64,000 bases of DNA from positions 62,001 through 126,000 of the forward strand of contig NZ_CP071129.1 of the NCBI RefSeq assembly GCF_017220215.1. Direction: 5' to 3'. Source of the DNA: Caballeronia sp. M1242 (GTDB lineage Bacteria; Pseudomonadota; Gammaproteobacteria; Burkholderiales; Burkholderiaceae). The notes under the pieces are model-generated. The model did not search any database. It was not told where the DNA came from and saw only the letters and a program-made list of their open reading frames with translations. Shown here piece after piece: positions 1-64,000 of the stretch. The number at the start of each line of letters is the position of its first letter. Position 1 is the stretch's first letter. The position numbers and the translations under genes were made by a program.

Positions 1-213
1 TCCGTCGCCGATTCGCCGGCGACTAAGCCCGCAACACCACGCGACAGCGCCCACGCAACCCCAACCCCCGCGAAACCGCGCCCAACATCGCATAAGCAAC
101 ACCGATTTTCGGCTCGCTTGCCTCGGTTCGGCCCACTCCGTACACTCGCGCCTGTCCGAAGAATCAAGCGCGCCGCGTGGCCGGCGCATCATCGCCGAGA
201 AGGAGAGCTGCCC

Positions 214-1515
214 ATGTCCGATTCCTATTTCCCGCGCTGGCCCGAGCAGCCGAATGCCGAAGGCGGGCGCGTCGTCGGGCCTGACGAGCGCCTGCCCTGG
301 CCGCAAATGATCGCGATGGGCATTCAGCACGTCGTCGCGATGTTCGGCTCCACCGTGCTCGCGCCGCTCCTGATGGGCTTCGATCCGAATCTCTGCATCT
401 TCATGTCCGGCATCGGCACGCTGCTGTTTTTCGTGCTCGTAGGCGGACGCGTGCCGAGCTATCTCGGCTCCAGCTTCGCGTTCATCGGGCTCGTGATCGC
501 GGTCACGGGCTACTCCGGGCACGGCGCGAACCCCAACATTCCGGTCGCGCTCGGCGGCATCATCGCGTGCGGCGTGGCGTATGCGGTCATCGGCGCGATC
601 GTCGCGGCAGTCGGCACACGCTGGATCGAAGCGCTGATGCCGCCCGTCGTCACCGGCTCGATCGTCTGCGTGATCGGGCTGAATCTCGCGCCGATCGCCG
701 TGAAAGGCGTGAGCGGCAGCAACTTCGATTCGTGGATGGCGCTCGTCACCGTGCTGTGCGTCGGCGGCGTCGCGGTGTTCGCGCGCGGCATGGCGCAGCG
801 GCTGCTCATTCTGATCGGCCTCGCCATTGCGTACATCATCTACGCGGTGCTGACCAACGGCATGGGCATGGGCAAGCCGATCGACTTCGGCATCGTCTCG
901 AACGCCGCGTGGTTCGGCCTGCCGCACTTCACCGCGCCGGTCTTCCAGCCGCAGGCCATGACGCTGCTCGCGCCCATCGCGATCATTCTCGTCGCGGAAA
1001 ATCTCGGCCACATCAAGGCGGTCGGCGCGATGACCGGACGCAGTCTCGACAAGTACATCGGCCGCGCGTTCATCGGCGACGGGCTTGCCACTATCGTCTC
1101 GGGCTTTGCCGGCGGCACGGGCGTGACGACCTACGCGGAAAACATCGGCGTGATGGCAGTCACCAAGATCTACTCGACGCTCGTGTTCGTGATCGCGGCG
1201 CTCTTCGCCATCGTGCTCGGCTTTTCGCCGAAGTTCGGCGCGCTGATCCAGACGATTCCCGGCCCGGTGCTCGGCGGCGTGTCGATCGTCGTGTTCGGGC
1301 TGATCGCGGTGACGGGCGCGCGCATCTGGGTCGTCAACAAGGTGGACTTCTCGGATAACCGCAATCTGATCGTCGCGGCAGTGACGCTCGTGCTCGGCGC
1401 AGGCGATTTCACGCTGAAGCTCGGCGGTTTCGCGCTCGGTGGCATCGGCACGGCGACGTTCGGCGCGATCATTTTCTACGCGATTTTGCGGCGGCGCGGG
1501 GCGGGTGTCGTTTGA
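214..1515 (+). CDS. rutG: RutG-like uracil/pyrimidine permease (NCS2 family)
   Basis: Inner-membrane nucleobase permease of the uracil-xanthine (NCS2/UraA) family, 433 aa, almost entirely hydrophobic helices. Recognisable family blocks are GGRVPSYLGSS, GTRWIEALMPPVVTG, LVAENLGHIKAVGAMTGR and the second acidic substrate-site motif TTYAENIGVMAVTK. The whole length reads like E. coli RutG, including AAWFGLPHF and FSPKFGALI. The ATG at 214 is chosen because AGGAGAG lies just upstream; an in-frame ATG at 118 would add 32 Arg/Pro-rich residues atypical of the family. No other rut genes are adjacent, so it probably serves uracil salvage as a single gene. Uracil as substrate is inferred from family resemblance; xanthine or thymine cannot be excluded. 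Confidence 0.85.
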   Translation: MSDSYFPRWPEQPNAEGGRVVGPDERLPWPQMIAMGIQHVVAMFGSTVLAPLLMGFDPNLCIFMSGIGTLLFFVLVGGRVPSYLGSSFAFIGLVIAVTGYSGHGANPNIPVALGGIIACGVAYAVIGAIVAAVGTRWIEALMPPVVTGSIVCVIGLNLAPIAVKGVSGSNFDSWMALVTVLCVGGVAVFARGMAQRLLILIGLAIAYIIYAVLTNGMGMGKPIDFGIVSNAAWFGLPHFTAPVFQPQAMTLLAPIAIILVAENLGHIKAVGAMTGRSLDKYIGRAFIGDGLATIVSGFAGGTGVTTYAENIGVMAVTKIYSTLVFVIAALFAIVLGFSPKFGALIQTIPGPVLGGVSIVVFGLIAVTGARIWVVNKVDFSDNRNLIVAAVTLVLGAGDFTLKLGGFALGGIGTATFGAIIFYAILRRRGAGVV

Positions 1516-1548
1516 TGTTTGCTGGGGTGCGGCCACGCCGCCCCCCCT

Positions 1549-3216
1549 TTAGGCCGTCATCCCCCGCTTACGATTCACGATCGCCGTCTCCGAAAGATCA
1601 ATCTCCCGCATCAGCTTGTTCAGCGTCTCATCGTTGATCGCCTGATCCGTTCTCAGCCGCAGCACTTCCGCGCGCTCGGCCCGCAGGGCCGCCATTCTGA
1701 GCCGCGTTTCCACGATCTCGCTTCGTCTCGCCGCCACGCGCGGCGCTTCCTCGTCGCCGAGCGATTCCAGCCGCAGCCGGTACGTGTCCATCACGCGCGC
1801 CGTCGAATCCGCGCAGCGGGCCGACGCAGCTTCGTCCATGTCGTCGGTGAGCAGCGCGTGCGTTTCGTCGATGGCGCGGATCGCCGCCTGCGCCGCGCGC
1901 CGACGCGCCAGCCGCTCCTCCGCCGCGTGCGGATTGCGCTCGCGCTTCGCGCCGCGCAGCACCACCGGCAAGCCGACGACCGCAATCAAAAGCGAAGCCA
2001 GAATCACCGCCGACGCGATGAAAATCGCCAGATCGCGCCCCGCGAGCGCCGCGCCGTTGTCGAGCGTGACCGGCAGCGAGAGCACGCCCGCGAGCGTCAC
2101 CGCGCCGCGCACGCCGCCGATCGTCGTCAGCGTGAGCGTCCGCAAGCCGGGCGCGGCGCTTTCGATACCGACCTTCGCCGCGCTGCGGCTCGCGACCCAG
2201 CGCAGGCAATACACCCACACGAAGCGCAGCGCGTAGAGCGCGAGCACCGTCGCGATCACATAGCCGATCAGGAGGCCGACTTGCGCGTTGCCGTCCTGAT
2301 GCGCCTCGATCAGCGCGCGCCCGATGATGTGCGGCAACTGCAAGCCGAGCAGAATGAACACCATGCCGTTGAACACGAACTCGATCATCGTCCACGTGCT
2401 CGTCATGCGCACGCGCACGGCGCTCGGAATGGTCGCGCGCAGGCTTTGAATGTTCATCATCATCCCGGCGGAAACGGCCGCGAGAATGCCCGAGCAGCCC
2501 GCGCGCTCCGAGATCACATAGGCGGCGAACGGAATCAGCACGGTCAGGATGACGCCCGCGGCGGGATCGTCGTCTTCGGAAAACTTGAGCACGCGCGCCG
2601 GAATCTCGGTGACGATCCAGCTGATCGCCGCGCCGATCGCGAGGCCGCCCACCGAGATCACGACGAAGCTGATGGCTGCCTCGTGCAGCGAAAACACGCC
2701 GGTCAGCGCGGCCGCGATCGCGAACTTCAGCGCGACGAGACCCGACGCGTCGTTCATCAACGCTTCGCCTTCCAGAATATGCATGAGGTTCGCCGGAATG
2801 CGGTTGCGCCCGGCGATGCCCGTGAGCGCGACGGCATCGGTCGGCGAGAGCACGGCCGCGAGCGCGAAGGCGACGGGAAGCGGCATCGCCGGAATCATCC
2901 AGTGCAGGAAGTAGCCGAGCGCGCCCACGGTGATGAACACGAGCCCGAGCGCCAGCATGAGAACGGCGCGGCGCGCGAGATACAGCTCGCGTTTCGGTAT
3001 GCGCCAGCCGTCGGCGAACAGCAGCGGCGGGATGAACAGCAGCATGAACAGTTCGGGATCGAACGTGACATGCAGCCGGAAGCCGGGCCACGCGAGCATC
3101 GCGCCGATGGCGATCTGAATGAGCGGCAGCGGCAGCTTGACCGGCAGCAGGCTGAGACCGACGCCGGACAGCGCCACGATCATCAGCAGGATGAGAACGG
3201 TGAAGACGATTTCCAT
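1549..3216 (-). CDS. CPA1-family Na+/H+ antiporter
   Basis: Cation:proton antiporter of the CPA1 (NhaP/YjcE) family, 555 aa. About the first 390 residues form the membrane domain, with FIPPLLFADGW (61-71), the core SPTDAVALTGI (124-134) and the ion-binding pair N155-D156 in EGEALMNDASGLVA. The last 150 residues are hydrophilic and Arg/Glu-rich, predicted as a cytosolic helical tail, which matches the YjcE length of about 550 aa. It converges with the upstream permease (33-nt gap) and diverges from the EAL gene. Expected role is Na+ or K+ efflux and pH homeostasis. The ribosome site is weak. Ion specificity cannot be read from sequence. Confidence 0.88.
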   Translation of the reverse strand: MEIVFTVLILLMIVALSGVGLSLLPVKLPLPLIQIAIGAMLAWPGFRLHVTFDPELFMLLFIPPLLFADGWRIPKRELYLARRAVLMLALGLVFITVGALGYFLHWMIPAMPLPVAFALAAVLSPTDAVALTGIAGRNRIPANLMHILEGEALMNDASGLVALKFAIAAALTGVFSLHEAAISFVVISVGGLAIGAAISWIVTEIPARVLKFSEDDDPAAGVILTVLIPFAAYVISERAGCSGILAAVSAGMMMNIQSLRATIPSAVRVRMTSTWTMIEFVFNGMVFILLGLQLPHIIGRALIEAHQDGNAQVGLLIGYVIATVLALYALRFVWVYCLRWVASRSAAKVGIESAAPGLRTLTLTTIGGVRGAVTLAGVLSLPVTLDNGAALAGRDLAIFIASAVILASLLIAVVGLPVVLRGAKRERNPHAAEERLARRRAAQAAIRAIDETHALLTDDMDEAASARCADSTARVMDTYRLRLESLGDEEAPRVAARRSEIVETRLRMAALRAERAEVLRLRTDQAINDETLNKLMREIDLSETAIVNRKRGMTA

Positions 3217-3460
3217 GCCGGATGCGAACGCGCAGGCGTCCGTTTATTTTCGAGACGACGCGAGAGTGTAGCCCGACGCTTCATCCACGGCATTTTGCGC
3301 GACGCACCCGCGCGGTGCACATGCATGCGTTGTCCGCCCGTTGGCGGTGCATGAAACCTGCAAACGCCCGACAAAGGCGGCGGCATCGCGCGCATGGACC
3401 TTGCTTTATCGACACCCACGGGACGCGAGACTCCCGACGAGATCATCGAGGGCGGTTCTT
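3217..3460. other. intergenic region between antiporter and EAL gene
   Basis: Divergent spacer carrying the promoters of the antiporter (minus) and the EAL gene (plus). I see no convincing sigma-70 or sigma-28 element in it. Confidence 0.4.
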
Positions 3461-3541
3461 ATGAAAACGGTATCGGGCGGGACCGGCGCGGGGCCGGAGC
3501 AGGAAGCGCGCGGCGCGCGCGCGGGGGCATCCACATGGTGA
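3461..3541 (+). CDS. possible 26-aa leader peptide overlapping the EAL gene start
   Basis: A short ORF starts with ATG at 3461 behind a GAGGGCGG purine stretch and ends at a TGA (3539-3541) that overlaps the EAL start (ATG 3535) by seven bases in another frame. The layout would allow translational coupling. The peptide is Gly/Ala/Glu-rich with no recognisable domain. It could be chance in GC-rich DNA. Confidence 0.25.
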   Translation: MKTVSGGTGAGPEQEARGARAGASTW

Positions 3542-4854
3542 TCGCCAATCCCGAAAAGACGACGCTCTCCGCGCGCAGCTTCGAGCTCGGCGTGATGTCG
3601 GGCTTGGACCGCTATTCGGTCGAGCACGGCGAGTGGACGCTCTCCAGCGTGTTCCAGCCGGTGTTCAGCCTGTCGCACATGCGCGCGGTCGGCTACGAAG
3701 GACTTCTGCGCGCGCACGACGCGCTCGACCGCCCGGTGCCGCCGGTCGATGTGTTCGCGCAGGCGTCGCGCGTCGGCGAAGCGTTGCAGATCGACCGTCT
3801 CGCGCAAGCGCTGCATCTCGAGAACTTCAAGATGCTCGGCGCGCAGGACGAATGGTTGTTCCTCAACGTGCATCCCGGCGCGCTGACCGAGCCGTATCAC
3901 GCGGCTGCGCTGCTCGCCAATCTGAAGCGGCTGCACATCGAGCCGCGCCGCGTCGTGCTCGAAGTGCTGGAGCAGAGCGCCGGGGACATCGAGCGTCTCG
4001 CGCAGGCGGTGCAGCAGTTCCGCGAGCACGGCTTTTTGATCGCGCTTGACGACTTCGGCGCGGGACATACGAACATCGAACGGATCTGGCAACTCGATCC
4101 GGATATCGTCAAACTCGACCGCGTGATGCTGTCGCACGCCGGCCACAACGTGCATGCGCCGCTGTCGGAGCGCACGCGCAAGCAGCGTCGCAATATGGAA
4201 GCGGTGCTGTCGGGCATCGTCTCGCTGCTGCACGAGGCGGGCAAGCTCGTGCTGATCGAAGGCGTCGAAACCGAGCACGAGGCGCAGCTTGCGCTCGCGA
4301 GCGGCGCGGACTTCGTGCAGGGCTTTTTCTTCGCGCGGCCGCATCCGGGGCTCGCGGACGGCGTGCATGCGCAGAACATCATCGGCGAATTGACGGAGCG
4401 GTATCGCTTGCAGACCGAAGCGCGCGAGCGGCGCGTCGCGACGCGGCTTCAGCCATACGTGCGCGCGTTCGAGCGCGCGGCGGAGCGGCTCGCGGCGGGC
4501 GAACCGCTCGACGAGGTGTGCTGGAACTTCCTCGCGCTCGATCACGCCGCGCGCTGCTTTCTGCTCGATCAGAACGGCCGGCAGTCGGGACGCAATGTCG
4601 TGCTGCGCGCCGACCGCGCCGCGCACGAAGCGCGCTTCCTGCCGCTCGTTGATGCGCAGGGCGCGAACTGGCTGCGTCGTCCGTACTTTCGCGCGGCGCT
4701 CGGCGACCCCGAGCGCGTGCATGTGACGAAGCCGTATCTGTCGATCAACGAGGCGATGCCGTGCGTGACGCTCTCGGTCGAGACGCGCTCCGGCGGTAAG
4801 CGCTGCGTGCTGTGCGGCGACATCGACTGGCTGCCGGACGACGACGCCGACTGA
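3535..4854 (+). CDS. EAL-domain c-di-GMP phosphodiesterase with YkuI-type C-terminal domain
   Basis: 439-aa cytoplasmic protein predicted to hydrolyse cyclic di-GMP to pGpG. The EAL domain spans about 35-270. The signature reads EGLLR (E55) rather than EALLR, but all metal and catalytic positions are present: E55, N111, E143, D172-D173 in LDDFGAG, K193, E242 in IEGVET and Q262 in VQGFFFARP. Residues about 330-435 resemble the YkuI_C/PDC-like sensory fold, suggesting ligand-controlled activity. No membrane segment is visible, so the sensor is probably intracellular. I chose ATG 3535, preceded by GGGGG; an upstream in-frame ATG at 3394 would add 47 low-complexity residues. Motility/biofilm control is an inference from the family. 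Confidence 0.88.
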   Translation: MVIANPEKTTLSARSFELGVMSGLDRYSVEHGEWTLSSVFQPVFSLSHMRAVGYEGLLRAHDALDRPVPPVDVFAQASRVGEALQIDRLAQALHLENFKMLGAQDEWLFLNVHPGALTEPYHAAALLANLKRLHIEPRRVVLEVLEQSAGDIERLAQAVQQFREHGFLIALDDFGAGHTNIERIWQLDPDIVKLDRVMLSHAGHNVHAPLSERTRKQRRNMEAVLSGIVSLLHEAGKLVLIEGVETEHEAQLALASGADFVQGFFFARPHPGLADGVHAQNIIGELTERYRLQTEARERRVATRLQPYVRAFERAAERLAAGEPLDEVCWNFLALDHAARCFLLDQNGRQSGRNVVLRADRAAHEARFLPLVDAQGANWLRRPYFRAALGDPERVHVTKPYLSINEAMPCVTLSVETRSGGKRCVLCGDIDWLPDDDAD

Positions 4855-4860
4855 CGTCGC

Positions 4861-7800
4861 TCACTTCGCGACGACGACCGGAATGCCCTTCAGCGACGAC
4901 GCGCCTTTCATCGCTTCGATGGACGCGCGCACGGCATCGCCCGTCGCCGCTTCGATGCCGAGCCGCGCGACGAGTTCGCGCTCGCTGCGCTTGACCATCG
5001 CGAGATTCGCGAGCTTGACGTGACCGTAGCCGCGCACGCGCTCGAAGAGCTCGGCGAGCGCCGCCACGTCCTTTGCGTTGCCGGCGTCGAGTTTCGCGAG
5101 CGCGCGCTGCATCGTGGTTTCGTAGTCCTTCGCGAGCTGGCGCTCCATGCGGCGTTCGAGCGTTCTGCCGAACGGATCGAGCGCCGTGCCGCGCAGCGCG
5201 CGCAGCTTCGACAAGCCGCCGAGCACCGGCCACATCCACTGGCCGAAGGTTTTCTTCTTCGGCGCGCCGTGCGACAAAGCCGGCGGCGCGAGGTTGAACT
5301 TCACGGTGTAAGCGTCGCCGGGCGCGCCTTCGAACTGCGCGGCGAGCGCGGCGCGGAACGCCGGGTCCGCGTGCAGGCGCGCGACCTCGTATTCGTCCTT
5401 CACCGCGAGCAGCTTGTAGAACGTGATCGCGACGGCGCGCTTCACGTCTTCATTAGCCGATGCCTGCGCGATCAGCGAACGATATCGCTCGACGTACTTC
5501 GCGCCGCCATACGCGAGCAAGCGCTCCTCGCGATCGCGGATGAGGTCGGCAAGCGGCATGTCCGCCATCGCGACGCGCTTCTGTTGCGCTGAGGATGCCA
5601 GCGATTCAAGCGCATTCATATCCGCCGCCGCGAGCCGTCCGATAGCAAACGCCAGCTTGTTCGCGGCAACCGCGACATTGTTCAGTTCCAGCGCGCGCAT
5701 CAACGCGCCGTGCGACACCGGCACGAGGCCGAGTTGCCACGCAAAGCCGAGCATCACGATATTCGCGCCGATGGTATCGCCGAGAAAGCGCGTCGCGAGC
5801 GCTTGCGCGTCGCAGGTGTACAAGGCATCGGCGGCACCGGCGCCGGCCGCGTGGCGCATCTTGTCGAGGAGCGCGTCGGCGTGCAGATTCGCGTCCGGAT
5901 TCTGCACGAAGCTCGCGTTCGGAATGGCGTGCGTGTTGACGACGATCTTCGTCCGGTCATGCCGCACCGTTTGCAACGCTTCGGGACTGGCGCCCACGAC
6001 CATATCGCACGCGAGCAGCAAGTCGGCCTGCTGGGTGTCGATGCGCACCTGGTTGAGCAGCGCGTCCTCGCTCGCCACGCGCACGAACGACAGCACCGAG
6101 CCGCCTTTCTGCGCGAAGCCCATGAAATCGAGCACCGACGCGCTCTTGCCCTCCAGATGCGCCGCCATGCTGATAAGCGCGCCGACCGTGACGACGCCTG
6201 TGCCGCCGACGCCCGTCACCAGCATGTCGTACGGCGCGTGATCGAGATGCGCGCGCGGCGGCGGCAGCGCATCGACGCGGCGCGCGAGTTCGGCGGGATC
6301 GAATGCGTGGCCGTCGGCTTTCTTCAGCTTCGCGCCTTCCAGCGTGACGAAGCTCGGGCAGAAGCCGTTGACGCACGAATAGTCCTTGTTGCACGACGAC
6401 TGATCGATGCGGCGCTTGCGTCCCAGTTCCGTTTCCACCGGCTCGACGGAAAGACAATTCGACTGCACGCCGCAATCGCCGCAGCCTTCGCACACGGCTT
6501 CGTTGATGAAAAGGCGCTTGTCCGGATCGGGAAACTCGCCCTTCTTGCGGCGGCGGCGCTTCTCGGCGGCGCACGTCTGGTCGTAGATGAGCACGGTCAC
6601 GCCGGCCGTTTCGCGCAGGCGGCGCTGCACGGCATCCAGTTCGCTGCGGTGATGGAAGGTCGTGCCGCGCGGGAACTGGTCCTCGTGGCCTTCGTACTTC
6701 TCGGGTTCGTCGCTCACGACCACCAGCAGCGCGATGCCTTCCGCCTCCACTTGCCGCGCGATCTGCGGCACGGAAATGCTGCCATCCACCGGCTGGCCGC
6801 CCGTCATCGCGACGGCATCGTTATAGAGAATCTTGTACGTGATGTTGGCTTTCGCGGCCACCGCCTGACGGATCGCGAGAATGCCCGAGTGAAAGTACGT
6901 GCCGTCGCCGAGATTCTGGAAGACGTGCGGCGTCTTCGTGAACATCGCGTGCGAGGCCCAGTCCACGCCTTCGCCGCCCATCTGGATGAGGCCGGTGGTG
7001 TCGCGCTCCATCCACGACGCCATGAAGTGACAGCCGATGCCCGCCTGCGCGACCGAGCCTTCCGGCACTTTCGTCGACGTGTTGTGCGGGCAGCCCGAGC
7101 AGAAGTAGGGCGTGCGCTTCACGGCATCGGCGATATTCGACAGAATTTGCGGCGCGACGAGATCGACCACTTTGTCGCGGCGGTCGAGCGCCGGCTTGTG
7201 GCGGGCGAGCCATTGCGCGAACACCGGCAGCACGCGCGAAGGCCGCAACTCGCCGAGCGCGGAGAGCAGCGGCGCGCCGTCCTGCGTCGTCTTGCCGATC
7301 ACGACCGGCCGCGCGCCTTGAGCGCGGTTGTACAGATGATCCTTGATCTGCTGCTCGACGACCGGCCCTTTCTCCTCGATCACGAGCACTTCCGCGAGCC
7401 CTTCGACGAAGGTATCCAGCCGCGTGGTTTCGAGCGGAAACGACAGCCCGACCTTGTAGATGCGCACGCCGGCGGCGTCGAGATCGTCAACCGTGAGTTC
7501 GAGGCGGCGCAGCGCCTCCATCAGATCGAGATGCGCCTTGCCGCACGTCACGATGCCGACGTTCGCCCGCGGACTCGGCGCGATCCACTTGTCGATGCTG
7601 TTCGTCCGCGCGAAGTGGCGCACGGCGTCGAGCTTCGCGTGCAGGCGCGCTTCGATGGTGAGACTCGGCAAATCCGGCCAGCGGTTATGCAGCCCGCCCG
7701 GCGGCGGCGTGAAGCCATCGGGCGCGGTCCAGTCGGTCTTCAACGCGTCGAGATCGACGGTCGAGCCGGATTCGACCGTCTCGGAAATGGCCTTGAAGCC

Positions 7801-8439
7801 GACCCACGCGCCCGAGAAGCGCGAGAGCGCCCAGCCGTACAGCCCGAATTCGAGCATGTCCGCCACGTTCGACGGATTCACCACCGGCATATGCCACGCG
7901 ATCATCGCCTGATCGCTCTGATGCGGCATCGACGACGAGACGCAGCCGTGGTCGTCGCCCGCCACCACGAGCACGCCGCCGTGCGGCGACGAGCCGTACG
8001 CGTTGCCGTGCTTGAGCGCATCGCCCGCGCGGTCCACGCCCGGACCTTTGCCGTACCACATCGCAAAGACGCCATCGACGGTGCGCTCCGGGTCGCTCTC
8101 CACGCGCTGCGTGCCGAGCACGGCGGTGCCGCCGAGTTCTTCGTTGATCGCGGGGAGAAAGCGCACGTCATGCGACGCGAGCAGCTTTTTCGCCTTCCAC
8201 AGTTGTTGATCCACCATGCCGAGCGGCGAGCCGCGATAGCCGCTGATAAAGCCGGCGGTGTTGAGATGCGCGGCGCGGTCGAGCGCGCGCTGCATCAACA
8301 CGAGACGCACCAGCGCCTGCGTGCCCGTCAGGAAGATTCGGCCGCCCGTGGCGCTCAGGTTGTCGGCGAGTTGGTAGTCGGACAGCGCGGGTTCGTTGAG
8401 GCGAGGCGACAGGGCATCGGCGGGGACGCGTGCGTTCAT
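4861..8439 (-). CDS. indolepyruvate:ferredoxin oxidoreductase, fused alpha-beta subunits
   Basis: 1192-aa fused thiamine-diphosphate, iron-sulfur oxidoreductase that converts aryl-pyruvates (from aromatic or branched amino acids) to acyl-CoA, reducing ferredoxin. Order: N-terminal pyruvate-ferredoxin-oxidoreductase-like domain (GTQALVRLVLMQRALDRA, about 40-57), TPP-binding domain mid-protein (ending in the GGQPVDGS region), a ferredoxin-like cysteine cluster (CEGCGDCGVQSNC and CNKDYSCVNGFC), then the gamma/IorB-like domain with GVGGTGVVTVGALI. The start is placed at ATG 8439, with GAGA upstream and a family-like N-terminus; 31 extra in-frame residues before it look non-coding. It is a single-gene unit converging with the EAL gene (6-nt gap). 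Fused versions of this length are common in beta-proteobacteria. Confidence 0.92.
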   Translation of the reverse strand: MNARVPADALSPRLNEPALSDYQLADNLSATGGRIFLTGTQALVRLVLMQRALDRAAHLNTAGFISGYRGSPLGMVDQQLWKAKKLLASHDVRFLPAINEELGGTAVLGTQRVESDPERTVDGVFAMWYGKGPGVDRAGDALKHGNAYGSSPHGGVLVVAGDDHGCVSSSMPHQSDQAMIAWHMPVVNPSNVADMLEFGLYGWALSRFSGAWVGFKAISETVESGSTVDLDALKTDWTAPDGFTPPPGGLHNRWPDLPSLTIEARLHAKLDAVRHFARTNSIDKWIAPSPRANVGIVTCGKAHLDLMEALRRLELTVDDLDAAGVRIYKVGLSFPLETTRLDTFVEGLAEVLVIEEKGPVVEQQIKDHLYNRAQGARPVVIGKTTQDGAPLLSALGELRPSRVLPVFAQWLARHKPALDRRDKVVDLVAPQILSNIADAVKRTPYFCSGCPHNTSTKVPEGSVAQAGIGCHFMASWMERDTTGLIQMGGEGVDWASHAMFTKTPHVFQNLGDGTYFHSGILAIRQAVAAKANITYKILYNDAVAMTGGQPVDGSISVPQIARQVEAEGIALLVVVSDEPEKYEGHEDQFPRGTTFHHRSELDAVQRRLRETAGVTVLIYDQTCAAEKRRRRKKGEFPDPDKRLFINEAVCEGCGDCGVQSNCLSVEPVETELGRKRRIDQSSCNKDYSCVNGFCPSFVTLEGAKLKKADGHAFDPAELARRVDALPPPRAHLDHAPYDMLVTGVGGTGVVTVGALISMAAHLEGKSASVLDFMGFAQKGGSVLSFVRVASEDALLNQVRIDTQQADLLLACDMVVGASPEALQTVRHDRTKIVVNTHAIPNASFVQNPDANLHADALLDKMRHAAGAGAADALYTCDAQALATRFLGDTIGANIVMLGFAWQLGLVPVSHGALMRALELNNVAVAANKLAFAIGRLAAADMNALESLASSAQQKRVAMADMPLADLIRDREERLLAYGGAKYVERYRSLIAQASANEDVKRAVAITFYKLLAVKDEYEVARLHADPAFRAALAAQFEGAPGDAYTVKFNLAPPALSHGAPKKKTFGQWMWPVLGGLSKLRALRGTALDPFGRTLERRMERQLAKDYETTMQRALAKLDAGNAKDVAALAELFERVRGYGHVKLANLAMVKRSERELVARLGIEAATGDAVRASIEAMKGASSLKGIPVVVAK

Positions 8440-8695
8440 GGTTGTCTCGTTCTTTGTATGTGAGGCGGGTCTGTGAGGCGATACGTCATTTTTTGTCACC
8501 GAAAGCGGAATGTTTTTTCGCACTCGCTGCAATTCGGCAGACGTTGAGAAGCCATGCAGGCTTTTTCGGGATAAACGGGAGAAATCTGCTCGATCCGGGC
8601 GCGCGTCGGCGTAAACCCGCAGCCGTGAGGCTCGCGTGGCGGCGCTGATTGGGACTAACCTGAACGCTCCGAAAAACGAGAGAAGGCCGACGCCG

Positions 8696-9334
8696 ATGAA
8701 ACTCTTCTACTGGCCGAAGACGCGCGCGTTTCGCGCGCTGTGGATGCTCGAAGAACTGCGCGAGCCGTATGAATTGGCGTTCGTGAATATCCGGGCGGGC
8801 GCGCAGAACGAAGCCGCGTTCAGCCGCGTCAATCCGATGTCGAAGCTCCCCGCGCTCGACGACGGCGGCGTGCGCGTGGCCGAATCCGGCGCGGTTCTGC
8901 TCTATCTGGCCGACCGCTTTCCGGAGGCGCGTCTGGGCGCGCCGCTTTCGGACCCGGCGCGCGGCCGGTTCCTGCAATGGATGTTCTTCACCGGCTCATG
9001 CCTGGAACCGGCGATGGCCGAGCGCATGACCGGCGCGCAGGGCAACACCTTCAGCTTCGGCTGGGGCGATCTCGCGCGGGTGGAGCATGCGATCGAAAGC
9101 GCGCTCGAAGAAGGGCCGTGGCTGCTCGGCGAGCCGTTCACCGCCGCCGACATCCTGCTCGCGAGCACGTTGCAGATTGCGTTCGTCGCGAGGCTGATCG
9201 AGCCGCAAGGCGTGCTCTTCGATTACGTCGAACGGGCGGTGGCGCGCGAAGGCTACGAGCGCGCGGCCGCGATCGATCATCGCGAGGCCGAGCGCCTCGG
9301 ACTCAGGCCGCACCCGAAAATGCCGGTGGATTGA
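8696..9334 (+). CDS. glutathione S-transferase family protein
   Basis: 212-aa cytosolic GST. The N-terminal thioredoxin-like half carries the family pattern NPMSKLPALDDGGVRVAESGAVLLYLAD (cis-Pro and the glutamate/serine GSH-gamma-glutamyl site); the all-helical C-terminal half has the GEPFTAADILLAS N-capping box. The N-terminus MKLFYWPKTRAFRALWMLEEL places a Tyr/Ser-type catalytic residue near position 5-10. Start at ATG 8696 rather than the in-frame ATG at 8636, which gives a non-family N-terminus. It diverges from the indolepyruvate oxidoreductase. Substrate unknown. Confidence 0.9.
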   Translation: MKLFYWPKTRAFRALWMLEELREPYELAFVNIRAGAQNEAAFSRVNPMSKLPALDDGGVRVAESGAVLLYLADRFPEARLGAPLSDPARGRFLQWMFFTGSCLEPAMAERMTGAQGNTFSFGWGDLARVEHAIESALEEGPWLLGEPFTAADILLASTLQIAFVARLIEPQGVLFDYVERAVAREGYERAAAIDHREAERLGLRPHPKMPVD

Positions 9335-9342
9335 GCGGAGAG

Positions 9343-9588
9343 TCAGGGGAACGCGCGGGGTTTCGGAATGCCCGCGCCGGCGTCGATGTCCGCGACCGCG
9401 CGCAGGTGCGCAAGCTGAATGGCTTCGTGCGATGTCGGGAGCCCGTCGTCGCCGCCGACCGTCTTCCAGTCCTGCACGGCTTTGTCCAGATGGCGAATCT
9501 CGTACTCGGCGTCCCAGCGCGGGCCCTGAAGCTCGATCGGCCGCACGTGAATGGAATAGACGCCATATAGGAAGACCTGGTCCGGCAT
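9343..9588 (-). CDS. hypothetical protein, 81 aa
   Basis: Small acidic soluble protein with no family I recognise. The ATG at 9588 has a strong GGAGGGCGAC ribosome site. The downstream half has a predicted helix (SHEAIQLAHLRAVADID). It lies 49 nt from the next small gene (9638-9859) on the same strand, and both share a loose G-[IV]-Y-[ST] ... V-R opening and an H-E-A helix. They may be distant paralogues in one operon. Confidence 0.6.
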   Translation of the reverse strand: MPDQVFLYGVYSIHVRPIELQGPRWDAEYEIRHLDKAVQDWKTVGGDDGLPTSHEAIQLAHLRAVADIDAGAGIPKPRAFP

Positions 9589-9637
9589 GTCGCCCTCCGA
9601 TGCAGTGGACGGCGCGATAGCGCCGTCTTTCTGCCAG

Positions 9638-9859
9638 CTACAGTTCGATTTCCCCGAGGATGCGGTGCGCAAGCGCCCGCGCTTCGTCGAGTGCTTCGTG
9701 CTCGTTCTCCGATGCCGCTTCCACTTCGTAGAGCGTCGCGTCGGGCTGCTCGCCGTCGTCGCGCGAGAGGGAGACGAGCCCCTGGAACTTGCCGCCGTCG
9801 ATGGCGCGCACGCCGATCGTCGCGGTGTAAATGCCTTTCGTGTAGGTCGTGTCTTCCAT
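9638..9859 (-). CDS. hypothetical protein, 73 aa
   Basis: Small acidic protein of unknown function. It begins METT-like (MEDTTYTKGIYTATIGVRAI), predicted as a short beta-hairpin, followed by a Glu/Ala-rich helix (EHEALDEARALAHRIL). It has no signal peptide or cysteine. Probably cotranscribed with the neighbouring 81-aa gene downstream. Codon usage matches the surroundings, which supports it being real. Confidence 0.6.
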   Translation of the reverse strand: MEDTTYTKGIYTATIGVRAIDGGKFQGLVSLSRDDGEQPDATLYEVEAASENEHEALDEARALAHRILGEIEL

Positions 9860-9974
9860 GATGGATTCGCCTCTGGCCCAAGGACTTAAGCATGAAATTC
9901 ATGCTAGCACGCGGTCATGCGCCGCGTGTGACCGCGGCGCGCCGGAATCTGCGCTCGAGTCCGCGTTTGAGTCT

Positions 9975-10886
9975 TTAGTCGAGCAATTCCTCGACCTCGT
10001 CGAGCGACGGCGAATGCGCGCCCGAATGACGGCACGCCGCCGCGCCCGCCGCGAGCGCGAACTTCAGATGCTCGGGCCAGCCGCCGTGACGCGCCATCAG
10101 GCTATAGAGCAGCCCGCCGATGGACGCATCGCCTGCGCCGACCGTATCCGCCACCTCGATGACCGGCGGACGCGCGTTGAACGCTTCATCGCCGGCATAG
10201 AGCGTCGCCTCCGACGAGCCCCGCGTGACGAGCACGGTGGCTTGCGGGTTCATCGCGCGCAGTTGCGCGAGCGCGTCTTCCTCGGGAATGCCGCGAAACA
10301 GCATCTGCAGGTCTTCGTCCGACACCTTGATGAGATCGGCGAGGCCCGCCATGTTGCGCAGGATCGGCTCGTAGCCGTGCTCCATCAGGTTGCGGTAGTT
10401 CGGATCGAAGCTGATCTTCACGCCGTGCTCGCGCAGTTTCGCGGCGAGCGCGGCGAGCGTCGCGCCGAGCGGCTGGCGCACGAGGCTAATGCAGCCGAAG
10501 TGCGCCCACTTCACGCGCTCCATCCACCCTTGCGGCAGCTTCTCGGGATCGAAGGCGAGATCCGCGCCGTTTTCGCCCATGAAGTAGTAGGTCGGCGGCT
10601 GCGTCTTGTGGACGATGGCGAGCAACGGCGGACGCTCGACGCGCTGCATGAAGCGCATGTCGAGGCCCGCGGCGACGCTCGCCTGCCAGAGCTCGTCGGA
10701 GAAATTGTCGGTGCCGAGCGAGCCTGCGCACGCGGTCGGCAGGCCGAGCCGGGCGACGGCGCGCGCGACGTTCCAGCCCGCGCCGCCCGGACGCGACAGC
10801 CAGCTGGACTCGCCGGTGCGGATCAGGTCAGTGAGGATGTCGCCGGCCGAGACGAACTGCGGAAAAGTGGTGTGATCGGTTGCCAT
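9975..10886 (-). CDS. PfkB-family sugar kinase (probable fructokinase)
   Basis: 303-aa ribokinase/PfkB carbohydrate kinase, phosphorylating a sugar with ATP in the cytoplasm. It shows the N-terminal family box RPGGAGWNVARAVARLG and the C-terminal signature DTVGAGDASIGGLL, whose aspartate is the catalytic base. The usual F after GDA is replaced by S-I. Length matches fructokinases. It starts 5 nt after the AGE-family isomerase gene, in an operon with a LacI regulator. The pairing with a mannose/fructose-type isomerase makes fructose the likeliest substrate; this is inference from context. An upstream in-frame Met at 11027 lies within the isomerase gene and was not used. Confidence 0.85.
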   Translation of the reverse strand: MATDHTTFPQFVSAGDILTDLIRTGESSWLSRPGGAGWNVARAVARLGLPTACAGSLGTDNFSDELWQASVAAGLDMRFMQRVERPPLLAIVHKTQPPTYYFMGENGADLAFDPEKLPQGWMERVKWAHFGCISLVRQPLGATLAALAAKLREHGVKISFDPNYRNLMEHGYEPILRNMAGLADLIKVSDEDLQMLFRGIPEEDALAQLRAMNPQATVLVTRGSSEATLYAGDEAFNARPPVIEVADTVGAGDASIGGLLYSLMARHGGWPEHLKFALAAGAAACRHSGAHSPSLDEVEELLD

Positions 10887-10891
10887 CGTGC

Positions 10892-12154
10892 TTACCGTGA
10901 GTTGTGCGGCGAGGCGAGCGCGTTCAGCACTTCGTAGCACGCGCCCATCGTGTGGTAGTCGGTCTTGCCGGCGGGACTCTTTTCGTCGCCGTATTTGCGG
11001 TTGTCGCAGGTCAGTATGCGATACCACGCGCCGTAGCGATGATCGACGAAATGCGCCCAGCTATAGCGCCAGAGTTCGTCGTAGCAGTCCCAGAAGCGTT
11101 CGCTGCCGGTTCGCGCGCCGAGGAGCGCCGCCGCCGCGAAGCTCTCGGCCTGCACCCAAAAGTACTTGTCGTGGTCGCAGATGCTGTCGTCGGGGCCGAA
11201 GCCGTAGTACAGGCCGCCGTGCCGGTCGTCCCAGGCGCGGGAAAAGCCCGCGTCGAACAGTTCGATGGCGCGCGGCGCGAGCCACGGCAGCGCGCGATGC
11301 CGTTCCAGAATGAGCAGCAGCTTCGCCCATTCGGTCTGATGCCCCGCCTGAAAGCCCCACGGCCGGAAGATGTTCGAGCTGTCCGATTCGTTGTAATGCC
11401 AGTCCACCGACCAGTCGCGGTGAAAATGCTCCCACACGAGGCCATTCGACAGCCGCGCCTGCCGCAGCGTGATGTTGCCCGCAATCTTCTCGGCGCGGTC
11501 GAGGTAGAGCACGTGTCCGGTCGCCTCGTACGCGGCGAGCAAGGCTTCGGTCGCGTGCATGTTCGCGTTCTGCCCGCGGTAGTCCGAAAGCTGCCAGTCG
11601 GGCGTGGCTTCGTCTGCGTACAGACCGGCTTCGGCGTCCCAGAAGCGGCGTTCCATGAGCGCGAACGTTTCGTCGATCATGGGCCGCGCTTCGTCGATGC
11701 CCGCCATCGCCGCATGCGCGCACGCGAGCAGCACGAACGCCATCCCGTAGCAATGCCGCGTGCCGTCGAGCGTGCGTTTCTGGCCGTCGCGCCACTCGAT
11801 TTCCCAGTCGTAGCCTTCGTTTGCGGCGTCCCAGTGCGCGTCGCGCAGGAATCGGAACGCGTGGCGGGCGTCGTCGAGGAATTGCGCATCGCCGAAGTGG
11901 CGATACGCCATCGCGTAGTTGAAGACGAAACGCGTGCTGCTGACGAGATGGCGCGTCGTGCGGTCGTAGACGCTACCGTCGTCCTTGAAGAAGTGGAAGA
12001 AGCCGCCGGACGGATCGCGGCCGGTCGGCGCGTAGAAGGCCAGCGTGTCGCGGACGTGCGAAAGCAGGAAGTCGCGGCTGCGGAAGTCGATTCCACCTTC
12101 CGGCGCTTCGCCCGAAACGGCGGCGGCGACGGCGGCTGAAGCGGTCATGTTCAT
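10892..12154 (-). CDS. AGE-family sugar isomerase/epimerase (mannose isomerase-like)
   Basis: 420-aa (alpha/alpha)6-barrel enzyme of the N-acylglucosamine-2-epimerase/mannose isomerase/YihS family. Conserved active-site blocks are visible: NANMHATEA (196-204, H200 and E203), GHQTEWA (271-277, H272 and E275) and a C-terminal DYHTMGACYEV histidine. This set is typical of aldose-ketose isomerases acting on unmodified mannose or fructose. Its start codon overlaps the stop of the upstream LacI gene in an ATGA, implying translational coupling, and a sugar kinase follows. I infer mannose to fructose; a different hexose or cellobiose epimerisation is possible. ATG 12148 is an alternative start. Confidence 0.85.
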   Translation of the reverse strand: MNMTASAAVAAAVSGEAPEGGIDFRSRDFLLSHVRDTLAFYAPTGRDPSGGFFHFFKDDGSVYDRTTRHLVSSTRFVFNYAMAYRHFGDAQFLDDARHAFRFLRDAHWDAANEGYDWEIEWRDGQKRTLDGTRHCYGMAFVLLACAHAAMAGIDEARPMIDETFALMERRFWDAEAGLYADEATPDWQLSDYRGQNANMHATEALLAAYEATGHVLYLDRAEKIAGNITLRQARLSNGLVWEHFHRDWSVDWHYNESDSSNIFRPWGFQAGHQTEWAKLLLILERHRALPWLAPRAIELFDAGFSRAWDDRHGGLYYGFGPDDSICDHDKYFWVQAESFAAAALLGARTGSERFWDCYDELWRYSWAHFVDHRYGAWYRILTCDNRKYGDEKSPAGKTDYHTMGACYEVLNALASPHNSR

Positions 12155-13170
12155 GGCGTGCGGATCTCCTCTTTCGCGCCCGAACTCGCGCGGGCGATGA
12201 ATTCCACGCTCATCAGCGAGTCGGCCTGATCCGGCGAGGTCGAATGATCGTCGAGCAGCAACTCGACGCCTCGCCGCCCGAGTGCTTCCTTGTCCACGGC
12301 GACCGTCGAGAGCGGCGGCGCGCTGTGAGCGGCGGCGGGAATGTCGTCGAAACCGACGAACGCGATGTCCTCCGGCACGCGCAAACCGTGCGCGAGACAG
12401 ACGCGCATGGCCGCGAGGGCCGCTGCATCGTTATAGGCGAAAACCGCGTCGGGCAGCGGACTCGATCTTGCGCGCGTCTCGGCGATCAGGCGCTCCATCG
12501 CGTCGGCCGCGGCGACATCGGCGGGCACGCCGGCCTGCGCGGTGATTTCCAGTGTCGGATCGAAGAGCAGGCCCGCGTCGAAATACGCTTTGCGATAGCC
12601 GAGCGCCCGCTGCGCGATACTGTGATGCGCAAGCGACCCGCCGATGAACGCGACACGCCGCCGTCCGAGCGAGAACAGATGCTGCATGGCGAGCGCCGCG
12701 CCCTTCGCGTTGTCAATGTCGACTGAACGAAAGCCGGGCGCGCGCAAGTCGATAAGCACGATGGGCCGCGCGAGCGACTGGAGATGCGCGAGCAGCTCGG
12801 GTTCGACGAAGCCCGCGACCGCGATGGCGTCCGGCGCATGCAGCCGCATTTGCTGCGCGAGGTCTTGCGTCGGTCCGGCGGTGAGCACGGACGGCACGAG
12901 ACGACGCTCGCGGCATGCTTCTTCGAAGCCGTGCAGCACTTGCGAGAAGAACGGGCTGACGGCGAAATTGTTGTGCTGCCGATGCAGCAGAAAGGTCACG
13001 CGACGAATGCGCGTGCGCAGCTGCGCCGAATCGTAGCCGAGACGTTGCGCGACTTCGACGACGCGCACGCGCGTGGCCTCCGACAAACCCGGCTGGTTCT
13101 TGAGCGCACGCGAAACCGTCCCGATGGAGACGCTCGCCGCGCGTGCGACATCGCGGATGGTAGTGGCCAT
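12151..13170 (-). CDS. LacI-family transcriptional regulator of the sugar operon
   Basis: 339-aa regulator. Residues 3-24 form the LacI helix-turn-helix (TIRDVARAASVSIGTVSRAL), followed by the hinge helix around RLGYDSAQLR and a periplasmic-binding-protein-like effector domain (VLIDLRAPGFRSVDIDN, FAYNDAAALAAMRV, IAFVGFDDIP). It is the first gene of the LacI-isomerase-kinase operon and probably represses its own operon, released by a sugar of that pathway. Two near-identical operator-like repeats lie upstream (13226-13244 and 13316-13333). Effector identity is not visible. Confidence 0.9.
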   Translation of the reverse strand: MATTIRDVARAASVSIGTVSRALKNQPGLSEATRVRVVEVAQRLGYDSAQLRTRIRRVTFLLHRQHNNFAVSPFFSQVLHGFEEACRERRLVPSVLTAGPTQDLAQQMRLHAPDAIAVAGFVEPELLAHLQSLARPIVLIDLRAPGFRSVDIDNAKGAALAMQHLFSLGRRRVAFIGGSLAHHSIAQRALGYRKAYFDAGLLFDPTLEITAQAGVPADVAAADAMERLIAETRARSSPLPDAVFAYNDAAALAAMRVCLAHGLRVPEDIAFVGFDDIPAAAHSAPPLSTVAVDKEALGRRGVELLLDDHSTSPDQADSLMSVEFIARASSGAKEEIRTP

Positions 13171-13225
13171 CGTGTTGTTCTCTATGATGAGGCGAGAGCG
13201 CGCGGCATATGCGGCGCTTGTGGGG

Positions 13226-13244
13226 GCGGATTGTATAGTAAAAG
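13226..13244. promoter_or_regulatory. operator-like repeat, copy 1
   Basis: The sequence GCGGATTGTATAGTAAAAG is nearly repeated at 13316-13333, with one indel and one change. It lies 56-74 nt upstream of the LacI start. The TTTAGTAAA-like core is a near-palindrome. Autoregulation is inferred. Confidence 0.4.
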
Positions 13245-13315
13245 TGCAGCGGGACGCGTGCGGGAGCGCTTAGAGGAAACCACTAAGGCTTGCAGGATAG
13301 GCGCTTGGGGTTGAA

Positions 13316-13333
13316 GCGGTTGTTTAGTAAAAG
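13316..13333. promoter_or_regulatory. operator-like repeat, copy 2
   Basis: GCGGTTGTTTAGTAAAAG, second copy of the motif, about 90 bp from the first. The spacing would permit looping by a tetrameric LacI protein. Its core TTTAGTAAA is symmetric apart from the centre base. Confidence 0.4.
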
Positions 13334-13960
13334 GACCAACGTGTTTGGCCGTAGAGCCGAGTGGCGCGGCGTGCGGTGCGCTTGCCGGTCGGCACCGTCG
13401 CGCGCGGCCCGCGTCGGCCTGCCGTGCTCCTTAATCGAGCTTTCGGCGGTACGCCGCAGCGATGACGTGCTCTGCGCTGCGCGTTCGCTCGTCATGTCTG
13501 ATTCGCCGGCGAGACAGCATCGTGACGCGCGGTCGTCTCGGACTTAACTTGCAAGCCGCATTAGTCGCCATCATGACTTGGCTGTACGAACGAACGGACG
13601 CGACCGCGGACTTGTAGCGGCATCCGACAGTGCCTGCACGCCGGGCGCCTGCACGTTCCTCGCGGCGGTTCGTTCGCGAGCAACGCGGCATCGTCGTGCG
13701 CGTTCAGACCAATACGAGTTCATAGCTTGCGCAAGCCGCAGGCAAATGCCGGCGAAACCGTCGCCTGCGTCGGCGCCGCGTTCGCTTCGAGCGGGCTGCG
13801 TAAGGCTCGCTCGCTGGTCAGCATTGGCCGCTAGCCACGCCCGGATTGAGCGAATGCCGCGATCTCGAGCTTGCCGTCGAAAGCGGCGCTGCCTGTGCCC
13901 TGATCCGTCGCGTTAGCTCGAAATGCCCGACTCGCGCAACCCCGCACCGTCACGCGCCGT
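13334..13960. other. long stretch without a convincing gene
   Basis: About 630 nt. The only ORFs here are short, Arg/Ser-rich and lack ribosome sites, as expected from random GC-rich DNA. No repeat, RNA gene or insertion remnant is evident. It could be a decayed gene. Confidence 0.5.
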
Positions 13961-14743
13961 TCAGATGAGCACGACCTCATAAGGCCGCGTCAGCCGCGCC
14001 AGCACATGTTCCGGTAGCACCGCCGCCTGTCCTGTCGCCGTGTCCGGTTCGATCTGGCTGCGGAAAGCCTGCACGGCTCGCAGCTTGCGCGCAAGCGTTG
14101 CATCGTCCAGCACGATCTTGCGGGCGCGGCTCCAGGGTACGCGGGTATCGTCCGGCGACGCCCAGTCCCAGGTGCAAAGCGGCACTTCCACGAATGGCAG
14201 GCCGAGCGCGGTCGCGGCTGAAAACGCGGCGCGGCCCACCGCTTCGTGATCCGGATGGCCGTCGTAACGCCAGGTTGCGAAGACGATGTCGTCCGGGCGC
14301 AAGTGGCTGGCGAGATAACCGGACAAGCCCGGCTCCATGTCCTGCGCGCTGCCGTGTTGCAGGCCGAGCCTTGCCACCTGCACGTTTCGCAGATGCAGCC
14401 GCTGCAAGGCCTCGCGCGTTTCCATCGGACGGACGGCGGCGAGGCGCTCCGGCGTCCATTCGGTCGAATTCGGGTGGCTGGCAGTGCCGTCCGTAACTGC
14501 GACGATCAACAGGTTCCTGCTCGTCTCCGATAGCTGCGCGAGCAATCCACCGGTGCCCAGAACTTCCGCGTCAGGATGCGGCGCCAGAACGACCGCCCGC
14601 GCGCCGGGCGGCACGAGATCGCTCGAATGCACTTCCGGCAAGGCGCCGAGACGGCCCCACCTTTGCCACATCGCTTCCGGCGTGCCATGCGCGGAAGGCT
14701 CGTCCTGTTGCGACGGCGAAACGCCAGATTTCAGCGTAGCCAT
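13961..14743 (-). CDS. PIG-L/LmbE-family deacetylase
   Basis: 260-aa Zn-dependent de-N-acetylase fold. The family motif is APHPDAEVLGTGG (canonical AHPDDE changed to HPDAE, still with H-P-D for metal and base), and the second metal motif is YDGHPDHEAVG. Members remove acetyl groups from N-acetylglucosamine-containing lipids or small thiols. Start ATG 14743 has a strong TAGGAG site; an in-frame upstream Met (14848) gives a Cys/Arg-rich tail and was rejected. It is an isolated gene, so the substrate cannot be inferred. Confidence 0.85.
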   Translation of the reverse strand: MATLKSGVSPSQQDEPSAHGTPEAMWQRWGRLGALPEVHSSDLVPPGARAVVLAPHPDAEVLGTGGLLAQLSETSRNLLIVAVTDGTASHPNSTEWTPERLAAVRPMETREALQRLHLRNVQVARLGLQHGSAQDMEPGLSGYLASHLRPDDIVFATWRYDGHPDHEAVGRAAFSAATALGLPFVEVPLCTWDWASPDDTRVPWSRARKIVLDDATLARKLRAVQAFRSQIEPDTATGQAAVLPEHVLARLTRPYEVVLI

Positions 14744-15095
14744 GCAATGCGCTCCTATCCCTTCGCGCGCAGCTTGACCGAGCCGGCAGCATGTGACGCG
14801 CGGACAGACCCCGGCCGCGCGCCAACGCGCCGTGCCGGATCGCCGCAATGAGCGGCTTCTTCTAGCAGAGATTCATGGATGAGTGATGTGCAGTTCATGG
14901 CTTTCCCCGTTCTCGCCTGTGCGAGTTATGACCGCAGTGTGGCAAGTCATGTACCCGATTCACACTCGGCCGAATGGCATAGGCAAAAGCGCCGGACTTC
15001 GGGCATCGGACTGTTGCGTGATGCTGCCGGCGAGCAGGTTGTTTTTCCTATGCCGTTCGGCTGAGTCGACGTCGAAAGACGCATCGGCTCAAATG
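14744..15095. other. intergenic region upstream of the PIG-L gene
   Basis: About 350 nt with no supported gene. It should carry the PIG-L promoter, but no strong -35/-10 pair stands out. Confidence 0.4.
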
Positions 15096-15120
15096 ACAAA
15101 AAGGCCGCACGGGGCGGCCT
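15096..15120 (-). terminator. rho-independent terminator of the YfeH-like gene
   Basis: A perfect AGGCCGC/GCGGCCT stem (15102-15120) is followed on the minus strand by TTTTTG. It lies about 30 nt past the stop of the transporter gene. Confidence 0.75.
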
Positions 15121-15151
15121 AGACGGAAAGCGGAGAAAGACGATGCAGCGA

Positions 15152-16171
15152 TCAGCGGCGGGCGGGCGCCCCGACGGTTTTGCCTTCGCGCGCAGGCTCG
15201 GCGGCCGTCCTGCGCGAGCCCCAGCGCTGCGCCAGTACGGCGCAGACCATCAACTGGATCTGATGGAAGAGCATCAACGGCAGTACCACCGCGCCCACGG
15301 CGTGGGAAGCGAAGATGACCTTCGCCATCGGAATGCCGGACGCGAGACTCTTCTTCGAGCCGCAGAAGATGATGGTGATCTGGTCCGCGCGGCTGAAGCC
15401 CAGCCGTTTCGCGCTGAACGCCGTAATGAAGAGCGCAGCGGCGAGCAGAAGAATGTTCACGACGAGCAGGCCCGCCAGCGCCGAGACAGGAATCGAATGC
15501 CAGATGCCTTCGTTCACCGCTTCGCTGAAAGCGACGTAGACGACCAGCAGAATGGAGCCCTGATCGACGAACTTCAGCACCGGCTTGTGACGGTCCACCC
15601 ATTTGCCGATGGCCGGACGCAGCAATTGGCCGGCAATGAACGGCACGAGCAGTTGCAGCACGATATTGCCGACGGTGTGCCACGGCGAGCCGGTAGTCGC
15701 GCCGTGATTGCTCACAAGCAGGCCGACGAGCGCGGGCGTGATGAAAATCCCGAGCAGGCTGGAGGCCGACGCGCTGCACACGGCGGCCGGCACGTTGCCT
15801 TTCGCCATCGAAGTGAACGCGATGGAGGACTGCACCGTGGACGGCAACGTGCAGAGAAACAGGATGCCGGTGTAGAGCGCGGGTGTGACGAGCGGACTCA
15901 GCACAGGCTTCAGCGCGACGGCGAGCAGCGGAAACATCACGAAGGTACTGAGCAGCACGAGCAAGTGCAGACGCCAGTGCGTCGCGCCGGCGACGATCGC
16001 CTCGCGGGAGAGTTTCGCGCCGTGCAGGAAGAACAGCAGCCCGATGGCGATGTCGGTGATCCAGTTGAAGGCGACCGCCGCAGTGCCGCGGCACGGCAGC
16101 AAACTGGCGATGATGACGGTGCCGATTAACGCAAGCGTGAAGTTGTCAGGAAGGAGTTTGGGCCGTGCCAT
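15152..16171 (-). CDS. YfeH/SBF-like family symporter
   Basis: 339-aa inner-membrane protein of the bile-acid:Na+ symporter-like superfamily (SBF-like/YfeH branch). It has about ten hydrophobic segments, with characteristic LLFFLHGAKLSREAI near 46-60, LPSTVQSSIAFTSMAKGN in the first crossover region and IIFCGSKKSLASGIPMAKVIF in the second. These are the two broken-helix crossover sites of the fold. The C-terminal 25 residues are a basic cytosolic tail. Length fits E. coli YfeH (about 332 aa). The transported solute is unknown. Monocistronic, with its own terminator. Confidence 0.87.
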   Translation of the reverse strand: MARPKLLPDNFTLALIGTVIIASLLPCRGTAAVAFNWITDIAIGLLFFLHGAKLSREAIVAGATHWRLHLLVLLSTFVMFPLLAVALKPVLSPLVTPALYTGILFLCTLPSTVQSSIAFTSMAKGNVPAAVCSASASSLLGIFITPALVGLLVSNHGATTGSPWHTVGNIVLQLLVPFIAGQLLRPAIGKWVDRHKPVLKFVDQGSILLVVYVAFSEAVNEGIWHSIPVSALAGLLVVNILLLAAALFITAFSAKRLGFSRADQITIIFCGSKKSLASGIPMAKVIFASHAVGAVVLPLMLFHQIQLMVCAVLAQRWGSRRTAAEPAREGKTVGAPARR

Positions 16172-16644
16172 CTAAGAGGTCTCGCACTCGGGCGCGCCGG
16201 GCCGTTTCGTCTGGCTAGCGTCGCGTCAGGGAAAACCATGATTTTCGCCTGCGGTCGATTGAATTGGCAAATTCATTTCTTGGATCGATTGATTCCCCTT
16301 TCGCATGAGAGCGAGCGGGAGTCGTCCCGTCGCACAGCAAATTTCAGACCCCGCGTGCCCGCAGAAGACGATGCAATCGTCCTAAGAATCAGCGCGCAAA
16401 TAAGGACCTCGAAGCGAAAAAACTCTGACGTAACATGGTGTTACAACCATCGCGCGGGCCTAACACTTTTTGGCTCGACGGCTCGCGCGAAGGTTAATAA
16501 ATTATTGGATGCGCTGGTCGGGCGATGCGCTCATTGTTCACATCGATGGCTGTTCGCCGGCATCGATGACGGCTCGCGCTTCCTTCGACGGCTAGGTTCC
16601 GGTTGAACGGATGAATTCTCGTGCTGGATGCAGGCAGTTCTGAC
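16172..16644. other. AT-richer intergenic region
   Basis: About 470 nt, noticeably less GC-rich than the flanks, especially 16230-16510. No gene is supported. It probably carries the promoters of the YfeH-like gene and the small exported protein. Confidence 0.4.
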
Positions 16645-17013
16645 ATGGCGCCCACAGGCTTTCGCAAGACGACTCGGTTTCTCGCTTCCACCGCGCTCAT
16701 CGCGCTCGCGGCGGCGGGATCGCTCGCGCTCGCCGGGCCGCGCGTCGAGTGGTTGTCGTCGGCCGTGTTCGAGGATTCGGCCGCGAGCCGCCAGTCGCTG
16801 CATGCCACGCCGATCGCCGCCAAGGAAGGGCTCACACCCGTGAGCGCCGAGATGCGCCCGACGCCTCGTGGCGAGCAAGCCACGGCGTTTCACGGCACAG
16901 GCTCCATCCGCGCGGACATCACACGCTATAACGAAGAACGCAACGTGCCCCGTCCGCAGGGCCGCCCATCGGACGACGGCCGCGCGCCTGCCGCATCGAA
17001 CTTCCGCAACTGA
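16645..17013 (+). CDS. small exported or membrane-anchored hypothetical protein
   Basis: 122 aa, with an N-terminal FRKTTRFLASTALIALAAAG signal or anchor and a Ser/Pro/Arg-rich, low-complexity periplasmic remainder ending ASNFRN. No domain is recognised. The ATG at 16645 places the basic residues directly before the hydrophobic stretch and has AGGCAG upstream; a GTG at 16621 would add eight residues. Possibly envelope-associated. Function unknown. Confidence 0.6.
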   Translation: MAPTGFRKTTRFLASTALIALAAAGSLALAGPRVEWLSSAVFEDSAASRQSLHATPIAAKEGLTPVSAEMRPTPRGEQATAFHGTGSIRADITRYNEERNVPRPQGRPSDDGRAPAASNFRN

Positions 17014-17530
17014 GCGGTCCAACTCGCGTCTCCTAATCGCGCGACACCATCCTTCGCCCAGTTAACGAAAAACAATTAGCGCGTCCAGCCCGCATGTCAC
17101 GGTGACGTAATCTCGCCACAATAAGGCGTCACTTTTCCTGTCAGACGTTCCCCTCTTTTTTCCGCGCAAGGACAATGCGGCCTTCGGCTCATTGCGCGGC
17201 TTCCCTTTGTTTCGAAACTCCTTTCATCGCGTCGGAAGGCGCGCCGCGCCTGCTTTCCGGTGAGTCGCATCGCGTGGTTCGCAGCGGTGAGATGCGGGCG
17301 GCGCGCGAAAAGCATGAGCGTCGCGATCGACGCTCGCATGACGGAGTACTCGAAACGCTATACCCGCAATAACGATAAAGATTTTTGACCGGAGAAATGG
17401 TCCGTAAAGATGGTGCCGCTCCACACGCGATGCCTCTCGTCAGAAGCCCATTAGGCCGGTCAGACGAGGCGAGCGCCACGTTTCTCGCCCGCCACGCTTT
17501 TAATTTTCGACAAAGACAGGAGAGTTCAAG
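17014..17530. other. porin upstream region
   Basis: 517 nt of untranslated or regulatory DNA before the porin. There are AT-rich tracts near 17060 and 17370-17400. Promoter elements are likely but none can be assigned firmly. Confidence 0.45.
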
Positions 17531-18634
17531 ATGCCAACCGTCAACCGTGCGCCGCGCAACACGCTGAAAGCGGCGGTCAGGGCCACCGCAGTCGCCGCGA
17601 TGATCGGTTTTTTCGCCGCGGGCGCCGCTCACGCGCAATCGAGCGTGTCGCTGTATGGCCAGGTCGACGAATGGGTCGGCGCCACGAAGTTCCCCGGCGG
17701 CCAGCGCGCGTGGAACGTCAGCGGCGGCGGCATGTCGACGTCGTACTGGGGCATGAAAGGCGCCGAAGACCTGGGCAACGGCTACAAGGCGATCTTCACG
17801 CTCGAGAGCTTCTTCCGCGCGCAGAACGGTCGCTACGGCCGCTTTGACGGCGACACGTTCTTCGCCCGCAACTCGTATGTCGGCATTCAAGGCCCGATCG
17901 GTACGTTCACCGCTGGCCGCCTGACCACGCAGCTCTTCGTCTCGACGATTCTGTTCAACCCGTTCGTCGACTCGTACGTGTTCTCGCCAATGGTCGCTCA
18001 CGTGTTCCTCGGCCAGGGCACGTTCCCGACCTACACGACGGATCAGGGCGTGACGGGCGACTCCGGCTGGAACAACGCCGTGCAGTACACGACGCCTGAC
18101 TTCAACGGCCTCTCCGGCAGCGCGATGTACGCGTTCGGCAACAGCGCCGGCGACAACCGCTCGAAGAAGTACAGCGCGCAGTTCTTGTACTTCCACGGCC
18201 CGTTCGCGGCGACCGGCGTGTATCAGTACGTGAACTTCAACAACACGCCGGGCGATCTGCCGACGTCCAATGCCTTCACGATTCCCGGCTTCAAGAGCCA
18301 GAGCGTCGGGCAACTGGGCGCGTCGTTTGACATGAAGTACGTGAAGTTCTTCGCGCAGTACATGTATACGAAGAACGATATCGAACCGACCTCGTTCCAT
18401 GTCAACACGGGGCAGGGCGGCGTGACGGTGCCGGTCGGCCCCGGCACGGTGATGGCGTCGTACGCGTACTCGCGCAGCAACGGCGGTCTCGATCAGACGC
18501 ACAAGAGCTGGGCAGTCGGCTACGACTATCCGCTCTCGAAGCGCACCGACGTCTATGCCGCGTACTTGAACGACAAGTACACAGGCATGTCCTCGGGCGA
18601 CACGTTCGGCGTCGGCATCCGCGCGAAGTTCTGA
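17531..18634 (+). CDS. Gram-negative outer-membrane porin
   Basis: 367-aa trimeric general porin of the Burkholderia/Neisseria type. The signal peptide ends AAHA|QSSV at about residue 35. The mature barrel begins SSVSLYGQVDEWVG, has the family block SYWGMKGAEDLGNGYKAIFT, the loop and strand motif RNSYVGIQGPIGTFTAGR, and the terminal strand ending FGVGIRAKF, whose C-terminal Phe is needed for BAM-dependent assembly. Ribosome site AGGAGAG precedes ATG 17531. A strong terminator follows. Likely a diffusion pore for small solutes. Confidence 0.95.
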   Translation: MPTVNRAPRNTLKAAVRATAVAAMIGFFAAGAAHAQSSVSLYGQVDEWVGATKFPGGQRAWNVSGGGMSTSYWGMKGAEDLGNGYKAIFTLESFFRAQNGRYGRFDGDTFFARNSYVGIQGPIGTFTAGRLTTQLFVSTILFNPFVDSYVFSPMVAHVFLGQGTFPTYTTDQGVTGDSGWNNAVQYTTPDFNGLSGSAMYAFGNSAGDNRSKKYSAQFLYFHGPFAATGVYQYVNFNNTPGDLPTSNAFTIPGFKSQSVGQLGASFDMKYVKFFAQYMYTKNDIEPTSFHVNTGQGGVTVPVGPGTVMASYAYSRSNGGLDQTHKSWAVGYDYPLSKRTDVYAAYLNDKYTGMSSGDTFGVGIRAKF

Positions 18635-18656
18635 GCGAAGCGCCGAGCCGCAAAAG

Positions 18657-18690
18657 AAAACACCGCGCCGAGTGCGCGGTGTTTTTTTCT
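18657..18690 (+). terminator. terminator after the porin, probably bidirectional
   Basis: CACCGCGC/GCGCGGTG stem (18661-18681) with A-tract before and T7 after. It also sits just past the stop of the converging nitronate monooxygenase gene. Confidence 0.85.
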
Positions 18691-18711
18691 GCAGACGCCA
18701 AAAGCGGAGAA

Positions 18712-19674
18712 TCAACGAATCGCCAGCCGCCTTTTCGCCTCCTCGTACTCCTCTTTCAGCCGCGCGACCAGTTCGGCGACGCTCGGCGTATCGTGCATCA
18801 GGCCGACGCCCTGGCCCGCGCCCCAGATGTCCTTCCACGCCTTCGCCTTGCTCGATCCATCCCCGAAATTCATCGCGGTCTTGTCGGATTCGGGCAGCGC
18901 GTCCGGATCGAGCCCCGCGTTTACGATGCTCCGGCGAATGTAGTTGCCGTGCACGCCCGTGAAGAGATTCGTGTAGATGATGTCCGCCGCGGTCGAATCG
19001 ACGATCGCCTGCTTGTAGCTGTCGAGCGCATGCGCCTCGCGCGTCGCGATGAAGCGCGTCCCCATGTAGGCGAGGTCCGCGCCCATCGCCTGCGCAGCGA
19101 GAATCGAGCCGCCGTTGGCGATCGATCCCGACAGCACGATCGGTCCATCGAAAATGCGCCGCACTTCGCCGACGAGCGCGAACGGCGACGTGGTGCCCGC
19201 GTGCCCGCCCGCGCCGGCCGCCACGAGAATCAGCCCGTCGACGCCTGCTTCGAGCGCCTTTTGCGCGTGGCGCAGATTGATGACGTCATGTAGCACGATG
19301 CCGCCATACGAATGCACGGCGTCAATCATCTCTTTCACCGGCGCCCGCAGGCTCGTGATGAAGATCGGCACCTTGTGCTCGACGCACACGCGCACGTCAT
19401 GTTCGAGCCGCGCGTTGGACTGATGCACGATCTGATTCACCGCGATCGGTCCCACAACCGCATCGGGATTCGCCGCCTTGTGCTCGGCGAGCGATGCCTG
19501 AATCTGCGTGAGCCATTCGTCGAGCAATTCGGCGGGCCGCGCGTTCAGCGCGGGGAACGATCCGACGATACCCGCCTTGCATTGCGCGAGCACGAGTTCA
19601 GGGTAACTGACGATGAACATCGGCGAGCCGATGACGGGAAGCGCGAGATTCTGCAGGACGGCGGGAAGGGCCAT
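18712..19674 (-). CDS. nitronate monooxygenase (2-nitropropane dioxygenase family)
   Basis: 320-aa FMN-dependent TIM-barrel enzyme oxidising alkyl nitronates such as propionate-3-nitronate. Family motifs: N-terminal LPVIGSPMFIVSYPELVLAQCKAGIVGSFPAL segment, VLHDVINLRHAQKALEAGVDGLI, the FMN phosphate loop AAGAGGHAGTTSPFALV with its catalytic histidine, and the glycine-rich SGSIANGGSILAAQAMGADLAYMGTRF. Start ATG 19674 has AGGAG eight bases upstream; an in-frame Met at 19698 was rejected. Preceded by a TATAAT box fused to a perfect palindrome. Confidence 0.9.
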   Translation of the reverse strand: MALPAVLQNLALPVIGSPMFIVSYPELVLAQCKAGIVGSFPALNARPAELLDEWLTQIQASLAEHKAANPDAVVGPIAVNQIVHQSNARLEHDVRVCVEHKVPIFITSLRAPVKEMIDAVHSYGGIVLHDVINLRHAQKALEAGVDGLILVAAGAGGHAGTTSPFALVGEVRRIFDGPIVLSGSIANGGSILAAQAMGADLAYMGTRFIATREAHALDSYKQAIVDSTAADIIYTNLFTGVHGNYIRRSIVNAGLDPDALPESDKTAMNFGDGSSKAKAWKDIWGAGQGVGLMHDTPSVAELVARLKEEYEEAKRRLAIR

Positions 19675-19742
19675 GAGACGAGTCTCCTGATGTGTCATCT
19701 CGTTTCGACGCTAGCGTAAGCATGCCTCGAAGCGATGGATAG

Positions 19743-19761
19743 GAACGATCGTTCGATTATA
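19743..19761 (-). promoter_or_regulatory. -10 box with palindromic operator ahead of nitronate monooxygenase
   Basis: On the minus strand TATAAT (19761-19756) is followed by the perfect 12-bp palindrome GAACGATCGTTC (19743-19754), 70-80 nt before the start codon. No good -35 is seen. The geometry suggests steric repression by a TetR-like or other dimeric regulator. Confidence 0.45.
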
Positions 19762-19895
19762 GGCAGCGCGAGCTTGCTACGGGTCCGGGCAAATCCGAGT
19801 GAATCCTCGGTTTTCAGGCAATTCAGGCGTTCGTCGAGTGAGCATTCGAAGCGCCACGCCTACAATGACCTGCACACCGACAACAAGAACGCACC

Positions 19896-20783
19896 ATGTC
19901 TTTCGCAGGCTACGAGCCGTTTAGCGTCGACGCCGCGGGCGTCGCGATTGCGGGCGTGAAGGGCGGCAGCGGTCCGCCGCTTTTGCTCCTGCACGGCCAT
20001 CCGCAGACGCACGAGATCTGGCACAAATGCGCCGACGTTCTCGCGCGCCACTTCACGGTGATCGCGACGGATCTGCGCGGCTACGGCGCGTCGGCGAAAC
20101 CCGAGAGCGACGATCAGCACACGCCGTATTCAAAGCGCGCGATGGCCGCCGATCAGGTCGCCGTCATGCGGCACTTCGGCTACGAGCATTTTCTCGTGTG
20201 CGCGCACGATCGCGGCGCGCGCGTCGCGCATCGCATGGCGATGGATTTTCCGGATGCTGTCGATCGACTGATGCTGCTCGACATCGCGCCGACGCTCGCG
20301 ATGTACGAAGCGACCGACCGCGAGTTCGCGACCGCGTATTTCCACTGGTTCCTGCTGATTCAGCCGTCGCCGCTGCCGGAAGTGCTGATCGGCGGCAATC
20401 CGAACGCATATATCGACCGCGTGATGGGCAATCGTCACGCGGGCCTCGCGCCATTTGCGCCGCATGCGTTGCAGGCCTACCGCGATGCGCTCGCGCAGCC
20501 GGGCGCGGTCTACGCGATGTGCGAGGACTATCGCGCGTCCGCGAGCATCGACCTGGAACACGATCGCGCCGACCGCGAGCGCGGGCTCAAGATCGCGTGT
20601 CCGTTGCGCGTGCTGTGGGGCGCGGAGGGCGTGATCGAGCGATGCTTCGACGCGCTCGCCGAATGGCGGCGCGTGGCCCGCGACGTGAGCGGCCGCGCGC
20701 TGCCGTGCGGGCATTACATTCCTGAGGAGCAGCCGGATGCGTTGATCGAGGAGATGCTCGCGTTCTTCGACACCACGGCTTGA
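19896..20783 (+). CDS. alpha/beta hydrolase resembling haloacetate/fluoroacetate dehalogenase
   Basis: 295-aa alpha/beta hydrolase. The nucleophile is an aspartate (D105 in AHDRGARVAHR) rather than serine. The full haloacetate-dehalogenase layout is present: carboxylate-binding R106 and R109, D129, catalytic H273 in CGHYIPEE, and the halide-site trio H150-W151 and Y212. The spacings parallel those of characterised fluoroacetate dehalogenases. Predicted to hydrolyse haloacetates to glycolate via an aspartyl ester. The ribosome site is weak. A terminator follows. Substrate is inferred from active-site residues only. Confidence 0.85.
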   Translation: MSFAGYEPFSVDAAGVAIAGVKGGSGPPLLLLHGHPQTHEIWHKCADVLARHFTVIATDLRGYGASAKPESDDQHTPYSKRAMAADQVAVMRHFGYEHFLVCAHDRGARVAHRMAMDFPDAVDRLMLLDIAPTLAMYEATDREFATAYFHWFLLIQPSPLPEVLIGGNPNAYIDRVMGNRHAGLAPFAPHALQAYRDALAQPGAVYAMCEDYRASASIDLEHDRADRERGLKIACPLRVLWGAEGVIERCFDALAEWRRVARDVSGRALPCGHYIPEEQPDALIEEMLAFFDTTA

Positions 20784-20875
20784 CGACGAAGCGTCAAGCA
20801 TCTGTAGGGAAAGCACCGATGCACGGGGTATATCGTCGGGTTACGATCAATTCGACGTTGATCACGTCTATGTTC

Positions 20876-20908
20876 GCCGCTTGCCGTAGCTGACAAGCGG
20901 CTTTCTTT
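20876..20908 (+). terminator. terminator after the dehalogenase-like gene
   Basis: GCCGCTTG/CAAGCGGC stem (20876-20901) followed by TTCTTTTT. Confidence 0.8.
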
Positions 20909-20923
20909 TTGGCCGCACGCTTT

Positions 20924-21838
20924 TTATGCGACGGCCACCACGCCCGCGTTCACCTTCACCGCGCCCGCCTGCGCGAGTTCCGCGACGATTCTCTCCAGCA
21001 ACGCGCGGCGCTCGCCCGGCGCGGCAAGCATATTCGCGGCGGCGCGCATGGCGCGCGCCGTTGCGGTCGTCGCGAAGAGCGCGTCGAAGCTCATCGCGCG
21101 CACTTCCATCAGCTTGAAGACGATCAGCACCTTCAGCGCGTTCTTCGCGTTGCGGGCGGGATCGGCCTGCAAGTAGTCGAGCCGCGACGAGGCGACATCG
21201 AGTGCGCGCGCCACGTCCGTGAACGGCGCGCCGTGGCCGGGAATCACGAGACCGACGTCGAGCCGCGCGATGAGTTCGAGCACCGCGCGTTCTTCGGCGA
21301 AACCGCTTGCGCCTTCGAGCTCCGGAAAGATCACGCCGAAGCCGTTCTCCCACAGCGCGTCGGCGCTGATGAGCACGCGCGTCTCGGCGCAGTAGAGCAT
21401 CAGCGAGTGCGGGTCGTGTCCCGGCGCGCCGAGCACGGACCATTCAAGTCCGCCGAGCATGAGCGTGCCGCCCGTCGCAATGGTGCCCGTGAAGCCGAAG
21501 CGGTCGCACCGCTGGCCGGTGGCGTTGAAACTGAGCGCGTGCTCGTCCCATTCGCGCACGGCGTCGGCTTCGCTCGCGGGAATCAGCGTGTCGCACGCAT
21601 ACGTTTGCTGAAGCAGCGCGTTGCCGCCGCAATGGTCCGAATGCAGATGCGTATTGACGATCAGATCGAGCTGGCGGCGCGGACCGAGCTTCTGCCTGAC
21701 GAGCGCTAACGTTTGCGGCGCATGGGAAACGTAGCCTGTATCGACGAGCGCCGCGCCTTCGTCGCTGACGAACAGCACATTGTTCGACGAGAGCCAGCCG
21801 CGCTCGAAGACGGTCATGGAGTCGGGTAGCGCGTTCAA
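20924..21838 (-). CDS. metallo-beta-lactamase-fold hydrolase
   Basis: 304-aa MBL-fold enzyme with the metal-binding THLHSDHCGG (H64, H66, D68, H69), GAPGHDPHSLMLYC (third histidine) and VIPGHGAPF motifs. The C-terminal 60-70 residues form an extra helical domain typical of the glyoxalase-II-like thioesterase branch. I place the start at TTG 21838: it has AAGGAG seven to eight bases upstream and overlaps the MaoC stop as TTGA, whereas ATG 21817 lacks a ribosome site. Last gene of the six-gene VOC-to-MBL operon. Substrate unknown; thioester hydrolysis is plausible. Confidence 0.82.
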   Translation of the reverse strand: MNALPDSMTVFERGWLSSNNVLFVSDEGAALVDTGYVSHAPQTLALVRQKLGPRRQLDLIVNTHLHSDHCGGNALLQQTYACDTLIPASEADAVREWDEHALSFNATGQRCDRFGFTGTIATGGTLMLGGLEWSVLGAPGHDPHSLMLYCAETRVLISADALWENGFGVIFPELEGASGFAEERAVLELIARLDVGLVIPGHGAPFTDVARALDVASSRLDYLQADPARNAKNALKVLIVFKLMEVRAMSFDALFATTATARAMRAAANMLAAPGERRALLERIVAELAQAGAVKVNAGVVAVA

Positions 21839-22431
21839 GGCGCGGTCTCCTTCGGCATCACGACGATGGTCGCGGTCGCCTTCATCACGGTTTCGCCGAG
21901 TTGATTCTGAGCGCCGCCTTCCAGCTTCGTCAGATCGCCGCCGAGGCTCGCTTTCCACTTCGCTTCGATCACTTCCCAGCGCATGGTGAGCACGTCGCCG
22001 GCTTTCACGGCGCGCGTCAATTTGATGCCGAATTCGAGGCCGAGCGGCTGCGCGTATCGCGCGAAGTGGTCGGCGATCATCGCCATGAGATGCGCGGTCG
22101 GCTGCGTGCCGGACGCGATCAGCGCGCCGAAGCGGCTCGCGCGTGCGTAGGCTTCGTCGTGATGCAGCGGGTTCGTGTCGTTGACGAGCGTCGCGAATTC
22201 GCGGATGGAATCGGCCGGCAGCGCGAGCGTCGCCTGGAACGATTCGCCGATCATCACGACGCGCGCGCCTTGCTTGCGGCTCGAAATGCGCGCGAGCACG
22301 CCGCGTTTCCCGGCGTCGTCATACGCGCTCCATTCCGCGATCTCGTCGATGGTGCGAAGGCAGCCATCGCAGAAGCCCGTTTGCGCATTCATGCGGCAGA
22401 CGTCGACGCACGGCGACGGCACGCCGTTCAT
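21835..22431 (-). CDS. DUF1289-MaoC dehydratase fusion protein
   Basis: 198 aa. Residues 1-55 are a DUF1289 module with four cysteines in the family spacing (C8, C12, C21, C24: SPCVDVCRM and FCDGCLRT). Residues 60-198 are a MaoC-like hot-dog hydratase domain (NDTNPLHHDEAYARASRFG, with the catalytic D-x4-H region). The two parts are in one uninterrupted frame, and the internal Met60 (22254) has only a poorly placed AAGG, so a fused product is likely. The start overlaps the YbaK stop (ATGA) and the stop overlaps the next gene's TTG. Probably acyl-CoA hydration; the role of the cysteine module is unknown. Confidence 0.82.
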   Translation of the reverse strand: MNGVPSPCVDVCRMNAQTGFCDGCLRTIDEIAEWSAYDDAGKRGVLARISSRKQGARVVMIGESFQATLALPADSIREFATLVNDTNPLHHDEAYARASRFGALIASGTQPTAHLMAMIADHFARYAQPLGLEFGIKLTRAVKAGDVLTMRWEVIEAKWKASLGGDLTKLEGGAQNQLGETVMKATATIVVMPKETAP

Positions 22432-22940
22432 TGGGCCGCCGTCTCGCGCAGCGCGACATCGGCGACCGGCGCGCCCGTCAGATCGATCAACTCGCGCGGC
22501 GACAGGTTGAAGACCGCGTGCGGATGCCCGGCCGCAGCCCACAGGCTGTCGAGCGCGAGCAGGTCTTCGTCGATCAGCGTGACCGGCTCGACCGCATGCC
22601 CGATCGGGCACACGCCGCCGATCGCGTAGCCGGTCTTTTCGCGCACGAACTTCGCATCCGCGCGGGCGAGTGCGCCGACGCGCGCCGCGACTTTCGCTTC
22701 GTCCACGCGATTCGCGCCGCTCGCGATCACGAGCACGGGCGCATCGTCTTCGCGGCGGCGAAAAAGAATCGACTTGGCGATCTGCGCGATCGAGCAGTCG
22801 AGCCCGGCCGCCGCTTCCGCCGATGTCTTTCCCGTCTCGGGCAGCATCACGACCGGATGCGGATGACCGCGCTCCTGCAACAGCAACGCGACGCGGCGCG
22901 CGGAATCAGGCAGGGCTTCGATAGGAGTCGGTTCGATCAT
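22428..22940 (-). CDS. YbaK/EbsC-family aminoacyl-tRNA deacylase
   Basis: 170-aa trans-editing domain protein that hydrolyses mischarged aminoacyl-tRNAs (YbaK/ProX class). Family features: AQIAKSILFRRREDDAPVLVIASGANRVDEAKVA, with the conserved lysine in QIAKS, and the GYAIGGVCPIGH substrate pocket. Start ATG 22940 has GAGA upstream. It sits inside an operon with catabolic enzymes and overlaps the following fusion gene by ATGA. tRNA specificity cannot be assigned. Confidence 0.88.
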   Translation of the reverse strand: MIEPTPIEALPDSARRVALLLQERGHPHPVVMLPETGKTSAEAAAGLDCSIAQIAKSILFRRREDDAPVLVIASGANRVDEAKVAARVGALARADAKFVREKTGYAIGGVCPIGHAVEPVTLIDEDLLALDSLWAAAGHPHAVFNLSPRELIDLTGAPVADVALRETAAQ

Positions 22941-22962
22941 GGAGTTTCTCTTCGTGACACGC

Positions 22963-23883
22963 TTAGACGCAGACTTCGCCGCTCTTTTTCTTCGCCAGCA
23001 ACGCGCGGCCGGCGCGGGATGCGCTCGGCTTGCCGATTGCGCGCGAAATGAAGTCACCGATCTCGACGAGCTCATCGAGTTTCACGCCGGTCTCGATGCC
23101 GAGCCCGTTCATCAGATACACGACGTCTTCGGTCGCCACATTACCCGTCGCGCCCTTCGCGTACGGACAGCCGCCGAGCCCCGCGACCGACGCATGAAAA
23201 ATCTCGATGCCTTCGAGCAGCGCCGCATAGATGTTGCCGATGGCCTGGCCGTACGTATCGTGAAAGTGGCCGGACAGGCGCTCGCGCGGAAACACCTTCG
23301 ACGCCGCCGCGACCACTTCGCGCGTGCGCTTCGGCGTGGCGACGCCGATGGTATCGGCGATGTCGATCTCGTCGCAGCCGAGCGCCTTCATGCGCTCGAC
23401 GACATCCACGACGGACGCCACGCTCACTTCGCCCTGATACGGGCAGCCGAGCGCGCACGAAATGCTCGCGCGCAGCCGCATGCCGGCGTCCTTCGCGGCT
23501 TTCGCAACTGGCTCGAAACGCGCGATGCTTTCCGCGATGCTGCAATTGATGTTCTTCTGCGAGAACGCCTCGCTTGCCGCGCCGAAGATGACGACCTCGT
23601 CGGCCTTCGCTTCGAGCGCGCCTTCGAAGCCGCGCATGTTCGGCGTGAGCACGGAGTAGATCGTGCCCGGCCGGCGCTCGATGCGGGCCATGACGGCGGC
23701 GGCGTCGGCCATTTGCGGCACCCACTTGGCCGATACGAACGACGTGGCCTCGACATTCACGACGCCCGCGCGCGCGAGCCGGTTCACGAGCTCGACCTTC
23801 GTTTCGGTCGAGACGAATTCCTTCTCGTTCTGCAGACCGTCGCGCGGTCCGACTTCGACGATTTTTACTTTGGTGGGAAGCAT
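22963..23883 (-). CDS. mvaB: hydroxymethylglutaryl-CoA lyase
   Basis: 306-aa TIM-barrel lyase splitting HMG-CoA into acetoacetate and acetyl-CoA, the last step of leucine degradation. Diagnostic motifs: VEVGPRDGLQNE at the N-terminus (metal and substrate aspartate), SGHFHDTYGQAIGN (metal histidines) and the signature VAGLGGCPYAKGATGNVATED with the catalytic cysteine. Start ATG 23883 has GGAG seven bases upstream. Third gene of the VOC-to-MBL operon, 29 nt after the hydroxyacid dehydrogenase. Confidence 0.95.
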   Translation of the reverse strand: MLPTKVKIVEVGPRDGLQNEKEFVSTETKVELVNRLARAGVVNVEATSFVSAKWVPQMADAAAVMARIERRPGTIYSVLTPNMRGFEGALEAKADEVVIFGAASEAFSQKNINCSIAESIARFEPVAKAAKDAGMRLRASISCALGCPYQGEVSVASVVDVVERMKALGCDEIDIADTIGVATPKRTREVVAAASKVFPRERLSGHFHDTYGQAIGNIYAALLEGIEIFHASVAGLGGCPYAKGATGNVATEDVVYLMNGLGIETGVKLDELVEIGDFISRAIGKPSASRAGRALLAKKKSGEVCV

Positions 23884-23912
23884 GGCTGTCTCCGTTATAA
23901 GCACCACGCGAT

Positions 23913-24854
23913 TCAGTAACCGCGCTCGAAATCCACGATGCCGCTGATCGCTTCGCCACGCGCGAGCGCCCGGATCTTCGCGGCGATCTGCACGACGCTT
24001 TCCTGGCGCAACGTCTCCGCCGATATGTGCGGCGTGACGCTGACGCGCGGATGCCGCCAGAACGGATGATCGGCGGGCAGCGGCTCCGCATGGAAGACGT
24101 CGAGCATCGCGCGGGATAACTGCCCGCTGTCGAGCGCGGCGAGCAGGTCGGCGTCGACGACATGCGGGCCGCGCGCCACATTCACCAGATACGCGCCGCG
24201 CGCGAGCTTGCCGAACGCGCGAGCATTCAGGATGCCTTCCGTATCCGGCGTATGCGGCAGCAGGTTGATGAGCATCTTCGCGCCGTCGAGGAAGGCGTCG
24301 AATTGTTCGGCACCGGCGAAAACCTCAACGCCTGCGATGTCCTTCGGCGTGCGGCTGTAGCCGCGCACCGGCACGCCGAGACCGACCAGCGCACGCGCCA
24401 CTTCAGCGCCGAGCACGCCGAGTCCCAGCACGCCGACCGTGAAGGTCCCGCGCGCATGCTGCGGGAGTTTCTGCCAGCGGCCTTCGCGTTGCTGCGCGTC
24501 GTATTCGTCGAAGCGGCGCATGAAGCGCAGCACGGCATAAGTCGCGTATTCGACCATCTGCTGCGCCATGCCGGTGTCTTCCAGACGCACGAGCATCGCG
24601 TTGGGCGGCAGCGTGCCCGGCTCCTTGCGCTCCACATCCAGAATGGCATCGACGCCCGCGCCGAGATTGAACACGGCCTTAAGATCCGGACGATCGGCGA
24701 ACAGCTCGCGCGGCGCGCGCCACACGACCGCATAGTCGGCGTGCGCGGTGTCGCCCGGTTGCCATACGCGCACGTCCGCTTCCGGCAGTTCGCGCGCGAA
24801 GTCGCGCAGCCAGGCGTCGGTGTCGGTGTGCTGCTCGTAGAAGATGATCTTCAT
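23913..24854 (-). CDS. ghrA: D-2-hydroxyacid dehydrogenase (glyoxylate/hydroxypyruvate reductase A type)
   Basis: 313-aa NAD(P)H-dependent reductase of glyoxylate and hydroxypyruvate. Nucleotide-binding GVLGLGVLGAEVARAL, the catalytic arginine in NVARGPHVVDADLLAALDSG, the glutamate in DVFHAEPLPADHPFW and the catalytic histidine in VTPHISAET are present, in GhrA order. Length equals E. coli GhrA (312 aa). Starts 5 nt after the VOC gene. The GhrA rather than GhrB assignment rests on the N-terminus (MKIIFYEQHTD) and RMED-like insert. Confidence 0.85.
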   Translation of the reverse strand: MKIIFYEQHTDTDAWLRDFARELPEADVRVWQPGDTAHADYAVVWRAPRELFADRPDLKAVFNLGAGVDAILDVERKEPGTLPPNAMLVRLEDTGMAQQMVEYATYAVLRFMRRFDEYDAQQREGRWQKLPQHARGTFTVGVLGLGVLGAEVARALVGLGVPVRGYSRTPKDIAGVEVFAGAEQFDAFLDGAKMLINLLPHTPDTEGILNARAFGKLARGAYLVNVARGPHVVDADLLAALDSGQLSRAMLDVFHAEPLPADHPFWRHPRVSVTPHISAETLRQESVVQIAAKIRALARGEAISGIVDFERGY

Positions 24855-24859
24855 GCGGC

Positions 24860-25342
24860 TCACTTGGCGAACAACTGGCCGATGTCGTTGAACGCCTTGA
24901 ATTCCAGCGCGTTGCCGCACGGATCGAGGAAGAACATCGTCGCCTGCTCGCCGACTTCGCCCTTGAAGCGGATATGCGGCTCGATGATGAACTTCGTCCC
25001 CACGCCCTTCAGACGCTCGGCGAGCGCGTGCCAGTCGCTCATCGAGAGCACGACGCCGAAGTGGCGCACCGGCACGGCGTCGCCATCGACCGCGTTCTTC
25101 GCGGCGGGGCGTGCCTCGTCGGGCGACAGATGCGCGACCAGTTGATGCCCGAAGAAATCGAAATCCACCCACTCCGGCGAACTGCGTCCTTCGGGACAGC
25201 CGAGCAACTCGCCGTAGAACGCGCGGGCGTTCTCGAGACTGGTGACGGGAAAGGCGAGATGGAACGGCTGCAGCGTGCGTTGCGTCCTCGAATGGTCCGC
25301 GTGCTCGAAGCGGCCGGCGGATTCATCGGGTAGATCGGACAT
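24860..25342 (-). CDS. VOC-family (glyoxalase/dioxygenase fold) protein
   Basis: 159 aa with two beta-alpha-beta-beta-beta modules. Metal-site-like residues are H41 in [10 protein letters not shown] in HFGVVLSM and E in GNALEFKAF. The sequence [17 protein letters not shown] is the usual module start, and [14 protein letters not shown] the usual end. ATG 25342 follows a near-perfect GGGAGG site, making it the first gene of the six-gene operon. Substrate unknown; ring-cleavage dioxygenase-like or lactoylglutathione-like. Confidence 0.82.
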
Positions 25343-25499
25343 ACGGCCTCCCTGTGGCGACGATGCGGCGATTCGGGACATTTTACGGTGACGGCGCGCT
25401 CGGCGTGCGGCTGCGAATAACCAAATGACGATTGAATCGTTCGCGGCCGCGCTGCATCACGCGAGAATGAAGCCTGAACCGAATGCAGCCGAGGCACGC

Positions 25500-26108
25500 A
25501 TGAACATGAACGACGAACCCTTGCGGCGGCCGGTGCTCGTGACCGTGCCCGGACTGCACGGCAGCGAAGGCGCGCACTGGCAGAGCTGGCTGGAGCGGCA
25601 ATACGAGGAGGCATCGCGCGTCGAGCAGGCCGACTGGGACGCGCCGCATCTCGACGAGTGGGCGAGCGCCGTCGAAGCGCGCCTCGACGCGTTGCAGCGG
25701 CCCGCCGTGCTCGCCGCGCACAGCTTCGGCTGTCTTGCGGTCGCGCATGCGTTCAGGCGTGCGCGCAGCCGCGCGCTCTCGCGCGTGACCGGCGTGTTGC
25801 TGGTCGCGCCGGCGAGCCCCGACAAGTTCCGGCTCGCGGGCCGGTTCGAGCCACAGCGACTTGTCGTGCCGTCGATCGTGGTCGGCAGCGAGACGGACCC
25901 GTGGATGCCGATCGACCGGGCGCGCGATCTCGCGCAGCATCTGGGCAGCGCGTTCGTGAATTTCGGCGATGCCGGGCACATCAACACGGCGGCGGGCTTC
26001 GGGCCGTGGCCGCACGCGAAGTATCTCGTCGATACGCTCGCGCACTACGCTCCGCCCGAGGCGAACGGCGAGCGCGAGCGGTTGCAGCGTGAACATGCGT
26101 ATGGCTGA
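25500..26108 (+). CDS. RBBP9/YdeN-family alpha/beta hydrolase
   Basis: 202-aa serine hydrolase. VTVPGLHGSEGAHWQSWLE opens the domain, the nucleophile serine is in AAHSFGCLA, the acid in GSETDPWMP and the histidine in FGDAGHINTAAGFGPWP, all in RBBP9-family order. The ATG at 25500 has GAGG six bases upstream; an earlier in-frame Met (25425) has none. Stands alone between two oppositely directed units. Cellular substrate unknown. Confidence 0.85.
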   Translation: MNMNDEPLRRPVLVTVPGLHGSEGAHWQSWLERQYEEASRVEQADWDAPHLDEWASAVEARLDALQRPAVLAAHSFGCLAVAHAFRRARSRALSRVTGVLLVAPASPDKFRLAGRFEPQRLVVPSIVVGSETDPWMPIDRARDLAQHLGSAFVNFGDAGHINTAAGFGPWPHAKYLVDTLAHYAPPEANGERERLQREHAYG

Positions 26109-26138
26109 TGCTGCTTAAGCGCATCCGATAACATACAT

Positions 26139-26163
26139 GGCCGCCTTCGAGCGGCCTTTCGCT
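26139..26163 (+). terminator. terminator after the RBBP9-like gene
   Basis: GGCCGC/GCGGCC stem with CTTCGA loop (26139-26156), then TTTCGCTTTC. Partial read-through into sbp is possible. Confidence 0.6.
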
Positions 26164-26182
26164 TTCTGATTACGGGGAACTC

Positions 26183-27181
26183 ATGGCGGCATTCAGGCAA
26201 ATCGCGCTCGCGACATTGATGATGGCGACGGGCGTCGCGCACGCGGACACTACGCTGCTCAACGTCTCCTACGACGTGACGCGCGAGCTATACAAGGACA
26301 TCGACGCCGCCTTCGTCGCGGACTACAAGAAGCGCACCGGCGAGACCGTATCGGTGAGGCAGTCGCATGGCGCGTCGAGCGCGCAGGCGTTGTCGGTGAT
26401 GCAGGGCTTGCAGGCGGACGTGGTGACGATGAACCAGCCGAACGACATCGACCTGCTCGCCGAGCGCGGGCAACTCGTGCCGGCCAACTGGCGCACGCGC
26501 CTGCCGAACGGCAGCGCGCCGTACACCACGACGATGGTGTTCCTCGTGCGCCACGGCAACCCGAAGCACATCAAGGACTGGAGCGATCTGGCGCGCCCCG
26601 GCGTGCAGGCGGTGATCGCGAATCCGAAGACATCGGGCAACGGACGCTACACCTATCTCGCGGCGTGGGGCTACAAGAAGCAGCAGGGCGCGACCGACGC
26701 GCAGGCGCAGGACTTCGAGAAGGCGATCTTCGCGAACGTGCCGGTGCTCGACACGGGCGGCCGCGGCGCGACGACGACGTTCACGCAGCGCGGCATCGGC
26801 GATGTGCTCGTGACCTTCGAAAACGAAGTGGGGCTGATCGAAGCGGGCGCGGGCGCGAAGGACTTCGACGCGGTGTATCCGTCGTCGAGCTTGCTGGCGG
26901 AGCCGCCGGTTTCGATCGTCGATAAGGTGGTGGACAAGCGCGGCACGCGCAAGCAAGCGCAAGCGTATCTCGACTTCTTGTACACGCCGCAGGCGCAGGA
27001 GATCATCGCGCAGCATCATTTGCGGCCGCGCAACGCGGACGTGCTCGCGAAGCATGCGAGCGAGTTCAAGCCGCTGAAGACGTTTACGGTGGAGCAGGTT
27101 TTTGGAAGCTGGCAGAAGGCGCAGCAGACGCATTTTGCGGATGGCGGGACGTTCGATCAGATCGTCGCCGACAAAAAATAA
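26183..27181 (+). CDS. sbp: periplasmic sulfate-binding protein
   Basis: 332-aa substrate-binding protein for the CysTWA sulfate/thiosulfate ABC importer. N-terminal signal peptide ending near GVAHA|DTT. Family blocks: LLNVSYDVTRELYKDID, VRQSHGASSAQA (sulfate-contacting Ser), VTMNQPNDIDLLAERG, ANPKTSGNGRYTYLAAWG, VTFENEVGLIEAG and PSSSLLAEPPVSIVD. GGGGAA precedes ATG 26183. No cysT, cysW or cysA gene is adjacent, so the permease must be encoded elsewhere. A 12-bp perfect hairpin separates it from convergent bioB. Confidence 0.92.
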   Translation: MAAFRQIALATLMMATGVAHADTTLLNVSYDVTRELYKDIDAAFVADYKKRTGETVSVRQSHGASSAQALSVMQGLQADVVTMNQPNDIDLLAERGQLVPANWRTRLPNGSAPYTTTMVFLVRHGNPKHIKDWSDLARPGVQAVIANPKTSGNGRYTYLAAWGYKKQQGATDAQAQDFEKAIFANVPVLDTGGRGATTTFTQRGIGDVLVTFENEVGLIEAGAGAKDFDAVYPSSSLLAEPPVSIVDKVVDKRGTRKQAQAYLDFLYTPQAQEIIAQHHLRPRNADVLAKHASEFKPLKTFTVEQVFGSWQKAQQTHFADGGTFDQIVADKK

Positions 27182-27188
27182 AACCCTC

Positions 27189-27220
27189 GCGGGGCTCGCG
27201 ACCACCGACGCGAGCCCCGC
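27189..27220. terminator. strong hairpin between convergent sbp and bioB
   Basis: Perfect 12-bp inverted repeat GCGGGGCTCGCG / CGCGAGCCCCGC with an 8-nt loop, 7-8 nt after sbp and 10 nt past the bioB stop. No long U-tract, so it may act as a transcript-end stabiliser or weak bidirectional terminator. Confidence 0.65.
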
Positions 27221-27229
27221 GCTTAACGC

Positions 27230-28270
27230 TCAATCTCCGCAGTGCCGCGCCGCCGTTTCGTGCGCCGCTTCCGCCCGCATCCCCAGCCGCTCGATGAGCT
27301 TCCGGTCCGCTTCCGCCTGCGGATTACTCGTCGTCAGCAGTTGATCGCCGTAGAAAATCGAATTCGCGCCCGCCGCGAAGCACAGCGCCTGCAACGCCTC
27401 GTTCATCTGCTCGCGGCCAGCCGACAGACGCACCATCGCCTTCGGCATCGTGATGCGCGCCACCGCGATCGTGCGCACGAACTCGAACGGATCGAGCGCC
27501 TCGGTGCCGGTCAGCGGCGTGCCCGCCACCTGGACGAGATTGTTGATCGGCACCGACTCCGGATACGGCTCCATGTTCGCGAGCTGCGAGATCAGCCCCG
27601 CACGCTCGCGACGCGATTCGCCCATGCCAACGATCCCGCCGCAACACACGTTGATGCCCGCATCGCGCACGTGCTCCAGCGTATCGAGGCGGTCCTGATA
27701 CGTGCGCGTCGAGATGATCTGGCCGTAGAACTGCGGCGACGTGTCGAGGTTGTGGTTGTAGTAATCGAGGCCCGCATCACGCAGCGCCTGCGCCTGATGC
27801 GACTCCAGCATGCCGAGCGTCACGCACGTCTCCAAGCCCATCGCCTTCACGCCGCGAATCATTTCCTTGATCGGCTCCAGATGGCGGTCCTTCGGATTGC
27901 GCCACGCCGCGCCCATGCAAAAGCGCGTCGCGCCGTTGGCCTTCGCGGTTTCGGCAGCCTTCAGCACGGCATCCACTTCCATCAGCTTGTCGGCCTTCAC
28001 GCCCGTGTCGTGATGCACGGACTGCGGGCAGTACGCGCAATCTTCCTCGCAGCCGCCCGTCTTGATCGACAACAGCGTGGAAAGCTGCACGGCGTTCGGA
28101 TCGAAGTGCTCGCGATGCACGGTCTGCGCGCGATACAGCAAATCGTTGAACGGCAGTTCGTAGAGCGCGACGACATCCGCGACGCGCCAGCGCGCGGGCG
28201 CTTGCGTCGGCGTGTGTGCTTGAGCGTGATTAGCGTGTTGAGCGGTGCCGGCAGTAAGAGTCTGCGTCAT
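27230..28270 (-). CDS. bioB: biotin synthase
   Basis: 346-aa radical-SAM enzyme inserting sulfur into dethiobiotin. The radical-SAM cluster is C74-x3-C78-x2-C81 ([13 protein letters not shown]). The second-cluster ligands and family strings [26 protein letters not shown] and [15 protein letters not shown] are present. The N-terminal 25 residues are Ala/Thr/Gln-rich and variable. Starts 6 nt after bioD, with AAGGA upstream. Last gene of bioA-F-D-B. Confidence 0.97.
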
Positions 28271-28276
28271 GTGAGT

Positions 28277-28978
28277 TCAGTCCTTGAGATGAAGCGTGTC
28301 GAGCAGCGTGCGCACGTCGAGGTGATCGGCGGCGCGCGCCGCATCGCGCGACGTGAGATGCGGAATCACGCCCAGAAGCGGCGCGGCGATGCGTTGCTTG
28401 AGCGTGGCGATGTTTTCGTCGGGATACAGCATAGTCGGATCGACGCGATTGGCCACCCAGCCCGCGAGTGTCAGCCCGCGCGCTGCAATCGCTTCGGCGG
28501 TCAGCAGCGCATGGCTGATGCAGCCGAGCCGCATGCCGACGACGAGCACCACCGGCACCTTCAGCGCGACGGCGAGATCGGCGGTGTCGTGCGTCTCGTC
28601 GAGCGGCACGCGAAAGCCGCCGACGCCTTCTACCACGACGATATCCGCGCGCGTCGAAGCCTCGCGATGCGCATCCACGATGCGCCCGATATCCAGCGCG
28701 ATGCCTTCGCGCGCCGCGGCGATATGCGGCGCGATCGGCTCGCGCATCATGAACGGCGTGCGCATGTCGGGCGGCAGCGCGACGGTCGCGGCGGCGTCCA
28801 GTTGGTCGGCGTCTTCGTTGTGCAGCATGCCGTCGCGCATGACGGCGCCCGAGGCGATCGGCTTCATCGCGGCGGCGCGAAGGCCCGTGCGAGCGAAGCC
28901 GTGAAGCAGCGCGCAGGAGACGAAGGTCTTGCCGATCTCCGTATCGGTGCCGGCGACGAAAAGGGATAAAGCGGTCAT
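28277..28978 (-). CDS. bioD: dethiobiotin synthetase
   Basis: 233-aa ATP-dependent enzyme that closes the ureido ring of 7,8-diaminopelargonate. P-loop GTDTEIGKT (10-18), substrate lysine in [21 protein letters not shown] and [16 protein letters not shown] motifs. Start overlaps the bioF stop by four bases (ATGA), indicating coupling. Confidence 0.95.
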
Positions 28979-30165
28979 AGCGTATTCAAAGCGTGGTCGA
29001 GACGGTCGAGGTCTTCGCGACTATGCGCGGCCGAAAGCGAAATGCGCAGGCGCGACGTGCCGGACGGCACCGTCGGCGGTCGAATGGCGGGCACCCAAAG
29101 GCCGTGTGCGTCGAGCGCGGCGGCGATGGCGAGCGTCTCGTCGTTGCCGCCGATCACGAGCGGCTGCACGGCCGTTTGCGAATCCACCGGAAGCCAGCGC
29201 GTGCGCTTGAGCATGGCGCGCGTGGTGTCGACGAGCGTAGCGAGATGCGCGCGGCGCGCGTCGCCTTCATCGCCCGCAATGAGCGCGATGCTCGCCGACA
29301 CGGCATGCGCGACCGCAGGCGGCGCGGCCGTCGTGAAGATATACGGACGCGCGCGCTGCACGAGCCATTCGATGACCGTGGCATGCGCCGCGACGAACGC
29401 GCCCGCGACGCCCGCCGCCTTGCCGAGCGTGCCGACATAGACGAGATGCGGCGAGCGCAGCGCGAAGTGCGCGAGCGCGCCGCGACCTTGCGGGCCGAGC
29501 ACGCCGAAGCCGTGCGCGTCGTCGACGACGAGCCACGCGCCGTACTTCTCCGCCAGTTGGACGAGACCCGCGAGCGGCGCAATGTCGCCGTCCATGCTGA
29601 AGACCGTGTCGGTGACGATGAGTTTCGTCGCGGTCTCGTCGCGCGAGGCGTCGAGCATGGCGTCGAGCGCGGCGAGGTCGGCATGCGGATAAATCTGCGT
29701 TTGCGCGCGGGAAAGCCGCACGCCGTCGATCAGCGAAGCGTGGTTCAGCGCGTCGGAGAACACGAGCGTGCTGCGGCCGGCCAGCGTGGTGAGCACGGCG
29801 AGATTCGCCATGTAACCGGTGCTGAAGTAGAGCGCGCGCGGATCGTCGACGAAGCCGCCCGAGAACGCGGCCAGATCGTCTTCGAGCCGGGCATGAGCGC
29901 GCGAATGACCGCCGAGCAGATGCGAACCGCCGCTGCCGGCGCCGTAAAGCGCAGCGCCTTCGGCGAGCGCCGCGCGGATCGCTTCGTGCGCGGCGAGGCC
30001 GAGATAGTCGTTGCTCGCGAAGCCGATCATCGCGCGGCCATCGACGGTCATATGCGCGGAATTCGCGCCGTCGATGATCCTGCGACGGCGGCGCAAGCCG
30101 CGTGCGTCGATATCGGCGAGACCCTGATTCAGCGTCTCGTAGAGCGCCTGCGTGGTGTCGTTCAT
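28975..30165 (-). CDS. bioF: 8-amino-7-oxononanoate synthase
   Basis: 396-aa PLP enzyme of the alpha-oxoamine synthase family condensing pimeloyl-ACP/CoA with alanine. Shows [45 protein letters not shown] and the PLP-lysine segment [16 protein letters not shown] 30165 overlaps the bioA stop (ATGA) and has GGAG eight bases upstream; a Met three codons earlier (30174) is less likely. Confidence 0.95.
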
Positions 30166-31469
30166 GCGGCGCACTCCGCGAGCGTGGCGTCGAGCGTATC
30201 GAGCGTGCGTTGCGCGAGCAGCGCGAGTTCGTCGTCCGAGAGGATGTACGGCGGCATCATGTACACCGTCTTGCCGATGGGACGCATCAGCAGTTCGCGC
30301 TGCAACGCGTTGGCAAAGAAGCGGCGCGAGAACGCGGCATCGTCCGTATCGACATCGAACGCGAAGATCGTGCCGCGCTCGCGGAAGTTGCGCGCGCGCG
30401 CGTGCTTCGCGAGCGGCTGCATCGCTTCACGCAGCAACGCCGACTTGCGGCGGTTTTCTGCGAGCACGTTCGCGCTTTCGAACAAGTCGAGCGTCGCGAG
30501 CGCCGCGCGGCACGCGAGCGGATTGCCCGTGTACGAGTGCGAATGCAGAAAGCCGCGCGTGATGTCGTCGTCGTAGAAAGCGGCGTAGATTTCATCGCGC
30601 GTGAGCACGAGCGAAAGCGGCAGGTAGCCGCCGCTGATGCCCTTCGACAGGCACACGAAGTCCGGCCACACGCCCGCCTGCTCGCACGCGAAGAAGGTGC
30701 CGGTGCGCCCGCAGCCGACCGCGATTTCATCGGCGATCAGATGCACGCCATACTCGTCGCAGAGCGCGCGCAGGCGCGTGAGATATGACGCGTCGTACAT
30801 TGCCATGCCGGCCGCGCACTGCACGAGCGGCTCGACGATCACGGCGGCAAGATGCGCCGCGCGTTCGGCGAAGAGCGCGCGCATCGCGTCGATCGCTGCA
30901 TCCACGCCCGCCGCAGCCGGCGAGGCAACTACATGCGCGTGGCGAATCAGCGGATCGTACGCGTCCTTGAAAAGGGCGACATCGGTCACGCCGAGCGCGC
31001 CGATGGTCTCGCCGTGGTAACTGTTCGCGAGACACGCGAATTCGCGCTTCTCGCACTGGCCGCGATTGCGCCAGAAGTGAAAGCTCATCTTCAGCGCAAT
31101 CTCGACCGCCGACGCGCCATCGGAGGCGAAGAACGCATGGCCGAGCGTCTTTTGCGTGAGCGCGGAAAGACGCTCCGCCAGTTCGACGGCGCTCGCGTGC
31201 GTGCAGCCCGCGAGCATCGCGTGTTCGAGCGTGTCGAGCTGATCCTTGAGCGCGCGGTTGATGTCGGGATTCGCGTGGCCGAAGAGATTGACCCACCACG
31301 AACTGATGGCGTCGAGATAGCGGTTGCCCGCCGGATCGTAGAGCCACGCGCCCTTGCCGCGCGCGATCGGCACGAGCGGCATGCGCTCGTGATGCTTCAT
31401 CTGGGTACACGGGTGCCACACGGCGGCGAGCGAACGCGCGACCCAGTCTTGATTGGCTTCTGTGTTCAA
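30162..31469 (-). CDS. bioA: adenosylmethionine-8-amino-7-oxononanoate aminotransferase
   Basis: 435-aa class-III PLP aminotransferase using SAM as amino donor. Motifs: [12 protein letters not shown] near the N-terminus, [17 protein letters not shown], the PLP lysine in [19 protein letters not shown], and [17 protein letters not shown] chose the TTG at 31469, which has GGGAG five bases upstream and gives a family-like N-terminus. The in-frame ATG at 31568 adds a basic tail, and the first internal ATG would remove the active region. First gene of the biotin operon. Confidence 0.92.
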
Positions 31470-31710
31470 AACGGCTCCCAGGCCCGCGCGAACGCGAGCC
31501 GGCACATCGGGCAGGCGCGGCGGCCTGCGCTTTTCGAGGAAACTGCGCGAGACTTTCGCGCGCTCCAATTATCCCGAAAATGGGCGCGGCCTTCGCTTTT
31601 CGCCCACCATTTGGACGATGCAGCCGCGCGCATGCGACGTGCGAAAACGCGCTTTCGCCCGCAACTTCGCTGAACGCGACGGCTAATCGTAGGATAGCCG
31701 CCTCAAGATG

Positions 31711-31737
31711 CAAAAACGCCGGCGCAGCGGCCGGCGT
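31711..31737 (-). terminator. terminator of the exported hydrolase gene
   Basis: ACGCCGGC/GCCGGCGT stem (31716-31737) followed on the minus strand by TTTTTG. It separates the hydrolase from bioA. Confidence 0.8.
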
Positions 31738-31759
31738 GGTTCGAGAGCGTGAACAGCGT

Positions 31760-33004
31760 TCAGCGCGAGGCCGTCTGCGTGTCCGCGCTGTTGTTCTTCC
31801 AGACCACCGCGTTATCGACCGCGTAGAGGCGGCACGGATCGCTGCTCTGCTTCTGGCAGCCGGCAATGGCCACGGCCATCGGATCGTCGCCGCCTTCGGC
31901 CCACGACCACGCGCCCGAGTCGGACACGGCGAACGCGCGGCTCGAATACTGGCTCAGGAAATTGCGATACCCGGCGCGGCCGGCTTCATCGACGAACGGA
32001 ACCGACTGCACGGCGTCGAGGCTCGCGAAATCCGTGGCGTTCGGCGCGTGCGGCTCGGCGACCTGATACTGCACGGAGGTCGGCATGCCGACTTGCGCGA
32101 GGAACGCCTTCACGCGCGGCCACCAGATCTGCACGCCGTCGCGATCGCCGACGAGCCGGTGCGCGTCGTTCTTGTAGGTGCCGAAGTCGACCATGTTCGA
32201 TCGCGCGCCGTGCGAGACGAACGCCGTGTACATCTGCGACGCGAGATCGCCCGGCCAGACCGAATCGTTATCGCCGTACAGCCACAGCGACGGCAGGCGG
32301 ACGTTCTCGCCATACGCGCCGAAGGCATCGACGAGATTCTTCTGCCAGCCCGCGCATTCGTCCTGCCGCAAGCCGCCCGAGAAATTGATGAGACCGCGCA
32401 CGCCCGGCGCGGCGAGCGCATCGCGCGCGCCGTAGGCGATGGTCGTCAGCCCGCCGTGCGACGTGCCCGCGACGACAATATGCGTCTTGTCGACGTAAGG
32501 CTGCGCGCTCATGTACTCGACGGTCGCGGCGACATCGCGCGCCTGCGCAAAACCGTTGGCTTCGACGTTGCAGCCGTGGCCCGCGTAGTCGCCGCCGGAG
32601 CCCGCGAAGCCGCGGCGGTTCGGCACGACGACGACATAACCGTGACGCACGAACTCACGCGCGAGCGCGACCGGCCGGTTGCGCGGCTGGGCGTGCGAAT
32701 CGCCGGGGAGCTTGCCGTGATTGAACACGATCATCGGGAACGGGCCCGCGCCGTCCGGTTTGAAGACGGTGGTTTCGAGCGCGATGTCGTCTTCCGGCAC
32801 CTCGATGACCGTTTCGTTCAGGCCATTCGCGACGACCGGCAGTCGCGCGTCGAGCGCATCCGGAATCTGGCTGAAGACGGGCGCCGAAAGCCCTTCGGAT
32901 TGGCGGATGCCGCCGATCGGTTCGGCGTGCACGACGGACGCGACCAACGACGCCGCGAGCGAGCATGCCATGCTGCATCCGACCAACCAGGTTCTGATCG
33001 CCAT
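31760..33004 (-). CDS. exported alpha/beta hydrolase (dienelactone hydrolase/S9-like)
   Basis: 414 aa with a signal peptide (VGCSMACSLAASLVASVVHA|EPI). The catalytic domain shows oxyanion-region FNHGKLPGD, nucleophile GTSHGG (serine), the acid in LYGDNDSVWPG and a histidine in KNDAHRLVG. About 110 residues after the core form an extra domain, containing two Cys near CQKQSSDPC that could disulfide-bond in the periplasm. Predicted secreted or periplasmic esterase/peptidase. Substrate unknown. An inverted repeat lies 120-145 nt upstream. Confidence 0.8.
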   Translation of the reverse strand: MAIRTWLVGCSMACSLAASLVASVVHAEPIGGIRQSEGLSAPVFSQIPDALDARLPVVANGLNETVIEVPEDDIALETTVFKPDGAGPFPMIVFNHGKLPGDSHAQPRNRPVALAREFVRHGYVVVVPNRRGFAGSGGDYAGHGCNVEANGFAQARDVAATVEYMSAQPYVDKTHIVVAGTSHGGLTTIAYGARDALAAPGVRGLINFSGGLRQDECAGWQKNLVDAFGAYGENVRLPSLWLYGDNDSVWPGDLASQMYTAFVSHGARSNMVDFGTYKNDAHRLVGDRDGVQIWWPRVKAFLAQVGMPTSVQYQVAEPHAPNATDFASLDAVQSVPFVDEAGRAGYRNFLSQYSSRAFAVSDSGAWSWAEGGDDPMAVAIAGCQKQSSDPCRLYAVDNAVVWKNNSADTQTASR

Positions 33005-33331
33005 CCGTGAACTCCGACCGCACTCGAATCAATGTGTTGATATGACGCGGACCACGAATCGCCGGTTGAAGTCACAAGCTGGCCGCGCTGCTGACAATGA
33101 GCAGTGTGGAATGCCGGGCGTTGGAGTCATGCCGCGAAAAGGCATGACAAATGGCTTCAAACTGGAAAAAACGGGTGACCGCATTTGGCCGGGCGCGAGA
33201 ATGACAGCGCCCTGACGCAAACACAGATTACCCGTTCAAAATTGCACTGCACAATAAAGGAAACCCCGTAACAGCTTAATCTGAAAGGAGAAGTTCAGGA
33301 AATTAATACCGTCTTGTTTTTAAGCGAAGAT
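33005..33331. other. intergenic region between hydrolase and ychJ
   Basis: 327 nt, AT-rich near 33230-33330. Contains one perfect inverted repeat (33126-33148). No gene supported. Confidence 0.5.
33126..33148. repeat. perfect 8-bp inverted repeat
   Basis: GTCATGCC, 7-nt loop GCGAAAA, GGCATGAC. Located 122-144 nt upstream of the exported hydrolase; no T-tract, so an operator or leader hairpin is more likely than a terminator. Confidence 0.5.
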
Positions 33332-33751
33332 TTACTTTTCGACGATGTCGCCGTCGATATAAATCCAGTGGCTTTCGGCGTTACGCGTGAAACGGCTCGC
33401 TTCGTGCAGCCGATGCGCGCGCCCGCCGACTTTATATCGCGCGACGAATTCGACTTCTTCGTGATTGCCGTCGATGACCGCGTGCCGTTTGATCTGCAAG
33501 CCGAGCCAGCGCGTGCCGTCGCCGGAAGCGTCGAGATCGGGCGGACAGGTTTTCGCGTCCCATGTCGCGCGCAGATAGGCGGTGTCGCCGAGCACATAGG
33601 CGGTGTAGCGCGAGCGCATGAGTTCCATCGCGTTCGCCGGAAAAGCGCCGCCTTCGATGAAGCGGCCGCAGCAGTCCGCATAGCGCGGCGCGCGCGCGTC
33701 CGGGCGCCGCGACGGCGCTGCGCCGCCGCACGGACACTCGACCGGCGTCAT
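33332..33751 (-). CDS. ychJ: YchJ-family (SEC-C-like) protein
   Basis: 139 aa. The zinc-binding C-P-C-G-G (C7, C9) and ADCCGRFIEGG pair typical of YchJ/SEC-C motifs opens the protein. The rest is the NTF2-like YchJ domain (ELMRSRYTAYVLGDTAYLRATW ... FVARYKVGGRAHRLHEASRF). Start overlaps the GST stop (ATGA). Last gene of the minus-strand block from liuR. Molecular function unknown in the family. Confidence 0.88.
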   Translation of the reverse strand: MTPVECPCGGAAPSRRPDARAPRYADCCGRFIEGGAFPANAMELMRSRYTAYVLGDTAYLRATWDAKTCPPDLDASGDGTRWLGLQIKRHAVIDGNHEEVEFVARYKVGGRAHRLHEASRFTRNAESHWIYIDGDIVEK

Positions 33752-34356
33752 GCATCGACTCCCGGCATCTCGACATGGCCCGGCTGATTGCGCACGCGAT
33801 CCAGCCACGCGCGAATGGCCGGATAGCGCGACAGATCGAGACCCGCTTCGTCGGCCACATGCGTGTAGGCGTAGAGCGCGATGTCGGCCACCGTGTAGCG
33901 CTCGCCGACAAGGAACGTGCGCGACGCGAGATGCTGCTCCATCACGTCGAGCGCGCGATACGAACCGGCAGTCTTCTCGGGCAGACGCGGATCGTCCAGC
34001 TGTTTCAGAAACTCGCGGATGAAGCGCGCCACCGCGACATACGGCTCGTGGCTGTACTGCTCGAAGAACATCCATTGCAGCACTTGCGCGCGTTCGAGGC
34101 GGTCGTTGGGAAGCAGCGCGGAGCCTTCGGCGAGATAGCAGAGAATGGCGTCGGATTCAGAGAGCGTCGTCGTTTCGTCGATGACGAGCACGGGCACCTT
34201 GCCGTTCGGGTTCAGCTTGCGGAAGGCGTCGGTGCGCGTCGCGCCGTGCATCATGTCCACTTCGTGCCAGACATAGGGCAACTTCAGTTGTTCGAGCGCG
34301 AGCCGCACCTTGTAGCAGTTGCCGGACGCCGACACGCCGTGCACGTGATAAGTCAT
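33748..34356 (-). CDS. glutathione S-transferase family protein
   Basis: 202-aa GST. Opens MTYHVHGVSASGNCYKVRLALEQL, with a Ser/Cys-type catalytic region (ASGNCYK). NPNGKVPVLVIDETTTLSESDAILCYLAEG provides the cis-Pro and SES GSH-binding site; the C-terminal FLVGERYTVADIALYAYTHV is the helical-domain signature. Twenty-eight nt after the SDR gene. Unlike the GST at 8.7 kb it has the beta-class-like SNxxK start. Confidence 0.9.
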   Translation of the reverse strand: MTYHVHGVSASGNCYKVRLALEQLKLPYVWHEVDMMHGATRTDAFRKLNPNGKVPVLVIDETTTLSESDAILCYLAEGSALLPNDRLERAQVLQWMFFEQYSHEPYVAVARFIREFLKQLDDPRLPEKTAGSYRALDVMEQHLASRTFLVGERYTVADIALYAYTHVADEAGLDLSRYPAIRAWLDRVRNQPGHVEMPGVDA

Positions 34357-34384
34357 TCCCCGATTCTCCTTGTCATGGCGCGGC

Positions 34385-35062
34385 TCACCAGTCGAGCCGC
34401 GTGCCGTCGTACTGAATGAAGCGGCCGTTGTACTCGTCGCGCAGCGCATGCGCCTCTGCGATCACGGCGCGCATGCCGGTGACGCTGCGCGCCACGTCGA
34501 TGGCCGCGGACGGTCCGCCCATTTCCGTGCGCACCCAGCCGGGATGCAGCGCGAGGCACGCCGAATGACGCGACTGCACCGACGCCACCTTCAGCGCCGA
34601 GTTGAGCGCCGCCTTGCTCGCGCGATACAGCCAGCCGGTCGTGCCGCTCGCCTCGCTAATGCTGCCCATCTTGCTCGACACGACGGCGAGCACGCCGTGC
34701 GCGGCATCGACGAGCGGCAGCAGCACGGGCATCAGTTGCATCGGGCCGCGCACATTAGTATGCATGACGTGATCGAAGTCTTCGGCGCTGAGGGTCTCGA
34801 CGCCTTCGGTGCGCGGGCCGTAGACACCGGATACGATGATCGCCGCATCGAGCCGCTCCTCGTCGAGTTGCCACGCAAGCGCGGCGATCTGCTCCGGCTG
34901 CGTGACGTCGAGCGAAAAGGTCTGCGCGCCGAGCGCATCCAGCGCGGAGAGGGCGGCTTTGTCGCGCGCGGTGGCGAGCACGCGCCAGCCGTCGCGCGCA
35001 TATTGACGCACGAATTCGTGGCCGATGCCGCGAGACGCGCCGAGAATCAGAGCGGTTTTCAT
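34385..35062 (-). CDS. short-chain dehydrogenase/reductase
   Basis: 225-aa NAD(P)-dependent SDR. Cofactor loop GASRGIG (8-14), the structural V-S-S-K/M region, catalytic YRASKAALNSALK (Tyr, Lys) and HPGWVRTEMGG after the active site. Ribosome site AAAGGA. The arrangement after a thiolase suggests 3-hydroxyacyl metabolism, but the short length and HPGW motif match CsgA-like SDRs whose substrates vary. Confidence 0.88.
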   Translation of the reverse strand: MKTALILGASRGIGHEFVRQYARDGWRVLATARDKAALSALDALGAQTFSLDVTQPEQIAALAWQLDEERLDAAIIVSGVYGPRTEGVETLSAEDFDHVMHTNVRGPMQLMPVLLPLVDAAHGVLAVVSSKMGSISEASGTTGWLYRASKAALNSALKVASVQSRHSACLALHPGWVRTEMGGPSAAIDVARSVTGMRAVIAEAHALRDEYNGRFIQYDGTRLDW

Positions 35063-35084
35063 CAGTCGTCCTTTGTTGTCTGCC

Positions 35085-36278
35085 TCAAACCAGTTCGATG
35101 CCCATTGCCGTCGCCTCGCCGCCGCCGATGCACAGCGTCGCCACGCCGCGCTTGCCGCCGCGCGCGCGCAATGCGCCGATCAACGTCACGAGAATACGCG
35201 CGCCCGACGCGCCGATCGGATGCCCGAGCGCGCACGCGCCGCCGTTCACGTTGACCTTGTCGTGCGGCAGGTCGTGCTCGCGCATCGCGGCCATCGTGAC
35301 GACCGCGAAGGCTTCGTTGATCTCGTACAGATCCACATCGTTCGCGCGCCAGCCGTTCTTCTCGAAGAGCTTGCGGATTGCGCCGACGGGCGCGGTCGTG
35401 AAGAGCGCCGGCTGCTGCGCGAACGTGCTGTGTCCGACGACACGCGCAATCGGCGTCGCGCCGAGGCGCTTCGCGGTCGATTCGCGCATCATCACGAGCG
35501 CGGCCGCGCCATCCGATATCGACGACGAATTCGCCGCCGTCACCGTGCCGTCTTTCGCGAACGCCGGTTTCAGCGACGGGATCTTCTCGATGTTCGCCTT
35601 AAACGGCTGCTCGTCGCGTTCAATGACCGTATCGCCCTTCCTGCCCGCCACCGTGACCGGCGCGATCTCCCACGCGAACGAACCGTCCTCGTTCGCGCGT
35701 TGCGCGCGGCGTAGCGATTCCACCGCGAACGCATCCTGCGATTCGCGCGAGAACGCATACGACGACGCGCATTGCTCCGCGAACGTGCCCATCAGGCGGC
35801 CTTTTTCGTACGCGTCTTCGAGGCCGTCGAGGAACATGTGGTCGAGCACCTGGCCGTGTCCCATGCGCATGCCGCCGCGCGCCTTCGGCAGCAGGTACGG
35901 CGCGTTCGTCATGCTCTCCATGCCGCCCGCGACCATCACATCCGCCGAGCCGGCGAGCAGCATGTCGTGCGCGAACATGGCGGCGCGCATGCCCGAGCCG
36001 CACATCTTGTTGATGGTCGTGCAACCGGTCGAGAGCGGCAGGCCCGCGCCGAGCGCCGCCTGTCGCGCGGGCGCCTGACCTTGTCCTGCCGGAAGCACGC
36101 AGCCCATGATGGCTTCGTCGATCTGCTCGGCTTTGAGGCCCGCGCGTTCCACTGCCGCGCGAATGGCGGCCGCGCCCAGTTGCGGCGCCGTCAGCGCGGC
36201 GAAGTCGCCCTGGAACGCGGCCATCGGCGTGCGCGCCGCCGAAACGATGACTACGGGATTCTCTTGTGTCTCACTCAT
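35085..36278 (-). CDS. acetyl-CoA acetyltransferase (thiolase)
   Basis: 397-aa type-II thiolase condensing or cleaving acetoacetyl-CoA. Acyl-enzyme cysteine C93 in NKMCGSGMRA, GGMESMTNAPYLL, NEAFAVV, the catalytic histidine in GGACALGHPIGASGAR and the second cysteine in TLCIGGGEATAM are all intact. Strong AGGAG site. The start overlaps the end of the carbonic anhydrase gene. Fits ketone/leucine catabolism or PHB precursor supply. Confidence 0.94.
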   Translation of the reverse strand: MSETQENPVVIVSAARTPMAAFQGDFAALTAPQLGAAAIRAAVERAGLKAEQIDEAIMGCVLPAGQGQAPARQAALGAGLPLSTGCTTINKMCGSGMRAAMFAHDMLLAGSADVMVAGGMESMTNAPYLLPKARGGMRMGHGQVLDHMFLDGLEDAYEKGRLMGTFAEQCASSYAFSRESQDAFAVESLRRAQRANEDGSFAWEIAPVTVAGRKGDTVIERDEQPFKANIEKIPSLKPAFAKDGTVTAANSSSISDGAAALVMMRESTAKRLGATPIARVVGHSTFAQQPALFTTAPVGAIRKLFEKNGWRANDVDLYEINEAFAVVTMAAMREHDLPHDKVNVNGGACALGHPIGASGARILVTLIGALRARGGKRGVATLCIGGGEATAMGIELV

Positions 36279-37042
36279 GTTTTAGCTCCTGAATGACGCC
36301 CTGAATGACAGAGGGAACATCGCCGAGACGCGCCGCGTCGGACGCGATCACGTCGTTTTCCGCTGCGTGCGCGCCGTCGCGCTTCAGCGCGGCGAGGCAC
36401 GATTGATACGTCGAGTCCACTTTCTCCTGCGCGCTGATCATCATGCCGAGGTTGCGCAGACGGCCATCGTGAACGCCGTAGGTCCAGCCATGCACGGTGA
36501 GCGCCTGCCCGCGCGACCAGGCGTCGTTGACGACCGTGGTGCGGCAGACGTTGAGCGTCTGCTCGATGGTGTTCAGTTCCACGAGCCTGCGATGCCGCGC
36601 TTCGCCCATCGGCCATTCGTCGAGCAACGCGGCGTGTTTCTCGCGCACGTCTTCGACATGACGCAGCCAGTTGTCGCGAGACCCACGCGGCGACCGACCA
36701 GCGCCGCGCCCACGCCCGAGCAGCCGTAATGACCGACGACCATGATGTGCTTGACCTTCAGCATGTCGACGGCGAACTGGATCACCGAGAGACAGTTGAG
36801 GTCCGAATGCACGACCACGTTTGCAATGTTCCGATGCACGAACACTTCGCCCGGCGGCAAGCCGATGATCTGGTTCGCGGGCACGCGCGAGTCCGAGCAG
36901 CCGATCCACAGATATTCCGGCGCTTGCTGATGCGCGAGCCGTTCGAAGAATTCGGCGTCTTCCGCGAGCTTGCGCGTGACCAGTTCTGGTTGTTCTCGAA
37001 CAGATGAACGAGAGGATGGGCTTCGTTGGTACGGTCAGTCAT
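36271..37042 (-). pseudogene. can: beta-carbonic anhydrase, broken by two 1-base losses
   Basis: Beta-class carbonic anhydrase (CO2/HCO3- interconversion) split over three frames. Frame 1 gives [22 protein letters not shown]. Frame 2 resumes as [18 protein letters not shown] through [27 protein letters not shown] and [13 protein letters not shown], so all zinc ligands (Cys and Asp of CSDSR, His and Cys of HYGC) survive. Frame 3 resumes as [13 protein letters not shown] to the end. One base is missing near 36976-36980 and one near 36675-36678; adding both restores a 257-residue protein. The rest is undamaged, so this is either a very recent pseudogene or consensus error. Confidence 0.85.
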
Positions 37043-37070
37043 GTTCGTGTTCGTGTTTCAAGGGCGCGCG

Positions 37071-38864
37071 TTATGCAGCGCGCGCCGGTGCCTTGTCGAA
37101 TCGCTCCGGATAGCGGACGCAGAACCGGATGGCAGGGTCATAGGGAAAGAAATCGGCGATTTCGCCTTGCAGCAGTTGCTCCTTGTGACGCTGCCACAGC
37201 GCAGGGTCGAGGAGATCCGCGTGATGCCGCATGAACGCTTCGCGCACGCGCGGATCGCCGAGCAGGAAGGTGTCGTACGTCTCGGGAAAGATATCGTGCG
37301 GCCCGACGCTATACCATGGCTCGCCGGACAACTCGTCTTCCTCGGTGCGCGGCGGCGGCACGCGGCGCACGTTGCAGTCCGTGAGGTACTCGATCTCGTC
37401 GTAATCGTAGAACACCACGCGTCCGTGCCGCGTGACGCCGAAGTTCTTGTACAGCATGTCGCCGGGAAAGATGTTGGCCTGCATCAACTGTTTGATCGCG
37501 TCGCCATATTCTCGGATGCCGTGGTCGATGTCGTCGGCGTGGCCGTTCTTCAGGAACAGATTGAGCGGCACCATGCGCCGTTCGATATACACATGACGGA
37601 TCACGAGCTTGTCGCCTTCGTATTCGATCATCGAGGGCGCTTCTTTCTCCAGTTCGCGGATGAGCGCGTGATCGAGGCGCGCAAGCGGCAGCGCGACGCT
37701 CGAGTATTCCAGCGTATCGGCCATGCGTCCCAGCCGGTCGTGCCGTTTCACGAGCTGGTACTTATCCTGAATCTTCTCGCGCGTGGTTTCCTTCGGCGGC
37801 GGGAAGGCGTCCTTGATCAACTTGAACACGTACGGAAACGATGGCAGCGTGAACACGATCATCACGAGTCCCTTGATGCCGGGGGCGATAATGAACTGAT
37901 CGCTCGAATGCTTCAGATGATGCAGCAAGTCGCGGTAGAACAGATTCTTGCCCTGCTTTTGCAGGCCCAGCGACGTATAGATTTCCGCGTTCGGCTTGGC
38001 CGGCATGATGGTGCGCAGGAAGTGAACGTACGCGGACGGCACTTCCATATCGACCAAAAAATACGAGTGCGCAAAGCTGAAGATGATGAGCAGTTGCTGG
38101 CGCTCGGTCAGCACCGTATCGAGCGCGAGCAGCCCACGCTGCGTATGGCGAATGGCGATGGCGAACGGCAGCAGCGAATCCCCATGGATGATGCGCCCGA
38201 TGATATACGCCGCCTTGTTCCGAAAGAACAGCGACGAAAGCACGTGAATCTGGAAGTTCGGCGCGGGCGCGAAATCGCCGAACGCATCGCGAAGCGATTG
38301 CATCACGCATTGCACGTCGCGCGTCAAATCTTCGAACGGCGGCTCGAGCTGAAAGTTCGTGACGATACGTTCGAGCGTCGCGGCGAGGCCGTCGGTGTCC
38401 GGGTAATACGCGCGATACGTCGGCTTCGCGGCGGGCTCGTCGTTCTCGATGTATTCGGTCGAGATGGCCGGGCGCACAAAGATGAAATCGTTGTTGAAGT
38501 ACGAGCGATGCAGAATCTTGCAGCACACCGAATTAAAAAACGTCTCGGCGCATTCCGGCTGACGATGCGTCGTCAACAGGCCGATGTAATGCAGCTTGAT
38601 TTGCTGCCAGACGTCGTCGTCGATATGCTCGGCGTCGTATTCGTCTTCGAGGAGTGCCACGCATTCCGCCACGCGATCGTCATACGACGCAATGCGCTCG
38701 CGAGCCAGCCGCGCCAGCGCATGCCAGTCGCCGCGCTCGAAGAGCGGCTTCGCTTCGATGGCGGCATCGCGAAACACGCGGTAGTGGCGATCGAACCCTT
38801 CGAGCAGCGTCTGCGCCACATCGAAGCCGATTTGCGACGAAAGCAGCTTGGGGAAGTGGTTCAT
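37071..38864 (-). CDS. aceK: isocitrate dehydrogenase kinase/phosphatase
   Basis: 597-aa bifunctional enzyme that reversibly phosphorylates isocitrate dehydrogenase, directing flux to the glyoxylate shunt. N-terminal regulatory domain about 1-310; kinase domain with ATP loop [27 protein letters not shown], and catalytic segment [28 protein letters not shown]. Length matches E. coli AceK (578). The ATG at 38864 is the family start but has no Shine-Dalgarno; four tandem heptamers lie immediately upstream. Preceded by liuR and followed 28 nt later by can. No aceA/aceB nearby. Confidence 0.96.
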
Positions 38865-38873
38865 ATCGGCGTG

Positions 38874-38901
38874 CGCGGGTCGTGGGTCGTGGGTCGCGGG
38901 T
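38874..38901. repeat. four tandem 7-bp repeats in front of aceK
   Basis: CGCGGGT-CGTGGGT-CGTGGGT-CGCGGGT on the plus strand, ending 9 nt upstream of the aceK start codon, in the place where the ribosome site should be. Confidence 0.7.
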
Positions 38902-38911
38902 TGAGCTCACA

Positions 38912-39334
38912 TCATGCGGCTTTCGCTCGGCGGGCGCGCTTGTCCATGCCCGCTGCGAGCAGCGCGCGGCCTTCCTTTTCATACGCGGCGAGTTCCGCGA
39001 GCGTCGTGTTGATGTCCTCCAGTTGCCGTTCGAGCACTTGCCGATGCGCCGCGATGGTGTCCACGAAGCCGCGCAATTGCGCGGTCGTGCCGGTCGGGGA
39101 ATCGTAAAGGTCGAGCAGCGTGCGAATCTCCGACAGCGTGAAGCCGAGCCGCTTGCCGCGCAACGTCAGCTTCAGCCGCGTGCGATCCCGCGACGAATAC
39201 ACGCGCCGCAAGCCGTTCGCGCCTTCGCGTCGCGGCGCGAGGAGACCCTGATCTTCATAGAAGCGAATGGCGCGAGGCGTGATGTCGAATTCGCGCGCCA
39301 GTTCGGTGATCGAGAAATGCGTGGGCTGAGTCAT
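38912..39334 (-). CDS. liuR: MerR-family regulator, LiuR-type
   Basis: 140 aa. Winged HTH at residues 8-40 (FSITELAREFDITPRAIRFYEDQGLLAPRREG), the arrangement seen in LiuR regulators of leucine/isovalerate degradation. Then RVYSSRDRTRLKLTLRGKRLGFTLSEIRTLL, a coiled-coil dimer helix (about 75-115) and a short Ala/Arg-rich tail with no cysteine pair, so a CoA-type or organic effector rather than a metal. A 20-bp imperfect palindrome lies 41-60 nt upstream. Assignment as LiuR is by sequence resemblance. Confidence 0.8.
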   Translation of the reverse strand: MTQPTHFSITELAREFDITPRAIRFYEDQGLLAPRREGANGLRRVYSSRDRTRLKLTLRGKRLGFTLSEIRTLLDLYDSPTGTTAQLRGFVDTIAAHRQVLERQLEDINTTLAELAAYEKEGRALLAAGMDKRARRAKAA

Positions 39335-39374
39335 CGGGAAAGCGCCGCGCGCGAGCGCGCATGCAACGTTAGAA

Positions 39375-39394
39375 TGACGTTTACGTTATCGTCA
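39375..39394. promoter_or_regulatory. LiuR-like operator in the divergent promoter
   Basis: TGACGTTTACGTTATCGTCA is a 20-bp inverted repeat with two mismatched pairs (8 of 10 pairs complementary). It sits between the MerR gene and the divergent MBL gene and could control both. The TTTACGT core is what one expects for LiuR sites. Confidence 0.6.
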
Positions 39395-39440
39395 ACTTCG
39401 CCGGATTGCAACGCGGCGCAAACCCTCAGAGCACCGACCG

Positions 39441-40514
39441 ATGAACGCACTCGAACATCAGCTCGACTATGTCTTTGCCGACGAAACGCCCGCGCCCGGC
39501 GGCGCGAAAGAAGTGGCGCCCGGCGTCTATTGGCTGCGCATGCCGCTGCCGTTCGCGCTGGATCACATCAACCTGTGGCTGTTGCGCGATGAACTCGACG
39601 GCGTGAAAGGCTGGACCGTGATCGATTGCGGCATCTCGAACGAAAGCATTCGCGCGAACTGGGAGCGCGTGTTCGATACGGTGCTCGACGGCCAGCCGGT
39701 GTTGCGCGTGATCGTCACGCATTGCCACCCGGACCATCTGGGACTCGCGGACTGGATCTGTCAGGGCGGAGACAAGAAACGCTGGAACGTGCGGCTGTGG
39801 ATCTCGCTTGGCGAATATGCGATGGGCCGCGTGATGGCGGCGGGCGACGGCTCCAACGCGGGCGGCGAGCGCGCGGCGCAGCACTTCGCGGCGCACGGCC
39901 TGACGGACGCGGCATCGCTCGATGCGCTCAGGAAGCGCGACAGCTATTACCCGACGCTCGTGCCTTCGATGCCGCGCGAATTCCGCCGCATCCGCGACGG
40001 CGACCGGCTGCGCATCGGTGCGCGCGAGTGGGAAGTGGTGACGGGCTACGGTCATTCGCCGGAGCATGTTGCGCTTTATTGCGCGGCCGATGAACTGCTC
40101 ATTTCCGGCGACATGGTGCTGCCGCGCATCTCGACCAACGTGTCGGTGTTCGCCATCGAACCGGAGGGCAATCCGCTCGCGCTGTATCTGGAATCTCTCA
40201 CGCGCTATGAGGCGATGCCCGCCGATGTGCTCGCGTTGCCCTCGCACGGCAAGCCGTTTCGCGGCGTGAAGACGCGCATCGCGCAGCTTCGCGAGCATCA
40301 TCGCGCGCGGCTTGCGGAAGTGCGCGAGGCGTGCTCGGCGAAACCGTGCAGCGTCGCCGACATCGTACCGATCATGTTCAAGCGCGCGCTCGACATCCAT
40401 CAGATGACGTTCGCGCTCGGCGAGGCGCTCGCGCATCTGAACATGCTATGGCTCGATGGCACGCTTGCGCGTCGGACCGGCGATGACGGCGTGATCCGCT
40501 TCTCGCCGGCCTGA
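39441..40514 (+). CDS. MBL-fold metallohydrolase
   Basis: 357-aa MBL-fold enzyme. Metal sites THCHPDHLG (H94, H96, D98, H99), GYGHSPEHVAL, SGDMVLP and LPSHGKPFRG. Residues about 285-357 form an additional winged-helix-like C-terminal domain seen in beta-lactamase-like thioesterases of the LACTB2/acyl-CoA type. Divergent from liuR with a shared operator; converges with the peptide-binding protein gene (9-nt gap). Thioester hydrolysis in acyl-CoA catabolism is a reasonable guess. Confidence 0.85.
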   Translation: MNALEHQLDYVFADETPAPGGAKEVAPGVYWLRMPLPFALDHINLWLLRDELDGVKGWTVIDCGISNESIRANWERVFDTVLDGQPVLRVIVTHCHPDHLGLADWICQGGDKKRWNVRLWISLGEYAMGRVMAAGDGSNAGGERAAQHFAAHGLTDAASLDALRKRDSYYPTLVPSMPREFRRIRDGDRLRIGAREWEVVTGYGHSPEHVALYCAADELLISGDMVLPRISTNVSVFAIEPEGNPLALYLESLTRYEAMPADVLALPSHGKPFRGVKTRIAQLREHHRARLAEVREACSAKPCSVADIVPIMFKRALDIHQMTFALGEALAHLNMLWLDGTLARRTGDDGVIRFSPA

Positions 40515-40523
40515 AGTGCCGCG

Positions 40524-42119
40524 TTACTGCACTGACACCACGCCGAAGTTCTGCCGCCCGAACGGGCTCACGTTATAGCCGCTGACGTTCGTGCGCGTGA
40601 GCGCGGCGGCGGTCGGATACACGAGCGGAATCCACAGCGCCTGATCGTGGATGATCTTCTGCGCATCCACATACGCCTTCGTGCGTTTGGTGATATCCGG
40701 CGTCGCCTTGCCGTCCGCGATCAGCTTGTCCAGTTGCGGGTCGCAATAGCGCGCGAAGTTGATACCCGACTTCACCGCATTGCAGCTGAATAGCGGCGAC
40801 AGGTAGTTGTCCGGGTCGCCGTTGTCGCCGGCCCAGCCCATGAACAGCATGTCGTGCTTGCCCTGCTTCGCTTCCTTGATCAGCTCGCCCCATTCGATCA
40901 CCTTCACCTGCGCTTTTACGCCGATTTTCGCGAGGTCGGCTTGCAGCAGTTCGGCGCCAGCCTTCGGGTTCGGATTCAGCACGCTGCCATTCGGACGCAC
41001 CCAGATGGTCGTGTCGAAACCGCTCGGAAAGCCCGCATCGGCCAGGAGCTTCTTCGCGCGATCCGCGGAATACGGATACGCCTGCACGTTCTTGTCGTAG
41101 CTCCAGGTGTTCGGCGGATACGGATTCACGGCGGGCGTCGCCGTGTTGTCGAAGACGGTCTTCATGTACGTCGTGCGATCGAACGCCATGTTCAGCGCCT
41201 GACGCACCTTCGGGTTGTCGAGCGGCTTCTTCTGCGTGTTGAGCGCGACGAACGCGGTCATGAACGCAGGCGTTTCGCTGACCTTGAGCGAGCGGTCCTT
41301 CTTTGCGTCGAGCACGTCCTGCGGCTTCGGCGAAAGCGCGATCTGGCATTCGCCCGCCTTGATCTTCTGCGCGCGCACGGTGGCGTCCGGCGTGATCGCG
41401 TAGATGAGGCGGTCGATCTTCGGCTTCGGGCCCCAGTACGACGGGTTCACGTCGTAGCGGATGACGGCATCCTTCGTATAGCTCTTCAGCACGAACGGAC
41501 CCGTGCCGATAGGCTTGCTGTTCAAGTCCACCTGCTTGTTCGCCTTTAGCAACTGGTCCGCGTATTCCGCCGAATAGATCGAGGCGAAGCCCATCGTGAG
41601 AATCGGCACGAAGGTCGCGTTCGGCTCGTTGAGGTCGAACTTCACGGTGTGGTCATCCACCTTCGTCACGCTCTTGATGAGCTTCACGAGGCCCATCGAC
41701 TGCGCGTGCGGAAAGCCGCTCGCGCCCGCCACCTTGTGCCACGGATTGCTCTCCGACAGCATGCGATCGAACGTGAAGACCACATCGTCGGCATTGAGCG
41801 GGCGCGTCGGCTTGAAGTAATCGGTGCTCTGGAACTGCACGTTCGGCCGAAGATGAAACGTGTAGCTCAAACCATCGCTCGATACGTCCCATTTCTCCGC
41901 GAGCGACGGCGCGACTTTCTTCGCCGCTTCGTCGTAAGAGACGAGCGTGTTGAAGATCACGTCTGCCGATGCGTTGGTCGTGACGAGCGAGTTGAACTGC
42001 ACGACATCGAAGCCGTCCGGGCTCGATTCAGTGCAGACGGTAAGCGGCTTGGACTGCGCGAGCATGGGCGCGGCCACGGCGAGGGCGGCGAGAAGGGCAG
42101 GCAAGCGTTTGATGCGCAT
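40524..42119 (-). CDS. dipeptide/peptide-binding ABC transporter protein (DppA-like)
   Basis: 531-aa periplasmic solute-binding protein of family 5. Signal peptide MRIKRLPALLAALAVAAPMLAQ|SK. Conserved: CTESSPDGFDVVQF, LAEKWDVSSDGLSYTFHLRPNVQFQ, PIGTGPFVLKSYTKDAVIRYDVNPSYWG (SBP_bac_5 signature) and VRQALNMAFDRTTYM. Length and the C-terminal SGYNVSPFGRQNF match DppA. GGAGAA precedes ATG 42119. No permease or ATPase genes are adjacent, so it is an orphan here. Confidence 0.9.
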   Translation of the reverse strand: MRIKRLPALLAALAVAAPMLAQSKPLTVCTESSPDGFDVVQFNSLVTTNASADVIFNTLVSYDEAAKKVAPSLAEKWDVSSDGLSYTFHLRPNVQFQSTDYFKPTRPLNADDVVFTFDRMLSESNPWHKVAGASGFPHAQSMGLVKLIKSVTKVDDHTVKFDLNEPNATFVPILTMGFASIYSAEYADQLLKANKQVDLNSKPIGTGPFVLKSYTKDAVIRYDVNPSYWGPKPKIDRLIYAITPDATVRAQKIKAGECQIALSPKPQDVLDAKKDRSLKVSETPAFMTAFVALNTQKKPLDNPKVRQALNMAFDRTTYMKTVFDNTATPAVNPYPPNTWSYDKNVQAYPYSADRAKKLLADAGFPSGFDTTIWVRPNGSVLNPNPKAGAELLQADLAKIGVKAQVKVIEWGELIKEAKQGKHDMLFMGWAGDNGDPDNYLSPLFSCNAVKSGINFARYCDPQLDKLIADGKATPDITKRTKAYVDAQKIIHDQALWIPLVYPTAAALTRTNVSGYNVSPFGRQNFGVVSVQ

Positions 42120-42342
42120 GGGTTCTCCGGTCGGCGGGAGCGCGCTGTTGCGCGTGCTCCGTGAATCACACAGCGTTTGTTCTTGTTGCTCGATGAATCC
42201 GGTCGCGCGATGCCGAGCAAGCACCGCGCCCGCGCGCGTAGATTAGCGAACGCGCGGGCGCGCGACAACGAACCGTTGCGCATACCGATATGTCCCGCTG
42301 TCTGCGTCGGCTTGCCGAACGCGACGCGTCACGCTACACTGC
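42120..42342. other. intergenic region upstream of the riboswitch
   Basis: Spacer between two divergent units. A TACACT near 42334-42339 is a plausible -10 for the riboswitch transcript; no clear -35. Confidence 0.4.
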
Positions 42343-42450
42343 CCCGGTCTTTGGGGAGTAGCCTTCCTTCCGCTTGCGAAGGAGAACGCGTCAACATCCT
42401 CGGCTCTGCTGCCGTGGCGCGTTCGACCGGTCCGGTTTGGCGAGACCACT
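42343..42450 (+). ncRNA. yybP-ykoY (Mn2+) riboswitch aptamer
   Basis: Matches the conserved core of the family: P1 strand GGTCT (42346-42350), followed directly by TTGGGGAGTAGCC, a variable hairpin (CCTTCCGCTTGCGAAGG, 42366-42382), then GTCAACATCCTCGG (42390-42403), a second variable arm and the invariant GGCGAGACC (42439-42447) whose AGACC closes P1 with GGTCT. Known members sense Mn2+ and control export or metal-handling transporters. Here the regulated gene is a CaCA-family exchanger starting at 42605. Confidence 0.85.
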
Positions 42451-42469
42451 GATGTGCCACGTCGTTCTT

Positions 42470-42513
42470 GGTCGGACGTCGCGTGGCGCATCATGGTTCG
42501 CTGACGTCCGACC
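42470..42513 (+). promoter_or_regulatory. candidate riboswitch expression-platform hairpin
   Basis: Perfect 11-bp stem GGTCGGACGTC / GACGTCCGACC with a 22-nt loop, 20 nt past the aptamer. No U-tract follows, so it may control Rho access or translation rather than intrinsic termination. Confidence 0.55.
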
Positions 42514-42604
42514 GTGGAATCATCGTGTCCCCACAACTACAAGACCTCATTCGCTCACGCGCCGACATCGTCTGCGTGCCACGTCGTGCCATGCGAGGTG
42601 CCGC

Positions 42605-43615
42605 ATGACGATGCTTTTCCTCGAACTCGCGTTGATGCTCGCGATCATTCTGATTGCCTCCGAGCTCTTCACCAACGCGCTCGAACACCTCGGCGAACGG
42701 CTCGGCATTTCGGAAGGCGTGACCGGATCGCTTTTCGCCGCAGTGGGCACGGCCTTGCCGGAAACGACGGTGCCGATCATCGCGCTCTTAGGCGGCACGG
42801 CAAGCCGCGCGGTCAACGAGGAGATCGGCGTCGGCGCGATCCTCGGCGCGCCGCTCATGCTCGCGACGCTTTCGACGTTCCTGATGACGCTCGCCATCGT
42901 GAAATCGCGCGGTTTGCGCGGCGTGATCGAGCCGGAGCGCAGCGGCTTTACGCGCGATCTCAACTTCTTCCTGATCGCATTCCTCATCGCGGCTGGCGCG
43001 ATGTTCGTGCCGCATCACGCATGGCAGGTGCGCGCGCTGTTCGCGGCGGGGCTCGTCGGCCTGTACGTGATCTATGTAATCTCGACCTTCAGGGCATCGG
43101 CCAATCTCGTCGAAAGCGGACACGGCACCGAAGCGCCCGAAACGCTCTTCATCTCGCGCGTCGGACTCAAGACGAATCTCGGCTCGATCATGCTGCAATT
43201 TCTGATCGGCATCGTGTTGCTGGTGGGCGGCGCGAAGGGCTTCATTCACGGCGTCGAGGGCGTATCGCAGGCGCTCGGCGTCTCGGCGCTGCTGCTCTCG
43301 CTCATCATCATTCCGATCGCGACGGAGCTGCCCGAAAAGGTCAACAGCATTCTGTGGGCGCGGCGCGGCAAGGACACGCTCGCGTTTGGCAACATCACCG
43401 GCGCGATGGTGTTTCAGGGCACGTTGCTGCCGTCCATCGGCATCATGCTGACGCCGTGGGAGCCGCGCGTCGAAGTGCTGACCGGCGTGCTCATCACGCT
43501 CGCGGCGGCGGCGTGGCTGCGTTTCCATGCGAGAGGGAAGGGCGTCGCGTTGTGGGCGTTGCTCGGCAACGGCGTGCTGTACGCGGCGTATCTGACGTTG
43601 ACGCTCGGGCGCTAG
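42605..43615 (+). CDS. Na+/Ca2+-exchanger-family (CaCA, YrbG-like) membrane transporter under riboswitch control
   Basis: 336-aa inner-membrane protein, about ten helices. The two inverted alpha-repeats are visible: first ASELFTNALEHLGERLGISEGVTGSLFAAVGTALPETTVPIIAL (GTALPET matches the CaCA G-T-S-L-P-E motif), second GAKGFIHGVEGVSQALGVSALLLSLIIIPIATELPEKVNSILWARRG (IATELPE). ATG 42605 has GAGG eight bases upstream. A yybP-ykoY riboswitch precedes it, so manganese (or Mn2+/Ca2+) export is more likely than calcium alone. Converges with the fliT side. Confidence 0.85.
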   Translation: MTMLFLELALMLAIILIASELFTNALEHLGERLGISEGVTGSLFAAVGTALPETTVPIIALLGGTASRAVNEEIGVGAILGAPLMLATLSTFLMTLAIVKSRGLRGVIEPERSGFTRDLNFFLIAFLIAAGAMFVPHHAWQVRALFAAGLVGLYVIYVISTFRASANLVESGHGTEAPETLFISRVGLKTNLGSIMLQFLIGIVLLVGGAKGFIHGVEGVSQALGVSALLLSLIIIPIATELPEKVNSILWARRGKDTLAFGNITGAMVFQGTLLPSIGIMLTPWEPRVEVLTGVLITLAAAAWLRFHARGKGVALWALLGNGVLYAAYLTLTLGR

Positions 43616-43631
43616 GCTCGTTCCGCGCAAA

Positions 43632-43657
43632 TAAAAATGCCCGCGCGAGGCGGGCAT
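43632..43657 (-). terminator. terminator ending fliT and the candidate sRNA
   Basis: ATGCCCGC/GCGGGCAT stem (43637-43657, 5-nt loop) followed on the minus strand by TTTTTATTTG. Confidence 0.88.
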
Positions 43658-43705
43658 CGAGAGCAAAGCTGCGTCATCACATCGACGCTTTCTTGTTGTT
43701 GTTAG
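43635..43705 (-). ncRNA. candidate sigma-28-dependent small RNA
   Basis: Predicted transcript of about 65-75 nt between a strong FliA promoter (43711-43737) and an intrinsic terminator. The 5' end is unstructured and CA-rich (about 43703-43689), then a small hairpin GCGTC/GACGC (43671-43688), then the terminator hairpin and U-tail. No ORF of any size is inside. This is the layout of a Hfq-type sRNA. Expression is predicted, not shown. Confidence 0.6.
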
Positions 43706-43710
43706 TCTGT

Positions 43711-43737
43711 ATAACGGCGCGGGGCAGGGAAACTTTA
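43711..43737 (-). promoter_or_regulatory. sigma-28 (FliA) promoter overlapping the fliT stop
   Basis: Minus strand TAAAGTTT (43737-43730), 11-nt spacer, GCCGTTAT (43718-43711). The -35 is 8/8 and the -10 6/8 to consensus with exact spacing. The first three bases of the -35 are the fliT stop codon TAA. The only thing downstream before the terminator is the candidate sRNA. Confidence 0.8.
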
Positions 43738-44046
43738 GAGCCGCGCGGCCTGTTGATAACGGCTGGCCGCGTCGACGCGCGCGGTCGCCTCGCGATACGT
43801 CTTGCCGAGCGACATGCGCGCGGCTTGCGCCGTCTGCATCAGCGCGGCATCCAGCGTCTGAATCTCGCTCGCGGTCTGCAACGTCACCGGATCGAGGTCG
43901 TTCTCCAATTGCATGATGATCGGCGAACGCAGCTCGGAGAGGCGCGCCGCTTCGATCCAGTCGCCGGCGGCTGCGGCCGCGGCCATGGCGCGCGTGAGCG
44001 ACGCCGCGTGGGTCAGCATGTCTCGTTGGCTCACATCTTTCTCCAT
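43735..44046 (-). CDS. fliT: flagellar chaperone FliT
   Basis: 103-aa helical export chaperone for the filament cap protein FliD. Predicted all-alpha, with LTRAMAAAAAAGDWIEAARLSELRSPIIMQLE matching the FliT-like helix pair, and a C-terminal helix. It follows fliD by 21 nt, the usual FliD-FliT arrangement. In enterics FliT also binds FlhC to inhibit FlhDC, which is notable because flhC is missing from its expected site. Sequence identity of such chaperones is low; the call relies on position as well. Confidence 0.82.
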   Translation of the reverse strand: MEKDVSQRDMLTHAASLTRAMAAAAAAGDWIEAARLSELRSPIIMQLENDLDPVTLQTASEIQTLDAALMQTAQAARMSLGKTYREATARVDAASRYQQAARL

Positions 44047-44067
44047 GCGAATGGGTTGGCGCCTGCG

Positions 44068-45510
44068 TTACTTGTTGGTCGCGAGCGCGCCGGCGCTGTT
44101 CGTGCCGCCGAAAAGCTGCGTCAGGTACGTCGTGTTGCTCTGCATCGTCGCCATGAGCGTATTGAGCGCCGTGAACTGAGCGTTGTATTGCGACGTCAGG
44201 CTGTCGGCGTAGGTCTGCAGCTTCGTCGTCTGATCGGTCAGGCTCTTCAGGTCTGCATTGATGGCGGTCGTGCGCGTATCGATAATGCCGCCCGTTTGCA
44301 GGAACGACGTGATCTTCGAATTCAGCTGCGTGCCGATGCCGTTCGTCTGGTTGAAGAGCTGGCTCACGCGCGTCGGGCTGTTCGAGAGCGCGGTGGAAAG
44401 CGTCGAATCGTCGATGGACAGCGTGCCGTCGTCCTGAAGGTCGATGCCGATCGACGCGAGGTTCGTCGTCGTCGAAGTGGAACCGGAACCCGAACTCACG
44501 CCGCTCGTGATGATGCTGGACAGCGAACTCTGAATGCTCTGAAGCATGGAGTCGCCGAGCAGCACGCCGCCTTGCGAGCCGGCGCTTTTCGTGGAGTCGA
44601 ACGACGACAGCGCGGCGGCCTGGCTCACGAACGAGTTGTACGCGTCGACGAACGCCTTGATCGTGCTCTTTTCCGTGGTCGTGTCGGAGGAGACGGTCAA
44701 CGTCTGCGTCGAGCCTGCCGCAGCCGATGCCAGGTTCAGCGTCACGCCGCCGATCGCGGTCGTGAGCGTGTTGGTCGAGCTCGTGACGGCCGTGCCGTCG
44801 ACCGTGAGCGACGCGTCTTGCGCCGCCGACGTCTGCGTGTAGTTGCTGCTGCCCGTGCTGTACGAAAGCGACGAATCGACGCCCGAGCCGGCGGTGACCG
44901 AAATGGTGTTCGCTGCGCCCGTCGTCTTCGACGCGAGCACGAGATGCTGACCGTCGGTGCCGGTGACGATGGTCGCGCTGATGCCGGGGTTGTCGCTCGC
45001 CGAATTGATCGACGACGCGATGCTCGCCAGCGTGTTCGTGCCGTCGAGCGTCACATTCATCGAGCTCGATCCGAGCGAAAGCGAGAGCGTGCCGGTGCCG
45101 AAGGTGTCGGTGGCGGCGTGCGCCGTCGACGAAATCTTCTGCGCGCTGGCGATGTTGTTGACCGTGATCGCATACGAACCGGCCACCGCGCTCGTGCCGG
45201 CCGTCGCCGTGAGCCCGCTGCCGCTCGCCGTCGCCGTGTACGCGGCGAGTCCGGTGCCGTCGGAAAGACTCTTCAGCGCCGTTTGCACCGATGACAGCGC
45301 GGACTTGATCTGCGAGACGGCGGACAGAAGCGTGTTGTCGCTCGCCGTCTTGTTCGCGATCTGCGTGGCCTGAGCGGTGGTCTTCGCGGTGACGAGCGAG
45401 GAAACCAGCGTGGATACATCGAGCGTGGAGTTCGTCGCGCCGCTGATGATGGACTGCGCGGCAGCGGCCAGTGTGGCGCTGACGTCGGTACTCGAGGTGG
45501 TGGTGGTCAT
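44068..45510 (-). CDS. fliD: flagellar filament cap protein FliD (HAP2)
   Basis: 480-aa secreted cap protein that folds flagellin subunits at the filament tip. N-terminal FliD_N region (LDVSTLVSSLVTAKTTAQATQIANKTASDNTLLSAVSQIKSALSSVQTALKSL) and C-terminal coiled coil (INADLKSLTDQTTKLQTYADSLTSQYNAQFTALNTLMATMQSNTTYLTQLF) are clear; the Ser/Thr-rich middle (about 100-400) is the D2-D3 part. Ribosome site GGAGC precedes ATG 45510. Separated from fliC by a 154-nt spacer with three hairpins. Confidence 0.95.
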   Translation of the reverse strand: MTTTTSSTDVSATLAAAAQSIISGATNSTLDVSTLVSSLVTAKTTAQATQIANKTASDNTLLSAVSQIKSALSSVQTALKSLSDGTGLAAYTATASGSGLTATAGTSAVAGSYAITVNNIASAQKISSTAHAATDTFGTGTLSLSLGSSSMNVTLDGTNTLASIASSINSASDNPGISATIVTGTDGQHLVLASKTTGAANTISVTAGSGVDSSLSYSTGSSNYTQTSAAQDASLTVDGTAVTSSTNTLTTAIGGVTLNLASAAAGSTQTLTVSSDTTTEKSTIKAFVDAYNSFVSQAAALSSFDSTKSAGSQGGVLLGDSMLQSIQSSLSSIITSGVSSGSGSTSTTTNLASIGIDLQDDGTLSIDDSTLSTALSNSPTRVSQLFNQTNGIGTQLNSKITSFLQTGGIIDTRTTAINADLKSLTDQTTKLQTYADSLTSQYNAQFTALNTLMATMQSNTTYLTQLFGGTNSAGALATNK

Positions 45511-45545
45511 CGGATGCTCCGGACGGACTGCCTTTTCTGTTTGCG

Positions 45546-45597
45546 AGCTTTCGTGAGCGCAGCGCCGATGATGAATGTCGCTGCGCTAACGAAAGCT
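45546..45597. repeat. long 19-nt-arm hairpin in the fliC-fliD spacer
   Basis: Arms AGCTTTCG-TG-AGCGCAGCG (45546-45564) and CGCTGCGCT-AA-CGAAAGCT (45579-45597) pair except for a 2x2 internal mismatch; 14-nt loop. No U-tract. Confidence 0.75.
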
Positions 45598-45615
45598 GGG
45601 AGGCGGGCCTCCCAG
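45596..45615 (-). terminator. hairpin 2 in the fliC-fliD spacer
   Basis: Perfect CTGGGAGG/CCTCCCAG stem with 4-nt loop, abutting the long hairpin. Lacks a U-tract, so attenuation or 3'-end stabilisation of fliC mRNA is likely. Confidence 0.55.
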
Positions 45616-45627
45616 TGAACTGCCGAA

Positions 45628-45650
45628 CCCCGCCCAATGTTGCGGCGGGG
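45628..45650 (-). terminator. hairpin 3, next to the fliC stop
   Basis: CCCCGCC/GGCGGGG stem with 9-nt loop, 14 nt after the fliC stop codon. Confidence 0.5.
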
Positions 45651-45664
45651 CAGGTCACATGCGC

Positions 45665-46489
45665 TTAGCCGAGGAGCTTCAGCACTTGCTGCGGCATCGA
45701 GTTCGCTTGCGCGAGAACCGAGATACCCGCTTGTTGCAGCACTTGAGCCTTCGACAGGTTCGCCGTTTCTTGCGCGAAGTCCGCGTCGGTGATGGCCGAC
45801 TGTGCTGCGTTCAGGTTGGTCGACTGCGACTGGAGGCTGGTCACGGCCGACGTGAAGCGGTTTTGTTCAGCGCCGAGCGTCGATTGCAGCGTGTTGACGG
45901 TGTCGAGCGCCGTGTCGACCAGGCTGATCACGGACTGCGCGCCGCTTGCCGTGGAGATGTCGACCGATGCCGAGCCGAACAGGCCGGTCTGGCTCATCGC
46001 GGTGCTGCCGAAGTCGACGCTCAGCGTCTGGTTCGCCACTGCGCCGATCTGGAAGGCCACCGTCGAGACCGAGCCGGACAGCATGGCTTGGCCGTTGAAC
46101 GTCGTCTGGCTCGAAACGCGGTCGAGTTCGCCGAGACGCTGGGTCACTTCCGTCTGGAGGTAGCCGCGCTGCGTGTCGGAGAGCGAACCGTCGGCTGCCT
46201 GAACGGCCAGCTGGCGAATACGCTGAAGGTTGTCCGTCGTGGAGCTGAGGCCGCCCGACGCCGTTTGAATCATCGAGATCGCGTTGTTCGCGTTCGACAC
46301 GCCCTGGTTCAGCGCGTTGACGTACGACGTCATGTTCGTCGAAATCGCCAGGCCTGCTGCATCGTCAGCTGCGCTGTTGATGCGCTTGCCCGACGAGAGG
46401 CGGTTAATAGCCGACGACAGCGCGCTTTGCGAACCTTGCAGGTTCTTTTGCGTCGTTTGCGACAGGGTGTTGGTGTTGATGTTCAACAT
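45665..46489 (-). CDS. fliC: flagellin
   Basis: 274-aa filament subunit. The conserved N-terminal D0/D1 (MLNINTNTLSQTTQKNLQGSQSALSSAINRLSSGKRINSAADDAAGLAIS, then GVSNANNAISMIQTASGGLS) and C-terminal D1/D0 (NRFTSAVTSLQSQSTNLNAAQSAITDADFAQETANLSKAQVLQQAGISVLAQAN) are nearly all there is: the variable D2/D3 insert is reduced to about 60-70 residues, among the shorter flagellins. GAGGTAA precedes the ATG. Driven by an excellent sigma-28 promoter 94-120 nt upstream. Confidence 0.98.
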   Translation of the reverse strand: MLNINTNTLSQTTQKNLQGSQSALSSAINRLSSGKRINSAADDAAGLAISTNMTSYVNALNQGVSNANNAISMIQTASGGLSSTTDNLQRIRQLAVQAADGSLSDTQRGYLQTEVTQRLGELDRVSSQTTFNGQAMLSGSVSTVAFQIGAVANQTLSVDFGSTAMSQTGLFGSASVDISTASGAQSVISLVDTALDTVNTLQSTLGAEQNRFTSAVTSLQSQSTNLNAAQSAITDADFAQETANLSKAQVLQQAGISVLAQANSMPQQVLKLLG

Positions 46490-46582
46490 TTCAAATTACC
46501 TCGTTGGTAAAGGCGCTACTAGTCTGAGTCTGAATGCGGCGTCGCGATGTTTAATGTGTTTCGCTGACTGCCTTACCTAAGG

Positions 46583-46609
46583 ATTTCGGCCCACGGGAAA
46601 GAAACTTTA
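46583..46609 (-). promoter_or_regulatory. sigma-28 promoter of fliC
   Basis: Minus strand TAAAGTTT (46609-46602), 11-nt spacer, GCCGAAAT (46590-46583). Predicted start about 46576, leader about 87 nt. Confidence 0.88.
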
Positions 46610-46646
46610 GGCCGAAGATCGAATGCGATTCGAATTTTCACGGAGT

Positions 46647-46721
46647 CTGCCGGCGCCTTGGCCGGCAGGGCTTAAAAGCAATTACGGCCGGGCCGGCTAC
46701 ACCTTTACAGGCAGCCGGCCC
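46647..46721 (-). terminator. two hairpins after the HAD gene
   Basis: GGGCCGGCT/AGCCGGCCC (46690-46721) and CTGCCGGC/GCCGGCAG (46647-46668), both downstream of the HAD gene stop and separating it from the fliC promoter. A short TTTTAA lies between them on the minus strand. Confidence 0.6.
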
Positions 46722-46730
46722 GATATCTCT

Positions 46731-49151
46731 TCATGAGGCGAGGGCGGTGTCAGCCTTCTGAACCCAGGAAAGCGGGCGGAACGTCAGGCGCATCAATTGC
46801 CGCGCGTTTCCGGCCATGGCAGGCACATAGATCAGTCCGTTCAGCGACATCTCGAACATGCCGGATTCGCGCTCAGTCATGCCGTCGTAAATGATCTCGC
46901 TCCCAGGCGAGAGCGCGCGCTGGCGATCGAACTCAATACGCGTATCCAGCGTTTCCGCGGGAAAGGTTGTCGCCGACGCAATCTGCACCCAGTTCATCTC
47001 CTTGCCGAACATGAGCGCGACGTCGAAGTCGGAAATGGGCACGACGAGCGAATAGAAGCCGTCGTAAGTCGCGCGCGCGGTCAGCGTCTCGGTCGCGGTT
47101 TCATTGCCGCGCACGAAAAGCGCGGGAATTCGCGTCTCGCGGTACGTCGTATCGTCGACGGTGAAATCCAGACGGTGACGGCGCACGGCCATTAGAAAGA
47201 TCGCCTGATCGATGCCTGCGTGGCGCATCTCGTACGGATAACCCGGACGAAAACCCTTGCCGATGCTGCGCATATAGAAGGGTCCGCGCTGACGAAGCCC
47301 TTCGATGCCCGCGTCGTTATCCGCGACGTTGAATGCGTGAATGGACGCCCCGTTAATCTCGAACACCGTCTCATTGCCGCCGGCCACTTCGTCGCGGTCC
47401 GGGAGATACAGTAGGCGTGCGAGGCAGATGGCCGCATCGACGCGTAGTCGTTCAGCCGTCAGGCGGGGAAAGCTGGTGGCCGGCATCACGGCCATATCGC
47501 GGACAAAGCGGACGCAAGCATCCTGGATTTCTCCGCTTTGCGCGATTTGCTTCTCGCTTTTCGCAGATTGGTTGAGAAGCGGCGTGCCGTCGTCCTTGAA
47601 GTCATACACGCTGCCGGTTTTGAGCGAGCACATCTGCTCGAAATGGCCAATATGCGCGATCAACATCTCCATCACGTTTTCATCGGCCCAGCGGCTGTCG
47701 ACGACGCCCGCGCGATCCGCGCGCCAGCCGGGTGTATCCAGCGAAACGAGATAGCGCCCGACGATCTCCACGTCGTAATACTTCTTGAACAGTTTGCCGA
47801 GCGAGCGCTGAATGGAGCCGTAGTAACCCAGGTCCACGATCACGAGCGTGTCGCCGCGCTCGAGTCCGACGGTGCGCTGCAGATGGCGAAAGAGCCGCTG
47901 ACGAAGCGCCGCGCTGCGTTCGATGATGAGCTTCACCGTGCGCGGTTCCAGCACGAGACGCCGGAACGTCTGCAGCGGATTGGCGGATGCGTTTGCCTCG
48001 GCGAGCAGTTTGCCGGTTTCTTTGGGCGGCAGTTGCAGCTGGTCTGCGCCGAACTTCATCATCTGCGGGTTGATGACCTCTGTACTCAGATAACGCTCGA
48101 TGGCCTCGCGGCTGTCGAAGGTCGAACCGGCGGCGACGAACCGCCCGACGTACGCTTCATTGCCGATCGGGCCGCCGTGCAGCGCTTCGCATGCCCGATG
48201 AATCAGATGCCCGTCGCGCAGCAGAAACGCGAGCTTGTGCGGTCGGCCACGCGCTTTGAGATCCTCATGCGTGTCCAGCACGAAGCGCGCGAACGCGTGC
48301 ATGATCGGGCCGACCGACCAGTAGCCGATGCGCTCGTTCGTGCTCATGTTGCGGCCCTGTTGCAGGGAGCGCATCGCGTGATGCAAGCTCGGCGCGGGCT
48401 TCGTCGCGCGGATCGACGGAAACAGCACGCGCGCCGCCATCAGCCGCTGCCGGTCCGCTTTATGCATTTCTTCGTCGCGCTGCTGGAAATGCAGTACGCC
48501 GATGCCCATCTGCTGTGGAACGGCCCAGTCCGCGTACGGGTTGTCGCCGGTATGGAGAATCTCCGACGGCGCGACGCCCAGCCGTTCCGTCACGACATTC
48601 CAGAGTCCCGTGGACTTCGAGACGCCGAATTCGGACGAACAAAACACGACGTCGATGAGCGATTCGAGCTCCGGCGCGGTCGTGAAGAGAATGCGGCGCA
48701 ATTGCGCCTCGGAGTAATAGGTATCGCTGACGATTGCCGTGCGTAGGCCGCGAATTTTCGCCTCGCGCAGCAGCGCGAGCACCGGCTCGAAGATGAAGCC
48801 GATCTCGATCTCTTTATCGACCTCGCGCTCGGCGAGCGCGCTCACCGTTGCTTCGTCGGCGTGAGGCGCGGCTTCGGCATAAATCTGTTCGAGCGTCGCC
48901 TCGCTCTTGCGGGTTGCGAAGTAATTCTGTTTACGCGCCTCGGATTCGGCCATCGTGCGCACGCGGGCGCTTACGCCGTGCTCGACGAATAGCGGATCTT
49001 CGGCCAGCGCGTAGTAAACGTCGACCGGTTCCTGTACGGCGCGCCAGAACAGCGTGTCGAAACAGTCGAAAGTCGCGACCGTATGCGACGGCGCGCGCGC
49101 CGACCACGTTTCGGCCAACTGATCCGGAAGGACGTTCTTGTCTGCTTGCAT
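46731..49151 (-). CDS. large HAD-superfamily hydrolase (COG5610 type)
   Basis: 806 aa. N-terminal HAD domain: motif I FDCFDTL (D29), motif II VSDTYYS, and motif III/IV HTGDNPYADW. The residue two after the nucleophile is Phe, not Asp, as in dehalogenase-like members, so ordinary phosphatase activity is doubtful. Residues about 320-560 form a second conserved unit (LRDGHLIHRACEAL, VIVDLGYYGSIQRSLGKLF), and 560-806 a beta-rich tail. Such proteins occur in polysaccharide and flagellin-modification loci; its position just upstream of fliC suggests flagellin or surface glycan modification. Start ATG 49151 with GGAG. An upstream in-frame Met (49304) was rejected. Confidence 0.75.
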   Translation of the reverse strand: MQADKNVLPDQLAETWSARAPSHTVATFDCFDTLFWRAVQEPVDVYYALAEDPLFVEHGVSARVRTMAESEARKQNYFATRKSEATLEQIYAEAAPHADEATVSALAEREVDKEIEIGFIFEPVLALLREAKIRGLRTAIVSDTYYSEAQLRRILFTTAPELESLIDVVFCSSEFGVSKSTGLWNVVTERLGVAPSEILHTGDNPYADWAVPQQMGIGVLHFQQRDEEMHKADRQRLMAARVLFPSIRATKPAPSLHHAMRSLQQGRNMSTNERIGYWSVGPIMHAFARFVLDTHEDLKARGRPHKLAFLLRDGHLIHRACEALHGGPIGNEAYVGRFVAAGSTFDSREAIERYLSTEVINPQMMKFGADQLQLPPKETGKLLAEANASANPLQTFRRLVLEPRTVKLIIERSAALRQRLFRHLQRTVGLERGDTLVIVDLGYYGSIQRSLGKLFKKYYDVEIVGRYLVSLDTPGWRADRAGVVDSRWADENVMEMLIAHIGHFEQMCSLKTGSVYDFKDDGTPLLNQSAKSEKQIAQSGEIQDACVRFVRDMAVMPATSFPRLTAERLRVDAAICLARLLYLPDRDEVAGGNETVFEINGASIHAFNVADNDAGIEGLRQRGPFYMRSIGKGFRPGYPYEMRHAGIDQAIFLMAVRRHRLDFTVDDTTYRETRIPALFVRGNETATETLTARATYDGFYSLVVPISDFDVALMFGKEMNWVQIASATTFPAETLDTRIEFDRQRALSPGSEIIYDGMTERESGMFEMSLNGLIYVPAMAGNARQLMRLTFRPLSWVQKADTALAS

Positions 49152-49407
49152 GTGATGGACTCCGCAGCCCGCGCCGGCGGGTCTGCATTGATGGTTTTCG
49201 TGCGTCGGGCGTCTGCAGCGGGTCGCTCTCGGCCGCCCCGGCATCAGCCTCTGTGATGTGTCGACGATCTTAGGGGCTTGCGCCAGAACGAAAGCACGGA
49301 ACAAGCGCAGCTTTGGGCTTCATTTCGGCGCATGAGCGACGCGCGCGGCAGCGTCGCGCAATGTTGCGTATCCTTCCCGAACGTCCTCTACTCACGCGGA
49401 GTACTCC

Positions 49408-50358
49408 ATGCAAACTCGCAGCATCGGCACATCGGATCTTGAAGTCGCGCCGCTCGTCTTCGGCGGCAACGTGTTCGGCTGGACCGCGGACGAACGCACG
49501 TCGTTCTCCATCCTCGACGCGTTCGTCGATCACGGCCTCAATTTCATCGACACGGCGGACGTCTATTCCGCGTGGGTCGAAGGGCACCACGGCGGCGAAT
49601 CGGAAACGATCATCGGCAAGTGGTTCAAGGAGAGCGGCAAGCGCCACAAGGTCGTGCTCGCGACGAAGGTCGGCATGCTCGGCACGCGCGCCGGGCTTTC
49701 GGCGGCGAACATCGCGGCGGCCGTGGACGACTCGCTGCGGCGTCTGAAGACCGATTACATCGACGTCTACTTCTCGCATCTGGACGACGACAAGACGCCG
49801 CTCGACGAAACGCTCGGCGCCTACCAGAAGCTCATTCAGGCGGGCAAGGTGCGGGTGATCGGCGCGTCGAACTACACCGGCGCGCGGCTGGAAGAAGCGC
49901 TGAAAGTGGCGAAGGAATCGTCGCTGCCGGCGTATCAGATCCTGCAGCCGGAGTACAACCTCTACGACCGCGAAGGCTACGAGACGGACCTCGAGCCCGT
50001 CGCCGAGGCGCACAAGGTCGCAGTCGTCACGTATTTCAGCCTGGCGAGCGGCTTTCTGTCGGGCAAGTACCGCTCCAAAGCAGACATGCAGGGGAAGGCG
50101 CGCGGCTCGCGCGTCGAGAAGTATCTGAACGAGCGCGGCCTCAGGATTCTCGATGCGCTCGATGAAGTCGCGAAGCGCCACGACACCACGCCGGCGACCA
50201 TCGCACTCGCGTGGGTCATCGCGCGGCCGAGCGTGACCGCGCCGATTGCGAGCGCCACGTCCGTGCAGCAACTGGAAAGTCTCGCGGCGGCCACGCGCCT
50301 CGAGCTCGATCCGGAAGAAGTGGCGGAACTGGACGAAGCCAGCGCCTGGCAGAAATAA
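49408..50358 (+). CDS. aldo/keto reductase
   Basis: 316-aa NADPH-dependent TIM-barrel oxidoreductase. The catalytic tetrad is visible: D49 and Y53 in FIDTADVYSAW, K87 in LATKVG, H124 in YFSHLDDDKT. The cofactor-binding C-terminus includes IARPSVTAPIASATSVQQL. It resembles the YajO/YdjG-like AKR branch. GGAG lies upstream of ATG 49408. Divergent from the HAD gene. Substrate unknown. Confidence 0.93.
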   Translation: MQTRSIGTSDLEVAPLVFGGNVFGWTADERTSFSILDAFVDHGLNFIDTADVYSAWVEGHHGGESETIIGKWFKESGKRHKVVLATKVGMLGTRAGLSAANIAAAVDDSLRRLKTDYIDVYFSHLDDDKTPLDETLGAYQKLIQAGKVRVIGASNYTGARLEEALKVAKESSLPAYQILQPEYNLYDREGYETDLEPVAEAHKVAVVTYFSLASGFLSGKYRSKADMQGKARGSRVEKYLNERGLRILDALDEVAKRHDTTPATIALAWVIARPSVTAPIASATSVQQLESLAAATRLELDPEEVAELDEASAWQK

Positions 50359-50728
50359 ATCTGTTGCATCAACGAGTTGCCGTGCTTCGAAGAGTTGGCA
50401 TAGGCGCGGTGTTCTGGTAACATCGCGCCCGAATCGAGAAATGTGCCCGATTTTTCGGCCGATTTTTGCGTCCGCTCCGCTGAAAATGACAACGTCAAAA
50501 TGTTAATCGCCAGCGGAGAACGGCGCCGAAAGTGTGCGTGCAGGCGGTCCTTTCGTGCGCACATGCCGCTTTGCGGTTGAATCCCAACTCTCTCTTTTCC
50601 GGCCTCCGTGGCCGCTTTGCTCGTGTCCGCTGCGTCCTTTTTGGCGCCCGGCGGACGATCGGAGTGCCGGCGCGCGGCGGGTTTTTCCGTTGCGCACTTA
50701 GAAATACGTTTAGCAAATCAGGATTGTC
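50359..50728 (+). other. long, structured rpsU leader region
   Basis: 370 nt. If transcription starts at about 50430, a leader of about 300 nt precedes rpsU. It contains CTCCGCT/AGCGGAG (50475-50518) enclosing TGAC/GTCA (50487-50497). No supported gene. Confidence 0.5.
50395..50423 (+). promoter_or_regulatory. sigma-70 promoter for rpsU
   Basis: TTGGCA, 17-nt spacer, TAACAT. Best promoter match in the rpsU upstream region. Confidence 0.55.
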
Positions 50729-50941
50729 ATGACCACTATTGTCCTCAAAGAAAACGAGCCGTTCGATGTCGCGATTCGGCGCTTCCGCCGCACCATCGAA
50801 AAGAATGGCCTGATCGCAGAACTGCGCGAGCGCCAGTCCTACGAAAAGCCGACCACCGAGCGCAAGCGCAAGAAGGCCGCGGCCGTTGCCCGCCTGCGCA
50901 AGCGCCTGCGTAGCCAGATGCTGCCGAAGAAGATGCACTAA
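50729..50941 (+). CDS. rpsU: 30S ribosomal protein S21
   Basis: 70-aa small-subunit protein. Family sequence: [47 protein letters not shown], very basic C-terminus. Followed by a strong terminator, so it is a separate unit and not part of the usual rpsU-dnaG-rpoD arrangement. Confidence 0.97.
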
Positions 50942-50983
50942 AGCGTCTTTACGCCGGGCCGGTTTCTTTCGGTCCGCGAAGGC

Positions 50984-51026
50984 AAAACGGCGGTGCGACC
51001 CGTGAGGGCGCACCGCCGTTTTTTCT
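50984..51026 (+). terminator. terminator of rpsU
   Basis: Perfect 14-bp stem AAAACGGCGGTGCG/CGCACCGCCGTTTT (50984-50997, 51009-51022) running into T6. Confidence 0.93.
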
Positions 51027-51039
51027 TGCAAGTTGGTTC

Positions 51040-51417
51040 TTAGGCGAACGCGTGCCGTCTTGCGAGTGCTTGCAGCAGATGCGGCCACTCGTCCACGCTG
51101 GCGTCGTCGTGAATCTGCTCCAGTTCCATCAAGAGATCGATGATGGCCGGATCGTAAGCATTCACGTTCGACGCATACAGCGCGCGCAGCAGCTTGCCGT
51201 CATGCGCATGCCGATAGTACGAAATGCCGACGCCTTCGAGCTCCGCTTCGTAGACGTCGTCACGCACCAGCGATCCGATCGCGCACTTGCGGCCGTGCGC
51301 GCCTCTCAGACGGCACGACCCGTTGTCATCTTCCGAGACGGCGCGCTGCGCCAGCAAATGCGCGCTCACGCGATGGAAGATCTCGTTCGCGCTCAACATC
51401 GTGACAGGGCTCAACAT
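51040..51417 (-). CDS. small protein of unknown function, tandem paralogue A
   Basis: 125 aa, soluble. The core KCAIGSLVRDDVYEAELEGVGISYY plus the C-terminal NAYDPAIIDLLMELEQIHDDASVDEW align directly with the neighbouring protein at 51433-51858, so these are tandem duplicates. ATG 51417 or 51399 could be the start. Fourteen nt separate the two genes. No known domain; the conserved Cys before (A/P)IGSL and the acidic residues suggest a small structural or metal-linked fold. Function unknown. Confidence 0.75.
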   Translation of the reverse strand: MLSPVTMLSANEIFHRVSAHLLAQRAVSEDDNGSCRLRGAHGRKCAIGSLVRDDVYEAELEGVGISYYRHAHDGKLLRALYASNVNAYDPAIIDLLMELEQIHDDASVDEWPHLLQALARRHAFA

Positions 51418-51432
51418 ACGGCACCCGCACCG

Positions 51433-51858
51433 TTACGCAGCCGTTTTCAGAAGCTCGGCCGACAGACCGAATTGCCGCGCGATGGACGTGAGACGCTCGC
51501 GCCACTCCCATTTGCCGAAGACGTCGTGCACGTTCTGCAGGCACGAGAGCAGTTCGACGGTGGTCGGATCGAAGACGTTGATGCGCGCGCGCAGCAGAGC
51601 GCGCTTGAGCGCCGCGACGCCGACATCCATGTACGCCGGCACCGAGTCGGGCGATTTCCCGATATAGCGGATCGGCACGCCTTCCATGGCCGTCACGTAG
51701 TCGCGCGGCTTGATGAGACTCCCGATCGGGCAGCCGCCGCAGTATCCGCGATAAGCGCCGCCGCCGTGAGGCAGCAAAGCGGCTTGTCCCTGCGTGAAGA
51801 GATGCTGCACCGCGTTGTCAAAAATCTCCTGATGCGTCAGGAAGTTCAAGCTTTTCAT
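51433..51858 (-). CDS. small protein of unknown function, tandem paralogue B
   Basis: 141 aa. Core YCGGCPIGSLIKPRDYVTAMEGVPIRYIG, then INVFDPTTVELLSCLQNVHDVFGKWEWRERL. It has two cysteines before PIGSL where the paralogue has one, a Gly-rich loop (HGGGAYRGY) and a 22-residue extension. Strong GGGGAGAAAG ribosome site at ATG 51858. First gene of the pair. A weak sigma-28-like element lies about 200 nt upstream. Confidence 0.78.
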   Translation of the reverse strand: MKSLNFLTHQEIFDNAVQHLFTQGQAALLPHGGGAYRGYCGGCPIGSLIKPRDYVTAMEGVPIRYIGKSPDSVPAYMDVGVAALKRALLRARINVFDPTTVELLSCLQNVHDVFGKWEWRERLTSIARQFGLSAELLKTAA

Positions 51859-52282
51859 GATCTTTCTCCCCTGCGCCCCTGCGCAGCGGCCATGCGTTGA
51901 GTTTCGAGCAACCTGCACCTGCGGCGTCGGACGGCGCGCACGCCGACCGGCTACTGCTTCGAGCACGTTGTTTTTCCCGGCCTAGGGACACGCGCATTCG
52001 CGTGCCCGTGTACTCGCGGCGGATCTCTCCACTCAGTGAACGATCCGCACACCGTGAGTTATAACGGCACGGCTCGGTAAAAAGGTGCGGCAGCGCACGC
52101 GAGAACGCCATTTTTACACGACACGGACGTTCGTGCAGTGCGGCAGAAGCATGGTCCGCGCTTGAAACGGTGCGGCTGGCGGCATGCTTCACTGCAAAAA
52201 AACGCCTGCGATGAGGACTTTCCCTAATCAACGCTCTTTTGCGGCGAGAACGTTGCCAAAAAGCAAATTCCCCTGCATCGGA
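51859..52282. other. intergenic region upstream of the paralogue pair
   Basis: 424 nt. Contains a weak sigma-28-like element on the minus strand (GCCGTTAT at 52068-52061, 11-nt spacer, CACCTTTT at 52087-52080, only 4/8 to the -35). Otherwise nothing recognised. Confidence 0.4.
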
Positions 52283-52894
52283 TTAAGCTGAAGGGGTCGT
52301 TTTTTCCGGCGATTTGCGCTTAGTCTTAGGCTTGACGCGCGAGATACAGCCCACGGCGTGATCGTTCACCATGCCCGTCGCCTGCATGAAGGCGTAGCAG
52401 ATGGTCGTGCCGACGAACTTGCAGCCGTACTGCTTGAGCGCTCGGCTCAGCGCATCCGACTCGGGCGTGGAGGCGGGCGTCGGATTGTTCGCATCGCGCG
52501 GCGTGTCGATAGGCGCGCCGTTCACGAACGACCATGCGAAGGCCGCGAAGGAACCATGCTCGGCCTGAATGCGCTGGACCGCTTGCGCGTTGATGACGGC
52601 GGACGCGATCTTCGCCCGGTTGCGAACCACGCGCGCATCGCCGACGATCCGCTCGATGTCCGCGTCCGTGAAGCGCGCGACCTTGTCGATGTCGAAGCCC
52701 GCGAACAGCGCGCGATAACCCTCGCGCTTGTTGAGAATCGTCGACCATGAAAGACCGGCCTGCGCGCCTTCGAGCACCAGCATTTCGAAGAGATGACGGT
52801 CGTCGCGGGACGGCACGCCCCATTCGGTGTCGTGGTAATGCGCCATGGCGTCGGTGGTGGCCCAGGCGCAGCGTGTCGGTTCGGTGGCTGCCAT
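52283..52894 (-). CDS. tag: DNA-3-methyladenine glycosylase I
   Basis: 203-aa base-excision repair enzyme removing 3-methyladenine. Zinc-snap residues: C9 and H in RCAWATTDAMAHYHDTEWGVP, and His and Cys in NDHAVGCISR. Other blocks LFEMLVLEGAQAGLSWSTILNKREGYRALFAGFDIDKVA and GCKFVGTTICYAFMQATGMVNDH are family-diagnostic. GAGG precedes ATG 52894; an in-frame Met at 52948 is unlikely. Confidence 0.95.
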   Translation of the reverse strand: MAATEPTRCAWATTDAMAHYHDTEWGVPSRDDRHLFEMLVLEGAQAGLSWSTILNKREGYRALFAGFDIDKVARFTDADIERIVGDARVVRNRAKIASAVINAQAVQRIQAEHGSFAAFAWSFVNGAPIDTPRDANNPTPASTPESDALSRALKQYGCKFVGTTICYAFMQATGMVNDHAVGCISRVKPKTKRKSPEKTTPSA

Positions 52895-53000
52895 TGCAAA
52901 TCCTCGTTTCGGTCGCGCCAGCATAGCCGAACGCGATTGCCGCGCCACTCTGCCATTCGGCTAATTGGCGCGCGCCGCCGTCGCCGCTATGCTTGCGGCC

Positions 53001-53927
53001 ATGAACACTTTCACGAATTCGGAATTCAACGGCTTCCTGCTAGGCATCGACGGCGGCGGAAGCGGCACGCGCGTGATTCTCGCGGACGCGCACGGCGTCG
53101 AGCTGGCCCGCGCGAGCGGCGGTCCTTCGGGTCTGGCGCTGGGCGTCGAAGAGGCGTGGTGTTCCATCGGCAATGCATGCAAGCGTGCTTTCGATGCAGC
53201 CGGCCTCGCCTTCGACTGGCGCGCCTGTTCGCTCGGCTGCGGCCTCGCGGGCGTCAACAACGCGGACTGGCTCGCGGCTTTCCTGAGCATGGCGCCGCCG
53301 GTCCACGCGCTAAGCGTGGAAAGCGACGCGTACACTACAGTCCTCGGCGCGCACGGCGGCGGACCGGGCGTGATCGTCGCGCTCGGCACGGGCAGCATCG
53401 CGGCGTCGCTGGACGAGCAGGGCGTCTGCCGCATTGCGGGCGGATACGGCTTTCCGAGCGGCGACGAAGCGAGCGGGGCGTGGCTCGGTCTGCGCGCGGT
53501 GGTTCACCTTCAGCGCGTGCTGGACGGGCGACTCCCGGCCGATGACTGGTCCCGCGCGCTCTTGCAACTCACTGGCGCGACGGATCGCCACAGCCTCGTC
53601 GTGTGGCTGTGCGCGTCGAACCAGACCGCGTACGCCACGCTCGCGCCGAGCGTGTTCGAATACCGCGATCATCCGTCGGCGGCGCAGTTGCTTGAGCAGG
53701 CGGGGCGCGAGATAGAGTTGCTGGTCGCGGCGCTGGATCGCGACGGCAAATTGCCGGTCGCGCTTTGCGGTGGACTGGCCGCGCCGTACGAGCCTTTCGT
53801 GCCCATATCGTTGCGCGAGCGCCTGCGACGACCCCGCGCGGATTCGGCCGCAGGCGCGCTCGAACTGGCGCGGCGCGCGGTGGCGTCTGGCGGCGCGGCG
53901 GGGCTGCCAGGAAAAGAGCCGCGATAG
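53001..53927 (+). CDS. BadF/BadG-family N-acetylglucosamine kinase-like ATPase
   Basis: 308-aa sugar kinase of the ASKHA (actin-like ATPase) fold. Phosphate-1 loop GIDGGGSGTRVILAD (15-29), phosphate-2 GVIVALGTGSIAASLDEQG, and the adenosine GGYGFPSGDEASGAWLGLRAV. Family members phosphorylate GlcNAc or glucosamine. The start is ambiguous (ATG 52989 also possible) because the ribosome site is poor. Divergent from tag, 46 nt ahead of the Cof-type gene with which it may be cotranscribed. Confidence 0.85.
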   Translation: MNTFTNSEFNGFLLGIDGGGSGTRVILADAHGVELARASGGPSGLALGVEEAWCSIGNACKRAFDAAGLAFDWRACSLGCGLAGVNNADWLAAFLSMAPPVHALSVESDAYTTVLGAHGGGPGVIVALGTGSIAASLDEQGVCRIAGGYGFPSGDEASGAWLGLRAVVHLQRVLDGRLPADDWSRALLQLTGATDRHSLVVWLCASNQTAYATLAPSVFEYRDHPSAAQLLEQAGREIELLVAALDRDGKLPVALCGGLAAPYEPFVPISLRERLRRPRADSAAGALELARRAVASGGAAGLPGKEPR

Positions 53928-53973
53928 AATAGTCAGCTTCGCGGGCGTTTTTCTCCGCTCAAACAGGGCAGCC

Positions 53974-54801
53974 ATGTATTCGGTCATCGCAACTGATCTC
54001 GACGGGACGCTTCTCAACAGCGATCACCAGCTCGACCCGTTCACCGCAGAGACGCTGCGCACGCTGGCATCACGCGGCGTGCCGGTCATCATCGCCACGG
54101 GGCGGCATTATCGCGATGTGGCCGGCATCCGCGACCTGCTGGGCATCGACGCGTACCTGATCACGTCCAACGGCGCGCGCGTGCATGCGCCCGGCGACGA
54201 GCGCATCTACTCGCGCGATCTCGCGCCTGCCGCCGTGCGACGCCTCGTTCAGCCGGATGTCGCGGGCGCGCATGGCCGCGTGATCGTCAATCTGTTCGCC
54301 GACGATGCGTGGCTCATCGACCGTCACGCGCCCGAACTGCTCGTCTTTCATCAGGACTCCGGCTTCAAGTACGAAGTCATGGATCTGCGCGAGCACGACG
54401 GCGAAAACATCGCGAAGGTGCTGTATATCGGCGAGCCGGCGGACCTGAAGCACGTCGCCGCGAATCTGGAAAGCGAATTCGGCGAAGCCTTGTATGTCAC
54501 GTATTCGCTGCCGGACTGCCTCGAGGTGATGACGTCCGATGTGTCAAAGGGGCGCGCGCTGCGTTACGTGCTGGAGCGGCTGGATATCGATCCCGCGCAG
54601 TGCGTCGCGTTCGGCGACAACATGAACGACATCGACTTGCTGGAAACGGCCGGCCATCCGTTCATGATGAACAACGCGAATCCGGACCTGATCACGCGTC
54701 TGCCGAATGTGCCGCGCATCGGCAACAACTTCGAGGCGGGCGTCGCGCATCATCTGCGCAAGCTGTTCGATCTGCGCGACGACATCGCGTCGCCGCGCTG
54801 A
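53974..54801 (+). CDS. Cof-type HAD sugar/nucleotide phosphatase
   Basis: 275-aa HAD class IIB phosphatase. Motif I ATDLDGTLL (D8, D10), motif II VIIATGR, motif III lysine in SDVSKGRALR and motif IV FGDNMNDIDLL. Large cap domain between residues about 85 and 185. Likely dephosphorylates sugar phosphates or FMN/PLP-type metabolites. Follows the sugar kinase, consistent with a small sugar-phosphate unit. Confidence 0.92.
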   Translation: MYSVIATDLDGTLLNSDHQLDPFTAETLRTLASRGVPVIIATGRHYRDVAGIRDLLGIDAYLITSNGARVHAPGDERIYSRDLAPAAVRRLVQPDVAGAHGRVIVNLFADDAWLIDRHAPELLVFHQDSGFKYEVMDLREHDGENIAKVLYIGEPADLKHVAANLESEFGEALYVTYSLPDCLEVMTSDVSKGRALRYVLERLDIDPAQCVAFGDNMNDIDLLETAGHPFMMNNANPDLITRLPNVPRIGNNFEAGVAHHLRKLFDLRDDIASPR

Positions 54802-54839
54802 CTTTTTCAAGCGCCACCGATTCACGCTCGGCGTTGTGG

Positions 54840-55124
54840 TTAGCCGCGGCGGCCCCAGTCGTTCGAACGGCCGTGGTCCCAACCGGCGCGATTCCAGCGC
54901 CCGTTGTCGTGACCATAGTCACGATGCCAGCGCGGTTCCTCATGACGCCAGTACGGCGCGCGATAGTGCGGCGCGGCGGGCCTCACATACACGGGCGCGG
55001 GAGCGGCATAAGCAGGCGCGCCGAGCGAAACGCCGACGTGAAGATCGGTATGGGCCTGAGCCGCTCCGACTGCACCAATGACAAGGCCGGTCGCGACGAG
55101 CAATCGAGTGACGATGCGCTTCAT
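54840..55124 (-). CDS. exported small protein, Trp/Arg/His-rich tail
   Basis: 94 aa. Signal peptide MKRIVTRLLVATGLVIGAVGAAQA|HTD, then a Pro/Tyr-rich middle and a tail dense in Trp, Arg, His, Gly and Asn (YWRHEEPRWHRDYGHDNG). Typical of small exported Burkholderia proteins of unknown role, possibly metal- or surface-binding. GGGAG lies upstream of ATG 55124. Confidence 0.75.
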   Translation of the reverse strand: MKRIVTRLLVATGLVIGAVGAAQAHTDLHVGVSLGAPAYAAPAPVYVRPAAPHYRAPYWRHEEPRWHRDYGHDNGRWNRAGWDHGRSNDWGRRG

Positions 55125-55380
55125 TGTGTTTCTCCCTGGAAGGCGACGTGTGTCGCATGAGTCCAATGTAAGCGCCGGCCGTCTTACACGCTTCGACGAC
55201 TTGTTACGGGGTGCAAGCGGGGCGTAAGGCCTTTTCCATGTCGGTGAGATACGCACGAGCCTTGTCCGGCGGGGCTTTGCGCTTGGGAGCGCGCGGTCGC
55301 GGAGAAAATCATAAGCATGCTGCGTAATTCGCCATTACAACTGTCGCGCGCTTTTAATGCGCGCGGGCTGAGCGCAAAAG
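55125..55380. other. intergenic region between exported protein and aqpZ
   Basis: Contains the promoter of the exported protein on the minus strand and ends in the aqpZ terminator. No gene supported. Confidence 0.4.
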
Positions 55381-55406
55381 GAAACGGGCGCCGAAGCGCC
55401 CGTTTC
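55374..55406 (-). terminator. terminator of aqpZ
   Basis: Perfect 10-bp stem GAAACGGGCG/CGCCCGTTTC (55381-55406, loop CCGAAG) followed by CCTTTTG on the minus strand. Confidence 0.75.
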
Positions 55407-55425
55407 GCATGACCGATCCCGCGAC

Positions 55426-56157
55426 TTATTGCGCGACGGCACCAAGTTTCCGCGCTTCCGGATCCGAAGCCAGCAGCGGATAGAGCACGCCAGCGACGAT
55501 AGCGCCCGCGATCGGCGCGATCCAGAACAGCCACAACTGATCCAGCGCCCAGCCGCCGACGAAGAACGCCGGGCCGGTGGAACGCGCCGGGTTCACGGAC
55601 GTGTTCGTGACCGGAATCGAGATCAGGTGGATGAGCGTCAGGCACAGGCCGATGGCGATCGGCGCGAAGCCTTTCGGCGCGCGATCATCGGTTGCGCCGA
55701 GAATCACGAAGAGGAAGAAGAACGTCATCAGGAATTCGCAGACTAGCGCCGCGAACACGGTGTAGTGCCCCGGCGAGTGCTCGGGTCCAAAGCCGTTCGC
55801 CGCGAAACCGCTGCCGACCAGATCGAAGCCGGGCATGCCGGTGGCGATCAGCTTGAGCGCGAATGCGCCGAGCGTTGCGCCCACCACCTGCGCCACGATG
55901 TACGGCCCGAGGTCGCGCACGGGAAAGCGCCCTGCGACGGCCAGCCCGACGCTAACAGCCGGGTTCAGGTGGCAGCCGGACACGTGACCGATGGCATAAG
56001 CCATGGTGAGCACGGTGAGCCCGAATGCGAGCGAGACGCCCACGAACCCGATGCCCGTGTGCGGAAAGCCGGCGGCCAGCACGGCGCTTCCGCAGCCGCC
56101 CAGCACGAGCCAGAAAGTACCGAAAACTTCAGCGCCGAGACGCTTCGACAAATGCAT
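55426..56157 (-). CDS. aqpZ: aquaporin Z
   Basis: 243-aa water channel, six membrane helices. Both NPA half-helices are present ([13 protein letters not shown] and [15 protein letters not shown]). The narrow arginine filter is implied by NPAR and the aromatic set by the N-terminal [23 protein letters not shown]. Length and sequence match E. coli AqpZ (231 aa). Own terminator. Confidence 0.96.
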
Positions 56158-56349
56158 GATCTTGCCTTCGTGAAATGTGAGAGACCTTTGATTTGACGCA
56201 AGAAAGCCTATTGCCCTTGCCGAGCGCAGTTTAAGGGCGGCAGTTTTTACGGACTGTCAAAATTGGTCGATCCACGGGCATTTCACGCTCAACGCAGCGA
56301 TCTTCGGATTCCTCCTTGTCACGAAGCAGACGGCGCTAGCGGCCAGGCG

Positions 56350-56377
56350 AAAAAAATGCCGCCCATTGGGCGGCATT
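56350..56377 (-). terminator. terminator of the GT4 gene
   Basis: AATGCCGCCC/GGGCGGCATT stem (56355-56377), 3-nt loop, followed on the minus strand by TTTTTTTCG. Confidence 0.9.
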
Positions 56378-56400
56378 CGAGAGCGGAAAGCTGTGCGCGA

Positions 56401-57465
56401 TCAGCCGACGGCGACCTGACGCAGCACCGGACGCTTGGCGGCCTGAAGCATGGCCGTGTACGTGTCGACGTAGTTCTGCGCCATCGTCTTTGCGCTGAAG
56501 CGGCGCTCGAACTGCGCGCGAATCTCGGTGCGCGACAGTTCGTCGATGCGATGCAGCGCGCCGACCGCGCCCGGCACGTCCTCGCAGATGAAGCCGGTCA
56601 CGCCATGATCGATGACTTCCGGCACCGAACCGCGGTTGAAGGCAATCACCGGCGTTCCGCACGCCATCGCTTCGATCATCACGAGGCCGAACGGCTCGTT
56701 CCAGTCGATCGGGAAGAGCAGCGCCTTAGCACCCGAGAGGAATTCGGGCTTCTGCGCCTCGTTGATCTCGCCGATGAACTCGACGTGCGCCTGCGACAGC
56801 AGCGGCTCGATCGTCGACTTGAAATAGTCCTGATCGACCTTGTCCACCTTCGCCGCGATCTTCAGCGGCAGACCGCTCTGCGCCGCGATCTTGATGGCGA
56901 GGTCCGCGCGCTTTTCCGGGCAGATCCGGCCGAGAAACGCCAGATATTCCGGCTTCTTGTGCGGCTGCGGCGTCAGCAGATCGTCCGGCAGGCCGTGATA
57001 CACCGTGTTCAGCCAGTTCGCCTGCGGCAGCGGTCCGCGCTGGTTGTCGGAGATCGACACGACGTTCGCCTTCGTGAACGTGTTGAAGATCGGCTGCAGT
57101 TCGGGCAGGTCGAGACGGCCGTGCAGCGTCGTCACGAACGGCGTGTCGAGCTGCGTGAACAGCGGAAACGGCATGTAGTCGAGGTGAAAGTGCAGCACGT
57201 CGAACTCGTGCGCGCGGCGGCGGACCGTTTCGAGCAGCAGCATGTGCGGCGCGAGCGGATCGCGGATCGTGGGATCGAGTCGCAGGGCGCGCGGCCAGGC
57301 CGCGTCGAGCGTCGCCCGGGTTTGCGAATCGCCGCTTGCGAACAAGGTTACATCGTGGCCGAGGTCGACGAGCGCATCCGTCAGATAAGACACCACGCGC
57401 TCAGTGCCGCCGTAGAACTTCGGAGGAACTGCTTCGTGCAACGGTGCAATTTGTGCGATTCGCAT
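56401..57465 (-). CDS. GT4-family glycosyltransferase
   Basis: 354-aa GT-B fold retaining transferase. N-terminal PPKFYGGTERVVSYLTDALVDLGHDVTLFASGDS, HFHLDYMPFPL acceptor region, then the GT4 signature FLGRICPEKRADLAIKIA and the nucleotide-sugar EX7E segment EPFGLVMIEAMACGTPVIAFNRGSVPEVI. Strong AGGAGAG. A glycosyltransferase beside flhD is typical of these genomes and may act on envelope or flagellar glycans. Donor and acceptor unknown. Confidence 0.88.
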   Translation of the reverse strand: MRIAQIAPLHEAVPPKFYGGTERVVSYLTDALVDLGHDVTLFASGDSQTRATLDAAWPRALRLDPTIRDPLAPHMLLLETVRRRAHEFDVLHFHLDYMPFPLFTQLDTPFVTTLHGRLDLPELQPIFNTFTKANVVSISDNQRGPLPQANWLNTVYHGLPDDLLTPQPHKKPEYLAFLGRICPEKRADLAIKIAAQSGLPLKIAAKVDKVDQDYFKSTIEPLLSQAHVEFIGEINEAQKPEFLSGAKALLFPIDWNEPFGLVMIEAMACGTPVIAFNRGSVPEVIDHGVTGFICEDVPGAVGALHRIDELSRTEIRAQFERRFSAKTMAQNYVDTYTAMLQAAKRPVLRQVAVG

Positions 57466-58085
57466 AACGTGACTCTCCTGAGTGGCCGCTTAAGGCGCGG
57501 TCGGCGCCGATGGGCCATGAAAGCTGTTGTGTGGACACCGCTGTGGCGCTCCGGTCGAGCGTTGCGCGATGCCATTCGGGCGGGCCGCGGTGTGTCGCTC
57601 ACGCCGCCCAAAGATCGGCCCGGCTCTCGACCGGGTTATCCCTTACGTTCATTATCGGGATCGAGAGCGGCATTTCACGTCATTTTTCAATCGCTTAACC
57701 TTGTTACAGCGCGAAACACCGGCTGTTACGAAGTCAAAAATTGCACTCAAGCGGTCGAAGGAGACGATTTCGACTGGCAATGCGAGCGGCGAGGCACCCG
57801 GTAGCAGGCGCCGTGCCCGCACTGGTCTCAAGTCCATCCGGCCGCTGCCGATAAAGGCATTTGCCGACGCGCAGCAAATTTGACTGCGCATGTACGAACT
57901 TTTCCTACACGATTTCGGGCGAAAGTCTGTCGGCGCGTCGGCAGGTTCTTCCGATTCCCGCGATGGGCGCGTTGCCGGAAAATCGGGCCGACAAGACGAG
58001 CGGGGCCGGACGCGTCGCGACTGAGCGCGTCCGAGCAAACGTTTCCCGCTGGGCCTGACCAGCCATGCAATGACTCGGGGGAAAG
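57466..58085 (+). other. long flhD upstream region
   Basis: 620 nt, with an AT-richer core (57680-57760). Carries the sigma-28-like promoter at 57828-57854 and a long untranslated leader for flhD. No gene supported. Confidence 0.55.
57828..57854 (+). promoter_or_regulatory. sigma-28-like promoter upstream of flhD
   Basis: TCAAGTCC (5/8), 11-nt spacer, GCCGATAA (8/8). The -10 is a perfect consensus and the spacing exact; the -35 is weak. Predicted start about 57861 gives a leader of about 225 nt. Confidence 0.5.
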
Positions 58086-58406
58086 ATGACGGCCACCACC
58101 ATGAGCACGCTCGCGGAAATCCGCGAGGTGAACTTGTCGTATGTGCTGCTCGCGCAGCGGCTGCTTCGGGAAGACCGCGTTCTGGCGATGCATCGCCTCG
58201 GGCTGTCCGAGGAGGTGGCCGAGATCGTGTCGTCGCTGACGCCGGCGCAGGCGGTGAAGATCGCGGCTTCGAGCCATGTGCTGTGCCGCTTCCGTTTCGA
58301 CGACCACGCGATCCTCACTTCGCTTGCCGACAAAGACAAGCGCGCGGCGCTCACGCAGGCGGAGCTGCAAGTCGCGCTTTCGGATGCGGCGATCGAGATC
58401 GGTTAA
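58086..58406 (+). CDS. flhD: flagellar master regulator subunit FlhD
   Basis: 106 aa. Reads as FlhD throughout: STLAEIREVNLSYVLLAQRLLREDRVLAMHRLGLSEEVAEIVSSLTPAQAVKIAASSHVLCRFRFDDHAILTSLA, including the conserved Cys (C67) of the dimer disulfide. FlhD4C2 activates class-II flagellar promoters. The ribosome site GGGGGAAAG precedes ATG 58086 (ATG 58101 is an alternative). The partner gene flhC, normally next, is absent; motA follows instead. Confidence 0.93.
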   Translation: MTATTMSTLAEIREVNLSYVLLAQRLLREDRVLAMHRLGLSEEVAEIVSSLTPAQAVKIAASSHVLCRFRFDDHAILTSLADKDKRAALTQAELQVALSDAAIEIG

Positions 58407-58737
58407 ACGGGCTACGCAGCAAGCCGACGGCAACTTTGAGGTCGCGCCGTCGCGTGAATGCGGCCGATCGATCAGACGGCGCGCTTCGAGGGGAGTCCAT
58501 CGCGCCACCGGCTCGATGTGGCGTTTTCGGCCGACCGGCTCCAGTGATGGCCCCTTACCGACGCCTCATGACCACGACCGGCTCGTTCTGTATCCGGCGC
58601 ACTCCGCGCGGCGGCGACTCGACCGTGCTCCGCCCCGCGCCTTCGATCCGTGCCCGTGCTGAATCCACGCCTTCGCGCACACGGACGAACGGCCGGACCG
58701 GCAAGCGCCCCGCACCCAACGCCCCCGCCAGCCCGCC
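58407..58737. other. region where flhC would be expected, with no gene
   Basis: About 330 nt before the motA promoter. None of the three forward frames contains FlhC motifs (for example the STDWF-TWQPN block or the CxxC-Cx4C-type zinc region), and the space is shorter than the roughly 550 nt flhC needs. Confidence 0.75.
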
Positions 58738-58764
58738 CAAAGTTTTCCACCCGCGTGCCGTAAA
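58738..58764 (+). promoter_or_regulatory. sigma-28 promoter of motA-motB-cheYAW
   Basis: CAAAGTTT (7/8), 11-nt spacer, GCCGTAAA (about 6/8). Predicted start about 58771, about 50 nt before motA. Confidence 0.8.
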
Positions 58765-58823
58765 CAGTCTTAACCGCGCATGTGCGCCGGCCGTACCGCA
58801 TTCCCAACCCTGAGGACCCGACT

Positions 58824-59684
58824 GTGCTGATTTTCGTTGGAACGCTCGTGACATTGCTGTCCGTTTTCGGCGGTTACGCGCTCGAAGGCGGCCATCTTGG
58901 CGCGCTCGTACAGCCGGTCGAAATATTGATGATCGCCGGCGCGGGCATCGGGGCCTTCATTCTCGGCAACGGCGTCAAGACCATCAAGTCGACGCTGCTC
59001 GTCATTCCTACTCTGTTCAAAGGCTCCAAGTACAACAAGGACGTGTACATGGAGCTGATGGGCCTGCTCTACGTGCTGCTCGCGAAGGCGCGCAAGGAAG
59101 GCACGCTCACGCTCGAAGCCGACATCGAAGACCCGCACAAGAGCCCGATCTTCAGCCAGTACCCGAAGCTGCTCGCGGATCATCACATTGTCGAGTTCAT
59201 GACCGATTACTTGCGGCTCATGGTCGGCGGCAACATGAATGCGTTCGAAATCGAAAGCCTCATGGACGAAGAGATCGAGACGCATCACGTCGAGGGCGAA
59301 GCGCCCGCGCTGGCGCTGCAGAAAGTCGGCGACGCGATGCCCGCGTTCGGCATCGTCGCGGCGGTGATGGGCGTCGTGCATACGATGGCCTCCGCCGATC
59401 AGCCGCCCGCCATTCTCGGCGAAATGATCGCGCAGGCGCTCGTCGGCACGTTCCTCGGCATTCTCATTTCGTACGGCTTCATCGGGCCGCTCGCGAGCGT
59501 CGCGGAGCAGCGCGTCGCCGAGCAGACGAAGATGTTCCAGTGCATCAAGGTGACGATTCTCGCGAGCCTGAACGGCTACGCGCCGGCGATTGCCGTCGAG
59601 TTCGGCCGCAAGGTGCTGTTCTCCACGGAGCGCCCGTCGTTCTCCGAACTGGAAGAGCACGTGCGCCGGGTGAAGGCGAAGTGA
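58824..59684 (+). CDS. motA: flagellar stator protein MotA
   Basis: 286-aa inner-membrane proton-channel subunit. Four membrane helices: two N-terminal (VLIFVGTLVTLLSVFGGYALEGG and ILMIAGAGIGAFILGNGV) and two later (AMPAFGIVAAVMGVVHTMA and ALVGTFLGILISYGFIGP), with the cytoplasmic loop carrying charged torque residues. GTG 58824 has TGAGGA upstream and gives the family N-terminus; an ATG at 58782 would prepend a basic tail and lies in the leader. Shorter than E. coli MotA by about nine residues, as in other Burkholderia. Confidence 0.95.
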   Translation: MLIFVGTLVTLLSVFGGYALEGGHLGALVQPVEILMIAGAGIGAFILGNGVKTIKSTLLVIPTLFKGSKYNKDVYMELMGLLYVLLAKARKEGTLTLEADIEDPHKSPIFSQYPKLLADHHIVEFMTDYLRLMVGGNMNAFEIESLMDEEIETHHVEGEAPALALQKVGDAMPAFGIVAAVMGVVHTMASADQPPAILGEMIAQALVGTFLGILISYGFIGPLASVAEQRVAEQTKMFQCIKVTILASLNGYAPAIAVEFGRKVLFSTERPSFSELEEHVRRVKAK

Positions 59685-59721
59685 CGCGCCTCGTCCTCGC
59701 GACCCCGACCGGAGCCCTGCG

Positions 59722-60711
59722 ATGAGCAGCGAAAAAGACCGTCCCATCTTCATCAAGCGCATCGTCGCGGGCCGCAAGGGCCACCACGGCGGCGCGTGGA
59801 AGCTGGCGTACGCGGACTTCATGACCGCGATGATGGCGTTCTTCCTGCTGATGTGGCTGCTCTCGTCGACCTCGCCCGTGCAGCGGCGCGGCATCGCGGA
59901 GTACTTCAACATGCCGCTCAAGGCGGCGATGGTCGGCGGCAAGAGCGTCGGCATGGACAACAGCATCATCACCGGCGGCGGGCGCGACATTTCGAGCAAC
60001 GATCCGGGCGATGCCCGCAGTTCGGACGGCAAGACGCAATTCGCGCAGAGCCCGACCGCGAAAGCCGACGAGGAACTGCTGAAAGCCGCGCAAGGCGAAC
60101 TCGAGCGGCGCGAGCAGGCGCGCCTTCATGACCTTCAGGTCAAGCTAATGGCCGCGCTCGAAGCCAATCCGACGCTGCACCAGTTCAAGCAGCAGATCCG
60201 CATCCAGTCGACGCAGCAGGGCCTGCGCATCGAGATCGTCGATACCCAGAAGCGCCCGATGTTCGCGCTCTCCAGCAACAGCGTGCAGCCGTACATGCGC
60301 GACATCCTGCGCGAAATCGGCCGGACGCTGAACGACGTGCCGAACCGCATCGTCGTGCAGGGCCACACCGACGCCGTGAAGTACGCGGGCGGCGAAAAGG
60401 GCTACAGCAACTGGGAACTGTCGGCGGACCGCGCGAACGCGTCGCGGCGCGAACTGGTCGCGGGCGGCATGGACGAAGCCAAGGTGCTGCGCGTGCTCGG
60501 CCTCGCGTCCACGCAAAACCTGAACAAGCAAGACCCGCTCGATCCGGAGAACCGGCGCATCAGCATCATCGTGCTGAATCACCGCGCGGAAGCCTCGATG
60601 CTGCGCGACGACGGCGGCTCGGCCGCGACGCTGGATAACGCTTCGGACGCCTTCGCGCCCGGCGCGACGCCGCTTCTCGGCCGGATCGTGCCGGGCGCGG
60701 CGCGGAAATAA
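59722..60711 (+). CDS. motB: flagellar stator protein MotB
   Basis: 329-aa partner of MotA. Single N-terminal membrane helix with the essential proton-binding D32 in LAYADFMTAMMAFFLLMWLL. The C-terminal OmpA-like peptidoglycan-binding domain shows VVQGHTDAVKY, NWELSADRANASRRELV and ENRRISIIVLN. A Gln/Ala-rich plug/linker lies between. GGAG site; 37 nt after motA. Confidence 0.96.
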   Translation: MSSEKDRPIFIKRIVAGRKGHHGGAWKLAYADFMTAMMAFFLLMWLLSSTSPVQRRGIAEYFNMPLKAAMVGGKSVGMDNSIITGGGRDISSNDPGDARSSDGKTQFAQSPTAKADEELLKAAQGELERREQARLHDLQVKLMAALEANPTLHQFKQQIRIQSTQQGLRIEIVDTQKRPMFALSSNSVQPYMRDILREIGRTLNDVPNRIVVQGHTDAVKYAGGEKGYSNWELSADRANASRRELVAGGMDEAKVLRVLGLASTQNLNKQDPLDPENRRISIIVLNHRAEASMLRDDGGSAATLDNASDAFAPGATPLLGRIVPGAARK

Positions 60712-60811
60712 GCGTGCAACGAGCAAATCTGCATAAAAAACGCTCAAGACTCCACACGTTTGCGCCGTCATCCGGACAAGAGGCAGCGAGGCGCAGACCC
60801 AAAGGCGACAC

Positions 60812-61189
60812 ATGATCAAGAACATTCTGGCAATCGACGATTCCGCAGCCATGCGGCAAATCCTCTCTGCCACGCTGACGACGGCGGGCTACGAGGTAAC
60901 GGTGGCGTCCGACGGCAACGAAGGGCTCGAATGGGCGCTCGCCGAGCGATTCGATCTAGTGCTCACGGATCAGCACATGCCGCAAAAGAGCGGCCTCGAC
61001 CTGATCGCGGAGCTGCGCGCCAACCACGCCTACCGCGCGACGCCGATTCTCGTGTTGACGACGGAAGGCGGCGAGCCGTTCAAGGAAGCGGCGCGCGCGG
61101 CAGGAGCGACGGGCTGGATCGAGAAACCGCTCGACCCGGACCTTTTGACCGAAGTGGTCGCCGCGCTCTCCGAAGACACGCAGCACTGA
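60812..61189 (+). CDS. cheY: chemotaxis response regulator CheY
   Basis: 125-aa single-domain receiver. D9, D10 and phosphoacceptor D53 (LTDQHMP), switch T83 and K105 (EKPLDP) are all in place. When phosphorylated by CheA it binds FliM and switches rotation. Sits between motB and cheA, the Burkholderia arrangement. Confidence 0.95.
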   Translation: MIKNILAIDDSAAMRQILSATLTTAGYEVTVASDGNEGLEWALAERFDLVLTDQHMPQKSGLDLIAELRANHAYRATPILVLTTEGGEPFKEAARAAGATGWIEKPLDPDLLTEVVAALSEDTQH

Positions 61190-61244
61190 AGCGAACAGAT
61201 AAAGCCAAGACAACTCGCGCGCACGCGCTGACGGTGAATCAAGC

Positions 61245-63518
61245 ATGACACTCGACATTACCCAGTTCTATCAAACCTTCTTCGACGAAGCCGATGAACT
61301 GCTCGCGCAGATGGAGCAACTGCTGCTCGTCCTCGATATCGCGAATCCGGATCCCGAGGATCTCGCGGCGATCTTCCGCGCGGCGCATTCGATCAAGGGC
61401 GGCGCAGCCACGTTCGGCTTCACCGCGCTCACCGAAACGACGCACATCCTCGAATCGCTGCTGGATCGCGCGCGCAACAACGAGCTCGTGCTTCGCCGCG
61501 ACATGATCGACACGTTCCTCGCGACCAAGGACGTGCTCTCGGACCAGCTCGCCGCGTATCGCGCGAGCGCCGAGCCGGATGCGGCCGCCGCCGCCGCGAT
61601 CTGCGCGAAGCTCGAACGCCTGAAGAACGAAGACGCCGCGCCGCAGAGCGCGCCTGTCGCCGAAGAGCCGGTCACGCCGGCTGTCATCGGCGAAGTGGAG
61701 GTCGCGCCGGCCTACGAAGGCCCGAACGCGCCGCCTTCGCACGTGATCTCGCAAGCCGCCGAAGCCATCGAGGACGACGGCAACTGGGACGGCGCGTTCG
61801 AAGTCACCGACGGCGCGGCCAGCCATGCAACGAATGCAGGAACCGCGGCCGGCACGCCGGCGGCGGAAGCAGGACCCCACCTGAAAATTACGCTACGGGG
61901 GGTGGGCGAGAAGGACCTGGCGACCTTGACCGAGGAGCTGGGGAACCTGGGCAGTATCGTCGGAGAGAAAAAGACCGACGCCGAACTCGTGCTCTGGCTC
62001 GATTCGGACGTCTCCTCCGACGACATCGTGGCCGTGTGCTGCTTCGTGATCGACGAATCGCAAATCACGATCGGTCGCGGCGACGCGCATCACATTGCGC
62101 CGTCGGCAGCGTCCGAGCCGGCGCAAGCCAAGCAACACACGCTACAGGCAGAGCCGCCCGTATCGCAGGCGCAGCAAGCGCCCGCATCCGCGGCGCAGCA
62201 CAAGGAAGAAGCGGCGAAGGCGGCGGCGAATGCGGAAACGCAAGCTGCTGCCGCCATCCCGTCACGCGAAGCACAACCGAAGGCCGCCACCGGCGACGCC
62301 GAGAAGAAAGCGCGCCCGGCCGCAGCGGCATCGGCGGAAGGCAGCTCCATTCGCGTCGGCGTAGAGAAGGTCGATCAGCTCATCAACCTGGTCGGCGAAC
62401 TGGTGATCACGCAGGCGATGCTCGCCGAAACGACGAGCACGTTCGACCCTGCATTGCACGACCGTCTTTTCAACGGCATGGCGCAGCTCGAGCGCAACGC
62501 GCGCGACCTGCAAGAGGCCGTCATGTCCATCCGCATGATGCCGATGGATTACGTATTCAGCCGCTTCCCGCGACTCGTCCGCGATATCGCGGGCAAGCTC
62601 GGCAAGGACGTGGAACTCGTCACGTTCGGTCAGGCGACCGAACTGGACAAGAGCCTGATCGAGCGCATCATCGATCCGCTCACGCACCTCGTGCGCAATT
62701 CGCTCGATCACGGCATCGAGACCGTGGAAGCGCGCCGCGCGGCGGGCAAGCCCGCGACCGGGCAGCTCGTGCTGTCGGCGGCGCATCATGGCGGCAACAT
62801 CGTGATCGAAGTGAGCGACGACGGCGCGGGCCTGCGCCGCGACAAGATCCTCGCGAAGGCGCAGAAGCAGGGCATGCAGGTTTCCGACTCCATGACCGAC
62901 GAGGAAGTCTGGCAACTCATCTTCATGCCGGGCTTCTCGACCGCCGAACAGGTGACGGACATTTCCGGGCGCGGCGTCGGCATGGACGTGGTGAAGCGCA
63001 ACATCCAGTCGATGGGCGGTCACGTCGAAATCATGTCGCGCCAGGGCGCGGGCACGACCACGAAGATCGTGCTGCCGCTCACGCTCGCAATTCTCGACGG
63101 CATGTCGGTGAAGGTCGGCAACGAAATCTTCATTCTGCCGCTCAACTTCGTGATGGAGTCGCTGCAACCGGTCGCCGAGGACATCTACACGGTCGCCAAC
63201 GGCGAGCGCGTGGTGCGCGTGCGCGGCGAATATCTGCCGCTGATCGCGCTGCATCAGGTGTTCTCGGTCGAAGGCGCGCGCACGGAGCCGACGCAGGGCA
63301 TCGTCACGATCCTGCAAACCGAAGGACGGCGCATGGCCATGCTGATCGACGAACTCGTCGGCCAGCAGCAAGTGGTCGTGAAGAACCTCGAAACGAATTA
63401 CCGCAAGGTGCACGGCATCTCGGCGGCGACCATTCTCGGCGACGGCAGCGTCGCGCTGATCGTCGACGTGGCCGCGCTCAACCGCGAATCACGCGCGCAA
63501 CACTCGCACACCCATTAA
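61245..63518 (+). CDS. cheA: chemotaxis histidine kinase CheA
   Basis: 757-aa receptor-coupled kinase. Order: Hpt with phospho-His H48 in AAHSIKGGAATFGF (1-105), a P2-like response-regulator-binding domain (about 215-285), a long Ala/Gln/Glu linker (about 290-365, unusually rich), dimerisation helices, HATPase domain (LVRNSLDHGIE N-box, DDGAGL and GRGVGMDVV G-boxes), and a C-terminal CheW-like P5 domain. Length is greater than E. coli CheA (654) largely from the linker. Confidence 0.96.
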   Translation: MTLDITQFYQTFFDEADELLAQMEQLLLVLDIANPDPEDLAAIFRAAHSIKGGAATFGFTALTETTHILESLLDRARNNELVLRRDMIDTFLATKDVLSDQLAAYRASAEPDAAAAAAICAKLERLKNEDAAPQSAPVAEEPVTPAVIGEVEVAPAYEGPNAPPSHVISQAAEAIEDDGNWDGAFEVTDGAASHATNAGTAAGTPAAEAGPHLKITLRGVGEKDLATLTEELGNLGSIVGEKKTDAELVLWLDSDVSSDDIVAVCCFVIDESQITIGRGDAHHIAPSAASEPAQAKQHTLQAEPPVSQAQQAPASAAQHKEEAAKAAANAETQAAAAIPSREAQPKAATGDAEKKARPAAAASAEGSSIRVGVEKVDQLINLVGELVITQAMLAETTSTFDPALHDRLFNGMAQLERNARDLQEAVMSIRMMPMDYVFSRFPRLVRDIAGKLGKDVELVTFGQATELDKSLIERIIDPLTHLVRNSLDHGIETVEARRAAGKPATGQLVLSAAHHGGNIVIEVSDDGAGLRRDKILAKAQKQGMQVSDSMTDEEVWQLIFMPGFSTAEQVTDISGRGVGMDVVKRNIQSMGGHVEIMSRQGAGTTTKIVLPLTLAILDGMSVKVGNEIFILPLNFVMESLQPVAEDIYTVANGERVVRVRGEYLPLIALHQVFSVEGARTEPTQGIVTILQTEGRRMAMLIDELVGQQQVVVKNLETNYRKVHGISAATILGDGSVALIVDVAALNRESRAQHSHTH

Positions 63519-63545
63519 ACACATCGACCGAACCTGGGGTTTCTC

Positions 63546-64000
63546 ATGGCAGACATCCAATCGATTCAAAACGCAACACTGTCGCGCCGCGATGCGCAGC
63601 ACGCCGAAGCCGCCGGACAAGAGTTCCTCGTCTTCACGCTCGGCGCCGAAGAGTACGGCATCGACATCCTGAAAGTGCAGGAAATTCGCGGCTACGACAG
63701 CGTCACGCGCATCGCGAACGCGCCCGCGTTCATCAAGGGCGTGATCAATCTGCGCGGCATCATCGTGCCGATCGTGGACATGCGCATCAAGTTCAATCTC
63801 GGCCGCGTCGAGTACGACAACCAGACGGTCGTCATCATCCTGAACGTCGCGCATCGCGTGGTCGGCATGGTGGTGGACGGCGTGTCGGACGTGCTCACGC
63901 TCACGCAGGACCAGGTCATGCCCGCGCCCGAATTCGGCGCGACGCTCACTTCCGAATATCTCACCGGCCTTGGCACGGTCGAGGGCCGCATGCTGATCCT
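63546..64000 (+). CDS. cheW: chemotaxis coupling protein CheW, cut by the window edge
   Basis: 151 residues of the start are visible; the gene continues past 64000. Opens with an unstructured 25-residue lead, then [59 protein letters not shown], the CheW SH3-like core, and [13 protein letters not shown]. Links CheA to receptors. Follows cheA by 27 nt. Confidence 0.96.

Follow-up and report, generated by a model that had tools for sequence, protein, structure and literature searches.

A predicted FliA-dependent small RNA gene at the fliT stop codon in Caballeronia and its probable origin in a 3'UTR

The stretch of DNA analysed here (hereafter, the window) comprises 64,000 nucleotides of the genome of Caballeronia sp. 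M1242 and includes, on its minus strand, a fliT gene followed by a predicted RNA of about 70 nt, with a gene for a Na/Ca-exchanger-family transporter lying in convergent orientation outside this unit (Table 1). The fliT product matches the Pfam family FliT at 25.4 bits (E 2.5e-5), a score under the 29.5 cut-off. An initial reading of this DNA from its letters alone (referred to below as the sequence-only reading) had placed the RNA in a 40-bp gap; the distance from the fliT stop to the stop of the convergent transporter gene is, however, about 120 bp. A manganese (yybP-ykoY) riboswitch (positions 42341-42509, plus strand, 71.8 bits) was found directly before the transporter gene, as well as in one other locus (L023), and the gene may encode an exporter that responds to manganese and not a calcium exporter.

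Table 1. Features of the fliT-transporter region, in window coordinates.
Feature	Position	Strand	Remarks
fliT, upstream gene	43735..44046	-	stop codon TAA (43737-43735) overlaps the promoter
-35 element TAAAGTTT of the σ28 promoter	43730..43737	-	first three bases, TAA, are the fliT stop codon
11-nt spacer CCCTGCCCCGC	43719..43729	-	constant length; 46% mean pairwise identity
-10 element GCCGTTAT	43711..43718	-	90% mean pairwise identity (22 loci)
Predicted transcription start (inferred)	43700..43705	-	6-11 nt past the -10 element; RNA conservation begins there
A-rich 5' segment AACAACAACAAGAAA, candidate Hfq distal-face site	43689..43703	-	five consecutive A-R-N triplets
Hairpin 1, GCGUC / GACGC, loop GAUGUGAU	43671..43688	-	folding; covariation
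Unpaired 12-nt linker AGCUUUGCUCUC, candidate seed	43659..43670	-	strong conservation in Caballeronia loci
Intrinsic terminator GAUGCCCGC-loop-GCGGGCAUU and U-run	43632..43658	-	terminator scan, folding, alignment
Na/Ca-exchanger-family transporter gene, convergent, outside the unit	42611..43615	+	PF01699, 104 bits

Read directly on the minus strand, positions 43737-43711 consist of TAAAGTTT, CCCTGCCCCGC and GCCGTTAT in succession, an arrangement (TAAAGTTT-N11-GCCGTTAT) that we take, from the E. coli consensus, to be of the σ28 (FliA) type; the description of this site in the sequence-only reading, as a σ28 promoter with a perfect -35 element and 11-nt spacing that overlaps the fliT stop codon, is thus borne out. 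When up to three mismatches to the pattern TAAAGTTT-N11-GCCGWTAW were allowed, the window contained five sites as compared to 0.21 expected, and of the four other sites, one lies ahead of fliC (46609-46583) and one ahead of motA (58738-58764). Across the whole 5.76-Mb genome, only two perfect sites were identified, including the one that adjoins fliT, along with 35 sites with at most two mismatches, versus 6 for a reversed control pattern. These two hexamers also occur, 12 nt apart, in the flgM leaders of Caballeronia (all 6 leaders read, from six genomes). As fliC, motA, and flgM are all preceded by this motif, it very likely represents the FliA consensus of Caballeronia. A promoter of the FliA type is hence located, at the correct spacing, directly upstream of the RNA, and we infer from it that the RNA is transcribed and that its transcription depends on FliA.

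Other σ28-like sites were also noted. A weaker match with three mismatches (46681-46707, minus strand) is situated between fliC and a frame of 857 aa that contains a HAD-hydrolase domain (46731-49304, minus strand). Further sites (L006 and L004 of genome G000, and L222-L228) precede a gene that by eye appears Flp-pilin-like and a conserved gene whose product begins with M(G/R)QITLS; these sites suggest that FliA control could extend outside the flagellum.

From its 5' end, the predicted minus-strand RNA comprises an A-rich segment, which starts seven bases past the -10 element, a hairpin, a conserved linker, and an intrinsic terminator. This agrees with the short terminated transcript with two hairpins and a U-tail proposed in the sequence-only reading; its predicted length is about 70 nt. 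Folding of positions 43704-43632 gave a minimum free energy of -24.2 kcal/mol (z -2.4; 4 of 200 shuffles were as low), and the corresponding RNAs of six relatives fold at z -1.3 to -4.4. With 9 pairs, the terminator hairpin is the stronger of two minus-strand terminator-like sites between 38000 and 48000; as this region contains 8 terminator-like sites in total, versus 9.7 in shuffles (i.e., no excess), the terminator scan alone does not provide evidence. The earlier statement that no ORF fits inside the RNA held up, as no conserved frame of at least 8 codons from ATG, GTG, or TTG was found in the RNA among 30 loci. A small ORF was therefore rejected as an explanation; the start common to the loci sits in the terminator stem and the frame overruns the U-tail.

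Conservation was assessed with a model of the RNA only, built from 30 Caballeronia loci without promoter columns. In 40 of 58 Caballeronia genomes this model gave a match at E ≤ 3.7e-11, and another four genomes matched at 1.9e-6 to 2.4e-4, with E-values that are rough due to a shortened calibration; 13 of the 58 genomes had no accepted match. A blastn search with a 121-base query that included the promoter matched 48 of the 58 genomes at E ≤ 0.01, some of them partially. Three Caballeronia matches (L105, L158, and L159) were dropped, with no fliT or fliD nearby. With an RNA model of three genera, G000 showed one match at E ≤ 0.001 and no extra copies at that threshold. By the terms of the sequence-only reading, the idea would fall if promoter and terminator were not conserved beyond this strain. 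It survived this check: in 39 of the 40 genomes with strong matches a σ28 site at 11-nt spacing was present upstream of the RNA, and among these 40 G011 alone has the RNA without the promoter. The first 30 loci were located with a pattern that required TAAAG and CCG at a spacing of 10-12, and those bases could therefore not differ between these loci; neither the remaining hexamer bases nor the exact 11-nt spacing was imposed. When six further loci, fetched by the RNA model, were scored without any base requirement, five reached 15-16 of 16 and one reached 10. The promoter was also present in 3 of 3 genomes with no blastn match at the locus (G014, G042, and G008); for the RNA-model loci of G054, G006, and G011, blastn had matched the same place, whole or partly.

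In the 22 loci whose fliT is intact and in frame, pairwise identity averaged 97% in the -35 element, 46% in the spacer, 90% in the -10 element, and 79% in the RNA, where five of the eight -35 bases and the CCG of the -10 element were fixed by the locating pattern. For comparison, codon positions 1, 2, and 3 of fliT showed 71%, 78%, and 55% identity in the same set and the 40 nt downstream showed 48%; the -10 element reads GCCG[AT]TA[AT] in 28 of 30 loci. A functional promoter would be expected to leave just this trace, with near-invariant hexamers on either side of a spacer that keeps its length but drifts in sequence like neutral DNA.

Exceptions to this pattern were seen as well. In a divergent Caballeronia clade (G028, G031, G032, and G037), the RNA lies behind fliT with no σ28 site; promoter-only matches in this clade were rejected, as they belong to another gene. 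G005 has kept the promoter and lost the terminator hairpin. Six Caballeronia genomes had no fliA match over the cut-off; three of these, all small genomes (G003, G045, and G046; loci L027, L020, and L030), keep promoter and RNA, which may reflect recent loss of fliA, an incomplete draft, or use of the promoter independent of FliA, and the other three (G009, G026, and G050) had no RNA match.

With regard to the relationship between the RNA and fliT, 25 of 30 Caballeronia loci have a FliT-like frame whose in-frame stop is the TAA of the -35 element; in L027 fliT is frameshifted, and in L016, L029, L030, and L037 there is no fliT beside the promoter. Displaced genes were traced by a FliD search and by inspection of the intervening DNA, in which the FliT-like frame was recognised by eye and position. 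In five genomes (G044, G006, G002, G054, and G008), fliD and the FliT-like frame are located upstream of the promoter-RNA unit on the same contig, separated from it by 5.0-7.1 kb of other genes, in the draft genome G010 fliC-fliD-fliT is on a different contig than the unit, and in G046 the FliD search gave no match; in each of these genomes promoter and RNA have stayed beside the transporter gene. As promoter and RNA are kept with fliT displaced, the unit is kept for itself and not as the tail of fliT. Displacement of fliT in six Caballeronia genomes also argues against a dependence of expression on the upstream gene in these genomes; such a dependence may exist in Burkholderia. By eye, the genes between fliT and the unit (L229-L233) encode TPR proteins, DegT-like sugar aminotransferases, and others, and are possibly involved in flagellin modification. 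The transporter gene is downstream of the RNA in 42 of 45 Caballeronia loci and was found in none of 57 loci of Burkholderia and its sister genus g20 within 0.25-0.75 kb downstream. In the close relative G048 (L012 and L186, set against window positions 43735-46489 for the flagellar genes), the transporter was 98% identical, the promoter-sRNA stretch 88% identical, and FliD only 53% identical, with a different fliC leader; as FliD has diverged and the transporter is near-identical, an exchange of the fliC-fliD-fliT cassette seems to have taken place.

Outside Caballeronia, 70 model matches were read and 57 of these have fliT or fliD upstream; the other 13, all weaker and from other genera (L094, L097, L100, and L140-L149), lacked both genes in the vicinity and were discarded as chance matches. 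The 57 loci, in which the RNA lies behind fliD-fliT, comprise 29 from genus g11 (Burkholderia) and 28 from g20, which is probably Paraburkholderia; a Paraburkholderia record with the RNA pattern is about 68% identical to the nearest g20 locus. At E ≤ 0.001, matches were found in 163 of 398 genomes at the family level, chance matches included, and in 62 of 300 genomes at the order level, among them G000 and G037, the remainder being matches of 27-39 bits that were not read individually. The hairpin loop of the window, GAUGUGA, is also present in many Burkholderia sequences. None of the 57 loci has a σ28 site near the RNA; the best scores were 8-11 of 16, which is the level of shuffles (made from 29 of the outside-genus loci), versus 15-16 in Caballeronia. 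In these loci, and in the 25 Caballeronia loci in which a FliT-like frame ends at the -35 element, the RNA is positioned between the stop codon and the terminator of an mRNA, as is a 3'UTR-derived sRNA. The presence of the RNA behind fliD-fliT without a σ28 site in 57 loci suggests that a 3'UTR RNA probably captured a promoter in Caballeronia. The RNA is thus probably older than the promoter, and the simplest history would be that the main Caballeronia lineage gained the promoter and G011 subsequently lost it. A tree built from the 3' portion of the transporter gene was poorly resolved and required at least two changes of promoter state; it is too weak to prove a single gain.

Comparison across the three genera (38 sequences) also provided evidence on the fold and the strand of the RNA. 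For a structure that was written by hand from the same 38 sequences, 29 cells showed changes on both sides versus 7.9 in shuffles, 96.2% of cells pair, and sliding the partner positions breaks the structure; double changes occur in 4 of the 6 pairs of helix 1, whereas the distal stem of the terminator hardly varies. Counted by pairs, double changes (5 versus 3.4) were not above shuffles, nor were further pair types (11 versus 10), and RNAalifold with the 30 Caballeronia sequences alone found little covariation, with a double change in 1 of 12 predicted pairs. On the minus strand, helix 1 has 18 G-U cells versus 4 A-C cells; as the roles of G-U and A-C swap on the opposite strand, the minus strand is the RNA strand. 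Runs of A-R-N triplets in the 5' segment had a mean length of 4.05 versus 2.09 in shuffles. A-R-N segments bind the distal face of Hfq, and the RNA would probably be loaded on Hfq through its A-R-N 5' end and its U-tail. The RNA hence combines a rho-independent terminator and its U-tail with conserved unpaired A-R-N and candidate seed segments, as would be expected of an Hfq-dependent trans-acting sRNA.

These data bear on whether the hairpins could merely serve to terminate both the fliD-fliT operon and the transporter gene that converges on it, and be conserved for stopping two genes, with a fortuitous promoter. The location of the hairpins between convergent stops, the near invariance of the distal stem, and the fact that hairpin 1 with its T-rich flank also scored as a plus-strand terminator-like site in the scan are all consistent with this possibility. 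The RNA is, however, conserved in loci where no transporter gene was found within the downstream stretch covered (the 57 loci of other genera and three Caballeronia loci), promoter and RNA remain together in six Caballeronia genomes with fliT distant or on another contig, and the G-U pairs identify the minus strand as that of the RNA; a shared convergent terminator was rejected on these three grounds. Termination would also not need a conserved A-R-N 5' end, a conserved linker, or hexamers at a fixed spacing, and we consider this explanation very unlikely.

The searches for targets gave less definite results, and no candidate passed its control. The flgM leader was not above background as a target (6 leaders; a start was obtained in 6 of 7 loci). 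With regard to fliC, the RNA could pair with the fliC leader and exert feedback on flagellin synthesis, as the linker GYGCUCGUU(C/U) shows a 10-bp match to GAACGAGUGC, in a conserved leader hairpin, in 15 of 29 g11 and g20 loci and as matched sRNA-leader pairs were slightly better than permuted pairs (p 0.027, 40 rows, kinship ignored). The match is, however, missing in the other 14 of the 29 loci whose leader was read, the helix was not exceptional versus other windows of the same loci in the 11 loci where it was best (fractions 0.008-0.45), there is no credible pairing of linker and fliC leader in Caballeronia, including the window (0.84), and p < 0.05 was obtained in only 3 of 20 loci when leaders were shuffled and in only 4 of 21 when linkers were shuffled, making this target decidedly improbable. 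As a separate observation, most leaders read in Burkholderia and g20 (L190-L219) have a conserved hairpin GGCGG...CCGCC about 60-90 nt before fliC. The absence of a convincing target, together with the strong A-R-N 5' segment, would also fit an RNA that is made by FliA as a sink or sponge for Hfq, without a specific mRNA target, as suggested for E. coli FlgO, which is described in PMC10578931 as an RNA of about 75 nt with strong Hfq binding and few targets. We regard such a role as unlikely, since the linker is conserved in Caballeronia, and conserved in another form in Burkholderia, as a pairing seed would be.

Overall, we consider it likely, judging from sequence comparisons, that the locus is a stand-alone gene of the flagellar regulon for a FliA-dependent and probably Hfq-bound trans-acting sRNA that is new to this lineage. 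Under this explanation of a stand-alone sRNA gene, RNA polymerase with FliA would start at the promoter that overlaps the fliT stop, transcribe about 70 nt, and stop at the terminator; owing to the FliA promoter, the RNA is proposed to be present only when the late flagellar genes are on. The linker between the hairpins would probably base-pair with one or more mRNAs, and this pairing would probably adjust the output of flagellar or growth genes after hook completion. The ancestor would have been a 3'UTR-derived RNA of the fliD-fliT mRNA, a form that appears to persist in Burkholderia and the sister genus, and one Caballeronia lineage would have gained a σ28 promoter whose -35 element includes the stop codon. 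A more far-reaching version, in which a 3'UTR sRNA became an autonomous gene through a stop-codon promoter and outlasted the move of its host gene while its seed and a flagellin-leader target were rewritten together by lineage, appears quite improbable to us.

As far as the leading titles of our literature searches show, no flagellar-sigma sRNA had been described before in the Burkholderia group, of which this RNA would be the first; its family is sampled densely enough to follow how a 3'UTR RNA turned into a gene that has a promoter to itself. Among the members of Caballeronia are symbionts of leaf nodules and of insects, which reach their hosts by swimming, and a motility sRNA would therefore be directly testable in this genus.

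Among databases and published sRNAs, no Rfam family scored above its gathering threshold at this RNA, whether in the window or in the six relatives examined, and no FliA-dependent sRNA of Burkholderia or Caballeronia appeared among the leading titles of our searches of the open literature. A term search of the main texts of four papers on the Burkholderia cepacia complex (PMC4603805, PMC10175445, PMC5688073, and PMC10987360) found no sRNA at fliT. The Burkholderia cepacia complex sRNAs NcS25, ncS35, and RIT11b and the Burkholderia sRNA families in Rfam come from the same bacterial group; none is tied to fliT or FliA in the literature searched. In E. coli, the σ28-dependent sRNAs UhpU, MotR, FliX, and FlgO have been described, with FliX and FlgO processed from the 3'UTRs of fliC and flgL, respectively (PMC10578931). 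The RNA described here resembles these four in being short and UTR-linked, with FliA control reported there and predicted here; it differs from FliX and FlgO in that its host gene is fliT and that it has its own promoter in Caballeronia, whereas the Burkholderia form looks 3'UTR-derived, as FliX and FlgO are. CJnc170 (FlmR) of Campylobacter jejuni, according to PMC11187230 an unprocessed FliA-dependent non-coding RNA of 47 nt whose overexpression shortens flagella, is likewise a short FliA-dependent RNA, but belongs to a distant lineage and differs in length and context. By resemblance to these systems, the Caballeronia RNA may be made late in flagellar assembly and exert feedback on mRNAs of flagellar or ribosomal genes.
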